Below, in pieces: positions 1 to 55,555 of a stretch of 55,555 bases of DNA. Where the stretch lies: positions 1-55,555 of the forward strand of contig JAQXQN010000019.1 of NCBI GenBank assembly GCA_029101185.1, in the 5' to 3' direction. Made by a program: the position numbers and the translations under genes. The notes under the pieces were generated by a model that had not been told where the DNA came from, did no database searches, and saw only the letters and a program-made list of their open reading frames with translations. The stretch is from Eggerthellales bacterium. GTDB taxonomy: Bacteria; Actinomycetota; Coriobacteriia; Coriobacteriales; Eggerthellaceae. Each line of letters begins with the position of its first letter. Within the stretch, counting starts at the first letter, position 1.

Positions 1-406
<406 letters not shown>

Positions 407-535
407 CGCGAGGGCGCTAGAGCCCCCGCGGCGCGCGGGCCCCTGCATGGGCCCCCTCTTCTCTGCCGGATCGCCATGCGGCCCCCAGGGTCGGCCCCCG
501 AGGACGCGAGCCCTCGGGCCAGTCGCGCGCCCGTC
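407..535 (+). other. 23S-5S internal transcribed spacer
   Basis: This very GC-rich spacer has no tRNA gene. It holds short inverted repeats, for example CCCGAGG...CCTCGGG near 497-518, which probably belong to rRNA processing stems. No reading frame here is credible. Confidence 0.7.
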
Positions 536-653
536 GCGGGCGCGGCCGTGGAGGCAGGGATCACCCGAACCCATTCCGAACTCGGCAGTTAAGCCTGCCA
601 TCGCCGAAAGTACTGCGGCGCAGGCCGTGGGAGGATAGGGCGCCGCGCCCGCG
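536..653 (+). rRNA. rrf: 5S ribosomal RNA
   Basis: Conserved 5S text is visible: CCCATTCCGAACTCGG at about 570-585, GTTAAG at about 588-593, and GTGGGAGGATAGG near the 3' end. The ends GCGGGCGC and GCGCCCGC pair as helix I, which gives a molecule of about 118 nt, the normal size. The boundaries were set by aligning positions to E. coli 5S and are good to a few bases. It completes the 23S-5S end of an rRNA operon. Confidence 0.95.
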
Positions 654-666
654 ACGCGCGCATGAC

Positions 667-718
667 GGGGGGCCGCGAGGCCCCCCTCCGCGTTCCCAGG
701 GGGCCTCGCGGCCCCCTT
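667..718 (+). terminator. rRNA operon terminator
   Basis: This is a near-perfect inverted repeat with arms GGGGCCGCGAGGCCCC and GGGGCCTCGCGGCCCC, a 14-base loop, and a short T-rich run (TTCCTTGTTTT) after it. It lies directly downstream of 5S, as expected for a strong factor-independent rRNA terminator. Confidence 0.85.
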
Positions 719-952
719 CCTTGTTTTCGGGCCGGGGCATGCGCCGGGCGCCCGCTGCGCCGGGGCCTGCGGGCGAATCGGGCCCGGCCCGGTGGCCCGC
801 CCGGGTCCGCGGGCCGGACGCTTCGACATCTTTTCTTCTTGGCCGATAACGTCGCACCATTCCTGGTTTTGTTCGGGACTTTTACCAATCCTCGGTGGCT
901 GATTGGTATAGTCTCTCCGAAGCATTTTCTTTGACGAGTGAGCGAGTGTGAT
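719..952 (+). other. Intergenic region downstream of rRNA operon
   Basis: No gene is apparent. The first half is extremely GC-rich. It carries one copy of the recurring word ACGCTTCG (818-825) in the intergenic form GGACGCTTCGACAT. A possible -10 element, TATAGT (907-912), lies 40 bases before the next gene, but I cannot point to a convincing -35. Confidence 0.5.
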
Positions 953-1549
953 ATGGCTGATTTGGCTTCCAACGATATCGTTGGGCTGGTAGTTTCTGAC
1001 CCTTCTCTTGTGGAGGATGCGTTTGAGGATCTGGGCGCATCGTCGCGTCTCAAACGTAAGAACGCCGCCCATTTCCTTAATCAAATTGCCCAGGTGGAGC
1101 CAGGTGTCTTGGCTCCTCGTATTTCTGATTTCGTTGCGGCGTTGGACAATCGGGAGGCCCAGACGCGTTGGGAGTGCCTGGATGCGCTTTCCGCTTTGGT
1201 CCCCTTTGATTCCCGTGCCTGCGATAAGGCGGTCAATGGTGCCGAAGTGGCTTTGTTTGATGAGGACTCCGGCCCCCTGCATTTGTCCGCGTTTCGGTTT
1301 TTAAGCGTCTTTGGTGCAACCACGCCCATGCGCAGTCAGCGTGTGTGGCCTCTGCTTGACGAGGCCATTCAGTGCTACCACGGTGACCTGGAGTATTCGG
1401 ACATGCTATCTTGCATGGTCAATTTCACAACTGGAAAGATTTCCAGTGCCATTAAGCAGGAGATTTACGACAGATTTGAGTTTGATGCCAAGCACGCAGG
1501 CGTCTTCTCCAAAAAATCCCAGGCCATTTTGGACAACGTGACCGCATAG
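953..1549 (+). CDS. HEAT-like repeat protein of unknown function
   Basis: This is a 198-residue cytoplasmic protein if it starts at the ATG at 953; a GTG at 938 in the same frame would add five residues. No signal peptide, membrane segment or catalytic motif is visible. The text alternates short amphipathic helices (for example around SRLKRKNAAHFLNQIAQ and REAQTRWECLDALSAL), the pattern of HEAT/ARM-type helical repeats, so a scaffold or adaptor role is plausible but inferred. It stands alone between the rRNA terminator and the isocitrate dehydrogenase gene, 44 bases upstream of the latter, and could be co-transcribed with it. The codon use matches its neighbours. I do not recognise a named family. 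Confidence 0.8.
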   Translation: MADLASNDIVGLVVSDPSLVEDAFEDLGASSRLKRKNAAHFLNQIAQVEPGVLAPRISDFVAALDNREAQTRWECLDALSALVPFDSRACDKAVNGAEVALFDEDSGPLHLSAFRFLSVFGATTPMRSQRVWPLLDEAIQCYHGDLEYSDMLSCMVNFTTGKISSAIKQEIYDRFEFDAKHAGVFSKKSQAILDNVTA

Positions 1550-1593
1550 CGCCTGTTTACAATGCAACTGCTCATCCATCAGTGGGAGGAATA

Positions 1594-2682
1594 ATGTCCA
1601 AGCATAGGGTTACTCTGATTCCTGGCGACGGTATTGGTGTTGAGACTTCCGAAGCCATGCGCCGGGTGGTTGACGCCGCAGGTGCAGATATCCAATGGGA
1701 GGTCGCTCCTGCAGGTGCCGCTGTTATGGAGGCAACGGGCGGTTCGCCATTGCCTGAATCCACCATTGACAGCGTCCGCTGCAACAAGGTTGCCATTAAG
1801 GGCCCCATCACCACGCCTGTGGGCACCGGCTTTCGCAGCGTGAACGTGGCCCTTCGCAAGACCCTTGATTTGTATGTGTGCCTCAGGCCCGTGTTCTCAA
1901 TCCCGGGCGCAGGCGGACGGTATGAGGATGTGGACTTGGTCATTGTCAGGGAGAACTCTGAAGACCTGTACGCCGGTATTGAGTTTGAGAAGGATTCCGC
2001 GGCGGCGGCCCGCCTTATTGAGTTCTGTAACCAGGAGGGGGCAGGCGCCATTCGGCCTGATTCCGGCATCTCCATCAAGCCCATCTCTGTTTCCGGCTCC
2101 GACAGGATTGTCCGCTACGCTTTTGACTATGCAGAGCGTCTGGGCCGCAAGAAGGTCACCGCGGTGCATAAGGCCAACATCATGAAGTACTCCGATGGCC
2201 TGTTTTTGGACAGGGCTCGGGCCATTGCCTCCGAGTATTCCGGTCGCATCGGTTTTGACGAGCGCATCGTTGACGCTCTGTGTATGAACCTGGTTATTGA
2301 TCCCGGCCAGTTTGACGTGATTGTTCTGCCCAACCTGTACGGCGACATTGCCTCTGACCTGTGCGCAGGCCTTGTGGGTGGGCTGGGCATTGCCCCAGGA
2401 GCCAACATCGGCAGCGAGTACGCGGTGTTTGAGGCAGTCCACGGCAGCGCTCCTGACATTGCGGGCAAGAACCTGTGCAATCCCACGGCAGAGATTCTCT
2501 CCGCCGCCATGATGCTTGATCACCTTGGAGAGCAGGAGATTGCCAATCGCATCCGCGCCGCGGTGCGGAAGGTCTACGCGGATGGCACCTACCTGACTGG
2601 AGACATCCGCTGGGCAACCCGCTCCGATAAGGCGGGCTGCAGCTGCACGGAATTCACCGATGCTCTGATTCGAGCCCTGTAA
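1594..2682 (+). CDS. icd: Isocitrate dehydrogenase (NAD-type)
   Basis: Oxidatively decarboxylates isocitrate to 2-oxoglutarate in the cytoplasm. The 362 residues span the whole beta-decarboxylating dehydrogenase fold. PGDGIG is at about 10-15, the substrate loop RSVNVALR at 81-88 (Ser and Asn as in isocitrate dehydrogenases rather than isopropylmalate enzymes), VRENSEDLYAGIE near 118-130, the catalytic Lys in VHKANIMK at about 191-198, and NLYGDIASDL at about 247-256. The length and these motifs resemble the NAD-dependent/IDH3-like branch more than the 410-residue NADP E. coli type; the cofactor is inferred. The ATG at 1594 is chosen because GGGAGGA sits just upstream; the track's GTG at 1582 overlaps that site. 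Aconitase follows after a terminator, so the two genes form a functional pair. No citrate synthase is in view. Confidence 0.93.
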   Translation: MSKHRVTLIPGDGIGVETSEAMRRVVDAAGADIQWEVAPAGAAVMEATGGSPLPESTIDSVRCNKVAIKGPITTPVGTGFRSVNVALRKTLDLYVCLRPVFSIPGAGGRYEDVDLVIVRENSEDLYAGIEFEKDSAAAARLIEFCNQEGAGAIRPDSGISIKPISVSGSDRIVRYAFDYAERLGRKKVTAVHKANIMKYSDGLFLDRARAIASEYSGRIGFDERIVDALCMNLVIDPGQFDVIVLPNLYGDIASDLCAGLVGGLGIAPGANIGSEYAVFEAVHGSAPDIAGKNLCNPTAEILSAAMMLDHLGEQEIANRIRAAVRKVYADGTYLTGDIRWATRSDKAGCSCTEFTDALIRAL

Positions 2683-2692
2683 CCCAACAACG

Positions 2693-2718
2693 AGGGCGGT
2701 CCTAAGCGGCCGCCCTTT
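2693..2718 (+). terminator. Terminator after icd
   Basis: GGGCGG and CCGCCC arms around a short loop are followed by TTTCGTT. The hairpin lies between icd and acnA, so the pair may be transcribed separately or with partial read-through. Confidence 0.65.
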
Positions 2719-2766
2719 CGTTCATGCACCCTTCGTACATATATAAGAGTAAGGAAGAGAGACCTC

Positions 2767-5409
2767 ATGAGTCGAGACATCTTGACCGTTGGCGAAGCGT
2801 CCTTTGGCTATTGGCCCATCTCTGATGTGGCCGGGGTGGACAAGCTTCCCTATTCCCTCAAGATCCTGCTGGAAAACGTTATGCGCAACGTTTCGGACCC
2901 CGAAGCGGCGGACCTGTATGTGAAACGCATCATGGACGCGGGCCTCAGCGGCACCCAGGGTGGGGAGATTGAGTACATGCCCGCTCGGGTTCTGCTGCAG
3001 GACTTCACCGGCGTTCCGGTCTTCGTGGACCTGGCGGTCATGCGGGAGGCGGCGGTTGCCCTGGGCGGCCAGGCAGCAGATATCAACCCCCAGATTCCCC
3101 TGGATCTGGTAATAGATCACTCCGTCATTGCCGATGCGGCCTGTTGCCCTGAGGCCCTTGAGACCAACATGGACCTGGAGTTCACCCGCAACGGTGAGCG
3201 CTACCGCTTCCTGAAGTGGGCCCAGGACTCCTTCGACAATGTGCGCATCGTTCCTCCGGGGGCGGGTATCTGTCACCAGATCAACGTGGAACGCTTCGCC
3301 ACGGGGGTGTTTGTGGATTCTGCCACCCAGGACGCCTACTTTGATACGGTGGTGGGCACGGACTCCCATACCACCACCGCAAACGGCATCGGCGTGCTTT
3401 CCTGGGGCGTGGGCGGTATCGAGGCTGAGGCCGCAGCCCTTGGCCAGCCCATCACCACCCTGGTGCCTCGGGTTATCGGCATGCGTCTGACCGGGGAGCT
3501 TTCCTCGGGGGTGTCCGCCATGGACGTGGCTTTGACCTTTGCCCAGATGCTGCGGGCAAAGGGCGTGGTGGGCTGCTTCCTGGAGTGCTTCGGGCCCGGC
3601 GTGGCCAGCCTGTCCGCCACCCAGCGGGCCTGTATTGCCAACATGACCCCGGAGTACGGCTGCACCTGCACCCTGTTCCCCGTCGACCAGCGCACCCTAG
3701 ATTACCTGACCCTCACCGGCCGCGACAGCGCCCAGGTGGCGCTGGTGGAGCGCTACGCCAAGGCCCAGGGACTGTGGTGCGACGACGCCAACCGGGTCTA
3801 CGCCGACGTGCTTGAACTGGACCTATCCCAGGTCAAGCCTAGCCTCTCTGGCCCCAGCCGTCCCCATGACCGGTTTGACGCCCGAGATGCCCAGGCTCAG
3901 TTCCGATCCATCTGCCAGGACCGTGAGATTGCCTCCCGCAGTGTGGAAGTGGAGTTTGCTGGCGAAGCGTACCGGCTTTCTGATGGCGCCCTTGCCATTG
4001 CGGCGGTGACCAGCTGCACCACCGCCACGGACCCCGCCATGATGGTGGCCTGCGGTCTTCTGGCCAAAAACGCCGTGGATGCGGGCCTGTCCGCAAAACC
4101 CTGGGTCAAGCGGGTCATGGCACCGGGATCTCATGCAACCCAGCTGCTGCTTGAGCGCGCGGGCCTGACCGACTCCCTGTCCAAGCTGGGCTTTTCCACC
4201 TGTGGGTTTGGCTGCATGAGCTGCATTGGCAACTCCGGTCCCATCTGGCCTCAGATGCATGAGGTGGCAAACGAGATTGAGCTTGCCAGTGTGCTTTCCG
4301 GCAACCGCAACTTTGAGGGCCGCATCTCTGCGGACGTGTCCCAGAATTACCTGTGCGCCCCTGCTTTGGTGGTGGCCTATGCCCTGGCGGGCACCATGGA
4401 CGTGGACTTTGAGACCCAGCCCCTGGGCACCAATCCTGAAGGCAATCCGGTGTACCTACGTGACATCTGGCCCTCTGACCAGCAGGTTGCCCGCGTGCTT
4501 GACGAGAACCTGACCCAGGAGCTGTTTGCTGTCAGTGCCGAGGGCCTTTTTGAGGGCACCCGAGCCTGGCAGGAGCTCAGCTGTGAGCCTAGTGACGTGT
4601 TTGCCTGGGACGCTTCGTCAACCTATGTACGCCGCGCCCCATACTTTGATGCGATGACCAGGGAGGTTCCTGCGTCGTCCCAGATTACGGGGGCTCGGGC
4701 CCTTGCAGTGCTAGGAGACTTCATCACCACGGACCACATTTCCCCCGCAGGCTCCATGCCTCCCGACAGCCCGGCGGTGCGCTATCTTTCCGAGCGGGGG
4801 ATTCCCGCAGAGCTGTACAACACCTACGGGTCTAGGCGTGGAAACCACGAGGTCATGGCCCGGGGCGGCTTTGGCAACGTGAAGCTGCGCAACCTTCTTG
4901 CCCCCGGCACCCAGGGCGGATACACCACCAACCTGCTCACCGGTCAGGTGGAGAGCATCTTTGATGCCGCAGAGGACTACCGGGCCCATCAGGTGCCCTT
5001 GGTGGTGCTGGCGGGCAAGATGTACGGCTCCGGCTCATCCCGAGACTGGGCGGCAAAGGCCCCGCTGTTGCTGGGGGTGAAGGCGGTGTTTGCTCAGAGC
5101 TTTGAGCGGATCCATCGGTCCAACCTGATTGGCATGGGTATTTTGCCCCTGCAGTTCATGGATGGCGAAAGTGTCCAGACCCTTGGCCTTGATGGCACCG
5201 AGTCCTTTGATATCGAGCCCATTGACTTTGGGGATGGCAGCCCGGTTCCCCTCGCTTCGTCAACGGTTTGGGTAACAGCCCGCCGTACTGACGGAACCGT
5301 ATTACAATTCCAGGTTACAGTACGCGTGGATACTCCCACGGAATGCGCGTATATGGCGCATGGAGGCATTCTCCAATACGTGTTGAGGAATCTCGCGGCA
5401 GGCAAGTAG
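2767..5409 (+). CDS. acnA: Aconitate hydratase (aconitase A type)
   Basis: Interconverts citrate and isocitrate through a [4Fe-4S] cluster; it feeds the isocitrate dehydrogenase encoded just upstream. At 880 residues it is the normal size for the AcnA/IRP1 branch. GTDSHTTTANGIG is near residue 196. The three cluster ligands are visible as the Cys in VTSCTTATDP (about 417) and the two in GFGCMSCIGNSG (about 483 and 486). TTDHISPAG, start of the swivelling C-terminal domain, is near 655. ATG at 2767 follows an AAGGAAG site. The gene contains four of the CGAAGCGT words (2793, 3291, 3963, 4610), more than any other gene here. The short gap to the next gene (34 bases) suggests co-transcription with the membrane protein that follows. 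Confidence 0.97.
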   Translation: MSRDILTVGEASFGYWPISDVAGVDKLPYSLKILLENVMRNVSDPEAADLYVKRIMDAGLSGTQGGEIEYMPARVLLQDFTGVPVFVDLAVMREAAVALGGQAADINPQIPLDLVIDHSVIADAACCPEALETNMDLEFTRNGERYRFLKWAQDSFDNVRIVPPGAGICHQINVERFATGVFVDSATQDAYFDTVVGTDSHTTTANGIGVLSWGVGGIEAEAAALGQPITTLVPRVIGMRLTGELSSGVSAMDVALTFAQMLRAKGVVGCFLECFGPGVASLSATQRACIANMTPEYGCTCTLFPVDQRTLDYLTLTGRDSAQVALVERYAKAQGLWCDDANRVYADVLELDLSQVKPSLSGPSRPHDRFDARDAQAQFRSICQDREIASRSVEVEFAGEAYRLSDGALAIAAVTSCTTATDPAMMVACGLLAKNAVDAGLSAKPWVKRVMAPGSHATQLLLERAGLTDSLSKLGFSTCGFGCMSCIGNSGPIWPQMHEVANEIELASVLSGNRNFEGRISADVSQNYLCAPALVVAYALAGTMDVDFETQPLGTNPEGNPVYLRDIWPSDQQVARVLDENLTQELFAVSAEGLFEGTRAWQELSCEPSDVFAWDASSTYVRRAPYFDAMTREVPASSQITGARALAVLGDFITTDHISPAGSMPPDSPAVRYLSERGIPAELYNTYGSRRGNHEVMARGGFGNVKLRNLLAPGTQGGYTTNLLTGQVESIFDAAEDYRAHQVPLVVLAGKMYGSGSSRDWAAKAPLLLGVKAVFAQSFERIHRSNLIGMGILPLQFMDGESVQTLGLDGTESFDIEPIDFGDGSPVPLASSTVWVTARRTDGTVLQFQVTVRVDTPTECAYMAHGGILQYVLRNLAAGK

Positions 5410-5443
5410 CGCAAGGCCCGTGCCGACGCTAAGAGAGGAACAC

Positions 5444-7438
5444 ATGGCAAACAACAATCACAATCCCTTCTCGGTATTCTTCAATCCGAGCATGTTCGGT
5501 GAGGAAGGACCCGGGCAGGCAGGACCCTCTGGATGGGGTCCAAGCACCGCAACCGGCGGCTCACGGGGCACCGAGCCTCCTGAGATCAACGTGGATTTTT
5601 CCGGGGTCAAGGACAAGTTTGAGAATATGGGCAGGAAGTCTTTGATCCTGCTGGCCATCCTGGCGGTGCTGGTGATTGCCGGCGCCTACTGGTGGTTCCA
5701 TCCGCCCATCAGCATCCATAGCACGGACACCTGGTTCATCGTGGCGGTATTCATTCTGCTGCCCCTGTTTTTGTTCCTTCGGACAAAGTCCCACGGCTAC
5801 GCAAAGGGCACCAAGAAGGTCAAGCAGTCCGATGGCAAGGCCAAGACCTTCAAGATGCTCTCCCTGGTGCCGGTGCTGATTTTTGGCGTGGCCATTGTGG
5901 GCGGCGTGCTGTCTCTGGCTGTCTTCCCGGGCAACGCCTCTAAGTACGCTCAGATCCTGGTGCCTGAGGACAAGGTGTTCACGGAGGATATTGAGGAGGT
6001 CAATTACTCCGAGATTCCCGTGATTGACCGAAACTCCGCGGTCATCCTGGGCAACCGCACCATGGGTACCATGTCCGACCTGGTCAGCCAGTTTGAGATT
6101 TCCACCATCTACAGCCAGATTAACTATCAGGACAAGCCTGTCCGAGTGAGCCCCCTGATTTACGCGGACCTGTTCAAGTGGCTCCAGAACCGCTCCGAGG
6201 GCATTCCTGCCTACGTGATTGTGGATATGACCACCCAGGATGCCCAGGTGGTGCGCCTGGACAGCCCCATCAAGTATTCCGAGTCCGAGCCCCTGGCCCG
6301 CAACATTGACCGTTACGTGCAGCTGAAGTACCCCTTCTACATGTTTGGCGAGAAGTCCTTCGAGATTGATGACGAGGGCAACGCTTGGTGGATCTGCCCG
6401 GTGCGTGAGTTCACCATCGGATTGTTTGGCGGCGAGACCATCGGTCGGGTGGTCATGGTCAATGCATCCACGGGTGAGACTCAGGATATGGCCGTTGACG
6501 AAGTGCCCAACTGGGTTGACCACGTCTATCCTGCAAATCTTATTGTGGAGCAGTACAACTGGCATGGCCGGTACTCTTCTGGTTGGCTTAACAGCATTCT
6601 GGGTCAGAAGGGCGTGGTTCAGACCACCCCTGGAGACAACGGCCAGCTTGGCTACAACTATATTGCCAAGGACGATGATGTGTGGCTCTACACCGGCGTT
6701 ACCTCTGCTACCGCTGACAACGCCATCGTGGGCTTTGTGCTGGTCAACCAGCGTACCGGGGAGAGCACCTTCTACCAGGTTCCCGGCGCTACGGAGGAAT
6801 CGGCCATGGGGTCTGCCGAGGGCCAGGTTCAGAACCTGCGCTATGAGGCAACCTTCCCCATCCTTATCAACGTGGATAACGTGCCCACCTACTTCATGGC
6901 CCTGAAGGACTCCAATGGCCTGGTCAAGAAGTATGCCATGGTGGACATTGAGCGCTACCAGAATGTGGCGGTGGGGGATACCGTGGCGGATACCCAAGCT
7001 GCTTACGAGCAGCTGCTGGCCACCAATGGCACCATATCCACTGAGGATGTGACCTCTGACTACGTGGCTGGTCGGGGCACCGTGTCGGTGATTGCCCAGG
7101 CGGTTGTGGACGGCAACTCCCACTACTACGTGGTGCTTGAGGGAGATGACGCCATTTACGACTTTGCCCTGCCTGCCTTTGTGGAGATCATTAAGGCCAG
7201 CGTAGGCGATACGGTGGACTTCTCCTACATCCCTGGAGAGCCGGTTAATCGGGTTGCCCAGCTCAATTCCCTGACCTTCGCGGACACCGGCCAGACCGCA
7301 TCTATTGATGCGACGGCGGTGGTTGTCCCCCAGGATACGGAAGTCCAGGGGCAGGCTGAGCAGGCCGATGCTGGGGCAGATGCCGGTGCTGAGGCTGGTG
7401 GCGACGCCGGAGCCGACGCCGCGGGTTCTGCCGCCTAG
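5444..7438 (+). CDS. Membrane protein of unknown function with large extracytoplasmic domain
   Basis: 664 residues from the ATG at 5444, which has AGAGGAAC upstream; the longer track start (GTG 5420) lies before this site. An N-terminal Gly/Pro-rich cytoplasmic stretch of about 60 residues is followed by three hydrophobic segments at about 66-84, 96-112 and 139-160. Then comes a soluble region of about 450 residues rich in beta-type text. The last 40 residues are a low-complexity Asp/Ala/Gly tail (repeats of DAGA). The layout suggests an envelope protein with a large domain outside the membrane; there is no catalytic motif I can name. It sits 34 bases after aconitase, which by itself does not suggest a metabolic role. 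I do not recognise the family. Confidence 0.85.
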   Translation: MANNNHNPFSVFFNPSMFGEEGPGQAGPSGWGPSTATGGSRGTEPPEINVDFSGVKDKFENMGRKSLILLAILAVLVIAGAYWWFHPPISIHSTDTWFIVAVFILLPLFLFLRTKSHGYAKGTKKVKQSDGKAKTFKMLSLVPVLIFGVAIVGGVLSLAVFPGNASKYAQILVPEDKVFTEDIEEVNYSEIPVIDRNSAVILGNRTMGTMSDLVSQFEISTIYSQINYQDKPVRVSPLIYADLFKWLQNRSEGIPAYVIVDMTTQDAQVVRLDSPIKYSESEPLARNIDRYVQLKYPFYMFGEKSFEIDDEGNAWWICPVREFTIGLFGGETIGRVVMVNASTGETQDMAVDEVPNWVDHVYPANLIVEQYNWHGRYSSGWLNSILGQKGVVQTTPGDNGQLGYNYIAKDDDVWLYTGVTSATADNAIVGFVLVNQRTGESTFYQVPGATEESAMGSAEGQVQNLRYEATFPILINVDNVPTYFMALKDSNGLVKKYAMVDIERYQNVAVGDTVADTQAAYEQLLATNGTISTEDVTSDYVAGRGTVSVIAQAVVDGNSHYYVVLEGDDAIYDFALPAFVEIIKASVGDTVDFSYIPGEPVNRVAQLNSLTFADTGQTASIDATAVVVPQDTEVQGQAEQADAGADAGAEAGGDAGADAAGSAA

Positions 7439-7554
7439 CGTTTGGCGGTAGCGCCGCGTAGCCTTTGGTTGCGATGCCCCGTTGCCATTGTCTAGTAGTC
7501 TGTGGGCGGTTTGTGGATTGGGTCCATTCCTGACCTGGGAATCCTCGGGCTTTA

Positions 7555-7582
7555 TTGACAAGCCGCCCTTGAGAAGTAAAAT
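7555..7582 (+). promoter_or_regulatory. Promoter of the L10-L7/L12 operon
   Basis: TTGACA (7555-7560) and TAAAAT (7577-7582) are separated by 16 bases, a strong sigma70-type promoter. It lies about 270 bases upstream of rplJ, consistent with a long regulated leader. Confidence 0.8.
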
Positions 7583-7589
7583 ACCTTTT

Positions 7590-7851
7590 CGCGTCTGGAT
7601 AGGCGCACAGGAAACATGTTCCGCTGCCGAAGACAGCTGGAGCCCAAAGGCGGGGCTAAAGGGGGATCCCAAAGGCCTGCTGGAAGGGTTTAATTTGCGG
7701 GATGCCGCAGTCCAGCCCAGGTGGGAATGCGAGAGATATCTTGCGGCCCTTAGGTCTTCGCGGCTTGAGGGCCGTTTTCGTTTCTCGGAGACGAGCCATC
7801 ACACATGTGGCGGAACGTTGAAGTGAAACGAAGAGGAGGTGAAAACGCACT
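7590..7851 (+). promoter_or_regulatory. L10 (rplJ) leader RNA
   Basis: This 260-base untranslated leader between a strong promoter and rplJ has the position and size of the known ribosomal protein L10 leader, where L10 (with L7/L12) binds its own mRNA. Several GC-rich stems are visible, including the terminator-like hairpin listed separately. The ORFs called across it (for example 7482-7826) have no independent support. The assignment rests on context and length, not on a covariance search. Confidence 0.7.
7744..7783 (+). terminator. Attenuator-like hairpin inside the L10 leader
   Basis: CGGCCCT (7744-7750) pairs with AGGGCCG (7768-7774) and is followed by TTTTCGTTT. It is placed 70 bases before rplJ inside its leader, so it could end transcription prematurely, as described for the L10 leader in Bacillus. 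The regulatory role is inferred. Confidence 0.6.
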
Positions 7852-8343
7852 ATGCCTAACGCAATCAATGTCGAGAACATGGGTAAGATCAACGCTGATC
7901 TGGAGGGTCTGGTGGCCCTGTGGGTTGTTGACTATCGTGGTCTTACCGTCAAAGAGTCCGAGCAGCTCCGTCGCAGCATCACCGCTGCTGGCGCCAAGAT
8001 GGCTGTGTACAAGAACACTCTTGTCCGCAAGGCCATCAAGGAGGCCGGTCTGCCTGAGCTGGACGAGATCCTGAACGGACCTTCCGCATTCGTCTTTGCA
8101 GCCGGCGACCCTGTCGCTTCCGCAAAGGCAGTCAAGCAGTTTGCCGAGGCCACCAAGAAGCTGACCATCAAGGGCGGCATCATGGACGGCGAGGCTCTCA
8201 ACGCTGAGCAGGTAGAGGCCATCGCCGCTCTGCCTTCCCGCGACGAGCTCATCGGTCAGATTGCTTGCTCTCTTACTCAGGTTGCTTCTCAGCTTGCCAT
8301 CGCCCTGGGCGAGATGTCCGAGAAGGAAGCCGCTGCTGCGTAA
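7852..8343 (+). CDS. rplJ: 50S ribosomal protein L10
   Basis: Base of the ribosomal stalk: it binds 23S rRNA with its N-terminal domain and carries L7/L12 dimers on its C-terminal helix. The 163 residues are normal. The N-terminal LVALWVVDYRGLTVKESEQLR and the KNTLVRKAIKEAG stretch (about 45-65) are typical of L10. The start is supported by GAGGAGGTG upstream. It is followed after 99 bases by rplL, the usual partner. In most bacteria rplJL directly follows rplKA, but here rplKA lies 9 kb away. Confidence 0.98.
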   Translation: MPNAINVENMGKINADLEGLVALWVVDYRGLTVKESEQLRRSITAAGAKMAVYKNTLVRKAIKEAGLPELDEILNGPSAFVFAAGDPVASAKAVKQFAEATKKLTIKGGIMDGEALNAEQVEAIAALPSRDELIGQIACSLTQVASQLAIALGEMSEKEAAAA

Positions 8344-8442
8344 GCACGCGCTGCTGTGTAAGAAACCGCCGCTTTGCGCGGCATGAAACACTGTATACCC
8401 ATGCTGCCTAGATAGTTCTAGGCCTACGAAAGGAAAAGAGAA

Positions 8443-8811
8443 ATGGCTCTTACCAACGAAGAGATCATTGAGGCTCTGGGCGAGAAGACCCTGCTCGAGC
8501 TGGCTGAGCTCCGCGACATGATCTGCGAGAAGTTCGGCGTGTCCGCTACCGCTGCTGTTGCCGTTGCTGGTGGCGCTGCTGCTGAAGAGGTCGAAGAGAA
8601 GACCGAGTTCGACGTTATCCTGGAGGGCTTCGGCGACAACAAGATTGCCGTCATCAAGGTCGTCCGCGAGATCACCGGCCTGGGCCTGAAGGAGGCCAAG
8701 GAGGTTGTTGAGGGTGCTCCTAAGGCTGTCAAGGAGGCCGTCAACAAGGAAGAGGCTGAGGCCATCAAGGCTAAGCTGGAGGGCGCTGGCGCTGCTTGCT
8801 CCATCAAGTAG
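8443..8811 (+). CDS. rplL: 50S ribosomal protein L7/L12
   Basis: Multicopy stalk protein that recruits translational GTPases such as EF-Tu, encoded at 14.5 kb. The 122 residues are standard. An N-terminal dimerisation domain (about 1-33) leads to an Ala/Val-rich hinge (about 36-52), then the C-terminal domain with [44 protein letters not shown] precedes the ATG. rpoB, which usually follows rplL, is absent; a terminator and a deacylase gene follow instead. Confidence 0.98.
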
Positions 8812-8838
8812 TTTTTGCCTTGCGGCATGCTGCAACCC

Positions 8839-8878
8839 AAGGGGTCTGGACGTTTCGTCTGGACCCCTTTTCTTTAAC
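8839..8878 (+). terminator. Terminator of the rplJL operon
   Basis: GGGGTCTGGACG and CGTCTGGACCCC form a long stem with a small loop and are followed by TTTTCTTT. Confidence 0.85.
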
Positions 8879-8898
8879 CAATGGTGAAGGGACCCGTC

Positions 8899-9390
8899 AT
8901 GGCAGGAAAGAACCACAGCAAGGTAGAAAAGACCAATGCGGTCAGAGCCCTCGAGGCCGCTGGAATTGATTTCTCTATGCTCACCTTTGAGACCGATGTG
9001 GCAAAAAGCGGTTTGGAGGTGGCTCGGATACTGGGCCAAGATCCTGATCAAGTGTTCAAGACCTTGGTTACCCAGGGCAAGTCCGGCAGCCACTATGTGT
9101 TCATGGTGCCGGTGGAGGCCTCCCTTGATTTGCGTAAAGCCGCCGCGGCCGTAGGGGAGAAGAACGTGGAGATGATTGCTTCTCGGGGGCTGCTGCCCCT
9201 GACTGGGTATGTGCATGGGGGATGCTCGCCTTTGGGGATGAAAAAACAGTTTCCCACGGTGATTGACGAGACCGCCCAACTGTTTGACAGGATCATGTGC
9301 TCCGGGGGACGCATTGGCTTTCAGATCTGTATTGCCCCCGATGATTTGCAACGTATGGTGGGGGCGTCCTTTGCGGACATCACCCAGTAA
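8899..9390 (+). CDS. ybaK: Cys-tRNA(Pro)/Cys-tRNA deacylase, YbaK/EbsC family
   Basis: Hydrolyses mischarged aminoacyl-tRNA in trans, in the family best known for removing Cys from tRNA-Pro. The 163 residues cover the whole YbaK fold. The conserved Lys in DQVFKTLVTQG (about 50-60), the VPVEASLDLRKAA stretch, and the GGCSPLGMKK motif near 110-119 are all present. The ATG at 8899 is preferred over the track's 8881 because GAAGGGA lies between them. It follows the rplJL terminator and is convergent with tRNA-Glu on the other strand. The substrate is inferred from the family. Confidence 0.93.
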   Translation: MAGKNHSKVEKTNAVRALEAAGIDFSMLTFETDVAKSGLEVARILGQDPDQVFKTLVTQGKSGSHYVFMVPVEASLDLRKAAAAVGEKNVEMIASRGLLPLTGYVHGGCSPLGMKKQFPTVIDETAQLFDRIMCSGGRIGFQICIAPDDLQRMVGASFADITQ

Positions 9391-9437
9391 CCTGCGAGTT
9401 CGCGCACCTGCGTCAGAGCGCGATACCAAGCCCGGGC

Positions 9438-9470
9438 AAAAAGAAAAGCCGGGCAAAAGCTCCGGCTTGA
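9438..9470 (-). terminator. Terminator of tRNA-Glu
   Basis: Read on the minus strand, AAGCCGG and CCGGCTT form a stem followed by TTCTTTTT. It lies just downstream of the tRNA-Glu gene and may also act on the converging ybaK transcript. Confidence 0.7.
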
Positions 9471-9477
9471 AAATGTC

Positions 9478-9552
9478 TGGTGCCCCCAACGGGACTCGAA
9501 CCCGTGTTTCAGCCTTGAAAGGGCCGCGTGCTAACCACTACACAATGGGGAC
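9478..9552 (-). tRNA. tRNA-Glu (UUC)
   Basis: Read on the minus strand, the gene folds as a cloverleaf: acceptor GTCCCCA/TGGGGGC, D stem GTGT/GCAC, anticodon stem CGGCC/GGCTG around loop CTTTCAA (anticodon TTC), T arm with TTCGAGT, and an encoded CCA end. A second Glu tRNA with anticodon CUC is at 50.0 kb. Confidence 0.97.
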
Positions 9553-9613
9553 TTGATGCAGCTGCAATAGTATGCCAAAACCCCCATGCTTGCGCAAGAG
9601 GGAATTTAGGAAA

Positions 9614-9644
9614 TTGCGAAGGTCTCCCATTGAGCCTGTATAAT
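9614..9644 (+). promoter_or_regulatory. Candidate promoter giving a leaderless vsr transcript
   Basis: A perfect TATAAT at 9639-9644 has a weak TTGCGA 19 bases upstream. The track's ATG at 9652 falls where transcription would begin, so initiation at that codon would be leaderless. The spacing is longer than ideal. Confidence 0.45.
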
Positions 9645-9651
9645 CCCTCCT

Positions 9652-10419
9652 ATGTCTCAGAAGAAGTCACATCGCCACACCTTTGCCCCTGATATTGCCT
9701 CTGCCCGAGAAAAGCAGCGGAGCAGGGCGCTTCGACATGCTCAGGGTTGTTGCCGGTCTATGGCTGTGGCACGGGCCCTTGCCTCGGATGCGCGGGATGA
9801 GGGCGGCCATAATACAGGCGGCTCCTTGGCCGATAGGCGCCCTCGGAGGGTGCCTCGTAGGATTCGATCAGCCGCTCGGGGCGCCTGGGGGCTGAAACTA
9901 TCCAGAAAAAACCTGTCCCACATGGGCTCGCATCGCGCTGCCGCCTTGTGCGTGCGCAGCGCTGCGGCTCCTTCGTCCGCTACGGTGCGCCCAAGCGTCC
10001 ATAAATCCATGATGGGCAACAAAGGCAAGGACACCAAGCCGGAGTTGCTGGTTAGGACTCGGCTGCGTCGGGAGGGTCTTGCGGGGTACCGGCTGCAGTG
10101 GAAGGTCCCTGGCAAACCCGACATCGCATGGCCGGGCAAAAAGGTGGCGGTGTTTGTCAACGGTTGCTTTTGGCACCGATGCCCCCATTGCCACCCCAAC
10201 TCCCCGGATAGTAACACCGGGTACTGGAATGCCAAGTTTGAGGCCAACGTGGCCCGAGACCAACGAAACCTTGCCGCCCTGGAGAAGATGGGCTGGCGGG
10301 TGCACGTGATCTGGGAATGTCAGCTGAAAAAGGACTGTGTCGAAGCTACCTTTGCCCAGCTTCTGCCCTTGCTGAAAGAGGAACTAGGCTGCGTTACTGC
10401 TCTAGCAGAGCCTCGATAG
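9652..10419 (+). CDS. vsr: Vsr-type very-short-patch mismatch endonuclease
   Basis: Vsr nicks DNA 5' of T:G mismatches left by deamination of 5-methylcytosine. The C-terminal 140 residues are a clear Vsr domain. MMGNKGKDTKPE begins near residue 120, the metal-binding Asp lies in GKPDIAWP, and VNGCFWHRCPHC at about 169-180 holds the catalytic His and zinc-type Cys/His residues. The first 90-110 residues are Arg/Ala-rich with no family resemblance and overlap a repeated intergenic word (near 9728), so the real start may be the ATG at 9922 or nearby. Against that, the 9652 ATG sits right at a TATAAT promoter. No cytosine methyltransferase gene is in the window. The 3' end overlaps the converging aminotransferase gene by 26 bases. 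Confidence 0.85.
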   Translation: MSQKKSHRHTFAPDIASAREKQRSRALRHAQGCCRSMAVARALASDARDEGGHNTGGSLADRRPRRVPRRIRSAARGAWGLKLSRKNLSHMGSHRAAALCVRSAAAPSSATVRPSVHKSMMGNKGKDTKPELLVRTRLRREGLAGYRLQWKVPGKPDIAWPGKKVAVFVNGCFWHRCPHCHPNSPDSNTGYWNAKFEANVARDQRNLAALEKMGWRVHVIWECQLKKDCVEATFAQLLPLLKEELGCVTALAEPR

Positions 10420-11710
10420 CGGCAATCTTCACGCAGCAGACAAACACGTCAAGGGCCTGGTCAAGCTCTTCAAGGGGAGGCAGAGACGGGGCAATGCGGA
10501 TGTTTGAGTCAAGGGGGTCCTGTTTGTAGGGCCAGGTGGCCCCCGCTCCGGTCATGACCACGCCCGCCTCTTTTGCCAGGGCCACGGTCCGTGATGCGGT
10601 GTGGGGCATACCGTCAAAGGAGACAAAGTACCCACCCTGAGGCCGGGTCCACCCTGCAAGCCCGAGGACCTGATCTCCCTGGGCGTCGGGGGCCAGGTTG
10701 GCGCCTAGGCCCTGGGAGAGTTTGCGCTCCACCAGGTCAAACTTGGGCTTCATGATGGCCGCATGCTTGGCCATGTGATCCTTCACGCCCTCCAGATCCT
10801 TCAGGAAGCGCACGTGGCGCAGCTGGTTGATCTTGTCGTAGCCCACGGTTTGAATGCCCACTCGCTTTTTGATCTGGGCAATTGCTTCGCAGGATGCGGC
10901 CACGGCAGCAATACCCGCACCGGGGAAGGTGATTTTTGAGGTGCTGGCAAACTTGAAGTAGCGGTGGGGGTGTCCTGCCTGAGCGCACGCTTCGGCAATG
11001 TCTGCCACATGGACACTCTGGGCGGACTCCTCGGAGAGGTGATGGACGCAATAGGCGTTATCCCAGAAGATGCGGAAATCATCGGCGGCGCCCATGGCGG
11101 CTAGGCGGGCCACTACCTCGGGGGAGTACGTGATGCCGCTGGGGTTGGAGTACTGGGGCACGCACCAGATGCCCTTCACCGCCGGGTCTGCCGCTAGCTG
11201 CTCCACCTGGTCCATGTCCGGGCCGTCGGGATTCAGGGGCACGGGAATCATCTGGATGCCCATCTGCTCGAGGATGGCAAAGTGGCGGTCATACCCGGGA
11301 ACGGGGCAGATCCACTTGACGGTACCTGCGTCCTTCCAGGGGGCGTTGCCCAAAAAGCCGTAGAGCATGCCGTGGGTGATTAGGTCATACATGATGTTGA
11401 GGCTAGAGTTGCCAAAGACGCAGACCCGCTCGGGCACGTCGTCCATGATCTGGGCCATGAGCTCTTTGGCCTCGGGGATGCCGTCCATGACTCCGTAGTT
11501 GCGGCAGTCGGTGCCGTCAAGGGCGTGCAAGTCCGAAGCGGCGCTTGCCGCGTCAAGCAGGGGCATGCTCAGGTCAAGCTGTTGGGCGCTAGGTTTGCCC
11601 CGGGCCATATTCAGGGATAGCCCCTTTGCCACGTATCCCCGGTGCTCCTCTTTCAACTGTCGAAGGGTGATCTGGAGTTCCTCGGGGGTCATCTGCGCGT
11701 AGAGGTTCAT
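10394..11710 (-). CDS. PLP-dependent class I aminotransferase, aspartate aminotransferase subgroup
   Basis: 438 residues from the ATG at 11710, which has AAGGAGC six bases upstream; the track's longer start has no such site. The fold-type I pattern is clear: LNMARGKP near 33-40, VPQYSNPSG near 184-192, DNAY near 217-220, and the PLP-binding Lys in STSKITFPGAG at about residue 259. The sequence resembles the aspartate aminotransferase group seen in actinomycetes (subgroup Ic type), so transfer of the amino group between aspartate and 2-oxoglutarate is the likely reaction; the substrate is inferred. It is transcribed alone, divergent from the putP-like gene and convergent with vsr. Confidence 0.9.
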   Translation of the reverse strand: MNLYAQMTPEELQITLRQLKEEHRGYVAKGLSLNMARGKPSAQQLDLSMPLLDAASAASDLHALDGTDCRNYGVMDGIPEAKELMAQIMDDVPERVCVFGNSSLNIMYDLITHGMLYGFLGNAPWKDAGTVKWICPVPGYDRHFAILEQMGIQMIPVPLNPDGPDMDQVEQLAADPAVKGIWCVPQYSNPSGITYSPEVVARLAAMGAADDFRIFWDNAYCVHHLSEESAQSVHVADIAEACAQAGHPHRYFKFASTSKITFPGAGIAAVAASCEAIAQIKKRVGIQTVGYDKINQLRHVRFLKDLEGVKDHMAKHAAIMKPKFDLVERKLSQGLGANLAPDAQGDQVLGLAGWTRPQGGYFVSFDGMPHTASRTVALAKEAGVVMTGAGATWPYKQDPLDSNIRIAPSLPPLEELDQALDVFVCCVKIAAIEALLEQ

Positions 11711-11985
11711 GGTGCTCCTTGGTGGATGGTTGGGGGTTGACCTGCGTTTCAGGCGCAAGGGTACGGCGAAGCGTACGCTCAGGTAGGCACATTGTACGTA
11801 TGCGTCCGATAAATCGGCGGATAGTATACGCCTTTAGACCCCCTTGCTCGTATTCAAGGGGCAAGGATGCATTATAATCCCCCCGTTGGAATAGCAATTC
11901 TTGTATGAAATCTTGGAGACATGCATTCTGGTGCAATCGTTGCAGCTGTCATGCACCAAGATGCAAACTCGCGAAAGGCAATCAC
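11711..11985. other. Divergent intergenic region, aminotransferase / symporter
   Basis: Holds control sequences for two diverging genes. A TATAAT at 11873-11878 points toward the symporter. One copy of the recurring word lies at 11767 (GGCGAAGCGTAC), inside a small near-palindrome GTAC...GTAC. No gene is visible; the upstream extension of the symporter ORF (from 11905) lacks a ribosome site. Confidence 0.5.
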
Positions 11986-13560
11986 ATGACAACAGGAGAC
12001 ATGCTTGTTATTGCGGCCATGGTGCTGTATTTCGCGGTGGTCATTGCTGTGGGCTTCATATATATGAGGCGTTCGAACAGCTCCACCGAGAACTACTTCA
12101 TCGGCGGCCGGAAGGTTGGCCCTTGGTTTACCGCCCTGTCGGCGGAGGCGTCAGATATGTCCGGCTATCTGCTTATGGGCATGCCGGGTCTGGCCTATTT
12201 CTGCGGTGCATCGGATGTGGGTTGGACCGCCATCGGCCTGGCCATTGGTACGTACCTAAACTGGCTATTGGTTGCTCGCAGGCTGCGTAACTACTCCGTG
12301 AAGGCCAATAATGCCATCACGGTGCCGGGCTTCTACTCTAATCGCTTTCACGACGACAAGAACGTGGTGGGCTCCATCGCCGCGGTGATCATCCTGGTCT
12401 TTTTCTGCGTCTATACGGGCAGCTGCTTTGTGACTTGCGGAAAGCTCTTCCACACCCTCTTTGGGCTGGATTACTCCATCATGATGATCGTAGGCGCGCT
12501 GATTGTGTTCCTCTACACCCTGGTGGGCGGGTACCTCTCTGTGGTTGCCACGGACTTCATCCAGGGCTGCTTGATGTTTTTTGCCCTTGCCGTGGTGGTG
12601 ATTGGCTCCATTGCCTGGGCCGGCGGCATCGACAACACGGTGGCGTTCCTCTCCGACATCCCTGGGTATCTGTCCATGACCACCATGGCGGTTCCTGTTC
12701 TTGACGAAGCGGGCCAACAGGTGGTGGAAAACGGCACCGCCCAGTTCTTTGACATCCCGGCGGAATACGGCCTGCTCACCGTCATCTCCACTCTGTCTTG
12801 GGGCCTTGGATACTTCGGCATGCCCCAGGTGCTCACCCGCTTTTTGGGCATTCGCAGCGCCAGTGAGATCCGCCAGTCCCGCATTATCGCCGTGGTGTGG
12901 GTCGTCATCTCCATGTTCTGCGCCGTGTTCATTGGTTTGATTGGCCGCGCCCTAATTCCTACCGCGCTGCTTACCCAGTCAACGGCGGAGAGCATCTTCA
13001 TTGTGCTGTCTCAGATGATCCTGCCTTCCTTCGTGTGCGGTATCGTGGTCAGCGGCATCCTGGCGGCCGGCATGTCCTCCGCGTCCTCCTACCTGCTGAT
13101 TGCGGGTTCCTCGGTGGCGGAGAACATCTTTAGGGGCATCTTCAAGAAGGACGCCACAGACCGGCAGGTACTTATTGTGACCAGGATCACCCTGGTGCTG
13201 GTGTTCCTGCTTGGCATTGTCATTGCCTACGACGAGAACTCCGTGATCTTTACCGTGGTGTCCTACGCCTGGGCAGGACTGGGCGCCTCCTTTGGTCCTC
13301 TGACCCTGTTCTCCCTATACTGGAAGCGCACCACCAAGCAGGGAGCCATTGCCGGCATGCTGGCAGGCGCTATTACCGTGGTGGTGTGGCACAACTTCAT
13401 CAAGCCCCTAGGTGGCGTGTTTGGCATCTACGAGCTGCTTCCCGCCTTCATCATCGGCTGCATTGCCATCTTTGTGGTGTCTCTGCTCACCCCTGAGCCC
13501 TCTCGGGAGATCCAAGAGGAGTTTGACACCTACATGGACGTGGAGGCCCTTGAGGACTAA
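11986..13560 (+). CDS. putP: Sodium/solute symporter, PutP (proline) type
   Basis: An inner-membrane Na+-coupled transporter of the SSS family; proline is the likeliest substrate. The 524 residues from the ATG at 11986 (GAAAGG upstream) hold about 13 hydrophobic segments. STENYFIGGRKVGPWFTALS (about 26-45) and EASDMSGYLLMG match the conserved start of PutP proteins, and GILAAGMSSASSYLL near 365 is the sodium-site helix 8 signature with its Ser pair. The C-terminus ends in an acidic cytoplasmic tail. It is a single-gene unit closed by a hairpin terminator. Proline versus another amino acid cannot be settled from the sequence. Confidence 0.92.
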   Translation: MTTGDMLVIAAMVLYFAVVIAVGFIYMRRSNSSTENYFIGGRKVGPWFTALSAEASDMSGYLLMGMPGLAYFCGASDVGWTAIGLAIGTYLNWLLVARRLRNYSVKANNAITVPGFYSNRFHDDKNVVGSIAAVIILVFFCVYTGSCFVTCGKLFHTLFGLDYSIMMIVGALIVFLYTLVGGYLSVVATDFIQGCLMFFALAVVVIGSIAWAGGIDNTVAFLSDIPGYLSMTTMAVPVLDEAGQQVVENGTAQFFDIPAEYGLLTVISTLSWGLGYFGMPQVLTRFLGIRSASEIRQSRIIAVVWVVISMFCAVFIGLIGRALIPTALLTQSTAESIFIVLSQMILPSFVCGIVVSGILAAGMSSASSYLLIAGSSVAENIFRGIFKKDATDRQVLIVTRITLVLVFLLGIVIAYDENSVIFTVVSYAWAGLGASFGPLTLFSLYWKRTTKQGAIAGMLAGAITVVVWHNFIKPLGGVFGIYELLPAFIIGCIAIFVVSLLTPEPSREIQEEFDTYMDVEALED

Positions 13561-13589
13561 GACACCCCTTTCTCGGTCGCGGGAGCCGC

Positions 13590-13646
13590 GCAGGCCCGCG
13601 TATGCCACGTGAGCCATGCAGGCCCGCGTAATGCCACGTGAGCCAT
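13590..13646. repeat. 28/29-bp tandem direct repeat
   Basis: Two adjacent copies of GCAGGCCCGCGTA(A)TGCCACGTGAGCCAT differ by one inserted A. Each contains the palindrome CACGTG. The repeat lies between the putP stop and its terminator. Confidence 0.9.
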
Positions 13647-13689
13647 GCAAGTTATGTACGTTACTTAAGCCATAGAAGCCATACGCGCA

Positions 13690-13726
13690 CGACGATGCGT
13701 CCCTTCCGGGCGCATCGTCGCGTTTT
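13690..13726 (+). terminator. Terminator of putP
   Basis: CGACGATGCG pairs perfectly with CGCATCGTCG around an 11-base loop and is followed by CGTTTT. Confidence 0.85.
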
Positions 13727-13869
13727 GGCGAAGGATCCTTGCTAGGTGGATTGCTCCGTACTGGCGAAGAGTCCTTGCCAGCCAGATTGCTCCAGACTGG
13801 TGAAGAGTCCTTATAGGATGGGTCAATACTTGCGGCGAAGGATCCTTTCCTGAGGCGCTGTTTCTTGCC
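13727..13869. repeat. 36-bp imperfect tandem repeat, four units
   Basis: Units begin at 13727, 13763, 13799 and 13834, so the period is 36, 36 and 35 bases. Each starts with GG(C/T)GAAGRRTCCTT; in the first and last units this forms the palindrome AAGGATCCTT. The first three units also share GATTGCTCC-like or GATGGGTCA-like middles; the fourth decays. The minus-strand ORF 13408-14064 reads through them as a KDSSP-type peptide repeat but has no other support as a gene. Confidence 0.85.
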
Positions 13870-14046
13870 GAAAAAGGGTGAAGGGTAGGGGAGGAATTGG
13901 TGAGATTGAAAAATATTTTTTGGCCCGCGAATTCCCAAGATATGGGGTATTAGAGAGCAAAACAGGGCAAAATGTTGATAAATACGCAGGTCACAAAGGG
14001 TCTTGTGGAAGACGTGAAGAAGAGACACCCGAGGGCGTGTAAAGAG
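13870..14046. other. AT-richer intergenic stretch upstream of the tRNA promoter
   Basis: No gene or convincing RNA is visible. It contains an A/T tract (GAAAAATATTTTTT near 13907) that may be bent DNA acting as an upstream activating region for the strong tRNA promoter that follows. Confidence 0.4.
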
Positions 14047-14075
14047 TTGACAGCCACCCGACACTAACGTATTAT
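14047..14075 (+). promoter_or_regulatory. Promoter of the tRNA-Tyr-Thr-Met cluster
   Basis: TTGACA (14047-14052) and TATTAT (14070-14075) are separated by exactly 17 bases. It is one of the clearest sigma70-type promoters in the window and sits 85 bases before tRNA-Tyr. Confidence 0.88.
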
Positions 14076-14159
14076 GCTTTCGCTCTTGAGTTCGGGAACG
14101 AAATCAAGAGACGCAACTTGACATAGTGCACATACAGAGTAGAGCACTTCAGGAAAACT

Positions 14160-14243
14160 GGGCGTGTGCCCGAGTGGTTAATGGGGACGGGCTGTAAACC
14201 CGTTGCTTCGGCTACCTAGGTTCGAATCCTAGCGCGCCCACCA
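14160..14243 (+). tRNA. tRNA-Tyr (GUA)
   Basis: Acceptor GGGCGTG/CGCGCCC, anticodon stem ACGGG/CCCGT around CTGTAAA (anticodon GTA), a long variable arm (class II) as expected for bacterial tRNA-Tyr, T loop TTCGAAT and encoded CCA. Confidence 0.97.
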
Positions 14244-14249
14244 GTTTTT

Positions 14250-14325
14250 GCCCGTGTAGCTCAGTTGGTAGAGTACATCATTGGTAATGATGAGGTCACC
14301 GGTTCAAATCCGGTCGCGGGCTCCA
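14250..14325 (+). tRNA. tRNA-Thr (GGU)
   Basis: Acceptor GCCCGTG/CGCGGGC, anticodon stem CATCA/TGATG around TTGGTAA (anticodon GGT), T arm with GGTTCAAATCC, encoded CCA. It lies six bases after tRNA-Tyr in the same transcript. Confidence 0.97.
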
Positions 14326-14355
14326 TTTTCAATTTGCCAGCAATGGCTTTCATAT

Positions 14356-14432
14356 GGCGGCGTAGCTCAGTTGGTTAGAGCGCACGGTTCATACCCGTGT
14401 TGTCACTGGTTCGAATCCAGTCGCCGCTACCA
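14356..14432 (+). tRNA. tRNA with CAU anticodon (elongator Met most likely)
   Basis: Acceptor GGCGGCG/CGCCGCT, anticodon stem CACGG/CCGTG around TTCATAC (anticodon CAT), T loop TTCGAAT, encoded CCA. It lacks the mismatched first pair and three G:C stem pairs of the initiator. The elongator Met assignment is more likely than the Ile form with modified C34, which sequence alone cannot exclude. Confidence 0.93.
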
Positions 14433-14443
14433 GTTGTTATTAG

Positions 14444-14475
14444 ACACGCGCCGTGAAAGGCGCGTGTTGTTTATG
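14444..14475 (+). terminator. Terminator of the tRNA cluster
   Basis: ACACGCGCC pairs with GGCGCGTGT around six bases and is followed by TGTTTAT. It is immediately before tuf, so tuf may depend on read-through or on a promoter overlapping this region. Confidence 0.75.
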
Positions 14476-14517
14476 AAGTAAGATTTGGCCTAAAAACCAA
14501 CCCCAAGAGGAGGAACA

Positions 14518-15714
<1,197 letters not shown>

Positions 15715-15738
15715 ATTCTGTTTACTGTGTGATTGACT

Positions 15739-15770
15739 GGCGGAGCCCGAGTTCATCGGGCTCCGCCTTA
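15739..15770 (+). terminator. Terminator of tuf
   Basis: GGCGGAGCCCGA pairs perfectly with TCGGGCTCCGCC around five bases and is followed by TTACTC. Confidence 0.85.
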
Positions 15771-15830
15771 CTCAGAAGTGCTTCTATGTGTACTTGCAAG
15801 TTTCGAGACAGATAATTTGAAGGAGAATTC

Positions 15831-15980
15831 ATGCGTACTTTGGTCACTCTGGCCTGCACCGAGTGCAAGCGCCGTAATTATACGACCACTAAGAACAAGC
15901 AGAATAATCCCGATCGTATCGAGATGAGGAAGTATTGCAAGTGGTGCAACAAGCACACCTTGCATAAAGAGACTCGATAA
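15831..15980 (+). CDS. rpmG: 50S ribosomal protein L33
   Basis: A 49-residue gene missed by the ORF track because of its size. The translation begins [17 protein letters not shown] and ends [13 protein letters not shown], an unmistakable L33. The two CxxC pairs (Cys at about 9, 12, 36 and 39) mark it as the zinc-binding form. GAAGGAG precedes the ATG. Its position before tRNA-Trp and secE is the usual one in Gram-positive bacteria and actinomycetes. Confidence 0.97.
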
Positions 15981-15991
15981 GGTAAGGAAAC

Positions 15992-16067
15992 ACGCCAGTA
16001 GCTCAGCTGGTAGAGCGGCGGTCTCCAAAACCGCGTGTCGTGGGTTCGAATCCTACCTGGCGTGCCA
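15992..16067 (+). tRNA. tRNA-Trp (CCA)
   Basis: Acceptor ACGCCAG/CTGGCGT, anticodon stem GCGGT/ACCGC around CTCCAAA (anticodon CCA), T loop TTCGAAT, discriminator G and encoded CCA. It begins 11 bases after rpmG. Confidence 0.97.
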
Positions 16068-16074
16068 GCTTGTT

Positions 16075-16106
16075 CAAGCAGCTTCTACGCGAGCTGCTTG
16101 TTTTCA
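16075..16106 (+). terminator. Terminator after tRNA-Trp
   Basis: CAAGCAGCT pairs with AGCTGCTTG around an eight-base loop and is followed by TTTTC. Confidence 0.8.
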
Positions 16107-16165
16107 TGTTATAAGAAGTATTTTCCGGTAGATTCTACGGATATGCCGTTTAAGGAATAAAGACT

Positions 16166-16522
16166 ATGGCCTCCAAGAAATCTAAAACCCAGCAGGCAAA
16201 GGCATCCGCTCGTCGCCAAGCCCGTAAGGCTCGCGCTGCTGAGCTGGCCGATCAGGGCGTGACTCCTGAGGAGATTGCCCAGGCTAAGGAAGCCTCGAAG
16301 CCCGAGCCCAAGAAGGAGAAGAAGCCCAAGAAGGAGCGCTTCAAATTCTTGAAGTCTGTAAAGGCTGAGATGAAGCGTGTGACCTGGCCTACTAGAACCG
16401 AGGTTATTCGCTGGTCTCTCGTGGTTGTTGCTGCCTTGGTGTTCTTTGGCGTGTTTGTGGCTGTTCTGGATAACCTGATCGTCACCCCCATTGTCTACGG
16501 CATTTCCTCTCTTGGAGCGTGA
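16166..16522 (+). CDS. secE: Preprotein translocase subunit SecE
   Basis: The small clamp subunit of the SecYEG channel, which works with the SecA motor encoded at the right end of the window. The 118 residues carry a Lys/Ala-rich, probably disordered N-terminal extension of about 60 residues, then the conserved amphipathic helix KSVKAEMKRVTWPTRTEV (about 68-85) and a single membrane helix (about 88-110). Single-helix SecE is typical outside the enterobacteria. ATG 16166 has TAAGGAA upstream. nusG follows after six bases, so the two genes are translationally close. Confidence 0.96.
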   Translation: MASKKSKTQQAKASARRQARKARAAELADQGVTPEEIAQAKEASKPEPKKEKKPKKERFKFLKSVKAEMKRVTWPTRTEVIRWSLVVVAALVFFGVFVAVLDNLIVTPIVYGISSLGA

Positions 16523-16528
16523 TGACCC

Positions 16529-17062
16529 ATGGCTAAGAAGTGGTACGTCCTCCATACCTATTCAGGGTACGAGAACAAGGTGAAGCAGAACCTGCTGAGC
16601 CGTATCGAGATTATGGGTCTGGAGAACAACATCTTCGGCATTGAGATTCCCACCGAGACCGTCTCCCGCATTAAGGACGGCGGCAAGAGGGAAGAGGCCG
16701 AGGAGAAGGTGTTTCCCGGTTATGTGCTCGTTCGTATGGAGATGGACGATCGCAGTTGGGCCGCCGTTCGCAACACTCCCGGTGTCACTGGTTTTGTTGG
16801 ATCCGAGGGTAAGCCTGCACCGCTGACCCGGGAAGAGTTCAACAAGATCATGAAGCGCAACTCCGCTGCCGCCCCGAAGAAGACTTCCTCCTCCCTTGAG
16901 GTTGGACAGTCCGTCAAAGTGGTCAGCGGTCCTCTGGTGGACTTCGATGGAACCATTGCTGAGGTTTCCCCCGAGTCCGGCAAGGTTAAGGTTCTCGTTT
17001 CCATCTTCGGCCGTGAGACTCCTGTGGAGCTTGCGTACGATCAGGTGACCACCAACATCTAA
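16529..17062 (+). CDS. nusG: Transcription antitermination factor NusG
   Basis: Binds RNA polymerase and links it to ribosomes or Rho. The 177 residues hold the NGN domain from [20 protein letters not shown] at the start, with PGYVLVRM near 68-75, and a C-terminal KOW domain beginning at [15 protein letters not shown] (about 125-140). The start overlaps the end of secE's ribosome-proximal region (GGAGCG upstream). It is followed by rplK after about 100 bases, the normal order. Confidence 0.98.
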
Positions 17063-17161
17063 TGTGCGATTTGCCGGTTCCGTCGTGCCTGGGTGGACAG
17101 GGCTTCTCACGACGGGGATGCCGGAATCGATAAGTAACACGATAAGGTAAGGAAAGAAACG

Positions 17162-17650
17162 ATGGCTCCTAAGAAGAAGCAAACTGGCTTCGTCAAGCTG
17201 CAAATTGCTGCTGGCGCTGCCACCCCTGCACCTCCTGTTGGCCCCGCGCTGGGCTCTCAGGGCGTCAACATCATGCAGTTCTGCCAGGCGTTCAACGCCG
17301 AGACTGCTGACAAGAAGGGCACCATTATCCCTGTCGAGATTACCATCTATGAGGATAAGTCCTTCACGTTCGTCTGCAAGACTCCTCCTTGCGCAATCCT
17401 GATCAAGGAGAAGCTTGGCATCAAGAGCGGATCTGGTATCCCCCAGCTGAAGTTCGTGGGCACCCTGTCCGAGCAGCAGCTGACCGAGATCGCCGAGATC
17501 AAGATGCCTGACCTGAACGCTAACGACATCGAGGCTGCTAAGAACATCGTTGCCGGCACCGCTCGTTCCATGGGCGTGCGCGTTGAGGGTCGCGAGATGA
17601 AGAAGGTCTACGTGCCTTCCAAGAAGCTCGCCGCTTTGCTGAATAGCTAA
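17162..17650 (+). CDS. rplK: 50S ribosomal protein L11
   Basis: Part of the GTPase-associated centre of the 50S subunit. The N-terminal domain has [20 protein letters not shown] with the proline-rich hinge, and the C-terminal RNA-binding domain ends in [16 protein letters not shown]. At 162 residues it is about 20 longer than the usual 141; the extra is a C-terminal tail, [29 protein letters not shown] precedes the ATG. rplA follows. Confidence 0.97.
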
Positions 17651-17716
17651 TAGCCCTTTAGGGCTGAGGTGGAAGGGCATATCATGCCCGCCATTACCAC
17701 GAAAGGAAACTTTGTA

Positions 17717-18427
17717 ATGAAGCTTACCAAGAATCAGAAGCTCGCTGCTTCCAAGATCGAGAAGGGCAAGTACTACGCTCCCATCGATGCTCTCGAGCTG
17801 GTGAAGGAGATCTCCACCGCCAAGTTCGACGAGACCATTGAGGTTCACTTCCGTCTCGGTATCGACACCCGTCAGGCCGACCAGCAGGTCCGTGGCATGG
17901 TTTCCCTGCCCAACGGCTCTGGTAAGACCGTTCGCGTGGCCGTCTTCGCCGAGGGCGCCGCTGCTGACGCTGCTCGTGAGGCCGGTGCCGAGATCGTCGG
18001 TTCCGACGACCTGGTTGCTGACATCCAGGCTGGCAACATCAACTTTGATGCTGCCGTGGCTACCCCCAACATGATGGGCAAGGTTGGCCGCCTGGGTAAG
18101 ATCCTCGGTCCCCGTGGCCTGATGCCCAACCCCAAGCTGGGTACCGTTACTCCCGACGTGGCCAAGGCCATTAAGGAGCTCAAGGGCGGCAAGGTCGAGT
18201 ATCGTGCCGACCGTTACGGCATCGCCCATGTCATCCTTGGCAAGTGCAGCTTCACTGCTGAGCAGCTGGCTGAGAACTACGGCGCCGTCTACGACGAGAT
18301 CGTCCGTGTCAAGCCTTCTACTTCTAAGGGCAAGTATCTGAAGTCCATCACCGTTTCTTCCACCATGGGCCCTGGCGTCCCGGTTGATGCTTCTGTTTCC
18401 CGTAACTTTGCCGTGAAGGCCGAGTAA
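17717..18427 (+). CDS. rplA: 50S ribosomal protein L1
   Basis: Forms the L1 stalk near the E site and in many bacteria represses its own operon. The 236 residues match the family. [13 protein letters not shown]-type text is seen as [13 protein letters not shown] near 55-67, and [15 protein letters not shown] near 134-148 is the family signature. The ATG at 17717 has GAAAGGA upstream; the track's start at 17669 has none and would add 16 unconserved residues. The operon ends after this gene with a hairpin; rplJL is not here but at 7.9 kb. Confidence 0.98.
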
Positions 18428-18448
18428 CGAAAACACCTTATCTGTTTG

Positions 18449-18480
18449 GCGACCCCGCTTTGGCGGGGTCGCTGCGTTTC
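18449..18480 (+). terminator. Terminator after rplA
   Basis: GCGACCCCGC pairs perfectly with GCGGGGTCGC around four bases. The T run after it is weak (TGCGTTTC). Confidence 0.75.
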
Positions 18481-18577
18481 TGGGCATGTTGTCGTATGCG
18501 CCCTTTTGGTCAATTCTTGCGTATACTGTCTGCTTATCAAACAACTTGAGCATACACATAAAGGAAGTGTTGCAACA

Positions 18578-19357
18578 ATGAGTATCATCATCAAGTCGCC
18601 TCACCAGATTGAGGCGATGAAAGAAGCGGGCCGGGTGTCCGCAAAGGTCCTTCGTGAAGTGGGCGCCTTGGTGGAGCCCGGTATTTCCACTCTTGAGCTG
18701 GACGCCTTTGCCGAGACGTTGATTAGGCTTGAAGGGGGCATTCCCGCGTTTAAGGGCTATGGCGGGTTCCCGGGCAGCATCTGCGCCTCCATCAACGAGC
18801 AGGTGGTCCACGGCATCCCCTCTAAGAACGTGATCCTTAAGGAGGGAGACATCATCTCCATTGACACCGGTGCTATTGTTGATGGCTGGGTGGGGGATAA
18901 CGCCTGGACCTTTGCGGTGGGCAAGATCTCTCCCGCCAAGCAGCGGCTTTTGGAGGTCACCGAAAAATCCATGTGGGCGGGGCTTGACGCTGCGCGGGTG
19001 GGTAATAGGCTTCGGGACATTGGCCACGCGGTGCAGACCGTGGCTGAGGCTGCCGGATACGGTGTGGTGAAGGATTACGTGGGGCATGGCATCGGCCGCA
19101 ACATGCATGAGGATCCCAATGTTCCCAACTTCGGACAGAAGCACACGGGCATCCCTCTAAAGGCAGGCATGGTGCTGGCCATTGAGCCAATGATCAACAT
19201 GGGTACCGACAAGGTGAAACAGATGTCTGACGGATGGCTTGTGTGCACCAGGGACGGAAAGCCCAGCGCCCATTTTGAAAAGACCGTGGCCATTACCGAA
19301 GAAGGCCCGCTGATTCTAACCACCGAGACTGAGCATCGCCGTCCGGTGAACGACTAG
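18578..19357 (+). CDS. map: Methionine aminopeptidase type I
   Basis: Removes the initiator Met from new proteins in the cytoplasm. The 259 residues from the ATG at 18578 give the usual type Ia enzyme. The start is supported by AAGGAAG upstream, and the 44 extra residues of the track ORF run through the rplA terminator. Metal ligands are visible in order: SIDTGAIVDGWVGDNAW (two Asp), GHGIGRNMHEDP (His), LAIEPM (Glu) and FEKTVAIT (Glu). GGFPGSICASINEQVVHGIP is the substrate-pocket His signature. It is a single-gene unit convergent with murJ. Confidence 0.97.
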   Translation: MSIIIKSPHQIEAMKEAGRVSAKVLREVGALVEPGISTLELDAFAETLIRLEGGIPAFKGYGGFPGSICASINEQVVHGIPSKNVILKEGDIISIDTGAIVDGWVGDNAWTFAVGKISPAKQRLLEVTEKSMWAGLDAARVGNRLRDIGHAVQTVAEAAGYGVVKDYVGHGIGRNMHEDPNVPNFGQKHTGIPLKAGMVLAIEPMINMGTDKVKQMSDGWLVCTRDGKPSAHFEKTVAITEEGPLILTTETEHRRPVND

Positions 19358-19424
19358 AACGGCTAGAGCGGTCGGGGCGTCCAGAATGGCCAAAACGGCT
19401 GAGCGGCCAGGGCGGACAGGCGGG

Positions 19425-21308
19425 TTATCTACCCACTTTGCTGAGGATCTTGCCCACCAGAGAGGTGAGGAAGGCCGACTCAGGTATATGGAGCTTGATG
19501 CTGACGCCGTAGGTCAGAACTACGCTGGTGATGCCTCCAAGGATGATGCAGATAAAAGCGTTGATCAAAGACCCGGTGTCATAGGGAAGGACGGTGGCGT
19601 TCAGGAGCGTGAGTACGCCTGCGCCTGCCGCCGCTCCCACAAGCCCCAGCAGCAGGGAAGAGACCAGAGATTTGACCATGCCGGAAATGCCCAGGGCTCC
19701 GAGATGGGACCGTAGGTAGATCATGCATAGCAGGTCAAGCAGGACGTAGTAGACGGTCTCAGAGAGTGCAACGATGTTGATTCCCCAGTTCACCAGACCG
19801 TACTGGGAACCTACCAGCATGATGAAGACAATCTGTACCGCGCCCGAGCCAACCACAAAGCCGGCGAACTGCCGCATCTTGCGCAGGGTGGAGAACGCCT
19901 TTTGAAATAGGGTGCTTACCGCGTAGAAGGGCAGGGAAACCGCTAGGGCGCAGAGGTAACCAGCAATCTGGAGGATGTTTTCTGTGGAGAACGCCCCGAT
20001 ATGGTAGAGGGTGACAAGGGGGATAGAGAACACCACCAGGTACATGGCGAAGGGAACCATGAAATAGAGTATTTGGTTAATGCCCGAAGACATGGCGTGC
20101 TTGAGGCCCGTCATATTCCCTCGGGCATGCATGGTGGCAATCTCCGTGAACAGTGCCGTGGTGATGGGCACCGTCAAAAACGCGTAGGGCAGGGTGAACC
20201 AAAGCCGGGCATAGGCAATGATAGAGGGACCGTTATCAAGGCAGGCGTACGCAGCCGCGGTCTGTACGGAGACGATGACTAGGCCCGCTGCAGTGACCAG
20301 CAGCGCCGGCACCCCAATGGAGAGGGTCTCTTTCAGGGCCGGGTCCTTCAGATCGATCCTGAAGGTGATCTTGATGCCGCAGGAGCACAGGGCGGGAATC
20401 TGTACCGCCATCTGAAGAAAGACGCCAAGGGGGTTGCCTACTGCGATGATGACCTTGGCAAGTTCGGGGTCATAGGGGGCCACGAAGGCGTAGGCCACAA
20501 AGGTGACCGTGACAATCAGGTTGTTAAAGATTGGTGCCGCAGAGGACCACCCGTAGCTGCGCGAAGCGTTCAGCAGGCCTGAGACAATGGTGGAAACGCC
20601 GTAAAACACCAGCTGTATGGAGAAGAACCTAAAGAAGAACACGGCGTCGTCCATGGTCTGTTGATCAGACATGAAGGACTGGGTGAACACGAACAGGGGA
20701 GCGAAGAAGGTGCAAACCAGCGCCACTATCCCTAAGGCGATTATTGTGATGGAGAGCAGGTTTGAGGCGTACAGGTTGCCCTTCTGGGCGCCAAGCCTGT
20801 CTTTAACGGACACGTACACGGGTAAAAACGCGGTGACCAGCATGCCTCCCATGACCAGCTCGTAGAGCATGTTGGGAAGGTTGTTGGCCACCTGATACGA
20901 GCTGGCCAGCATGGTAGAGCCCAGGGCGAAGGCCATGGCCCAGGTGCGCATAAAGCCCGTGATGCGGGAGACGATCACCAGTACGCTGATCAAGGCGGCA
21001 GATTTACCCACCGAAGCCACGTCTTGGGCGGGGCGCGTATGGGCTCCGCGGACCTGACCATGCTTGGGGGAGACGACGGCATCCGTGGCGCTAGGAGCGC
21101 TCAGGCGGACGTGCTTGCCAGATTGGACCTTGGCGCCTGCCGGGGCATGCGATGCTGGTGTGGACCCTTCGTCATCTTGGGTGGTATTCCCAAACTGCAG
21201 CGACGCGTCAACGCGGGCGTGACGGCCGTGGCGAGCATGGCGGGGAGCCTGTGGAGTGTCGAGAGCCCCTGCTTGCGTGGAGCGGCGGCTTTCGGGGGAT
21301 TGCGTCAT
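19425..21308 (-). CDS. murJ: Lipid II flippase MurJ (MviN)
   Basis: Moves lipid II across the membrane for cell-wall synthesis, completing the pathway whose enzymes lie in the dcw cluster at 27-40 kb. The 627 residues have a disordered, Ser/His-rich cytoplasmic N-terminal tail of about 105 residues and then some 14 membrane helices. ISRITGFMRTWAMAFALG and NLPNMLYELVMGGMLVTAFLPVYV are the MurJ signature stretch near 117-165. The ATG at 21308 has GAAGGAG upstream. Such long N-terminal tails are common in actinobacterial MurJ. Actinobacterial homologues can be pseudokinase-regulated; no such partner is adjacent. Confidence 0.95.
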   Translation of the reverse strand: MTQSPESRRSTQAGALDTPQAPRHARHGRHARVDASLQFGNTTQDDEGSTPASHAPAGAKVQSGKHVRLSAPSATDAVVSPKHGQVRGAHTRPAQDVASVGKSAALISVLVIVSRITGFMRTWAMAFALGSTMLASSYQVANNLPNMLYELVMGGMLVTAFLPVYVSVKDRLGAQKGNLYASNLLSITIIALGIVALVCTFFAPLFVFTQSFMSDQQTMDDAVFFFRFFSIQLVFYGVSTIVSGLLNASRSYGWSSAAPIFNNLIVTVTFVAYAFVAPYDPELAKVIIAVGNPLGVFLQMAVQIPALCSCGIKITFRIDLKDPALKETLSIGVPALLVTAAGLVIVSVQTAAAYACLDNGPSIIAYARLWFTLPYAFLTVPITTALFTEIATMHARGNMTGLKHAMSSGINQILYFMVPFAMYLVVFSIPLVTLYHIGAFSTENILQIAGYLCALAVSLPFYAVSTLFQKAFSTLRKMRQFAGFVVGSGAVQIVFIMLVGSQYGLVNWGINIVALSETVYYVLLDLLCMIYLRSHLGALGISGMVKSLVSSLLLGLVGAAAGAGVLTLLNATVLPYDTGSLINAFICIILGGITSVVLTYGVSIKLHIPESAFLTSLVGKILSKVGR

Positions 21309-21401
21309 GAAGGCTCCTTCGGGAGGCTCCGTATTGTCAGGATGGGTATAATTGCTGGTTGAAATGATAGCGTTCGGCCGAGTTGAACCCTGCGAGGCAC
21401 C

Positions 21402-22256
21402 ATGAACATCCTGATTATCCGCAACAATTACAGCCCTGACGCAGTGACCGCGTCATACACCCTGGGGGCATTCTTTCAAAGTCAGGGCATCGCCTATGCC
21501 ATTGACGAGTCCTCTTCCTCCGTGGCCGCAATCCGCGAGACCGCCCTGGCCCTTGGGGGCATGGGTCGGGTTGATATGGTGGTGGTCCTTGGTGGCGACG
21601 GCTCCATTCTTAAGGCTGCCAATGCGGTGTGGGAATACGGGGTGCCTATCTTTGGCATCAACTTTGGGCATCTGGGCTTTCTTGTCAATGACCTGGGCGA
21701 AGATGGACTGATCCAGCTGATGGCGGCGGCCCTCAGCGGGGATGTGACCGTTGACGAGCGGGCCAATCTGCAGGTGGACTTCTGCCAGGCCGAGCAGGTG
21801 ATCCGAAGCAGGTTTGCTCTGAACGAAGTGACCGTGGCCCGGGGCGAGACGGGGCGCATTATTGCCTTTGACGTGGTGATTGACGGGTGTCCGCTGATGA
21901 AGCTTCGAGGAGACGGCGTGGTTTTGGCCTCTGCCACCGGATCTACCGCTTATGCCCTGTCCGCGGGTGGTCCTATTGTGTCTCCTAGTCATAAGGGTCT
22001 GGTGGTGGCGCCTCTAGCGGCTCATACCCTGACGGCTCGGGCGGTGGTCACCGGTCCGAGCGATGTGGTGGAGGTGCTTTTGGAGGATAACCAGGACAAC
22101 CGCGAAGCAAGCTTCTTTGTGGATGGGGAGCTGGTTGACATGCGCGAAGACGGCATCGACCGGGTGGTGGTGCGCAGGTCCGAGTATCCCACCAAGCTGC
22201 TGCGCTATAAGGATCCGGGATTCTTTGACCTGGTGAACGCCACGTTTTTTGCGTAG
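21402..22256 (+). CDS. nadK: NAD kinase
   Basis: Phosphorylates NAD to NADP in the cytoplasm. The 284 residues are a standard size. LGGDGSILKAAN at about 63-74 is the GGDG nucleotide motif, INFGHLGFL follows near 88-96, and ATGSTAYALSAGGP near 184-197 is the second signature. The gene starts 93 bases from the divergent murJ start, so the two probably share a control region. It ends at a strong hairpin shared with the converging DUF1846 gene. Confidence 0.97.
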   Translation: MNILIIRNNYSPDAVTASYTLGAFFQSQGIAYAIDESSSSVAAIRETALALGGMGRVDMVVVLGGDGSILKAANAVWEYGVPIFGINFGHLGFLVNDLGEDGLIQLMAAALSGDVTVDERANLQVDFCQAEQVIRSRFALNEVTVARGETGRIIAFDVVIDGCPLMKLRGDGVVLASATGSTAYALSAGGPIVSPSHKGLVVAPLAAHTLTARAVVTGPSDVVEVLLEDNQDNREASFFVDGELVDMREDGIDRVVVRRSEYPTKLLRYKDPGFFDLVNATFFA

Positions 22257-22300
22257 CATGCATGGTGCCAAGCGTTCCGTTTGACTAAGGCGTAAGAAAA

Positions 22301-22330
22301 GGGGCCCCGAAGAGTCGGGGCCCCGGTTTT
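22301..22330. terminator. Bidirectional terminator between nadK and the DUF1846 gene
   Basis: GGGGCCCCGA pairs perfectly with TCGGGGCCCC around four bases, preceded by AAGAAAA and followed by GGTTTT, so it can act on both converging transcripts. Confidence 0.85.
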
Positions 22331-22362
22331 GTGGGACTAATGCCTGCTTGTGGGACACATGC

Positions 22363-23844
22363 CTACTTATGGTACAGGCTGCGCTGCTCGAACTTTGGCT
22401 CGCAGGACACGTTGATGCCTAGGGACTTGAACAGCTTCTCGTCGGTGGGGGAGATGATCACGGAGAAGAAGGCGTCGCAGCCCGCCAGGGCGGAGCAGCT
22501 GTCAACCGCCGCCGCAGCCTGCTCATTGGTGGCGGAGCTGATGGACAGGGCAATGAGGGTCTCATCGGAGTGGAGTCGGGGGTTTTTGTGGTTGAGGTGT
22601 CGGGTCTTCAACTCGCAGATGGGCTTGAGGGCCTCCTCAGAGATGACCAGCACGTCCTGAGGAACGCCGGCCGCAGCCTTCAGGGCATTCATCAGCAGAG
22701 ACGAGGCGGCGCCAAGCAAATCCGAGGTCTTTCCAGTGACGATGGTGCCATCAGGCAGGCGAAGCGCCCCGGCCGGAAGCCCGGTTGCGGCCTCGCGGTT
22801 CAAGGCGGCCTGACGCAGAGGCTCAAGGGTCAAGGCCGCGTCGGTCTTGTTCATGAGCATCTTGAGCTTAGAGAGCTCCTTTTCCCCCGTGGCAGTCTTG
22901 CGGAACTGGACCGCACAGCGGTAGTAGCGACGGGCAATCTCCGTGCGGGCTGCGATTCTGACCGCTTCGTCATCCACAATTGCCATGCCGGCCATGTTCA
23001 CGCCCATGTCCGTGGGGGACTGATAGGGGCTAGACCCTAAGATCCGCTCCATCATGGCCTTGAGGACGGGGAAGATCTCCACGTCCCGGTTGTAGTTGAC
23101 GGTGGTCTTGCCGTAGGCCTCAAGGTGGAAGGGGTCGATGATGTTGTCGTCATCGAGGTCTACGGTGGCCGCCTCATAGGCGATGTTCACCGGGTGGTTC
23201 AGCGGCAGGTTCCAGATGGGGAAGGTCTCCCACTTAGCGTAGCCGGCCTCTACGCCCCGCTTGTGCTCGTGGAAGAGCTGGGAGAGGCAGGTGGCCATCT
23301 TGCCCGAGCCGGGGCCAGGGGCGGTGACTACCACCAGGGGCCGAGTGGTGGTGACGTACTCGTTTTTGCCGTAGCCCTCCTCGGAGACGATGCGCTCGAT
23401 ATCAAAGGGGTAGCCCTCAATGGGGTAGTGCAGGTAACTGGGAACTCCCAAATTGGCAAGGCGCTTGCGGAAGGCGTCCGCCGCAGGCTGGTTGGCGTAC
23501 TGGGTGACCACCACACCGGCGATGGCAAACCCCATGGATTTGAAGATGTCCATCAGCCGCAGCACGTCCTCGTCGTAGGTGATGCCCAAATCCCCCCGGA
23601 CCTTGCTCTTCTCGATGTGGGCGGAGTTGATGGCGATGATGACCTCCACCTCATCGGAGAGGGACTGGAGCATGCGGATCTTGGTGTCCGGCTGAAATCC
23701 GGGCAGGACCCGGGAGGCGTGGTAATCGTCAAAAAGCTTGCCGCCAAACTCCAGGTACAGCTTGCCGCCAAACTGGGCGATGCGCTCGCGAATGTGCTGG
23801 GCCTGAAGCTGCACGTATTTGTCGTTGCTGAATCCCTGGGTCAT
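22363..23844 (-). CDS. DUF1846 (UPF0371) family protein
   Basis: 493 residues, close to the family's usual length. The opening NDKYVQLQAQHIRERIAQFGGKLYLEFGGKLFDDYHASRVLPGF is typical of DUF1846. A Gly-rich loop, VVTAPGPGSGKMATCLSQ, near residue 174 resembles a nucleotide-binding loop. Structures exist for this family, but its function is not established; a nucleotide-dependent enzyme is a reasonable guess only. Its C-terminal third (from about 340) is a separate-looking helical segment. The ATG at 23844 has AGAAAGGA upstream. It is divergent from pyrG and convergent with nadK, so it is probably monocistronic. Confidence 0.92.
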   Translation of the reverse strand: MTQGFSNDKYVQLQAQHIRERIAQFGGKLYLEFGGKLFDDYHASRVLPGFQPDTKIRMLQSLSDEVEVIIAINSAHIEKSKVRGDLGITYDEDVLRLMDIFKSMGFAIAGVVVTQYANQPAADAFRKRLANLGVPSYLHYPIEGYPFDIERIVSEEGYGKNEYVTTTRPLVVVTAPGPGSGKMATCLSQLFHEHKRGVEAGYAKWETFPIWNLPLNHPVNIAYEAATVDLDDDNIIDPFHLEAYGKTTVNYNRDVEIFPVLKAMMERILGSSPYQSPTDMGVNMAGMAIVDDEAVRIAARTEIARRYYRCAVQFRKTATGEKELSKLKMLMNKTDAALTLEPLRQAALNREAATGLPAGALRLPDGTIVTGKTSDLLGAASSLLMNALKAAAGVPQDVLVISEEALKPICELKTRHLNHKNPRLHSDETLIALSISSATNEQAAAAVDSCSALAGCDAFFSVIISPTDEKLFKSLGINVSCEPKFEQRSLYHK

Positions 23845-24052
23845 GGGTGCGTCCTTTCTGGCGGCAGGCGGGGTGTGTGTGAATCGGCGTATAGTGTAGC
23901 GGTTTCGGCTTGGCGTGCGGCCGTGGCGGCGGGAAAACGGAAAAGCCCGAAATGCAAATGGGCGGCGGGCGCTGGACGCTTCGACATGGTGGCGGGTGTT
24001 TCGGGTCTGTAAAACAGGGCCGAAGCGTGCGGGGCGGCAGGCGACAGGCGGG
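23845..24052. other. Divergent intergenic region with two copies of the recurring word
   Basis: No gene is visible. Two CGAAGCGT words lie here in opposite orientation: ACGCTTCG at 23976-23983, in the extended form GGACGCTTCGACATGG, and CGAAGCGT at 24021-24028. On the minus strand it must hold the DUF1846 promoter, which I cannot place. Confidence 0.5.
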
Positions 24053-25793
<1,741 letters not shown>

Positions 25794-25834
25794 AAGGCCC
25801 TTTCGCCCGCCGCGAAAAGGGATACAATGCCTCC

Positions 25835-26785
25835 ATGGCTAGACGGATACTCCATAGAACCTTTTCCGAGAAAGCGCCCAACGCCGGGGCGCTTTCTTTG
25901 CCGCGGGACGAGTATCTGGCTCATTTGTCTGTAGAGCGGGGCTCAAGCACCCAGACAATCTCGGCGTATCGGCAGGACCTTGACGATTATTTGGGGTTTT
26001 TGCAGGAGCTTGGCATCAGCGGTATGGAGCGGGTAACCCGAGAGGACATCATTGCCTACGAGGCGGACCTGATGGAACGGGGGTACGCCACCGCCAGCGT
26101 CAAGCGCAGGATCTCTGCGGTAAAGGGTATGCACAGGTTTCTGGCCAGGGAGGACGTCGATCTTGACAACCCCGCCTCCAGCGTGCGGCTGCCTGATCCC
26201 GGGCTGAGGCTTCCAGACTGCCTGAGCATAGAGGAGGCCTGCGCCGTTCTTGACCAGAGCTTTCCTCCTACCCCTGCTGGAGCGCGGGACCGGGCCATCC
26301 TCGAGGTGCTTTACGGTTGCGGTTTGCGGGTGAGTGAGCTGGTGGGTCTTGATATGGGGGACCTGTACCTGCCCGAGGGGCTCATTCGGGTCCTGGGTAA
26401 GGGGTCAAAGGAGCGGGTGGTTCCCATTAGCGGCACCGCCCTGCGGGTCCTTGAGGGCTACACGTCCGCCGCCCGTCCGGAGATTGCCTGTTCGGGGAAG
26501 GTCCTCAGCCCCGCGGTATTCCTCAACTCCCGAGGCGGGCGCCTCTCAAGGCAAAGCGTCCATGCTATCGTGGCCCGAGCGGGTGGAGCCATCGGCCGGG
26601 CGGATCTGCACCCCCATACCTTGCGGCACTCCTTTGCCACCCATATGCTTGATGGGGGAGCGGACCTGCGCTCCATCCAGGAGATGCTCGGCCATTCGGA
26701 CATTGGCACCACCCAAATCTACACCCACGTCTCCTCAAGTCACATCCGTGAGGAGTACCTGGCCGCCCATCCCCGGGCCACATAG
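25835..26785 (+). CDS. xerD: Tyrosine recombinase, XerD type
   Basis: Resolves chromosome dimers at dif with a partner recombinase before division. The 316 residues hold an N-terminal SAM-like core-binding domain (about 20-105) and a C-terminal catalytic domain with all expected residues: Arg165 in GCGLRVSEL, Lys about 189 in LGKGSKER, His261 and Arg264 in HTLRHSFATH, His287 in LGHSDI and the nucleophile Tyr296 in QIYTHV. That complete set and the lack of phage or integron genes favour a housekeeping Xer over an integrase. The ribosome site is weak (GGGATA), so the start could be a few codons off. It is followed by a strong terminator and then the dcw cluster. Confidence 0.93.
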   Translation: MARRILHRTFSEKAPNAGALSLPRDEYLAHLSVERGSSTQTISAYRQDLDDYLGFLQELGISGMERVTREDIIAYEADLMERGYATASVKRRISAVKGMHRFLAREDVDLDNPASSVRLPDPGLRLPDCLSIEEACAVLDQSFPPTPAGARDRAILEVLYGCGLRVSELVGLDMGDLYLPEGLIRVLGKGSKERVVPISGTALRVLEGYTSAARPEIACSGKVLSPAVFLNSRGGRLSRQSVHAIVARAGGAIGRADLHPHTLRHSFATHMLDGGADLRSIQEMLGHSDIGTTQIYTHVSSSHIREEYLAAHPRAT

Positions 26786-26837
26786 GTTTTCTGTCGAAGC
26801 GCCCTGCCTCGCTTCACGTTTCCGACACATTTTTATT

Positions 26838-26864
26838 GACCCCCGAGAATTCGGGGGTCTTTTT
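26838..26864 (+). terminator. Terminator after xerD
   Basis: GACCCCCGA pairs perfectly with TCGGGGGTC around GAAT and is followed by TTTTT. Confidence 0.9.
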
Positions 26865-27023
26865 GCATGCGCCCAAGATGTTGTGCCCTCGCCGTCCTGC
26901 CCCCAACATCTTTCTATCGAAAAAGGCTCAGAGTTGCTTCATCAGGCGAAAATGAAGCAAAATATGGCGAAATTTCAGGTTAGGTGTCGGAATGTGGGTC
27001 AAGAGTGCAAGCAAATTCAGTAA
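26865..27023. other. Intergenic region upstream of mraZ
   Basis: No gene visible. GATGTTG (26878) and CAACATC (26904) form a loose inverted repeat around the GC-rich sequence between them; A-rich text follows. It may hold activator or MraZ sites, for example TGTGGGT near 26993. Confidence 0.4.
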
Positions 27024-27057
27024 AAGTGGGGCATCCTATGCTATTATGACCCCACTT
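27024..27057 (+). promoter_or_regulatory. mraZ promoter inside an inverted repeat (candidate MraZ operator)
   Basis: AAGTGGGG (27024-27031) and CCCCACTT (27050-27057) form a perfect 8-bp inverted repeat with 18 bases between. Inside it lies an extended -10 element, TGCTATTAT (27039-27047). MraZ is known to repress its own operon by binding GTGG/TGGG-type repeats near the promoter, so this is a good operator candidate; binding is inferred. Confidence 0.7.
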
Positions 27058-27095
27058 GCTGGTTGAGCTGTCTTTTGTGCGGGAAGGAGGACCTG

Positions 27096-27554
27096 ATGCA
27101 GAATCTTATCGGCGAGTACGCCCATAAGATGGATGCAAAGGGTCGTGTAGCGTTCCCTGCAAACTTCCGTAAGACCATTAGCGAGGGCGCCAACCTTGTT
27201 ATCGCGCCGAGCCCTTCGAGCAACTGCCTCTACGTCTATCTCAAGGACGATTACATCGCCTGGGTGGATGAGATGTTTGAGGGCATCGGGGGCTATGACG
27301 TGAATAACGAGGATCATGTGGAAATGAAGTCTTTCCTCATGGGTGCCGCTCGGGATGCCGAGCTTGACGGGGCGGGCCGCATTGCGGTCACTCCTCGGTA
27401 CCGGGAAGAATTCGGACTCTCCTCCGAGGTAATTCTGGTGGGCAATGGCAACCGAGTGGAGATTTGGGATCCCCAGCGTCGCGCCGAGCAGAACGAAAGG
27501 GCCCGCGCACTTCGCGCCAAGCTCTTGTTCCGTTCCCCGTCGACCAAGGAGTAG
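27096..27554 (+). CDS. mraZ: MraZ transcriptional regulator of the dcw cluster
   Basis: DNA-binding AbrB-fold protein that forms a ring and represses the dcw operon. The 152 residues start at ATG 27096, with GGAAGGAGG just upstream; the track's TTG start lies before that site. The two MraZ repeats are visible as GEYAHKMDAKGRVAFPANFRK (about 5-25) and DAELDGAGRIAVTPRYREEFGL (about 87-108). It is the first gene of the cluster and its stop is six bases before rsmH. Confidence 0.97.
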   Translation: MQNLIGEYAHKMDAKGRVAFPANFRKTISEGANLVIAPSPSSNCLYVYLKDDYIAWVDEMFEGIGGYDVNNEDHVEMKSFLMGAARDAELDGAGRIAVTPRYREEFGLSSEVILVGNGNRVEIWDPQRRAEQNERARALRAKLLFRSPSTKE

Positions 27555-27560
27555 TCCCGC

Positions 27561-28517
27561 GTGACAAACGAATATCGACATACGCCCGTCCTGCTCGCCG
27601 AGTGCCTCGAGCAATCACACCTTAAACCGCAGCACACGTTCGTGGACTGTACGCTCGGCGGAGCAGGGCATTCTTCCGAATTTGCCGCCCGTCTTGATGA
27701 CCGGGGGATCTTGATCGGCATAGATCAGGACCAGATGGCCCTTGAGGCAGCGGGCTCGCGCATCGCGGCCATGAGCTCTGAACATGGCCCGCGGGTGGAG
27801 CTCCTTCGCGGCAATTTTGGCAACCTTGATGATCTATTGCTGAAGGCGCAGGTTCCCGGGGTGGATGTGTTCCTCTTTGACTTGGGAGTCTCCTCGCCTC
27901 AGCTAGACCTTCCGTCTCGGGGCTTCTCCTTTAAGGAGGATTCCCCGCTGGATATGAGGATGGATCCGGGTACACAGACCATAACCGCAGCAGAGCTCGT
28001 CAACACCCTAACCGCAGCAGAGCTCACCCGGATCATCAGAGATTATTCAGACGAGAAGTGGGCAAGCCGTATTGCTCAGTTCATCGTGGACGCCCGAGCG
28101 CGGGGCCCCATCACCACCTCGGGGCAGCTGGTGGAGATCATCAAGGACGCCATCCCCGCCTCTGCCCGCCGCGCGGGGGGTCATCCTGCCAAAAGGACCT
28201 TCCAGGCGCTGAGGATAGAGGTGAACTCGGAGCTGGCGGTGCTCAGGAGGGGGCTGGAAGCCGCCGTGAGATGGCTCAATCCCAAGGGCCGGATCCTGGT
28301 GATCAGCTACCACTCCCTTGAGGACAAGGTGGTCAAGGAAGTATTTTCCAAATATTCCCAGACCTGTACCTGTCCGCCTGATTTGCCCGTGTGCGTATGT
28401 GGGGCAAACCCGCTGCTCAAAGCGGGCCGCAAGCCCATCCTCCCAACCCTGGAGGAAGTTGAAAGAAACACCCGGTCACGAAGCGCCAAGCTTCGGGTCG
28501 CCGAGAAAATTAGATAG
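27561..28517 (+). CDS. rsmH: 16S rRNA m4C1402 methyltransferase RsmH
   Basis: Methylates C1402 of 16S rRNA using S-adenosylmethionine. The 318 residues begin at a GTG with AAGGAG upstream in the end of mraZ. TPVLLAECLE opens the protein; DCTLGGAGHSSEF near 30-42 is the cofactor loop, and FLFDLGVSSPQLDLPSRGFSFKEDSPLDMRM near 110-140 is the family signature. The ending, with YHSLEDKVVK near 245 and a Cys-rich CTCPPDLPVCVCG loop, is also typical. Second gene of the dcw cluster in almost all bacteria. Confidence 0.97.
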   Translation: MTNEYRHTPVLLAECLEQSHLKPQHTFVDCTLGGAGHSSEFAARLDDRGILIGIDQDQMALEAAGSRIAAMSSEHGPRVELLRGNFGNLDDLLLKAQVPGVDVFLFDLGVSSPQLDLPSRGFSFKEDSPLDMRMDPGTQTITAAELVNTLTAAELTRIIRDYSDEKWASRIAQFIVDARARGPITTSGQLVEIIKDAIPASARRAGGHPAKRTFQALRIEVNSELAVLRRGLEAAVRWLNPKGRILVISYHSLEDKVVKEVFSKYSQTCTCPPDLPVCVCGANPLLKAGRKPILPTLEEVERNTRSRSAKLRVAEKIR

Positions 28518-28564
28518 CTAACCGCCGACCGAAACGCAGCTTAATCACAGAAAGGAGGCCGGCA

Positions 28565-29044
28565 ATGAGCACACGTGCATCGTTCCGCGCCTCACGGTCG
28601 GAGTATATGTACGGCGCCGCAGCGCCTGACCTGTTCACTGAGTCTGGGTTTGACTATACGGAGTCCCGGCCCCCTCGGGTGGAGAGGGATCCCGTACCTG
28701 GACGCATCAATGGAATCTTCCGCATGGTGATTCTCGTGTCCGTGGTCATCGCCATGGTGTGTTGCCTGCGTGTGGGCCTTGCGGCCGCCTCCGTGGGTAC
28801 CGCCATTGAGGCGGAGACCCTTGACGCCCAAATCGAGCAGGCCCGTTCCCTCGGATCCGACCTGGAGGTCCAGCAAAGCCGTCTGACCAACTCCACCCAG
28901 CTGAGGGTGTCCGCAACCGGCCTTGGCATGGTGGCTCCGGAGTCTACCGTCACCATCGTCCTTGACGAGGACGTGGTGGTTACCGACACCGAGGGGGACC
29001 TGTCCTTCTCAGGCACCACCAGTGCAATAGCCAATCAAGCCTAG
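28565..29044 (+). CDS. ftsL: FtsL-like cell division protein
   Basis: Single-pass membrane protein of the divisome, thought to form a coiled-coil complex with FtsB/DivIC and FtsQ. The 159 residues show a 50-residue basic cytoplasmic tail, one membrane helix (about 54-78), a coiled-coil-like stretch (about 80-110), and LRVSATGLGMVAPE near 113-126, the LGM..P signature of FtsL. Sequence conservation is always low in this family; position between rsmH and ftsI supports the call strongly. AAAGGAGG precedes the ATG. Confidence 0.9.
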   Translation: MSTRASFRASRSEYMYGAAAPDLFTESGFDYTESRPPRVERDPVPGRINGIFRMVILVSVVIAMVCCLRVGLAAASVGTAIEAETLDAQIEQARSLGSDLEVQQSRLTNSTQLRVSATGLGMVAPESTVTIVLDEDVVVTDTEGDLSFSGTTSAIANQA

Positions 29045-29058
29045 AGGCGTAGCGGATC

Positions 29059-30741
29059 ATGGTCCGGTTATTCAGCGACGATTACAACATCTCAAGGCGG
29101 GAGTCCATCATCCTGGGCTGCTTTGGCATTGCTGCCCTTGCTTCCGCAGCCCAGCTGGTCAACGTGCAGTTCATTCATGGCGAAGAGTACCGCGCCGCCG
29201 CTGTTAACTCTCGAACCAGGGCGGACTCCGTTCCTTCCCGTCGGGGGACCATCTATGACCGCAACGGTAACATCCTTGCCGCAAGCGTTGATGCGGTGGA
29301 CGTGTACGTGAACCCCCGTGAGATCACCGATGTGGAGCAGGCGTCTCGGGCCCTAGCGGAGGTGCTTGGGGGCGAGGCCAAGGATTATGTGGACCTGCTT
29401 ACCATAGACACCACCTTTGTCTACATCCAACGCCAGGCAGAAGTTGAGCAGGGCGATCGGCTGAGGGAAAAAGAAATTGCCGGTCTGCACCTAATCAACA
29501 GCGTGAAGCGAGTCTACCCCTACGGGGCCGTAGGTGGCCAGGTCATCGGCTACGTGAACGTAGATGGGGAGGGCATTTCTGGCCTGGAGCTGTACTACAA
29601 CGATATCCTTTCGGGGACGGACGGGTCATACAGCCGACAGATGGGGCTCTATGACGCCCCCATCCCCGGAGGCGTGGACTATGACATTGAGCCCATTGAC
29701 GGGGAGGATATCGTGGTCTCTCTTGATGTGGAGATGCAGTCCTTCCTTGAGGAACGGGTGGCAAAAGAGGTGGAGCGCGTGGAGGGCGCAGACGGCACTG
29801 GGGTGCTTATGGACGGCTCTACGGGAGAGATTCTGGCAATCTGCTCTACCCCCTATTTTGACTGCACTCATCCGGAGAAATCCGAGATAGGTTCCGAATC
29901 CGTGAAGGGCATCGTGCGGGCTTTCGAGCCTGGTTCCGTGTTTAAGACTCCCGCTATGGTGGCGGTGCTTGAGACCGGGGCCGTTACCCCGGATACGGTG
30001 GTGGAATGCCCGGTGTCTCTTGAGGCTGACGAGTACGAGGTCTCGGACGCCCATGAGCGCCCCGCCTGCGACATGACTGCTCGGCAAATCCTGGCTGATT
30101 CCTCTAACGTGGGTATCACCCTGCTGGTCAAGGAGTACCTTGGCTTTTCCTCTCTCTATAAGAGGGTGGGTGAGTTTGGGTTCACTTCGACAACCGGGGT
30201 TGACTACCCTGGGGAGTCTGCGGGATACCTTGCGGAGGATATCGATTCCTGGTCTATCATCTCCAAATATAACCTTTCCTTCGGCCAAGGTGTCATGGTC
30301 ACCCCCATGCAGCTGTGTCGGTTCTACGGCGCTTTGGCAAACGGCGGTGTTGCCTGTACCCCCCATTTTCTGATTAGCAAGCCCCAGACCGGGGAGGTGG
30401 CGCAGTACGACGCGGAGACCATCATCACCGACGGTCAGGTGCTTGCGGATACCATCAGCATGCTCGAGTCCGTGGTCACCGACGGCACTGGCAAGGATGC
30501 CCGGGTGGAGGGATTCACCGTGGCGGGCAAGACTGGCACCGCAGAGTACGCCGACCCGGAGACGGGGGGCTATGTGGAGGGACGGTATAATCTGGACTTC
30601 GTGGGCTTTCTTCCCGAAGCCACGGTGCCCCTGGTGTGTTTCACTAGCGTGACCGAGGTGGCATACGAAACCTCAACCACAGCCCTATTCAGCGACATCA
30701 TGACCGAGGCCGTGGCCCGATACCGGATTGCCCAGCTGTAG
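29059..30741 (+). CDS. ftsI: Septal peptidoglycan transpeptidase FtsI (PBP2B/PBP3)
   Basis: Class B penicillin-binding protein that cross-links septal wall. The 560 residues include one N-terminal membrane helix (about 15-35), the pedestal domain with RRGTIYDRNGNILA near 61-74, and the transpeptidase domain. Its active site motifs are all present: SVFK (nucleophile Ser, within FEPGSVFKT, about 294-297), SSN near 350 and KTGTAEY near 490. No C-terminal PASTA domains. It works with FtsW encoded later in the cluster. It starts 14 bases after ftsL. Confidence 0.97.
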   Translation: MVRLFSDDYNISRRESIILGCFGIAALASAAQLVNVQFIHGEEYRAAAVNSRTRADSVPSRRGTIYDRNGNILAASVDAVDVYVNPREITDVEQASRALAEVLGGEAKDYVDLLTIDTTFVYIQRQAEVEQGDRLREKEIAGLHLINSVKRVYPYGAVGGQVIGYVNVDGEGISGLELYYNDILSGTDGSYSRQMGLYDAPIPGGVDYDIEPIDGEDIVVSLDVEMQSFLEERVAKEVERVEGADGTGVLMDGSTGEILAICSTPYFDCTHPEKSEIGSESVKGIVRAFEPGSVFKTPAMVAVLETGAVTPDTVVECPVSLEADEYEVSDAHERPACDMTARQILADSSNVGITLLVKEYLGFSSLYKRVGEFGFTSTTGVDYPGESAGYLAEDIDSWSIISKYNLSFGQGVMVTPMQLCRFYGALANGGVACTPHFLISKPQTGEVAQYDAETIITDGQVLADTISMLESVVTDGTGKDARVEGFTVAGKTGTAEYADPETGGYVEGRYNLDFVGFLPEATVPLVCFTSVTEVAYETSTTALFSDIMTEAVARYRIAQL

Positions 30742-30779
30742 TCCGCCGGCCCCGGGGACCTTAGCAGTCAGGAGCAGCC

Positions 30780-32327
30780 ATGGAATTTACCCCATCTCAG
30801 ATAGCCCAGATCACCCGCGCTTCGGTGATCCTTGATTCCACCGCGCCTATGGTGCGGGGCCTTGCCTGGGACTCCCGCAAGATAGAGCAGGGCTGGGCAT
30901 ATGTAGGTATGCCGGGAGAGCGGGTAGATGGCAATGACTTTACCTGCGCGGCCATCCAGGCCGGAGCGACGGTGGCTCTTATGACCCGCCAGCCCTCCTC
31001 TCAGGAACGGGAGGTGGCATCCGATCACGGCTGCGGCATCATGGTGGTGCCCGATGGTGAGGCGGCAATTGTGGCCCTTGCCTCAGCCTGGCGAAGTGTC
31101 TTGTCCGCTACGGTGATAGGCGTTACCGGCTCGGTTGGAAAGACCACCTCTAAGGCGCTTATCAGAGACGTGCTCTCCTCGCAGTTTCGTACCAGCGCAA
31201 CCGTGGGCAACTACAACAATCTGCTTGGAGCCCCCTATACGGTGCTGTGCGCGCCTGCGGACTGTGAGATGCTGGTGGTGGAGATGGGCATGGATAATCT
31301 GGGACAGATTGAGCAAATCTGCCAGGTTGCCAGACCCCACATGGGGCTTATTACCAATGTGGGCACCTCCCATCTTGAGTATCTGAAGAGCCGGGAGAAC
31401 ATCGCCCGGGCCAAGGCGGAGCTTGCCTGGGCGGTTGGACCCCAGGGCAGGGTGTTTCTTAACGGGGCAGGGGAGTATTCCGACTTTATCAGAGAGTATG
31501 CCCAGCTTGACAAACGGGGCGTGGCCTGCGTGAGGTATGGGGACGCCTGTGGTGCTCAGGTGGCTGCGGGGACTCAGGTTGTCGCAGATGCCCAGGTGCC
31601 TGGAAGGATCCAGGAGGCGCCTGCGGAGAGCGCTTTTGATGTGTTTGCCACCCAGGTCAGCCTTGATGACCAGGGCTGCCCCCATTTCGTGCTCAACGCC
31701 CGTCTGCCCCTGCCCGGCGCGGATGCTTTGCAATCCGCGAAGGGCGAGCTCACAATTGAGCAGGCGGCCTGCCATCTGAGCCTGAAGGGGCTGCACAACG
31801 TGACTAACGCCTGCGGTGCGGCGGCGGTGGGGCTTGCCTGCGGCATGAGCATTCAGCAGGTTGCCCAGGCCCTGTCCCAATCCCAGCCGGAATCCGGAAG
31901 GCAGGAGATTGTGCGGGCTTCATGTGGAGCGGCCGTGTTTAACGACGCCTATAACGCCAGCCCCGAGAGCATGAAGGCTGCCTTAGCCATGCTTGAGGCT
32001 TATAATTGCTCGGGTCGTCGGGTGGCCGTCCTTGGGGACATGGGCGAGCTTGGCTCGTCAAGCGACCAAGGCCATGAAAGCTGCGGTGCCGCCGCTGTCC
32101 AGCGGGGCGTGGATTGGCTGATATGCGTAGGGCAGCGCTCCCGGCTTATCGCTCAGGGCGCACGGGCCCAGGGCATGAGCCCCCAGGCAATCTCCCAGGT
32201 GGAAGACGCCCACCAGGCGGTGGAGCTTCTCTTGGCGCAGCTTGAGCCCGAAGACGTGGTATTGGTGAAAGCGTCCCATTTCATGGGACTTGATCGGGTC
32301 GTGAGAGGAATCGTCCAATCATGCTAA
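30780..32327 (+). CDS. murF: UDP-MurNAc-tripeptide-D-Ala-D-Ala ligase
   Basis: Adds the D-Ala-D-Ala dipeptide to the UDP-MurNAc-tripeptide. The 515 residues hold the N-terminal substrate domain, the Mur ligase P-loop in IGVTGSVGKTTSKAL (about 115-129), the central ATP domain with VGTSHLEYL near 200, and the C-terminal domain with NDAYNASPESMKAAL near 385. An insertion of about 35 residues rich in Ala/Gln/Val (around 258-292) looks variable. The stop overlaps the mraY start by seven bases, indicating coupled translation. MurE, its normal upstream partner, is not in the window. Confidence 0.97.
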   Translation: MEFTPSQIAQITRASVILDSTAPMVRGLAWDSRKIEQGWAYVGMPGERVDGNDFTCAAIQAGATVALMTRQPSSQEREVASDHGCGIMVVPDGEAAIVALASAWRSVLSATVIGVTGSVGKTTSKALIRDVLSSQFRTSATVGNYNNLLGAPYTVLCAPADCEMLVVEMGMDNLGQIEQICQVARPHMGLITNVGTSHLEYLKSRENIARAKAELAWAVGPQGRVFLNGAGEYSDFIREYAQLDKRGVACVRYGDACGAQVAAGTQVVADAQVPGRIQEAPAESAFDVFATQVSLDDQGCPHFVLNARLPLPGADALQSAKGELTIEQAACHLSLKGLHNVTNACGAAAVGLACGMSIQQVAQALSQSQPESGRQEIVRASCGAAVFNDAYNASPESMKAALAMLEAYNCSGRRVAVLGDMGELGSSSDQGHESCGAAAVQRGVDWLICVGQRSRLIAQGARAQGMSPQAISQVEDAHQAVELLLAQLEPEDVVLVKASHFMGLDRVVRGIVQSC

Positions 32328-33355
32328 GTCACATCTACGCAGCCTACCCCACCTTCCAGGTGTTTTTGGGGTTTGCCTTGGCTGCCGCCATCACCATGGC
32401 GCTGATGCCTCTGTGGATCAAGTTTCTGACCAGAGCTCATATTGGACAGCAGGTCCGTGACGACGGTCCTGCTACCCACCTGGTCAAGCAGGGCACTCCT
32501 ACCATGGGCGGGGTGATCATGCTTATCGCGGTGCTGATTACCTGTGTGCTTTTCGCCCGACCCACCCTCGCCTTGTGGGCGCTGCTTGTGGCCACGCTGC
32601 TCACGGGCGCCCTGGGCCTGTTCGACGATGCTTCAAAGGTCATTCATGAGCGCTCCTTAGGCCTGACCCCTGCGGGCAAGCTGGTGGGACAGTTTGTGGT
32701 GTCTGCTGCCTTTGTACTGGTGGCCGTCAACTATCTGGGAATTGCGCCAACGGTGCAGATTCCCTTCCTGCAGCCCTGGGACTTAGGCATTTTGACCACC
32801 ACCATCGGGGATTTCCAGATTCCCTGGTTGTATCTGATCTTCTGCTGTGTGCTGCTTATGGGCATGTCGAATGCCACCAACCTCACCGACGGCCTTGACG
32901 GGCTGGCGGCGGGCACGGTGATGGTGGTCATGCTGGTGATGGCCGCTATCGCCTATAGGTCGGATATCCTTCCCGTATCTGTGTTCTGCGCGACGGTGGC
33001 CGGTGCCTGCGTGGGCTTTTTGTGGTTCAACGCCCATCCCGCGGACATCTTTATGGGGGATACGGGCTCCCTTGCCATGGGCATGGTGCTTGGCTGCGCC
33101 GCCATCCTCACCAAGACCGAGGTGTTCTCCCTGATCATCGGCGGCCTGTTTGTGGCTGAGGCCCTCTCCGTCATGATTCAGGTCGCGTACTTCAAACGTA
33201 CCCGGCGCCGGGTGTTTCTCATGGCGCCCCTCCATCACCATTTCGAGAAGAAGGGCTGGTCGGAGACGAAGGTGGTCATCCGTTTCTGGATCATCTCAGG
33301 CGTGCTTGCCGCACTCGGCTTCTTCCTCTGGTTCGTGCAGCCCGCCTTCATGTAG
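32321..33355 (+). CDS. mraY: Phospho-MurNAc-pentapeptide translocase MraY
   Basis: Membrane enzyme that transfers phospho-MurNAc-pentapeptide to undecaprenyl phosphate, making lipid I. The 344 residues form about ten hydrophobic segments. The magnesium and substrate motifs are clear: GTPTMGG near 64-70, LTDGLDGLAAG near 190-200, FMGDTGSLAMG near 244-254 and the cytoplasmic HHHFEKKGW near 305-313. Its product feeds MurG, encoded four genes later. The start overlaps murF. Confidence 0.98.
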   Translation: MLSHIYAAYPTFQVFLGFALAAAITMALMPLWIKFLTRAHIGQQVRDDGPATHLVKQGTPTMGGVIMLIAVLITCVLFARPTLALWALLVATLLTGALGLFDDASKVIHERSLGLTPAGKLVGQFVVSAAFVLVAVNYLGIAPTVQIPFLQPWDLGILTTTIGDFQIPWLYLIFCCVLLMGMSNATNLTDGLDGLAAGTVMVVMLVMAAIAYRSDILPVSVFCATVAGACVGFLWFNAHPADIFMGDTGSLAMGMVLGCAAILTKTEVFSLIIGGLFVAEALSVMIQVAYFKRTRRRVFLMAPLHHHFEKKGWSETKVVIRFWIISGVLAALGFFLWFVQPAFM

Positions 33356-33442
33356 GGGGTTTACGCACGGCACGCTTCGTCAAGGGACACGCAACGTAAG
33401 CAATCGGGCGAAGCGCCCGGGATTGTCATGAAAGGACTCGTC

Positions 33443-34909
33443 ATGGACACCATCAAGGGAACCAAGGCCGCACCGGTTGATTTGGGAGACGTGCTGGTGC
33501 TTGGCCTGGGAAAAAGCGGACGGGCCGTTGCCCTGTATTGCCTTGACCTGCTGGGAACCAGGGCAAAAAGCCTTACCATCGCCGCAGGTGAAATGAGTGA
33601 CGAGGCCTTTGCCTTCGCCCGGTCTTGCGAGGACCGGGGAGCGAAGGTGTTCTTCGAGCAGTATACCTTTGATGGCAGCTATGACCTGTGCATCGCTAGC
33701 CCTGGTATCTCCCAATTCTCCCGGTTCTACGAGAACGCCGCTAAGGTGTCCCGGGAGGTCATTTCCGAGGTGGAGTTTGCCTGGAGGGAGTCTCCCGCTG
33801 AAAGCTCGTGGATTGCGGTGACCGGCACCAACGGCAAGACCACCACCACCACCCTGATCACCCACATCTTCCAGGCGGCGGGTGCGCGGGTGGCCGCAGT
33901 GGGCAACATCGGCAACACCGCCATCACCGCGGTGGGGGCCCACGCGGCGGACGTGTACGTGGTTGAGGTCAGCTCCTTCCAGCTGGCGTCCATGTCCCAG
34001 TTTGCGCCACAGGTGGCGGTGCTGCTCAACATCACCCCTGACCATCTGTACTGGCATATGACCTTTGACGCCTACGTGGAGGCCAAGAAGAACGTGTACC
34101 GGAACCTGGGTCAGACCCAGGGCACCCTGGTGATTGACGCCACCTGCCCGGTGACCAGGCAGTGTCTTGAGCAGCTGGCGGAGTGCCAAGACGGAGGCTT
34201 TGACGTGGTAGCCCTCGGCGGCGCATCGGGGATCGAGGGCGTGGCCGCCTCCGAGCCCCTCTTTGCTGGCAAGCCCGGCATGACGGACGCGGGGGCCTTC
34301 AGGCGCCAGGGCCGTCTGGTGTGCAGGATTGCAGGTCAGGACCATGACCTGGCCGACGCCGGTGAGCTGAATATCAAGGGCGAGCACAACGTGTCAAACG
34401 CCCTGGCGGCGGCTGCGGCGGCTCTGGCCTTTGGCCTGAGCGACCAGGCGGTGGCAGAGGGCCTGCGCACCTTCCGCCCCTTGGAGCATCGTTTGGAGCC
34501 CTGCGGCACCATCAATGGGGTGGAGTTCTTCAATGACTCCAAGGCCACTAATGTGGACGCCACCCTGAAGGCCCTTTCTGCCTTCAAGCCCGGCGAGCCC
34601 ATCTTCCTGCTTGGGGGCCACGATAAGGGCACGGACCTTGCCGAATTGGTTCAGGAATGCGAGAAGATCTGCAAGGCGGTGGTGTGCTTCGGCGCCGCTG
34701 CAGAGCGCTTCATGGCCGCCTTCGCCACAAGTGGCCTTACCCATGTGCAGGAGGAGCACCTTGAAGACGCCCTTGATCGGGCCATCCTTATGGCTGAGCC
34801 TGGGGATTGCGTGGTCCTTTCTCCCGCCTGCGCCTCCTTTGATGAGTTTGACTCCTTCGAGCACCGGGGTAAGGTCTTTAAGGGCCTGGTCAGCTTCAGG
34901 TGCAACTAG
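33443..34909 (+). CDS. murD: UDP-MurNAc-L-Ala-D-Glu ligase
   Basis: Adds D-glutamate to UDP-MurNAc-L-Ala. The 488 residues start at ATG 33443, with GAAAGGA upstream; the in-frame ATG 15 bases earlier has no ribosome site. The N-terminal Rossmann stretch VLVLGLGKSGRAVA (about 13-26), the P-loop GTNGKTTTTTLI (about 133-144), EVSSFQL near 176-182 and the C-terminal NDSKATNVDATLKAL near 362-376 are all family marks. The 87-base gap from mraY is the widest inside the dcw cluster and carries two CGAAGCG words, one on each strand. Confidence 0.97.
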   Translation: MDTIKGTKAAPVDLGDVLVLGLGKSGRAVALYCLDLLGTRAKSLTIAAGEMSDEAFAFARSCEDRGAKVFFEQYTFDGSYDLCIASPGISQFSRFYENAAKVSREVISEVEFAWRESPAESSWIAVTGTNGKTTTTTLITHIFQAAGARVAAVGNIGNTAITAVGAHAADVYVVEVSSFQLASMSQFAPQVAVLLNITPDHLYWHMTFDAYVEAKKNVYRNLGQTQGTLVIDATCPVTRQCLEQLAECQDGGFDVVALGGASGIEGVAASEPLFAGKPGMTDAGAFRRQGRLVCRIAGQDHDLADAGELNIKGEHNVSNALAAAAAALAFGLSDQAVAEGLRTFRPLEHRLEPCGTINGVEFFNDSKATNVDATLKALSAFKPGEPIFLLGGHDKGTDLAELVQECEKICKAVVCFGAAAERFMAAFATSGLTHVQEEHLEDALDRAILMAEPGDCVVLSPACASFDEFDSFEHRGKVFKGLVSFRCN

Positions 34910-34933
34910 CCGTATGATGCGCGGGTAAGGCAG

Positions 34934-36298
34934 GTGCGGGTGTCTCGGGTCTTCTCACAGGCGTCGTCTTCCCCCATGGGGGCCTCAAGCAGGGGCCCCT
35001 CTTCCGCCATGCCCGCTTTCCTGAGGGCTCCCCGCATGCTGTTCATCGCGGTGACGGTCATCCTGGTGCTGCTTGGCGTGGTGATGGTGTTTTCCGCCTC
35101 AAGCGTCACCGCCGTTACCACGGGCACGGACATGTACCGTCCCATGATCAAGCAGCTGGCCTTTGCTCTTGTTGGGCTTGTGGCCATCGCGGTTCTCAAC
35201 CTTGCTCCCTATTCCGTGTGGACCCGGTGGCTGTTTTGGGCCTTTTGGATTCTGTGCATGATTCTGTTGGTCCTGACCCTGTTTTTTGGCGAAGAGTACC
35301 TGGGCGCACGTCGGTGGCTTAAGGTGGGGGAGTTGTTCACCTTCCAGCCTTCGGAGTTTGCCAAGATCGCCATTGTCATGGCGGGGCTGCGCTGCGTGCA
35401 GAACTACAAGGCGGACGGGAGCAATCTGAAACTGGTCCTTTCATTCACGGGCCTGGCCCTCCTTCCCACCGGCTTCATCTTTGTGGCCCAAAACGACTTC
35501 GGCACCACGCTGATCATTGTCATCGGCCTGATTGCGGTGCTGCTGTTCTCCGGCATCAACCTGCGGGTGTTTCTCCCCCTGGTTGTCGTGCTGATCCTTC
35601 TTGCGCTGGTTTTGCTTACCAGCGGCGGCTTTCGCAGCAGCCGCATTGATGTGTGGCTCAACCCCTGGAACGATGGGGACGGGGGATATGGTACCGGCTG
35701 GCAGAGTATCCGCGCCCGGTACGCCTTCGCCTGCGGAGGGCTGTTTGGGGTGGGCCTGGGAAACTCCTACGAGAAATTCCAGTACCTGCCCATGTCCGAG
35801 TCCGACTTCATCTACGCAGTGATTGGCGAGGAGCTGGGCTTTGTTGGCGCGATTGCGGTGGTCCTGCTGTTTTTGCTGTTCCTGGTCTCCGGCCTGATGA
35901 TTTCCCAGCGTGCGGAGGACGAGTTCGGCTCGGTGCTGGCCGCCTCTTTGGTGTGCATGCTGGTGTTTCAGGCCTTCGTGAACATGGGCTGCGCCACGGG
36001 GCTTCTGCCCACCACGGGAAAGCCCCTTCCCTTCGTGTCCGCCGGTCTGTCCTCATTGGGCTCCTCGCTGATGATTGTGGGCATCGTGCTGCAGATCAAT
36101 CGGGGAGGTGCCGGCGTGGACCTGCACGAGAAGCGCAGGGACAACCTGCGGCTTATCAGGGTAGAGCATGATCAGGCGATACCCCATCAGGGCCATCAAG
36201 GCCGAGGCTCGGGGCACCCGGGTTCCTCCTATGGGCCAAACCACCGTATTGGACCTGGGTTGTATGGGTCCGGCATCCAGGATTGGAGTAGAAGATGA
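34934..36298 (+). CDS. ftsW: Septal peptidoglycan glycosyltransferase FtsW (SEDS family)
   Basis: Polymerises lipid II at the septum together with FtsI. The 454 residues start at a GTG (TAAGG upstream), with a 30-residue Ser-rich tail, about ten membrane helices, and a 60-residue hydrophilic C-terminus. Family marks include YLGARRWLKVG near 116-126 followed by FQPSEFAKIA, QNDFGTTLI near 186-194, and the PTTGKPLPFVSAGLSSL region near 357-373. The TGA overlaps the ATG of murG. No alternative first codon is clearly better. Confidence 0.97.
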   Translation: MRVSRVFSQASSSPMGASSRGPSSAMPAFLRAPRMLFIAVTVILVLLGVVMVFSASSVTAVTTGTDMYRPMIKQLAFALVGLVAIAVLNLAPYSVWTRWLFWAFWILCMILLVLTLFFGEEYLGARRWLKVGELFTFQPSEFAKIAIVMAGLRCVQNYKADGSNLKLVLSFTGLALLPTGFIFVAQNDFGTTLIIVIGLIAVLLFSGINLRVFLPLVVVLILLALVLLTSGGFRSSRIDVWLNPWNDGDGGYGTGWQSIRARYAFACGGLFGVGLGNSYEKFQYLPMSESDFIYAVIGEELGFVGAIAVVLLFLLFLVSGLMISQRAEDEFGSVLAASLVCMLVFQAFVNMGCATGLLPTTGKPLPFVSAGLSSLGSSLMIVGIVLQINRGGAGVDLHEKRRDNLRLIRVEHDQAIPHQGHQGRGSGHPGSSYGPNHRIGPGLYGSGIQDWSRR

Positions 36299-37395
36299 GA
36301 GTGGTCCTATCCGGCGGAGGCACCGCCGGTCATATCAATCCCGCCCTTGCCCTGGCGGAGGAGCTGAGCGCCCGAGGTCATGAGGTGCTCTTCGCCGGCA
36401 CCCCTGAGGGGCTGGAGGCTCGGCTGGTTGCCCAGGCGGGCATCCCGTTTACCCCCTTTAAGGCCTCAGGCTTTGACAGGGAGGCGCCCCTGACGCTGGT
36501 CACCTCCACCTTTAAGATCCTGGCTTCCGCCCTGAAGGCGGGCTCCTGGTTTAAGAAGGTCAAGCCAGATGCGGTGGTAGGCTTCGGAGGATACGTGTCC
36601 ATTCCGGTAGGCGTGGCCACGGTTAAGCGCCGTATCCCCCTGGTTATCCACGAGCAGAACTCGGTGATGGGCATGGCCAACAAGTTCCTCTCGGAATTTG
36701 CCCGGTACGTGGCGGTCACCTACCAGGTGGCGGGAAAGGACGTTGACGAAGCGTCCAAGGTGGTCCTCACTGGCAACCCGGTGCGCTCCTCCGTTCTGGC
36801 GGTCACTCGGCAGGAGGGCCGCAGGATGCTAGGGATACCTGAGGACGGGGTGATGCTGCTGGCCTTCGGAGGAAGCCTTGGGGCCCGTCACATTAATCAG
36901 GCCCTGTGCGCCCTTAAGCAGCGGCTTCTTGAGGTGGATAACCTGTATGTGGTGCATATCAGTGGTCCTCGGGAGTACGATACCGTCAAGGCGGATCTGG
37001 ATCTTTCGCCAGCTGAAGCCCAACGCTGGATCCTCATGCCCTATCAGGACCGCATGGCCGAGACCTTAGCCGCGGCGGATTGCGTGCTCTCCCGGGCGGG
37101 GGCAACCTCCCTTGCGGAAATTTCTGCCTTAGGGCTGCCGGCGCTTCTGGTGCCCTTTCCCTATGCCACGGAGGACCACCAGACCACCAACGCCCAGGCC
37201 TATGTGGCCTCAGGGGCGGCGGAGATGATTGCCGATGCCAACCTGGATTCGCCCGAGTTCGCCCAGCTGCTGATGACGCTGGTCACCAGCGAGCAAGAGC
37301 GGGAGCGCATGCGCCAAGCGGCGGCATCATTCGAGACCCAGAACGCGGCTGCCCGCTTGGCTGACCTGGTGATTCAGGCCGCCGAGGGCAAATAA
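36295..37395 (+). CDS. murG: UDP-GlcNAc transferase MurG
   Basis: Adds GlcNAc to lipid I to make lipid II, at the inner face of the membrane. The 366 residues begin VVLSGGGTAGHINPALALAEEL, the first Gly-rich motif. VVGFGGYVSIPVGVA near 96-110 is the second, and SRAGATSLAEISALGLPALLVPFPYA near 265-290 holds the donor-site signature, followed by DHQTTNA. Start overlaps ftsW by four bases (ATGA), so the genes are translationally coupled. Confidence 0.98.
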   Translation: MRVVLSGGGTAGHINPALALAEELSARGHEVLFAGTPEGLEARLVAQAGIPFTPFKASGFDREAPLTLVTSTFKILASALKAGSWFKKVKPDAVVGFGGYVSIPVGVATVKRRIPLVIHEQNSVMGMANKFLSEFARYVAVTYQVAGKDVDEASKVVLTGNPVRSSVLAVTRQEGRRMLGIPEDGVMLLAFGGSLGARHINQALCALKQRLLEVDNLYVVHISGPREYDTVKADLDLSPAEAQRWILMPYQDRMAETLAAADCVLSRAGATSLAEISALGLPALLVPFPYATEDHQTTNAQAYVASGAAEMIADANLDSPEFAQLLMTLVTSEQERERMRQAAASFETQNAAARLADLVIQAAEGK

Positions 37396-37428
37396 GCCGG
37401 CATGAGAGATATTAGAGGAGTTGCAACC

Positions 37429-38820
37429 ATGACCCATTCTGAGACCGTGCATTTCGTCGGTGTCGGCGGCGTTGGCATGAGCGGCATTGCCGCCATCGCA
37501 TCCCGCCTGGGTATGAAGGTGTCCGGATCCGACATGAAGGCGTCCCGCTACACGCAGCAGCTGGTAGACGCCGGAGTCGAGGTTCATATCGGCCATGCGG
37601 CGCAGAACGTGCCCGAGGACTGCGACGTGGTGGTGGCCTCAACCGCCATCCCCGAGACCAATCCCGAGATTATCCAGGCCCGCGCGGCCGGCATCCCTGT
37701 GTGGCAGCGGGCGGCCATGCTTGCCAAGCTCGGAGAGGGGAAAAAGACCCTTGCCGCAGCGGGCACCCACGGTAAGACCACCACATCCTCCATGCTCGCC
37801 CAGGCCATTGATGCTTTGGGGCTTGAGCCAAGCTTCGTGGTAGGCGGTATTGTGGGGCACTACGGCACCAACGCCGGATACGGAGCGGGGGACTACTACG
37901 TGGTGGAGGCCGACGAATCCGACGGGTCCTTCCTGCGCCTGTCTCCCTATGTGGCCCTGGTCACCAACGTGGAGGCGGATCATCTGGACCACTACACCGG
38001 CGGCCTTGCCCAGATTCGCCAGGCGTTCTACGACTTCATGGCATCCGTGCCCGACCAGGGCGCCGTGGTGGTCTGCGCCCAGGACCCTTCCCTGGTAGAG
38101 CTTGCCCAGTCCACGGGTAAACGGGTGGTGACCTACGGTTTTACCCAGGAAAGCCAGGTGCGGGTGTCGGATTACGCCACCAAGGGGGTCTCCTCCTCCT
38201 TTACCGTCACCTTCCCCGATGGCACCTGCATTCAGGCGGGTCTTGCCAAGAATCCCGGTATGCACAACGCCCTCAACACCGCAGGAGTGCTTGCGGTGGT
38301 TTGGGCCCTAGGATACGACGTGGAGGTTGCCGCCGCGGGGCTTCGGGACTATGCCGGGGTGGCCCGCAGGTTTGATATGAAGGGCGAAGCGGACGGTGTG
38401 TGCGTGGTGGACGATTACGCCCATCATCCCACGGAGATATCCGCGACCCTCACCGCCGCTGCCGGCCTTGACTTCAAGCGGGTGGTGGTCCTGTTCCAGC
38501 CACATAGGTATTCTCGCACCCAGTCTTTGGTGGACTCCTTTGCCACCTGCTTTGTCGGCGCAGACAAATTGGTGGTGATGGATGTGTATGGCGCAGGTGA
38601 GGCTCCCATAGAGGGGGTGTCCGGCAAGTTGATCGCCGACGCGGTGGCCGCATCTGGCACTGTGGCGGAGGTGGACTACGTGGCGGATTTCGACGCCACC
38701 CCCCAGGCGCTCCTTGATATCCTCCAGCCCGGTGATTTGCTTTTGACCATGGGCGCCGGTACGGTGACTACCATCGGCCCGAAGGTCTTAAGCAGCCTGG
38801 CCCGACGGGGACAGGAGTAG
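37429..38820 (+). CDS. murC: UDP-MurNAc-L-alanine ligase
   Basis: First of the Mur ligases: attaches L-Ala to UDP-MurNAc. The 463 residues start at ATG 37429, behind AGAGGAG; the track's ATG at 37402 has no site and adds nine unconserved residues. VHFVGVGGVGMSGIA (about 5-19) is the N-terminal Rossmann motif, GTHGKTTTSSML near 110-121 the P-loop, EADESDGSFL near 158-167 the metal-binding stretch, and DDYAHHPTEI near 327-336 is characteristic of MurC. murB begins one base after the stop. Confidence 0.98.
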   Translation: MTHSETVHFVGVGGVGMSGIAAIASRLGMKVSGSDMKASRYTQQLVDAGVEVHIGHAAQNVPEDCDVVVASTAIPETNPEIIQARAAGIPVWQRAAMLAKLGEGKKTLAAAGTHGKTTTSSMLAQAIDALGLEPSFVVGGIVGHYGTNAGYGAGDYYVVEADESDGSFLRLSPYVALVTNVEADHLDHYTGGLAQIRQAFYDFMASVPDQGAVVVCAQDPSLVELAQSTGKRVVTYGFTQESQVRVSDYATKGVSSSFTVTFPDGTCIQAGLAKNPGMHNALNTAGVLAVVWALGYDVEVAAAGLRDYAGVARRFDMKGEADGVCVVDDYAHHPTEISATLTAAAGLDFKRVVVLFQPHRYSRTQSLVDSFATCFVGADKLVVMDVYGAGEAPIEGVSGKLIADAVAASGTVAEVDYVADFDATPQALLDILQPGDLLLTMGAGTVTTIGPKVLSSLARRGQE

Positions 38821-38821
38821 G

Positions 38822-39730
38822 GTGGATGCCCTGATCAGGGCCCTTCGCTGGGATTTCAATGGTGAGATCCTGGTGGATGAGCCCATGTCCAAGCACACCA
38901 CCTATAAAATCGGCGGGCCCGCGAGCTACTTCGTCACCGTAGATGACCTGGGTTCCCTGACCACCCTATGCAAGGCCCTCGAGGGGCTGGGCTGGGTGTG
39001 GTTTGTCATCGGGTCGGGGTCAAACCTCCTGGTCAGCGATGAAGGCTTTGCCGGTGTGGTCATAAAACTTGGCGAAGCGTTCGACGGGTGCAAGTATGAT
39101 CCTGAAACGGGGATCATCTCCGCCGGATGTGCCTGCAGACTTTCTCGGGTGGTCAGCGAAGCGGCAACCCAAAACCGCAGTGGTATGGAGTTTGCCGTCG
39201 GGACCCCGGGCACCGTAGGCGGTGCCCTGCGGATGAACGCGGGTACGAGCAGAGATTACCTGGGGTCTCGGGTGGTAAGCGTCACAACCCTGCGTCCCGG
39301 AATGGGGCTGGTGAAGTATGACGCCGCGGAGATATCCTGGTCGTACCGCTCCTCGAGCATCCCTGCGGATGAAATCATCGTGGAATGCGAGATTGCTACC
39401 CGCCAGCCTGAGGACGATGACGTACGGGGCCGGATGATCCGCGCCCTTGAGCGGCGCAAGAAGACCCAACCCTTAGGGCTTCCCTCCTGCGGCAGCGTGT
39501 TTCAAAACCCGGAGAAGGACTCCGCCGGGCGCCTCATAGAGAATGTGGGCCTCAAAGGCGCGTCCTGCGGCGGGGCGGCCTTTTCCTCCCTGCACGCCAA
39601 TTTCATTGTGAACACGGGACAGGCCACCGCAGACGAGGTGCTCACCCTGATACATGCGGCCCAGGACGCCGTGATGGACAAGTACCAGATTCATCTCACA
39701 CCGGAGGTCAGGTTCCTTGGATTCTCGTGA
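38822..39730 (+). CDS. murB: UDP-N-acetylenolpyruvoylglucosamine reductase
   Basis: NADPH- and FAD-dependent enzyme that makes UDP-MurNAc. The 302 residues begin at a GTG with GGAGTAGG upstream. FAD-domain marks are MSKHTTYKIGGPASYF (about 22-37) and IGSGSNLLVSDEG near 62-74; EFAVGTPGTVGGALRMNAG near 122-140 is the family signature; and PSCGSVFQNP near 221-230 holds the proton-donor Ser. It lacks the long insert of the E. coli type, so it is a type II enzyme. The ftsQ start overlaps its end by 14 bases. Confidence 0.97.
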   Translation: MDALIRALRWDFNGEILVDEPMSKHTTYKIGGPASYFVTVDDLGSLTTLCKALEGLGWVWFVIGSGSNLLVSDEGFAGVVIKLGEAFDGCKYDPETGIISAGCACRLSRVVSEAATQNRSGMEFAVGTPGTVGGALRMNAGTSRDYLGSRVVSVTTLRPGMGLVKYDAAEISWSYRSSSIPADEIIVECEIATRQPEDDDVRGRMIRALERRKKTQPLGLPSCGSVFQNPEKDSAGRLIENVGLKGASCGGAAFSSLHANFIVNTGQATADEVLTLIHAAQDAVMDKYQIHLTPEVRFLGFS

Positions 39731-40859
39731 TAACAGGACAACCCGGCGACGTCGGAGCGACTCTCGGCCCACCTCCCGGCCGAGCCAGGATTCTTACTCT
39801 CGCAGGCCCGCCTCTTCGGGTCAGGAGCCCTTTTCTCGAAGGCCAGTCTCATCAGGCCGGAGTGCTGCCCAGTCTCCCACTCGCAGATCCGCTTCATCTG
39901 GGTCGGGATCCGCTCCTCGGGTCACCACGGTGCGCGTGGGTGACTTGCGCCGAGAGCAGCAGCGGGACGCCCGCCGCAGCGCTACCCGCCAGCCCTCCAC
40001 CCGCAAGTCCCAAAGGCCAACGCGTCAGCCCCACAACCGCCGCCAGTCAACGGATCTCGAGGATCGCCAGCGGAGGGTCGAGCGGCAGTACCGCTCCCAT
40101 GTGTTCAAGCTCATCTGTGCCCTCGCCTTTGTGGTGCTGCTTATCGGCGGTGGGCTTGGGGTGTATTTCTCCAACCTGTTCTCCATCCAACAGGTCCAGG
40201 TAGAGGGCGTGGCTCATCTTACGGATGCCGAAATGACCGAGCTTGCTGCGGTTCCCTCAGACACTACTCTACTGCGGGTAGACACTGCAGAGATAGAGCG
40301 CAACGTGGCTCGGGACTCATGGGTTGCTTCCGTGAAGGTCACCAGGAGTTTTCCTAGCACCCTGGTAATCACCGTCAAGGAGCGGGAGGTTGCCGCGGTG
40401 GTGCAGATCTATGATGACACAGGAGCCCCAAGCTCTCTGTGGGCGCTTGCGTCAGATGGTATCTGGCTGTGCCCCATCCCCGAGGAGGGCACCCCTGAGG
40501 CCGAGACGGTAAGCCCTCAGCTGCTTGAGGATAGGCAGACCGCCCTGCTCATCACCGACGTGCCCTACGGCACGGTGCCAGAGGTAGGGGCGGTGTGCGA
40601 GGATCCGAGCGTGCTTAACGCCCTTGGCGTGGTCAATGGCCTTACCACGCAGCTGCGAGACCAGGTGCGCAGCGTGTCCGCCACTGCGGAGGACAACGCC
40701 ACCATCACCCTGCAGTCTGGGGTGGAGATCGCCTTCGGTGACGACGAGGACGTGCGCAACAAGGAGCGGGTGTGCCTAGAGATCATGGAGCAGTATCCGG
40801 ACTCGGTGTCCTACATCAATGTCCGGGTGGTCTCAAGCCCCACCTGGAGGTCCGTCTAG
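39717..40859 (+). CDS. ftsQ: Cell division protein FtsQ/DivIB
   Basis: Bitopic divisome protein linking FtsL/FtsB to the septal synthase. The 380 residues begin at a TTG inside murB, with GGAGG nine bases upstream; no ATG occurs in this frame until well into the protein, so a rare start is likely. A 135-residue Ser/Arg-rich cytoplasmic tail, with SRRPxSSG-like repeats, is followed by one membrane helix (about 136-158) and the POTRA domain beginning at FSIQQVQVEGVAHLTDAEM (about 160-178), then the FtsQ beta domain. The tail is long for the family. ftsZ comes next, with no ftsA. Confidence 0.93.
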   Translation: MDSRDNRTTRRRRSDSRPTSRPSQDSYSRRPASSGQEPFSRRPVSSGRSAAQSPTRRSASSGSGSAPRVTTVRVGDLRREQQRDARRSATRQPSTRKSQRPTRQPHNRRQSTDLEDRQRRVERQYRSHVFKLICALAFVVLLIGGGLGVYFSNLFSIQQVQVEGVAHLTDAEMTELAAVPSDTTLLRVDTAEIERNVARDSWVASVKVTRSFPSTLVITVKEREVAAVVQIYDDTGAPSSLWALASDGIWLCPIPEEGTPEAETVSPQLLEDRQTALLITDVPYGTVPEVGAVCEDPSVLNALGVVNGLTTQLRDQVRSVSATAEDNATITLQSGVEIAFGDDEDVRNKERVCLEIMEQYPDSVSYINVRVVSSPTWRSV

Positions 40860-40912
40860 CCTTCCCTCATGGAACTTCGGCGAATGTTGGTTACCTGAAG
40901 TGACTTAGGTTC

Positions 40913-40940
40913 TTGCAATGTCCGTCGGTTCGTGTAAAGT
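40913..40940 (+). promoter_or_regulatory. ftsZ promoter
   Basis: TTGCAA (40913-40918) and TAAAGT (40935-40940) are 16 bases apart, 92 bases before ftsZ in the 170-base gap after ftsQ. It would let ftsZ be expressed more strongly than the rest of the dcw cluster, which is common. Confidence 0.65.
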
Positions 40941-41031
40941 GAACGCGAAGCCCTGACGTGCCTTGACGTGCGCACATGTGGGGCAGAGCACAAAAACGCA
41001 GTAGTGAAACGTAGCACTTGTGGAGGATGCA

Positions 41032-42213
41032 ATGCCTAATACCAATGGAACTGACCATCTTGCCGCGATTAAGGTCGTAGGCGTAGGCGGCGGCGGGTGC
41101 AATGCGGTCAACCGCATGGTGGAAGCCGGCGTCAAGGGCGTGGAGTTCATCGCCGTCAACACTGACCGCCAGGCGCTCATGCTCTCTTCGGCGGACAAGA
41201 CCATCCACATCGGGGCAGAGCTGACCCGTGGCCTTGGTGCCGGGGCCAACCCTCAGATTGGCTGCCAGGCCGCAGAGGAGTCCCGACAGGAGATCCGCGA
41301 CGCACTATCCGGCGCGGATATGGTGTTCGTCACCGCCGGTGAAGGCGGCGGGACCGGCACGGGAGCCGCCCCTATCGTGGCGGAGATTGCCCGTGAGGAG
41401 ATCGGTGCCCTTACCGTAGGTGTGGTTACCAAGCCCTTCAACTTTGAGGGACGCCTTCGTCGCAACCAGGCGGAGCAGGGCTGCGACCTGCTTTCCCAGA
41501 AGGTGGACACCCTGATTGTGATTCCCAATGACCGCCTGCTTGAGGTCATTGACAAGAAGACCTCCGTGCTTGACGCCTTCCGCATCGCGGATGACACCCT
41601 GCGCCAGGGCATCCAGGGCGTTACGGACCTGATCACCATCCCCGGTCTTATCAACCTTGACTTCGCCGACATCCGCACCGTTATGAAGGACGCCGGCACC
41701 GCTATGATGGGCATCGGCTTTGGCACCGGTGAGAACCGCGCCTACGATGCCGCTACCCAGGCCATCAACTCCAACCTGCTCGAGGCATCCATCCAGGGTG
41801 CCAGCAGGGTCCTGTTCTCTATCGCCGGCGGCTCCGACCTCACCCTTGCCGAGGTTGACGCGGCTGCCCGCACCATGGAGTCCGTCATCGATGAGGACGC
41901 CAATATCATCTACGGCCAGATTATCGACGAGTCCCTGGGAGACCAGGTGCGCATCACCGTCATCGCCACCGGATTTACCCGGGTCGCTGCGCCTGCCGCC
42001 AAGGAGCAGACCCCCCGTATGGATTTGTTCTCCACCCCTGCCCCCCAGGCTCAGCCCCGGGAGACCTACACCTCCAACCAGAGCCATCCTGCCGCCCCCG
42101 TGGCAACCTCTGGCGCCGCAAGCTCCTTTGGTTCCTCCATGTCCGGGCAGAACATGTCGGGCTCCCGCGTGACTGATGAGGATTACATCCCCGATTTCCT
42201 GCGCCGCCGCTAA
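41032..42213 (+). CDS. ftsZ: Cell division GTPase FtsZ
   Basis: Tubulin-like GTPase that forms the division ring. The 393 residues start at ATG 41032 after GGAGG; the track start 12 bases earlier overlaps that site. [17 protein letters not shown] (about 13-29) is the first nucleotide loop, GGGTGTG (105-111) the tubulin signature, and [11 protein letters not shown] near 205-215 the T7 region. A linker of about 45 residues ends in the conserved C-terminal peptide [11 protein letters not shown], which would bind SepF, encoded three genes downstream. No FtsA or ZipA is present. Confidence 0.99.
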
Positions 42214-42235
42214 TCAATAGCCCGCAGCCATAGCC

Positions 42236-43114
42236 ATGACTTCAAAGACGGCCCTCCGATTGCCCATCCCAAAGCTTCGTGAGGGCCGCTTTGCGTTGCC
42301 TGACTCGTGTACTCAGGTCACTTCGTCATATATACGGGCATACACCGATGAGGCCCTCTTTGCCGCCACCGGAGTGAGGGTTGCTTTTACCACCAGGGAT
42401 GGGGGAGTGTCGCGCCCTCCCTTTGACTCCCTGAACCTGAGTCCCTTTATTGGGGATGACGAAGCGTGCGTCGCCCGCAACAAATCCCTGTTGTGTGCCG
42501 CCTTTGGCGCACAAGAGAGCCTGCTTATTCAGCCTAAGCAGGTCCATGGCGCCCGAATTGTGGAGTGCTCCCATTCCGCTTACGTCCCCCAGGTCGCTCA
42601 GGAGGCTCTTGAAGGGGCGGATGGGGTGGTGGTGTATTGCCCTGAGGTGTCCGCGTTGTTGTGCTTTGCGGATTGCGTGCCAGTGATTATTGTGGAGCCG
42701 GGGGGATGCTTTGCAGTGGTGCATGCGGGATGGCGGGGTGTTGACGGGCGTATTGCCCAGCAGGCCCTTGAGATGCTATGCGCCAGGACTCAGGCGCCGC
42801 CCCATGAATGCAACGTGTATCTGGGCCCCCATATCAGGTCCTGTCATTTTGAAGTAGGGCCTGAGGTAATGAACCGTTTCGTGTCGAATTTCGGTTTGGG
42901 GTGTTTGGCGGATCAGGGACATGTAGACTTACGCATCGCCCTTGAGGTCCAGCTTCTAGAAGCAGGAGCCTCGGCAGAGCGCATTTGCGATATGGGCACG
43001 TGCACCGTCTGCGACGGCGGTGAGGAGTTCTTCTCCTACCGCCTGACACAGGGCACCTGCGGCCGCCATGGCGCGTTTGCCGTGAGGGTTTCTAGCGGTA
43101 CTGTTGGTGCCTGA
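42236..43114 (+). CDS. pgeF: Purine nucleoside phosphorylase / laccase-domain protein PgeF (YfiH)
   Basis: Belongs to the YfiH/LACC1 copper-zinc fold family, whose members act on purine nucleosides and, in E. coli, remove misplaced Ser in peptidoglycan precursors; the latter role suits its position after ftsZ. The 292 residues have FTTRDGGVSRPPFDSLNLS near 51-69, the His/Cys metal residues in LLCFADCVPVI (about 139-149) and VVHAGWRGVDGR (about 159-170), and the His of LGPHIRSCHFEVG near 199-211. A possible 30-residue N-terminal extension precedes the domain. No clear ribosome site is seen before the ATG; the gene is 22 bases after ftsZ. Confidence 0.92.
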   Translation: MTSKTALRLPIPKLREGRFALPDSCTQVTSSYIRAYTDEALFAATGVRVAFTTRDGGVSRPPFDSLNLSPFIGDDEACVARNKSLLCAAFGAQESLLIQPKQVHGARIVECSHSAYVPQVAQEALEGADGVVVYCPEVSALLCFADCVPVIIVEPGGCFAVVHAGWRGVDGRIAQQALEMLCARTQAPPHECNVYLGPHIRSCHFEVGPEVMNRFVSNFGLGCLADQGHVDLRIALEVQLLEAGASAERICDMGTCTVCDGGEEFFSYRLTQGTCGRHGAFAVRVSSGTVGA

Positions 43115-43148
43115 TACAAATGTGGGATAAGAAGGGGAAGATCACCTC

Positions 43149-43850
43149 ATGACTCAGTTGCAGGGAATAGGGAAGCGGGCCTGCCAGATTAGGGCCACCA
43201 TCTCCGAGGCCTGCGCCCAATCGGGAAGAGACCCCCAAGAAGTGCTGCTCATCGGCGTGTCGAAGACGGTAGACGTTGACGCGGTGGAGCAGGCAATAAC
43301 CGCCGGAATCCATGACTTCGGAGAGAACCGTCCCTGCGAGCTTGCTCGCAAGCACGACGCCTTCCCCGAGCAGCGATGGCACTTCATCGGCAATATCCAA
43401 TCCCGCCAGCTTAATCAGGTGGTGGGAAGGGCGTATCTGATTCACTCCCTGTGGGATAGGGACCACGCCTCTCGCATTGACCGTCTTGCCGCGGCAGCGG
43501 GGGTCATCCAGGACGTGCTGATTGAGGTCAACGATGGAGAGGACAACAAGCAGGGCCTTGACCCGCGGGACCTCTGGCCCATGCTTGAACACTGCGCCAC
43601 CCTTCCTCATCTGCGTGTGCGGGGGCTGATGATCATGGCTCCCGCCCATGACCCCCAAAGGGCCCGCCAGACCTTCGCCTCCCTGGCTTGCCTGAGGGAT
43701 GAGACCGCCCATCGCCTGGTGGCATTAGGGGCTGACAACATTGCTCTGGATGAACTTTCGATGGGAATGACCGACGATTACCCCTTGGCAATCCTTGAAG
43801 GGGCTACTATGGTGCGGGTGGGTCGTGCACTATTCAGTGAAGATTCGTAG
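43149..43850 (+). CDS. PLP homeostasis protein (YggS/PLPBP family)
   Basis: Carries pyridoxal phosphate and helps control the cell's PLP pool; no enzyme activity is established for the family. The 233 residues are a standard size. The PLP Lys is in LIGVSKTVD (about 34-42), followed by DFGENRPCELARKHD near 57-71, HFIGNIQSRQL near 78-88 and LSMGMTDDYPLAI near 200-212, all family marks. The gene lies between ftsZ-pgeF and sepF, its usual neighbourhood in Gram-positive bacteria and actinomycetes. Confidence 0.96.
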   Translation: MTQLQGIGKRACQIRATISEACAQSGRDPQEVLLIGVSKTVDVDAVEQAITAGIHDFGENRPCELARKHDAFPEQRWHFIGNIQSRQLNQVVGRAYLIHSLWDRDHASRIDRLAAAAGVIQDVLIEVNDGEDNKQGLDPRDLWPMLEHCATLPHLRVRGLMIMAPAHDPQRARQTFASLACLRDETAHRLVALGADNIALDELSMGMTDDYPLAILEGATMVRVGRALFSEDS

Positions 43851-43884
43851 CAACGCATGGCCCCGGCATAGATAGGTGAACACT

Positions 43885-44772
43885 ATGGAACTGAGAATCC
43901 CCCAGTTTGAAGATTTGAAGGGAAGGCTGGGCTTTAAGGGCTCAAGCGCCTCCTCTTCACAAGCACCCCAGGATGAGTATTCCGACGGGTATCAGGACGA
44001 GTATTTTGACGACTACGGTGAGTACGGTTACGACGACTCTGCGGATTACACTGAGTATGAGGCCGCGTCTAGCCGCATTCCCGCCCACGCCTCGGGTTCC
44101 TCGACCTCGGGTTTGGCCAGCTCCACGCTGGCATCCGCTGGCTCTGCAAATCGCGGTAGTAGCGCGCGGCTGGTAAGCGCTCAGGACGTGCGGGCCCATA
44201 CCCGCTATACGCCTTCGGCTTCCGAGGAGGGCTACACCACTCGGGCAAGCCGGGTTGCGGCCCAGCCCGCTTCGATAGAGGAGCCCTCCGTCAGCAGGGA
44301 CCTTGCCTCCATCCAGCGGGAGGAGCAGCGCTCTCCGGGGCTTAACGGGCTATTCGTCCCGTCATCCACCCCGATAAGCAGCGCCCCCGGTAGGGCCATG
44401 GTGGCCTCTTCCGCTGAGGTCATGCGCTCCCAGCGCCAGGAGGTGTTCTCCAGCCCTGCATCCGAGCCCGCCCCCGCTGCCACCTCGGTGCCCGCGCCCA
44501 AGACTAGCTCGAGGATCCTGACGGTAATCAAGCCCGTGAGCTACAACGACGCGGAGCGGGTCTCTCGGATCATCAAGACCGGGGACGTGGCTGTCATCAG
44601 CCTCAGGGGCACCTCTGAGGCTTTGGGCAAGCGGATCTTGGACTTCAGCTTCGGCGTCGCCTGCGCTCTTGAGGCCCAGGTGGAACTGGTGTCTGCCCAG
44701 GTGTACGCCATCTGTCGTGGGGCAGAGCTGAGCGAGTCCGAAAAGGCCCGCCTGAGGGAACAGGGGCTCTAG
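43885..44772 (+). CDS. sepF: Cell division protein SepF
   Basis: Membrane anchor of FtsZ in bacteria without FtsA. The 295 residues start at ATG 43885 (AGGTGA upstream) or at the GTG nine bases earlier. The N-terminal MELRIPQFEDLKGRLGF is an amphipathic membrane-binding helix. It is followed by an acidic, Tyr/Asp-rich stretch and a very long disordered linker of about 170 residues, then the SepF core from RILTVIKPVSYNDAERVSRI (about 210-229) to the end. The linker makes it considerably longer than the 150-200 residues usual for the family. YggT and DivIVA follow, the standard order. Confidence 0.94.
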   Translation: MELRIPQFEDLKGRLGFKGSSASSSQAPQDEYSDGYQDEYFDDYGEYGYDDSADYTEYEAASSRIPAHASGSSTSGLASSTLASAGSANRGSSARLVSAQDVRAHTRYTPSASEEGYTTRASRVAAQPASIEEPSVSRDLASIQREEQRSPGLNGLFVPSSTPISSAPGRAMVASSAEVMRSQRQEVFSSPASEPAPAATSVPAPKTSSRILTVIKPVSYNDAERVSRIIKTGDVAVISLRGTSEALGKRILDFSFGVACALEAQVELVSAQVYAICRGAELSESEKARLREQGL

Positions 44773-44775
44773 GCC

Positions 44776-45030
44776 ATGCTTGGATTCATCATCTTGAAGG
44801 CCGTAGACATCTACACCTTGCTGATTGTGGTGTACGTGCTCATGTCCTGGATTCCCAACAAGCGGGGTTTTCTCGCGGACGTGGACACTGCCCTGGGTAA
44901 GCTCTGCGACCCGTATCTGGACCTGTTTCGGCGTATCATCCCCCCGGTAGGCATGGTGGACTTTTCGCCCATCGTGGCGCTGATTGCCCTGGAGCTGGTG
45001 GCCCGTCTGATTGTGGGCGTGCTGCTGTAG
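44776..45030 (+). CDS. yggT: YggT family membrane protein
   Basis: An 84-residue inner-membrane protein with two hydrophobic segments (about 4-26 and 62-84). The MSWIPN motif (about 23-28) and the loop CDPYLDLFRRIIPP (about 44-57) are the family's marks. Its function is unknown; homologues sit next to sepF and divIVA in many bacteria, which suggests a link with division or envelope growth. It starts four bases after sepF. Confidence 0.94.
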   Translation: MLGFIILKAVDIYTLLIVVYVLMSWIPNKRGFLADVDTALGKLCDPYLDLFRRIIPPVGMVDFSPIVALIALELVARLIVGVLL

Positions 45031-45116
45031 GTCCCAAGCCTTGTGTATTGAAACCGCGGCGAAGGGTGCAAAAACCGCGCGCAAGCGCCGCTTAGACCCA
45101 AAAAGGAGAATGAGAA

Positions 45117-45944
45117 ATGGCTATCACCTCTGCTGAGATTCACGAACAGGGCTTTTCCGTCACCCGTAAGGCCGGCTACGACATTGACGAAGTGGACGTG
45201 TTCCTGGAGTACGTGGCATCCGGAATTGACGCCCTTAACGCTGAGATCGAAGAGCTGCTTGCTCAAATTGACGAGCTTCAGGCCCAGGCATCCCTGGCCC
45301 CTGCGGCTGACTATGAGCCTGCGGCGGCTCCTGCGCCTCTGACCCCTGCCCATGGGGATTTCGAGGCCTCCGAGTCCGAGAAGGACGCCCGTATCGCCGA
45401 GCTTGAGGCCGCCCTGGCCGAGAAGGAGCTGGACGCTTCGGCAATTTCTAACGCCCTGGTCACCGCCCAGCGCTCTGCCCAGCTGGTGGTTGACGATGCC
45501 CGCGCCGACGCCAAGCGTATCATCGCTGAGGCTGAGGAGGACGCTGCCTCCATCATCGCCCGGGCCGAGGCCGAGAAGGAGAAGATCGAGGACACCATCG
45601 ATGCCCTTGACGCCTCCCACAAGCAGACCTGCGAGGATTACTCCGCCGCCCTGCGCGCATTTATCGAGGACGCCTCCAAGAAGCTTGACGATGTTGAGGA
45701 CGAGCTGGCCCGCAAGGAAGGCCGCAAGCAGGCCCACGCACGCTTCTCCAACCCTGCCCAGGCTCCCGTTATGAAGCCTTCCGTGGCCCCCGCCGGCACC
45801 AATGGCGCGGTGGCTCCGAGCTACGTGGCTCCCACTGCCGCAAGCGTGATGCCCGTCAGCCATGCCAAGCCCTCTGCGGTTGAGAAGGACCTGAGCGGTT
45901 TCGGCGACGCTTCTGACGCTTTTGATCTGGGAGACCTTGACTAG
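45117..45944 (+). CDS. divIVA: DivIVA domain protein (polar growth/division scaffold)
   Basis: Curvature-sensing coiled-coil scaffold at poles and septa. The 275 residues open with the membrane-binding domain, ITSAEIHEQGFSVTRKAGYDIDEVDVFLEYV (about 3-33). A coiled coil rich in Glu/Ala runs from about 36 to 210 with a low-complexity Ala/Pro break near 60-80. A disordered Ala/Pro/Val tail ends in an acidic FDLGDLD. AAAAAGGAGAATG precedes the start. It closes the dcw-linked block and is followed by a bidirectional terminator shared with RNase P RNA. Confidence 0.95.
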   Translation: MAITSAEIHEQGFSVTRKAGYDIDEVDVFLEYVASGIDALNAEIEELLAQIDELQAQASLAPAADYEPAAAPAPLTPAHGDFEASESEKDARIAELEAALAEKELDASAISNALVTAQRSAQLVVDDARADAKRIIAEAEEDAASIIARAEAEKEKIEDTIDALDASHKQTCEDYSAALRAFIEDASKKLDDVEDELARKEGRKQAHARFSNPAQAPVMKPSVAPAGTNGAVAPSYVAPTAASVMPVSHAKPSAVEKDLSGFGDASDAFDLGDLD

Positions 45945-46030
45945 GTTAGGGTTTGCCAGCGGCATCTAGCATTACTGGTGGCGCCTGGTGCCCCACAACG
46001 CCAGCAGCACCCTTTGCCTTTGATTGACGC

Positions 46031-46063
46031 ATACAAAAGCCCGCATGACGCGGGCTTTTGTAT
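46031..46063. terminator. Bidirectional terminator between divIVA and rnpB
   Basis: ATACAAAAGCCCGC pairs perfectly with GCGGGCTTTTGTAT around five bases. It ends in T-rich arms on both strands, so it serves divIVA (plus) and RNase P RNA (minus). Confidence 0.9.
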
Positions 46064-46066
46064 GCC

Positions 46067-46428
46067 GTAGCAGGCCTGTAAGCCGGGTTCTGTCTTTGAA
46101 GACGGCCATTTATCTTGGACACGCGTCACCGCGGGCCTCTTCGCGGGCTACCCGCGCACACGGAGGAGCTGAACCGCATTGTGCGCCTATTTGCCCTTGC
46201 TTCGGATGGGGTTTACCAAGCCGCGCCGTTACCAGCGCGCTGGTGCGCTCTTACCGCACCTTTCCAGCTTTTCTCCTGGCGGCAGGGCCGCTGGTTAGAG
46301 TTTCCTTTTCTATAGCACTTTCCGTCGGGTTTCCCCGCCCGGCCGTTAGCCGGCATCCCGCTCCTAGAAGCCCGGACTTTCCTCACGGGGCCGGCATGCC
46401 GCCCCGCGCGACCGTCCGGCCTGCATAG
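46067..46428 (-). ncRNA. rnpB: RNase P RNA, type A
   Basis: Catalytic RNA that trims the 5' ends of tRNAs. Read on the minus strand, the conserved GAGGAAAGTCCGGGCT near the 5' end and ACAGAACCCGGCTTACAGGCC at the 3' end are unmistakable. P1 is formed by GCAGGCC with GGCCTGC. The molecule is about 360 nt, as expected for an actinobacterial type A RNA. The ends are set from P1 and are good to a few bases. ORFs crossing it are spurious. Confidence 0.97.
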
Positions 46429-46558
46429 CGCGGGACATGGTACCACAGCCTTGAGGGAAAATCCTTTAGGTGGTATTGGCGGGTTGCAGACACTATCAAC
46501 AAATCATGGGGGTACCATAGGGACAATACGGATACCTCACAGATAAAGGAGGATCGCC

Positions 46559-47239
46559 ATGTGCAGCCGACAGTCCCATCGTGAATCCCCGAAACCCTGG
46601 AGTGCTCTTGTGGGGGCAGGCCCCTTCAACGAAGGACACTTCGCCAAGGAGGCCTTTGGCTTCGTGTTGGCGGCAGACGGGGGATACGCCCATCTGGCGG
46701 GACATGGGTTGGCGCCTGATTTCGCCCTGGGGGACTTTGATTCTCTGGGGTATGTGCCTGCAGATGTGCCCTGCGAGATCCATCCAACCATGAAAGACGC
46801 CAGCGATACCGCATTGGCCCTTGCTTGGCTTAAGGCTCGGGATTATGAGGCAGTGGCGGTCTACGGCGTCCTTGGGGGCCAGCGGCCCGAGCACACTTTT
46901 GCCGCCCTGGCCTCCCTTGCTCGGGCGGCCTCGGAGGGGCTGCGGGTGGTGGCGGTCGGGGAGGAACATATGGTTTGGGCCATCCATTCCGATAGCCAGA
47001 TTCAGGGTTGTTTGGAACTGCCCGCCCTGCAAGAGGGCTTCGTGTCCCTGTTTGCTTTCGGAGGGCCGGTTGCGGGTTTGAGCGTCCAGGGACTGAAGTA
47101 TGAGACGAAGGGTACAGACCTTAGGCCTGATTCCACTTTGGGTCTGTCAAACGAATTCTGCGGCGTCCCGAGCCGAATAACCCTCGAAGCGGGCACCTTG
47201 CTTGTTTTCACCCCGCTTCTCGGGCTGCCTGAGGCTTAG
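46559..47239 (+). CDS. thiN: Thiamine pyrophosphokinase
   Basis: Converts thiamine to the active cofactor TPP. The 226 residues have LAADGGYAHLAGHGLAPDFALGDFDSLG near 37-64 with the DGG and GDFDS metal/nucleotide motifs, KDASDTALAL near 79-88 and GVLGGQRPEHTFA near 101-113, where the usual GGR-DH is GGQRPEH. AAAGGAGG precedes the ATG. It ends just before the TPP riboswitch that controls the following thiM-thiE-thiD genes and is itself outside that control. Its product (TPP) is the riboswitch ligand. Confidence 0.93.
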   Translation: MCSRQSHRESPKPWSALVGAGPFNEGHFAKEAFGFVLAADGGYAHLAGHGLAPDFALGDFDSLGYVPADVPCEIHPTMKDASDTALALAWLKARDYEAVAVYGVLGGQRPEHTFAALASLARAASEGLRVVAVGEEHMVWAIHSDSQIQGCLELPALQEGFVSLFAFGGPVAGLSVQGLKYETKGTDLRPDSTLGLSNEFCGVPSRITLEAGTLLVFTPLLGLPEA

Positions 47240-47255
47240 GGAACTATACTTGCTC

Positions 47256-47343
47256 GTATCGGGGAGCTTGCTGCTGCGGGCTGAGAGGAGGGGAGCACCC
47301 CTCGACCCGTTGAACCTGTTTGGATAATGCCAGCGAAGGGAGT
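47256..47343 (+). promoter_or_regulatory. TPP riboswitch (THI element)
   Basis: The conserved blocks CGGGGAGC, GGCTGAGAGG and CGACCCGTTGAACCTG...TGGATAATGCCAGCG appear in the right order and spacing; these form the pyrimidine- and pyrophosphate-binding arms of the TPP aptamer. The 3' end (GAAGGGAG) is also the ribosome site of thiM, eight bases before its ATG, so regulation is probably by hiding that site when TPP is bound. No separate terminator hairpin is seen, which favours translational control. Confidence 0.95.
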
Positions 47344-47350
47344 CTTACTT

Positions 47351-48220
47351 ATGGCACCACTGTATGCAACCACCCCAGAAATTCAGGACGGCATCCGTCG
47401 CGCCGCCTCCGTCCTGCGTGAGAAGGGCGCTTTGGTGCACTGCATCACCAACTACGTGACGGTGGAAAGCTGTGCAAACGCCGTTCTTGCGGTGGGGGCA
47501 AGCCCCATCATGTCGGACGAGCCCACGGATGTAGAGGACATCCAGAACATCTGCGGCGCTCTGGTAATCAACATTGGCACCCTGAATCAACAGACCATTC
47601 AGGGCATGATGGCGGCAGGTGATGCGGCGGCCCGCGCCAAGCATCCCATCGTGCTTGACCCGGTGGGGGCAGGCGCTTCTCGTCTGCGCACCCATGTGTC
47701 AAGCACTCTGCTTAACACCCTGCCTGTGACCTTGATTAGGTCGAATATGTCCGAGGCCAAGGCCCTTTCCGGAGCAAGCGCAAAGACCAAGGGCGTAGAC
47801 GTGAACCCTGAGGATGCGGTTACCCCGGAGAATCTGGAGCGGTCAGCACGCTTCGCCCGGGACCTTGCCCGCAACGCCGGGTGCGTGGTGGCCATCACCG
47901 GGGCTATCGACCTGATTTCCGATGGGCAGCGGGTCTTCGCGGTGGGCAACGGCTCTCCCATGCAGGGCCGCATCACCGGTGCCGGCTGTATGCTTTCCGC
48001 CTTCAGCGGCGGGTATCTGGCGGCAAATCCTGAGGACGCCCTGTTTGCCGCCCTGGCGGCTGTGGTTCATGCTGGAGTTGCCGGGCAGCGGGCCCAGGCG
48101 CGGATGGAGGGCAACCCCCAGGACGGCACAGGAAGCTTCCGCACCTATCTGATGGATGCCCTGAGCACCCTGACCCCTGATCAGCTGGCCGCAGAGGCCC
48201 GGGTTGAGCAGGTCCTCTAG
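47351..48220 (+). CDS. thiM: Hydroxyethylthiazole kinase
   Basis: Salvages the thiazole half of thiamine by phosphorylating hydroxyethylthiazole. The 289 residues start at ATG 47351; the track's ATG at 47327 lies within the riboswitch. HCITNYVTVESCANAVLAVGASPIMSDEP (about 31-59) is the substrate-binding signature; LDPVGAGASR near 105-114 and GNGSPMQGRITGAGCMLSAF near 199-218 hold the ribokinase-like catalytic Cys/Asp region. Its product is used by ThiE, encoded immediately downstream. Confidence 0.97.
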   Translation: MAPLYATTPEIQDGIRRAASVLREKGALVHCITNYVTVESCANAVLAVGASPIMSDEPTDVEDIQNICGALVINIGTLNQQTIQGMMAAGDAAARAKHPIVLDPVGAGASRLRTHVSSTLLNTLPVTLIRSNMSEAKALSGASAKTKGVDVNPEDAVTPENLERSARFARDLARNAGCVVAITGAIDLISDGQRVFAVGNGSPMQGRITGAGCMLSAFSGGYLAANPEDALFAALAAVVHAGVAGQRAQARMEGNPQDGTGSFRTYLMDALSTLTPDQLAAEARVEQVL

Positions 48221-48236
48221 GACAGGGGCGTTGGAT

Positions 48237-48959
48237 ATGGATCGGGCTATGGCGGGGGATTGTGTGCAAGCCCGCGCACAATCTCAGGCCCCTGATTCCC
48301 CCCGCAGATGGCTGCAAGAGCACCCTGAGGCGTTGATTCTCTATGGGGTGAGCGACAATGCCTGGCTTGCTGGCAGGACTCTCGGGGAGTGCTGCGCTCA
48401 GGCGGTTTCAGGAGGCGTGAGCTTTCTTCAAATCAGGGATAAGGAAGCCTCCACGGCACGGCTGGTGGAGGAGTATCGGCAGGTTTCCTCCTGCCTGGCC
48501 GAGACGCTGGGTTGCTGGGTGCCGCTGGTGATTAATGACGATGTTGCCGCCGCCCTTGCATCCGGCGCCGACGGGGTTCATGTGGGCCAGGATGACATGG
48601 CCTGCGCCCGGGCCCGGCAGATGCTTGGCCCCCATAAGATTGTGGGGGTGTCCGCTCAAACGGTGGAGCAGGCCCTTGCTGCCCAGGAGGCTGGGGCTGA
48701 TTACCTGGGGGTGGGGGCACTGATTCCTACACCCACCAAGCCCGATGCGGTTGATGTTACCTACCAGCAGCTGCAAGAGATCTGCCAGGCGGTGGATATC
48801 CCTGTGGTGGGCATTGGCGGGCTGAATCTGAACACCTTGAAAGTCCTTAAGGGCAGCGGCGTTGCTGGGGCAGCGGTGGTGTCCGCCGTGTTTGCCGCCG
48901 AAGACATCCGCCAGGCAAGCGCGGATTTGCGAAGGGAGCTTAATCGTGTCCTTACCTGA
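48237..48959 (+). CDS. thiE: Thiamine phosphate synthase
   Basis: Joins the pyrimidine pyrophosphate (from ThiD) and the thiazole phosphate (from ThiM). The 240 residues form a TIM barrel: LYGVSDNAW near 36-44, SFLQIRDKEA near 64-73, VPLVINDDV near 96-104, GADGVHVGQDDM near 109-120, and GVGALIPTPTKPDA near 156-169. The first 30 residues precede the barrel, so the true start could be later or at the upstream TTG; ATG 48237 has AGGGG upstream. Its end overlaps thiD by 14 bases. Confidence 0.95.
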   Translation: MDRAMAGDCVQARAQSQAPDSPRRWLQEHPEALILYGVSDNAWLAGRTLGECCAQAVSGGVSFLQIRDKEASTARLVEEYRQVSSCLAETLGCWVPLVINDDVAAALASGADGVHVGQDDMACARARQMLGPHKIVGVSAQTVEQALAAQEAGADYLGVGALIPTPTKPDAVDVTYQQLQEICQAVDIPVVGIGGLNLNTLKVLKGSGVAGAAVVSAVFAAEDIRQASADLRRELNRVLT

Positions 48960-49809
48960 ATGGAGCCTTCCTGCATGCCCCCATATCCCAAGTGTGCTCA
49001 CCATCGCGGGATCTGATAGCAGCGGTGGGGCGGGTATCCAGGCGGATATCAAGACCATCACCGCCTGCGGCTGCTTTGCCCAAAGCGCCATTGCGGCACT
49101 GACGGCGCAAAACACCCTTGGAGTCGCCCAGGTGGTCAACATTGATCCTCAAGCCTTGGTCAACCAGATCATGGCGGTGTTTGACGATATTGCCCCTGCA
49201 GCGGTCAAGGTGGGCATGCTTTCCACCGCGGACAACATGAGGGCCACCTCCCGGGTGCTTAAGGAACTTGCGCAGCAGGGCAGGGGGCCGCAGTACGTGG
49301 TGGTAGACCCGGTGATGGTGGCCACAAGCGGCGCCGCCCTGATGGACGGGGATGCCGCAGAGGCCCTTGAGGAGCTCATGGGTCAGGCATGCGTCATCAC
49401 CCCTAACATCCCTGAGGCCCAGGTGCTCTGCGGGATGGAGATTCGCACCCCCCAGGAGATGGAGCAGGCAGCGGTGCTCCTAGCGAAGCGTACCAGGAGC
49501 GCAGTGCTGCTCAAGGGCGGGCATTTCTGGGGGGATACCTGTAACGATCTGCTGATGGAGCCCGATGGATCCGCCCAATGGTTTGAGGGGCCCCGGGTCA
49601 AGACTGAAAACACCCATGGCACGGGGTGCACCCTGTCAAGCGCTTTGGCAAGCGGCCTTGCCCGGGGAATGGATATTCCTCGGGCGGTACGCTTCGCTAA
49701 GGACTATGTGGCGGGAGCCCTTGCCTCCGGGTTGGACCTGGGGCGGGGGTCGGGGCCTGTAGACCACATGTGGATGTATCGGAAGACGAATGAAGCCGCC
49801 TGTCAATAA
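48946..49809 (+). CDS. thiD: Hydroxymethylpyrimidine (phosphate) kinase
   Basis: Phosphorylates HMP and HMP-phosphate to the pyrophosphate used by ThiE. The 287 residues start at GTG 48946, which has GGAG nine bases upstream inside thiE; the track's longer start runs in the thiE frame region. LTIAGSDSSGGAGIQADIKT near 18-37 is the family's opening, VDPVMVATSG near 120-129 and the anion-hole stretch KTENTHGTGCTLSSALA near 217-233 hold the catalytic Asp/Cys/Gly residues. It is the last gene of the thiamine operon; a 32-bp palindrome follows. Confidence 0.97.
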   Translation: MSLPEWSLPACPHIPSVLTIAGSDSSGGAGIQADIKTITACGCFAQSAIAALTAQNTLGVAQVVNIDPQALVNQIMAVFDDIAPAAVKVGMLSTADNMRATSRVLKELAQQGRGPQYVVVDPVMVATSGAALMDGDAAEALEELMGQACVITPNIPEAQVLCGMEIRTPQEMEQAAVLLAKRTRSAVLLKGGHFWGDTCNDLLMEPDGSAQWFEGPRVKTENTHGTGCTLSSALASGLARGMDIPRAVRFAKDYVAGALASGLDLGRGSGPVDHMWMYRKTNEAACQ

Positions 49810-49834
49810 TCACTGCCAATAAACTGGTGTACCC

Positions 49835-49866
49835 GTGGGGTACTTTAGTTAACTAAAGTACCCCAC
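49835..49866. repeat. Perfect 32-bp palindrome
   Basis: GTGGGGTACTTTAGTT is followed without a gap by its exact reverse complement. No T run follows (CCAAAATGAC), so it is not a typical terminator. It lies 26 bases after thiD and may be an operator, a processing site or a cruciform-forming element. Confidence 0.9.
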
Positions 49867-49888
49867 CCAAAATGACGCATATATGAGT

Positions 49889-49918
49889 CAGGCCCCATCC
49901 TACGCAGGGTGGGGCCTG
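49889..49918. terminator. Hairpin terminator after the thiamine operon
   Basis: CAGGCCCCA...CC pairs with GGGTGGGGCCTG around a short loop; the tail CTTGTGG is only weakly T-rich. It probably ends the thi transcript. Confidence 0.6.
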
Positions 49919-49967
49919 CTTGTGGGGCAGCATTTGAGCGGGGGTGTGCAATCCGAGATTCAGGTAA

Positions 49968-49993
49968 TAAAAAAGAGCCCCGAAAGGCTCTGA
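49968..49993 (-). terminator. Terminator of the tRNA-Gln-Glu transcript
   Basis: On the minus strand AGAGCC and GGCTCT form a stem around TTTCGG, followed by TTTTTTATT. It lies just past tRNA-Glu(CUC). Confidence 0.85.
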
Positions 49994-50000
49994 AGATTCG

Positions 50001-50077
50001 TGGTAGCCCGGAGGGGATTCGAACCCCCGATCTCCGCCTTGAGAGGGCGGCGTCCTAAACCGCTAGACGACCGGGCC
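50001..50077 (-). tRNA. tRNA-Glu (CUC)
   Basis: On the minus strand: acceptor GGCCCGG/CCGGGCT, anticodon stem CCGCC/GGCGG around CTCTCAA (anticodon CTC), T loop TTCGAAT, encoded CCA. With the UUC gene at 9.5 kb both Glu codons have a dedicated tRNA. Confidence 0.96.
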
Positions 50078-50100
50078 ATGTACCTGGTGCTCTTGAGAAT

Positions 50101-50174
50101 TGGCTGGGGTGGAAGGAGTCGAACCCTCACATACGGCACCAGAAACCGCTGTCCTGCCATTAGACGACACCCCA
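50101..50174 (-). tRNA. tRNA-Gln (CUG)
   Basis: On the minus strand: acceptor TGGGGTG/CACCCCA, D stem GTCT/GGAC, anticodon stem GCGGT/GCCGT around TTCTGGT (anticodon CTG), T loop TTCGACT, encoded CCA. It is upstream of tRNA-Glu(CUC) in one transcript. Confidence 0.95.
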
Positions 50175-50208
50175 GTGCGCGTCGCGTTCATCTCAAGCGC
50201 AAGACAGT

Positions 50209-50237
50209 ATATTATGCATATGCCAGAGATGTGTCAA
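50209..50237 (-). promoter_or_regulatory. Promoter of tRNA-Gln and tRNA-Glu (CUC)
   Basis: On the minus strand TTGACA (50237-50232) and TAATAT (50214-50209) are exactly 17 bases apart, 35 bases before tRNA-Gln. Confidence 0.85.
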
Positions 50238-50512
50238 GCACGAATTTGAAGAAATTAGAAAAATGTTTGGCATGGCCTTCCGACCCGGTTTGTCGGCAGG
50301 ATCCCACTCTGTTCATCGCCGGCCGTCCCAGAGAGCAAAAATCCTAACGAATACACTGGCCACCATGGTGGCGGCATCCCGAATTCTTCCATCTTTCGGA
50401 ATCGGGAATCGGCCAAAACCGCGAAGGCTGCCCTAAGCCGAAAAGATGGCTAGAGGTTGCACAGGCTGCCGCAAGCCGCGAAGACGGCCTGGGCTGGTGA
50501 TGGGAGTGGGGG
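50238..50512. other. Intergenic region upstream of the SARP-like regulator gene
   Basis: No gene visible. It contains the 12-bp palindrome CCACCATGGTGG (near 50360) and an imperfect direct repeat beginning AGGCTGCC(N)2AAGCCG at 50425 and again at 50463 (38-base period). The repeat ends about 20 bases before the regulator's start, a plausible binding site for a self-regulating DNA-binding protein, though this is inference. Confidence 0.5.
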
Positions 50513-53500
50513 ATGAGGGGCTTTATCGTAGAGACCGCATGCAAGGGGAAACGGCCCGCCGGAGTGTTTCCCGTCGGACATCGGTGCAGGCAGCGGCTGA
50601 TCAAACGGATGCTGGTGGAAAGGTGCTCCCCCTGCTTTATTGTGGGGCCCGACGGCTTTGGGAAGACCGCCCTGGCGGCAGAGTATGCAGAGACGGTGCG
50701 GGGGTTCGTTGAGACCTTTTGGATCCCATGCCAGAGCCCCTGCTTTCTCAGGGATCTGGACTCCGAACAGATAGCCCGCTCCCTCAAGCGCCTGGTGCGC
50801 AAGTCCGGCTTGGTGGTCTTTGACGACCTTCCTTTTCTTGACGAGGACCGCGCACCCCGGTTTTCTCATGTCATTGATGAGCTAGTGGCTGCAGGATGGG
50901 AGGTAGTGGTCACCCTGCGGCCCCTGCACGACGTGTTCGGGGACCTGCAGCAGGGAAGATCGCGGATAGGACCCTTCGACTTGCTCCTTGACCGCGCGGA
51001 GATAGAGGAGTGTCTGGAGCTTCCTGGTCTTGACGGCAGACGGGAAGGGGCCCTGTCCATCACACGGCTGACCCGTCAGTCGGAGGTGTCTATCCAGGTG
51101 CCGTCTCTGGCCTGGGGTGGCGAAGGGGGCAGGGCGCAATTCGTCCAGAGCCTGAAAGATGAGCGTCCTCCCCTTGACGTGCGGCTCAACATTTTTGTCA
51201 TGCTGGTGCTTGGCATCGGGCAGGTCGCGGATCTGAGGAGCGCCTGCGGACAGCCCGCCCGGGATTCCTGGGGATACATTCTGGGTTCGTGCCCGTATGT
51301 TCGGGTGGATCAGGTGGAGGATTCCTTTACCGCCTGCGCCCTGTCCATTGAGGATATCGCCCGAGCCTATCGGGAGTCCATCTCCGGCATGGCGGCTGCA
51401 AGCCCCTTTGAGACCCAGGAGCGCCTGTGCTCCTATCTTGCGGAGCGCCTATGCTGCGCCGGCAATCTGCAGCGAGCGGCGCGGCTGGTGGGGGCGTTTT
51501 GTCCGAAAAAGCCTCGGCTGCGCTGGATACGCAGGATGCGGGCGGGGTATTTCAGCAAGGGCGAGATGCTGGCCATGGAGCGGCTCTACGAGTCGTTGGG
51601 GACACGGCCGGTGGGGGTGACCTTTGATGACGAAGCGTCCCAAGTGGAACGGCTTTATCTGCTTGGGGATGCCCAGGCGGCCTGTCAGGTGGCTTTTCGG
51701 TGCGTGCTTGGCACCATCACTTCAACGGCGCTTGCAGCCCGGGTGCTGACTGTGGTTCTTATCTGCCGGATCCCGGAGCATCGGGACAAGTCCGTGTCTC
51801 TTGCTCGCAGGGCCATGACCATGATCGAACGGGAGCTGTCCACCCCTGCGGCTCAAGAGGCCTTGGCCAAAGGAGAGGCGGCTGCTGTGGGAGAGAGTGC
51901 GGGGGATACTCGGATCCAGGCTGGCCTTTTGGCAAAGGAGGATGCTCTTGCGGTGCGCGAGTCGGGAGAGGACCAAGCCCGGGCCGCGCGCAAGACCATC
52001 ACCGCGTATCAGGGTGTGGTGGCACGTCAGCAGGCCGCCACGTTGCTCTCCTGTGCGTTGGCCCTGAGGGACGGACTGTATGAGCAGTGCCTTGAGCTGC
52101 TTTCCTGCATGGGTGACGCCTTGCGCAAGGACTGGCTGGGGGCGGAGATCTTAGCCCAGCTGCTTCAAGCTCCGAGCGCGGATTCCGAGACAGGCGCCAC
52201 CTCTCAGACGCCCTTTTCGGGGTCCGATTGGCGGGTAGAGGCCCTCATCCTGGCGAAAGGCCTGATGAGTTCAGGCGGGCTTTGGCCGTCTACGGGAGTG
52301 GTGGGACAGGCCTTGCTTCTTGACGCCCTTGGGACGGTATCAGGGGCGGATGGGGGATTGCGCCAGACGGAGCAGGCCTATCTCAGGGACATGATTGCCT
52401 CTCTATCCTGGCAGAGGACCCAGTGGAGTATGGCCTGTGGAGATACATCCTCCTCTGCCGGCGGGGCATCCCTTGCGGGGCTTTTCTCCTCGGCTCTGCA
52501 ACCCCAGGAGTCTGATTGGCAGGATGAGGGCATGCCGGGCAGGCAGGATTTTGCCACCCAGTCGGAGGCGGTCTCTTTGCAGGCACCTGCCGAGGGCAGT
52601 GCCGGGCCCTCCTTGCAGGTGGGTCTTGAGCATGGGGTGAATCGGGCCTATGGCGGATGGACCTGCAGTCCTGTGCAGCCTACCGCCTTAGGCTGCGGGT
52701 TGCAGGCGGCATCGGGGGTTGGGCACGCTTCGGTTTCGGGCGGGATGATCCGGACCTGCGATGGTTCCGCCTTTGCCATCAGGCCTTCCTACGGCACAGA
52801 GTCAACCCGGATTCCTTCGGGGCTTGTGGGTGCCCGGCTTGCGGGCTCTCGAGGAATTGACCCCCTGTACGTGAGGATGTTCGGGGGATTTGAGGTCTCG
52901 CGGGGGGAGGAGTGCATCGATCCTGCACGCTTCGTCAGGCAAAAAGCCAAGACGCTGCTGGCTATCCTGGCTCTGAACAGGGGAAAAGAGGTGTCCCGGT
53001 CCGAGATTCTCAGGGCCATGTGGCCGGATATGCCCAAGGAGCGCTCGGTGCGCAACTTCTATACCGTGTGGTCCCAAATGCGCCACGCCCTGATGCTCGA
53101 AACCGGCGAGTGCCCCTATGTGGCCCGGCACCAGAACTGCTGCAAGGTTGAAGCCCGCCTTGTCCACACGGACCTAGAGGAGTTTGACGCCCTGTGCAGG
53201 ACGTTGCTGTTTGGCTCCATTGACGGCCAGGATTGGCTGGGGATCCTCACAAGGCTCAAGGACCATTTTGCCGCGGGGCTTTTGCCTGCCGAGGAGGACA
53301 ATGCTTTGATCCTTATGGCTCGGCAGCGTTACGAAACCCAGATGGTTGACGCCTTCGTGGCAGGCTGCGAGCGCCTGTGCGACGTGCTGGACTTTAAAAA
53401 CGCCCTGTGGTTCGGCCGTGCCGCTGTGGAGTTTGCCCCTGATAGGGAGGACGGATACTGCGCTTTGATGTGGGCTCAGATTGAGGGCGGGCAGCTTTCC

Positions 53501-53668
53501 GCCGCTATGGCCACCTACGAAACCTGCCGCGGGCGGCTTCGGGATCATCTGGGGATAGACCCCTCCGCTCGGTTGATGGAGCTCCATCAACAGCTGGTCA
53601 ACGCTCGTGGTTCTTCTCTGGTCAGGGGGTCGAAGCGGACGGGAACGCGTAGGTCTGTGATAAAGTAG
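50513..53668 (+). CDS. STAND-type ATPase with C-terminal SARP (winged helix + BTAD) domains
   Basis: A 1,051-residue putative transcription regulator. The N-terminus carries a P-loop, GPDGFGKT (45-52), and a Walker B-like strand, LVVFDD (about 100-105), as in MalT/AfsR-type STAND ATPases that switch on ligand binding. A long middle region (about 250-780) looks helical in its first half and low-complexity later. The C-terminus begins again with structured text: YVRMFGGFEVSRGEE (about 786) opens an OmpR-type winged helix typical of SARPs, with the recognition region near KERSVRNFYTVWSQMR, followed by a BTAD domain ending ATYETCRGRLRDHLGIDPS. In AfsR the SARP part is N-terminal and the ATPase follows, so the order here is reversed. 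The target and ligand are unknown. The ATG has GGAG upstream. It is alone before secA. Confidence 0.88.
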   Translation: MRGFIVETACKGKRPAGVFPVGHRCRQRLIKRMLVERCSPCFIVGPDGFGKTALAAEYAETVRGFVETFWIPCQSPCFLRDLDSEQIARSLKRLVRKSGLVVFDDLPFLDEDRAPRFSHVIDELVAAGWEVVVTLRPLHDVFGDLQQGRSRIGPFDLLLDRAEIEECLELPGLDGRREGALSITRLTRQSEVSIQVPSLAWGGEGGRAQFVQSLKDERPPLDVRLNIFVMLVLGIGQVADLRSACGQPARDSWGYILGSCPYVRVDQVEDSFTACALSIEDIARAYRESISGMAAASPFETQERLCSYLAERLCCAGNLQRAARLVGAFCPKKPRLRWIRRMRAGYFSKGEMLAMERLYESLGTRPVGVTFDDEASQVERLYLLGDAQAACQVAFRCVLGTITSTALAARVLTVVLICRIPEHRDKSVSLARRAMTMIERELSTPAAQEALAKGEAAAVGESAGDTRIQAGLLAKEDALAVRESGEDQARAARKTITAYQGVVARQQAATLLSCALALRDGLYEQCLELLSCMGDALRKDWLGAEILAQLLQAPSADSETGATSQTPFSGSDWRVEALILAKGLMSSGGLWPSTGVVGQALLLDALGTVSGADGGLRQTEQAYLRDMIASLSWQRTQWSMACGDTSSSAGGASLAGLFSSALQPQESDWQDEGMPGRQDFATQSEAVSLQAPAEGSAGPSLQVGLEHGVNRAYGGWTCSPVQPTALGCGLQAASGVGHASVSGGMIRTCDGSAFAIRPSYGTESTRIPSGLVGARLAGSRGIDPLYVRMFGGFEVSRGEECIDPARFVRQKAKTLLAILALNRGKEVSRSEILRAMWPDMPKERSVRNFYTVWSQMRHALMLETGECPYVARHQNCCKVEARLVHTDLEEFDALCRTLLFGSIDGQDWLGILTRLKDHFAAGLLPAEEDNALILMARQRYETQMVDAFVAGCERLCDVLDFKNALWFGRAAVEFAPDREDGYCALMWAQIEGGQLSAAMATYETCRGRLRDHLGIDPSARLMELHQQLVNARGSSLVRGSKRTGTRRSVIK

Positions 53669-53764
53669 CCGTTTATGGAGTGTGCCGAAGCGTCCTTTTG
53701 TGCCAGGTGTGGCAGGGACCCTGCGGTGCGCGGAAACATGACACAACGTCCCGAAAGGGTGAAC
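53669..53764 (+). promoter_or_regulatory. Gap upstream of secA
   Basis: 96 bases without a gene. It holds one CGAAGCGT word (53686-53693, GCCGAAGCGTCC) and, at its end, the secA ribosome site GAAAGGG. No clear promoter or terminator is seen. Confidence 0.4.
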
Positions 53765-55555
53765 ATGGGCTTTTTGAGCAAGATTCTTACCTTTGGCGAA
53801 GGCAAGCAGCTAAAGCAGTACCAGAACCTGGTGCAGAAGGTAGGCAGCTTCGAGCCTGCCATGAAGGATCTCTCCGATGAAGAGCTGGCGGCTCTTACCA
53901 GCGCCTACCGCACGCGCTACGCCAACGGCGAGAGCCTGGATTCTCTGCTGCCGGAGGCCTTTGCCACGGTGAGGGAGGCTGGCTGGCGGACCTTGGGCAT
54001 GCGCCATTTTGACGTGCAGCTCATTGGCGGTATGGCCCTGCATGACGGGCAGATTGCAGAGATGAAAACTGGCGAGGGTAAGACCCTTGTCTCCACCTTG
54101 GCTGGATACCTGAATGCCATCCCCGGCAAGGGCGTGCATGTGGTCACGGTCAATGACTACCTTGCCAAGCGCGACTCCGAGTGGATGGGCAGGATTTACC
54201 GTTTCCTGGGTATGGAAGTGGGTCTGATTCAAAACGGCATGAGCCCGAAGGACCGTATTCCTGCATACCAGGCCGACGTCACGTACGGCACCAACGCGGA
54301 GTTTGGCTTTGACTACCTGAGGGATAACATGGTCAAGCGGGCGGGGTCTCGGGTCCAGCGTGGCCATAGCTTCGCCATCGTAGACGAGGTGGACTCCATC
54401 CTGATTGACGAGGCCCGTACTCCTTTGATCATCTCAGGTGCTGGCATCAAGGCGGCGGACACCTACAAGAAGTTCGCTCGGGCCATGCTTGCCCTCAGTC
54501 CCGAGGATGACTTCATCCTTGATGAGGCCAAGCGCACCATCGTCCCCACCGAGGTGGGACTGGCAAAGATCGAGGCCAGGCTGGGCATTGAGGACATCTA
54601 CGCGGACACCACCGGGCAACTGGCCAACCATCTGCAGCAGGCCTTGAGGGCCCAGTACCTGTTCAAGCGGGATGTGGACTATGTGGTCGTAGGCGGCGAG
54701 GTCAAGATTGTTGACGAGTTCACCGGCCGCATCATGGAGGGCCGCAGGTATTCCGAGGGTCTGCACCAGGCCCTTGAGGCAAAGGAGAACGTGCGCATCC
54801 GCGAGGAGAACCAGACCCTTGCCACCATCACCCTGCAAAACTACTTCCGCCTCTATGACAAGCTCTCGGGCATGACTGGCACCGCCATGACTGAGGACGC
54901 AGAGTTTCGTCAGATTTACAACCTGCCGGTGGTTGCCATTCCGCCCAATAAGCCGGTGGCTCGTGTGGATAACAATGACCTGGTGTATCGTACCATCGAT
55001 GCCAAGTTCAAGGCCGTGGCCGACGATGTGGCCCGCCGTCATCAGGCGCAGCAGCCCGTGCTGGTGGGCACCGTCTCCATTGAGACCTCCGAGCGGCTCT
55101 CTCGGGCCCTTGATAAGCGGGGTATTCCCCATGAGACCCTCAACGCCAAGAACCATGAGCGGGAGGCTCATATCGTGGCCCAGGCGGGCCGTCTTGGGGC
55201 GGTAACCATCGCCACCAACATGGCTGGTCGTGGTACGGACATCCTTCTTGGCGGCAACGCGGAGGTGCTTGCCGACGATTTGCTGCTTGAGCGTGGCATT
55301 GCTCTTGAGGAGGCCACAGATGAGCAGCGCCAGTGGGCGGCGGATCAGGCCAAGGCCATCACCAAATCCGAGCACGACCAGGTGGTCAAGGCTGGAGGCC
55401 TTGCGGTTATCGGCACGGAGCGCCATGAGTCCCGCCGTATCGACAACCAGCTGCGTGGCCGCTCCGGACGTCAGGGAGACCCTGGCGAGACCCAGTTTTA
55501 CCTGTCTTTGGAGGACGACCTGATGCGTCTGTTCGGTGGGGACCGGATGGATTCC
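53765..55555 (+). CDS. secA: Protein translocase ATPase SecA (cut by window end)
   Basis: Motor that pushes preproteins through SecYEG. The window holds 597 codons; the normal length is 800-950, so the C-terminal scaffold and any zinc tail lie outside. The first residues [23 protein letters not shown] are typical. The Walker A motif is MKTGEGKTL (about 100-108), [11 protein letters not shown] and [16 protein letters not shown] follow, and the second ATPase half has [10 protein letters not shown] and the Arg finger region [13 protein letters not shown] near 565-580. GAAAGGG precedes the ATG at 53765. Actinobacteria often have SecA1 and SecA2; nothing here marks it as the accessory form. Its partner secE is at 16.2 kb. 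Confidence 0.97.

Follow-up and report, generated by a model that had tools for sequence, protein, structure and literature searches.

The regulator gene and its immediate surroundings

In the window, which is the whole stretch of 55,555 nucleotides that was analysed, an open reading frame of 1,051 codons spans positions 50513-53668 on the forward strand. Its ATG start is supported by the family alignment, since the encoded N-terminus, MRGFIVETACKGKRP, fits the family-wide consensus MxxFLxxSACxGRRP, and the frame is a real gene. From the reading frame, the family alignment, profile matches and a structural model, the product of 1,051 aa is predicted to carry a MalT-like STAND NTPase, a helical middle and a C-terminal SARP module. 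The 5' part of secA (53765..55555, forward strand), recognised by its SecA homology and by an adjacency conserved across the class, begins in the same orientation after a gap of 96 bp and runs off the contig end; no terminator-like site was found in this gap. The initial annotation had described the regulator gene as isolated, which does not hold with secA so close. On the other side, a TPP riboswitch at 47250-47358 stands ahead of several probable thiamine genes in a row (region 47250-49809), which we take to be thiM, thiE and thiD from recognition of their sequences rather than from a family search.

A MalT-like build with a SARP at the C-terminus

The protein was analysed with a profile (A1), built from 36 homologues and run against PDB sequences, and with an AlphaFold model for which 69 homologues were used. 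The profile raised both ends of the regulator well above noise. The model has a mean pLDDT of 78.9, with values mostly about 85-98 at residues 1-170 and 190-400 (dip at 171-190) and about 93-98 across most of residues 781-1030 (dip at 901-910); residues 450-570 are uncertain and residues 648-779 disordered. When known structures were ranked against this model by Foldseek, EmbR, MalT and AfsR came out on top, followed by CED-4 and by Avs5, a defence protein of the STAND type.

Residues about 20-420 (50570..51770, forward strand) are predicted to form a MalT-like STAND NTPase, that is, a NOD with its arm. A Walker A motif of MalT type, GPDGFGKT, occupies residues 45-52 (50645-50668) and a Walker B motif, LVVFDD, residues about 101-106; both are conserved among the homologues of the family. 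With the single sequence, the Pfam families AAA_16/AAA_22 matched residues 31-110 below the curated cut-offs. Both the profile, whose positions 20-377 align with residues 11-417 of MalT 8bob_C (E=2.3e-12), and Foldseek, which matched the model to 8bob_C (E 3.3e-6) and to CED-4, point to an NTPase fold with helical/winged-helix domains and an arm behind it. The superposition on MalT was poor (453 columns aligned, rmsd 21.8 Å, TM(target) 0.32), so the relative packing of the domains in the model is not to be trusted. An IstB, DnaA or AAA+ identity of this end, raised by weak single-sequence matches, was rejected, since the profile favours MalT over every other NTPase by about five orders of magnitude.

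The SARP module covers residues 785-1031 of 1,051 (52865..53605, forward strand), with a winged helix at about 785-880 and a BTAD at about 887-1031. With the single sequence, Pfam BTAD matched residues 930-1028 (E 3.8e-12) and Trans_reg_C residues 811-847, the latter under the curated cut-off. The profile matched the C-terminus to EmbR 2fez_A (E 2.1e-12) and AfsR 8hvr_I (3.1e-9), and Foldseek aligned it with the SARP of AfsR (TM(target) 0.78 for 8hvr_I and 0.79 for 8k60_I). Pfam, profile, model and Foldseek all place an OmpR-type winged helix directly before the BTAD. The C-terminus is therefore a Trans_reg_C-like winged helix plus BTAD and not a LuxR-type HTH, and the SARP does not stand at the N-terminus as it does in the large SARPs of the AfsR type. 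We then traced in a HMMER alignment the residues with which AfsR is published to contact DNA and RNAP (PMC10936776). Its DNA contacts W74, T88, S91 and R94 correspond to W837, T851, S854 and R857. In place of the base-reading R92 stands Q855, and in place of K95, H858; of the residues that touch RNAP, D71 is R831 here and R59 is N822. SARP-type DNA binding by the regulator is likely from this alignment. Since R92, D71 and R59 are replaced, its DNA preference and RNAP contacts may differ from those of AfsR, and the same sequence preference is not likely.

Between the two ends, residues about 420-647 (51771..52453, forward strand) form a putative helical sensor, weakly conserved and defined from the secondary structure of the model. 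Pfam TPR_12 matches were obtained in the middle region only for deep-branching homologues of about 1,100 aa (L054, L059), which is why the helical stretch at about 420-648 is probably an eroded TPR-type sensor. It is followed by a linker of about 130 residues (648-779; 52454..52849, forward strand) with pLDDT below 50, which is private to the source genome and largely missing from its relatives, 18 of which show a long gap when aligned; the window copy of the regulator is about 150 aa longer than theirs. GC by codon position is flatter in the linker (0.65/0.63/0.69) than in the rest of the gene (0.66/0.48/0.72).

The domain order is thus NOD, helices, SARP, the reverse of AfsR, and as predicted from profiles and model the regulator has the order of MalT, a SARP standing where MalT has its LuxR DNA-binding domain. 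A reversed order of SARP and ATPase had been proposed in the initial annotation and is confirmed by the reading frame, the profile matches and the AlphaFold model. That annotation had placed the P-loop (45-52) and the C-terminal module (about 786-1035) correctly, the NTPase fold expected at the N-terminus is present (STAND NTPase model, pLDDT about 90-98), and the likeness to MalT, with an N-terminal switch and a different C-terminal DNA-binding domain, is backed by both profile and structure comparison. Conversely, the 500 residues between P-loop and SARP that were said to match nothing resolve into the remainder of the MalT-like NOD with its winged-helix/arm region, the putative helical, TPR-like sensor and the disordered linker.

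Distribution and association with secA

Of 94 good genomes from the family, 93 contain a homologue, as do 261 of the 273 from the class Coriobacteriia; in these counts, a match may be to either half of the protein. The source genome has one homologue and one BTAD protein in all; its nearest named genomes are those of Slackia species, the genus mates of the window in the genome search. For named genomes, we used 80 loci collected by a family-alignment search that finds Eggerthellaceae-type genomes only; outside this set, the labels Eggerthellaceae-, Coriobacteriaceae- and Atopobiaceae-type are inferred. The reversed order, with both halves confirmed, was found in 71 of the named loci, in one open frame each and with complete chromosomes included, and also in deep-class loci and in both remaining large families of the order. 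These results indicate that the regulator is a conserved single-copy gene across the class Coriobacteriia, in gut and environmental bacteria. The Walker A pattern [AG]PxG[FY]GK[ST] is kept in nearly all family members. Its lysine is lost in three homologues of inferred Coriobacteriaceae type (L181, L182 and L183, which read AEPGMGRHD, AEPDMGADE and ASRGYGATS) that still keep the SARP end and the adjacency to secA, so the ATP switch is not universal and seems to have been lost in this one lineage.

A SARP-domain tree set the Coriobacteriia apart from all others by a single branch (99/94, present in all bootstraps). Twelve large proteins from other actinobacterial classes, hand-picked and not a census, carried the SARP last in six cases (L185-L188, L194, L196) and first in the six others, so that a reversed order unique to Coriobacteriia was ruled out. 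Since the SARP domains of these other reversed copies fall outside the Coriobacteriia branch, separate origins of the order are possible. The gene is accordingly no isolated oddity, as had first been supposed: its architecture is class-wide, single-copy, syntenic with secA and found in other actinobacterial classes as well.

Across the class, the regulator lies beside secA-prfB, usually directly upstream of it, and by its location does not belong to secondary-metabolite clusters. We examined this in 69 named loci (6 without the C-terminus and 5 ending too soon were set aside). In 56 of them, secA starts downstream in the same orientation at a distance within 1.5 kb, and in six more at about 2.6-5.6 kb; in another three (L107, L111, L138), secA was directly upstream and divergent, still adjacent. 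The upstream neighbours vary from genus to genus while secA stays. In deep-class genomes, the gene order is hpf, a 226-aa protein of unknown function, HD-GYP, degenerate HD-GYP, DUF5317, regulator, secA, prfB. The pair is also adjacent in the Coriobacteriaceae-type loci L181-L183, and no secA was found within the 16 kb read around the regulator in the Atopobiaceae-type loci L177-L180.

Two further elements were observed in this gene string in deep Coriobacteriia, outside the window. The first is a conserved leader, AACACTGTCAGC...AGCGGAGCGGACAGNGTTCTTCCATTNCTAGCGGGATGGGAGAAGACC...AGGGGGTCTTCTCANATG, that precedes a membrane-type peptide of 24-26 aa, MKRIxxLLASLAALVLGGGAxxxx, in the hpf - HD-GYP - regulator - secA string (L057:2444-2690; L054:13490-13733, minus strand; L212-L241 near 1500). 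The element was present in 44 of 120 class genomes, exactly once in all but two, with 0 in the control, and had no match in Rfam. A hairpin, TTCTTCCAT:ATGGGAGAA, whose pairing is kept in 25/25 sequences, excludes a second one, GAGAAGACC:GGTCTTCTC, at the ribosome-binding site. The leader is a candidate for a new cis-regulatory RNA switch, with thin covariation because the sequence hardly varies. The second is the conserved protein of about 226 aa encoded between hpf and the HD-GYP gene (L054:13724-14404, minus strand; L057:1779-2450), for which Pfam gave no match.

When upstream regions of Eggerthella/Gordonibacter-type genomes were aligned, a block CGAACNNATGTCGG(N0-2)CTTG appeared at the likely -35 position. 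Searched as exact copies only, it was found in 14 of 140 family genomes (L198-L211), once each and always about 80-100 bp upstream of the regulator; the reversed motif, used as control, gave 0 matches. In this exact-copy search of 140 family genomes, the block was absent from the window's own genus, and footprinting of Slackia-type upstream regions revealed no motif common to them except a possible ribosome-binding region. The CGAACNNATGTCGG-CTTG block is a gene-specific promoter element; it fits with autoregulation and does not tell which protein binds.

Proposed mode of action and relation to known regulators

Taken together, the regulator is quite likely a STAND-class activator of transcription that is switched by ATP, of MalT-like build and with a SARP output. 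In the resting state, the NOD would hold ADP and the C-terminal SARP would be inactive or kept monomeric. Binding of a signal by the arm/helical region would lead to exchange of ADP for ATP and to oligomerisation. Oligomerisation would bring SARP domains together on tandem repeats in the DNA of a -35 region; there they would contact sigma region 4 and RNA polymerase in the manner of AfsR. The present analysis shows which domains the protein has and in what order, its conservation, its single copy and its linkage to secA; we infer the nucleotide switch, oligomerisation and activation by polymerase recruitment from MalT (PMC4381067, PMC10427625) and AfsR (PMC10936776).

Which genes such an activator would control is the point on which readings diverge. 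A global regulator with dispersed targets, next to which secA would merely have stayed as inherited neutral order in an old gene string, comes close to, but falls short of, an even prospect. Deep lineages end the hpf-to-prfB string with regulator, secA and prfB, so that the order may just be old; Atopobiaceae-type genomes retain the regulator without secA nearby, and AfsR has been described as pleiotropic (PMC10936776). However, the genes upstream are reshuffled between genera and secA stays, the pair remains adjacent even after inversion to a divergent arrangement, and exact copies of the promoter motif occur nowhere else in the genomes concerned, although the motif does not reveal the binding protein. 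We propose only tentatively that the regulator mainly targets its own promoter and the neighbouring secA-prfB unit. Of the target hypotheses, local control of secA lends itself best to testing; a broader regulon has at least the same likelihood. It is doubtful whether the Coriobacteriia possess, in the position upstream of secA, a dedicated STAND controller of the SecA motor and prfB that would read the state of secretion or translation and activate its own promoter and secA; such a controller would be analogous in logic to SecM-secA of E. coli, but would act at transcription.

That the N-terminal NTPase is a structural relic, and the protein a constitutive SARP whose activity is set by its level and not by a ligand, seems improbable to us. 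The degenerate Walker A of L181-L183 and the weakly conserved middle region would agree with it; against it, nearly every sequence of Eggerthellaceae type or from the deep class keeps Walker A, as do the Atopobiaceae-type sequences that were inspected, and the N-terminal half was recovered as widely as the SARP half. Finally, a fusion of two neighbouring genes by sequencing or assembly error, which the greater length of the window copy and its origin in a 219-contig draft might have evoked, is already refuted, since in 71 named homologues, some of them from complete chromosomes, a single frame encodes both halves.

For the ATP-switched activator that we favour, the wider meaning is that a MalT-type switch and a SARP output behave as swappable modules that can be joined in either order along the chain, and that the only SARP of the source gut bacterium is a class-wide gene and not an accessory of an antibiotic cluster. 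With the gene so strongly tied to secA, the idea that protein export has a regulator of its own in Eggerthella, Gordonibacter, Slackia and their relatives can be put to the test, and genetic tools now exist for such bacteria (PMC9734109). Large SARPs are described in a review with an N-terminal SARP domain only (PMC10972967), and no description of a reversed SARP or of a Coriobacteriia SARP was found in the open literature, subscription papers and preprint servers lying outside the search. The reversed SARP regulator is therefore common yet uncharacterised in the open literature searched; the initial annotation had considered that the architecture might prove a well-characterised common class, of which the commonness stands and the characterisation does not.

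With MalT and the LAL regulators, the protein shares an N-terminal NOD with the [AG]PxG[FY]GKT motif, a Walker B DD, an arm with a helical region and a C-terminal DNA-binding domain; it differs by its SARP in place of a LuxR-type HTH and by a much shorter and hardly conserved sensor. AfsR, a large SARP of Streptomyces, likewise combines a SARP (fold TM(target) about 0.78), a STAND NTPase and TPR-like helices, but as SARP-NOD-TPR instead of NOD-helices-SARP, and the regulator described here is not tied to antibiotic clusters and is the sole BTAD protein of its genome. The SARP-LAL regulators PimR, FilR and SanG also join a SARP to a LAL-like ATPase half (PMC10972967), although with the SARP at the N-terminus and with antibiotic clusters under their control. 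Finally, EmbR from Mycobacterium tuberculosis provides the best structural match through its SARP fold, but is a small protein with a C-terminal FHA domain and no NTPase.
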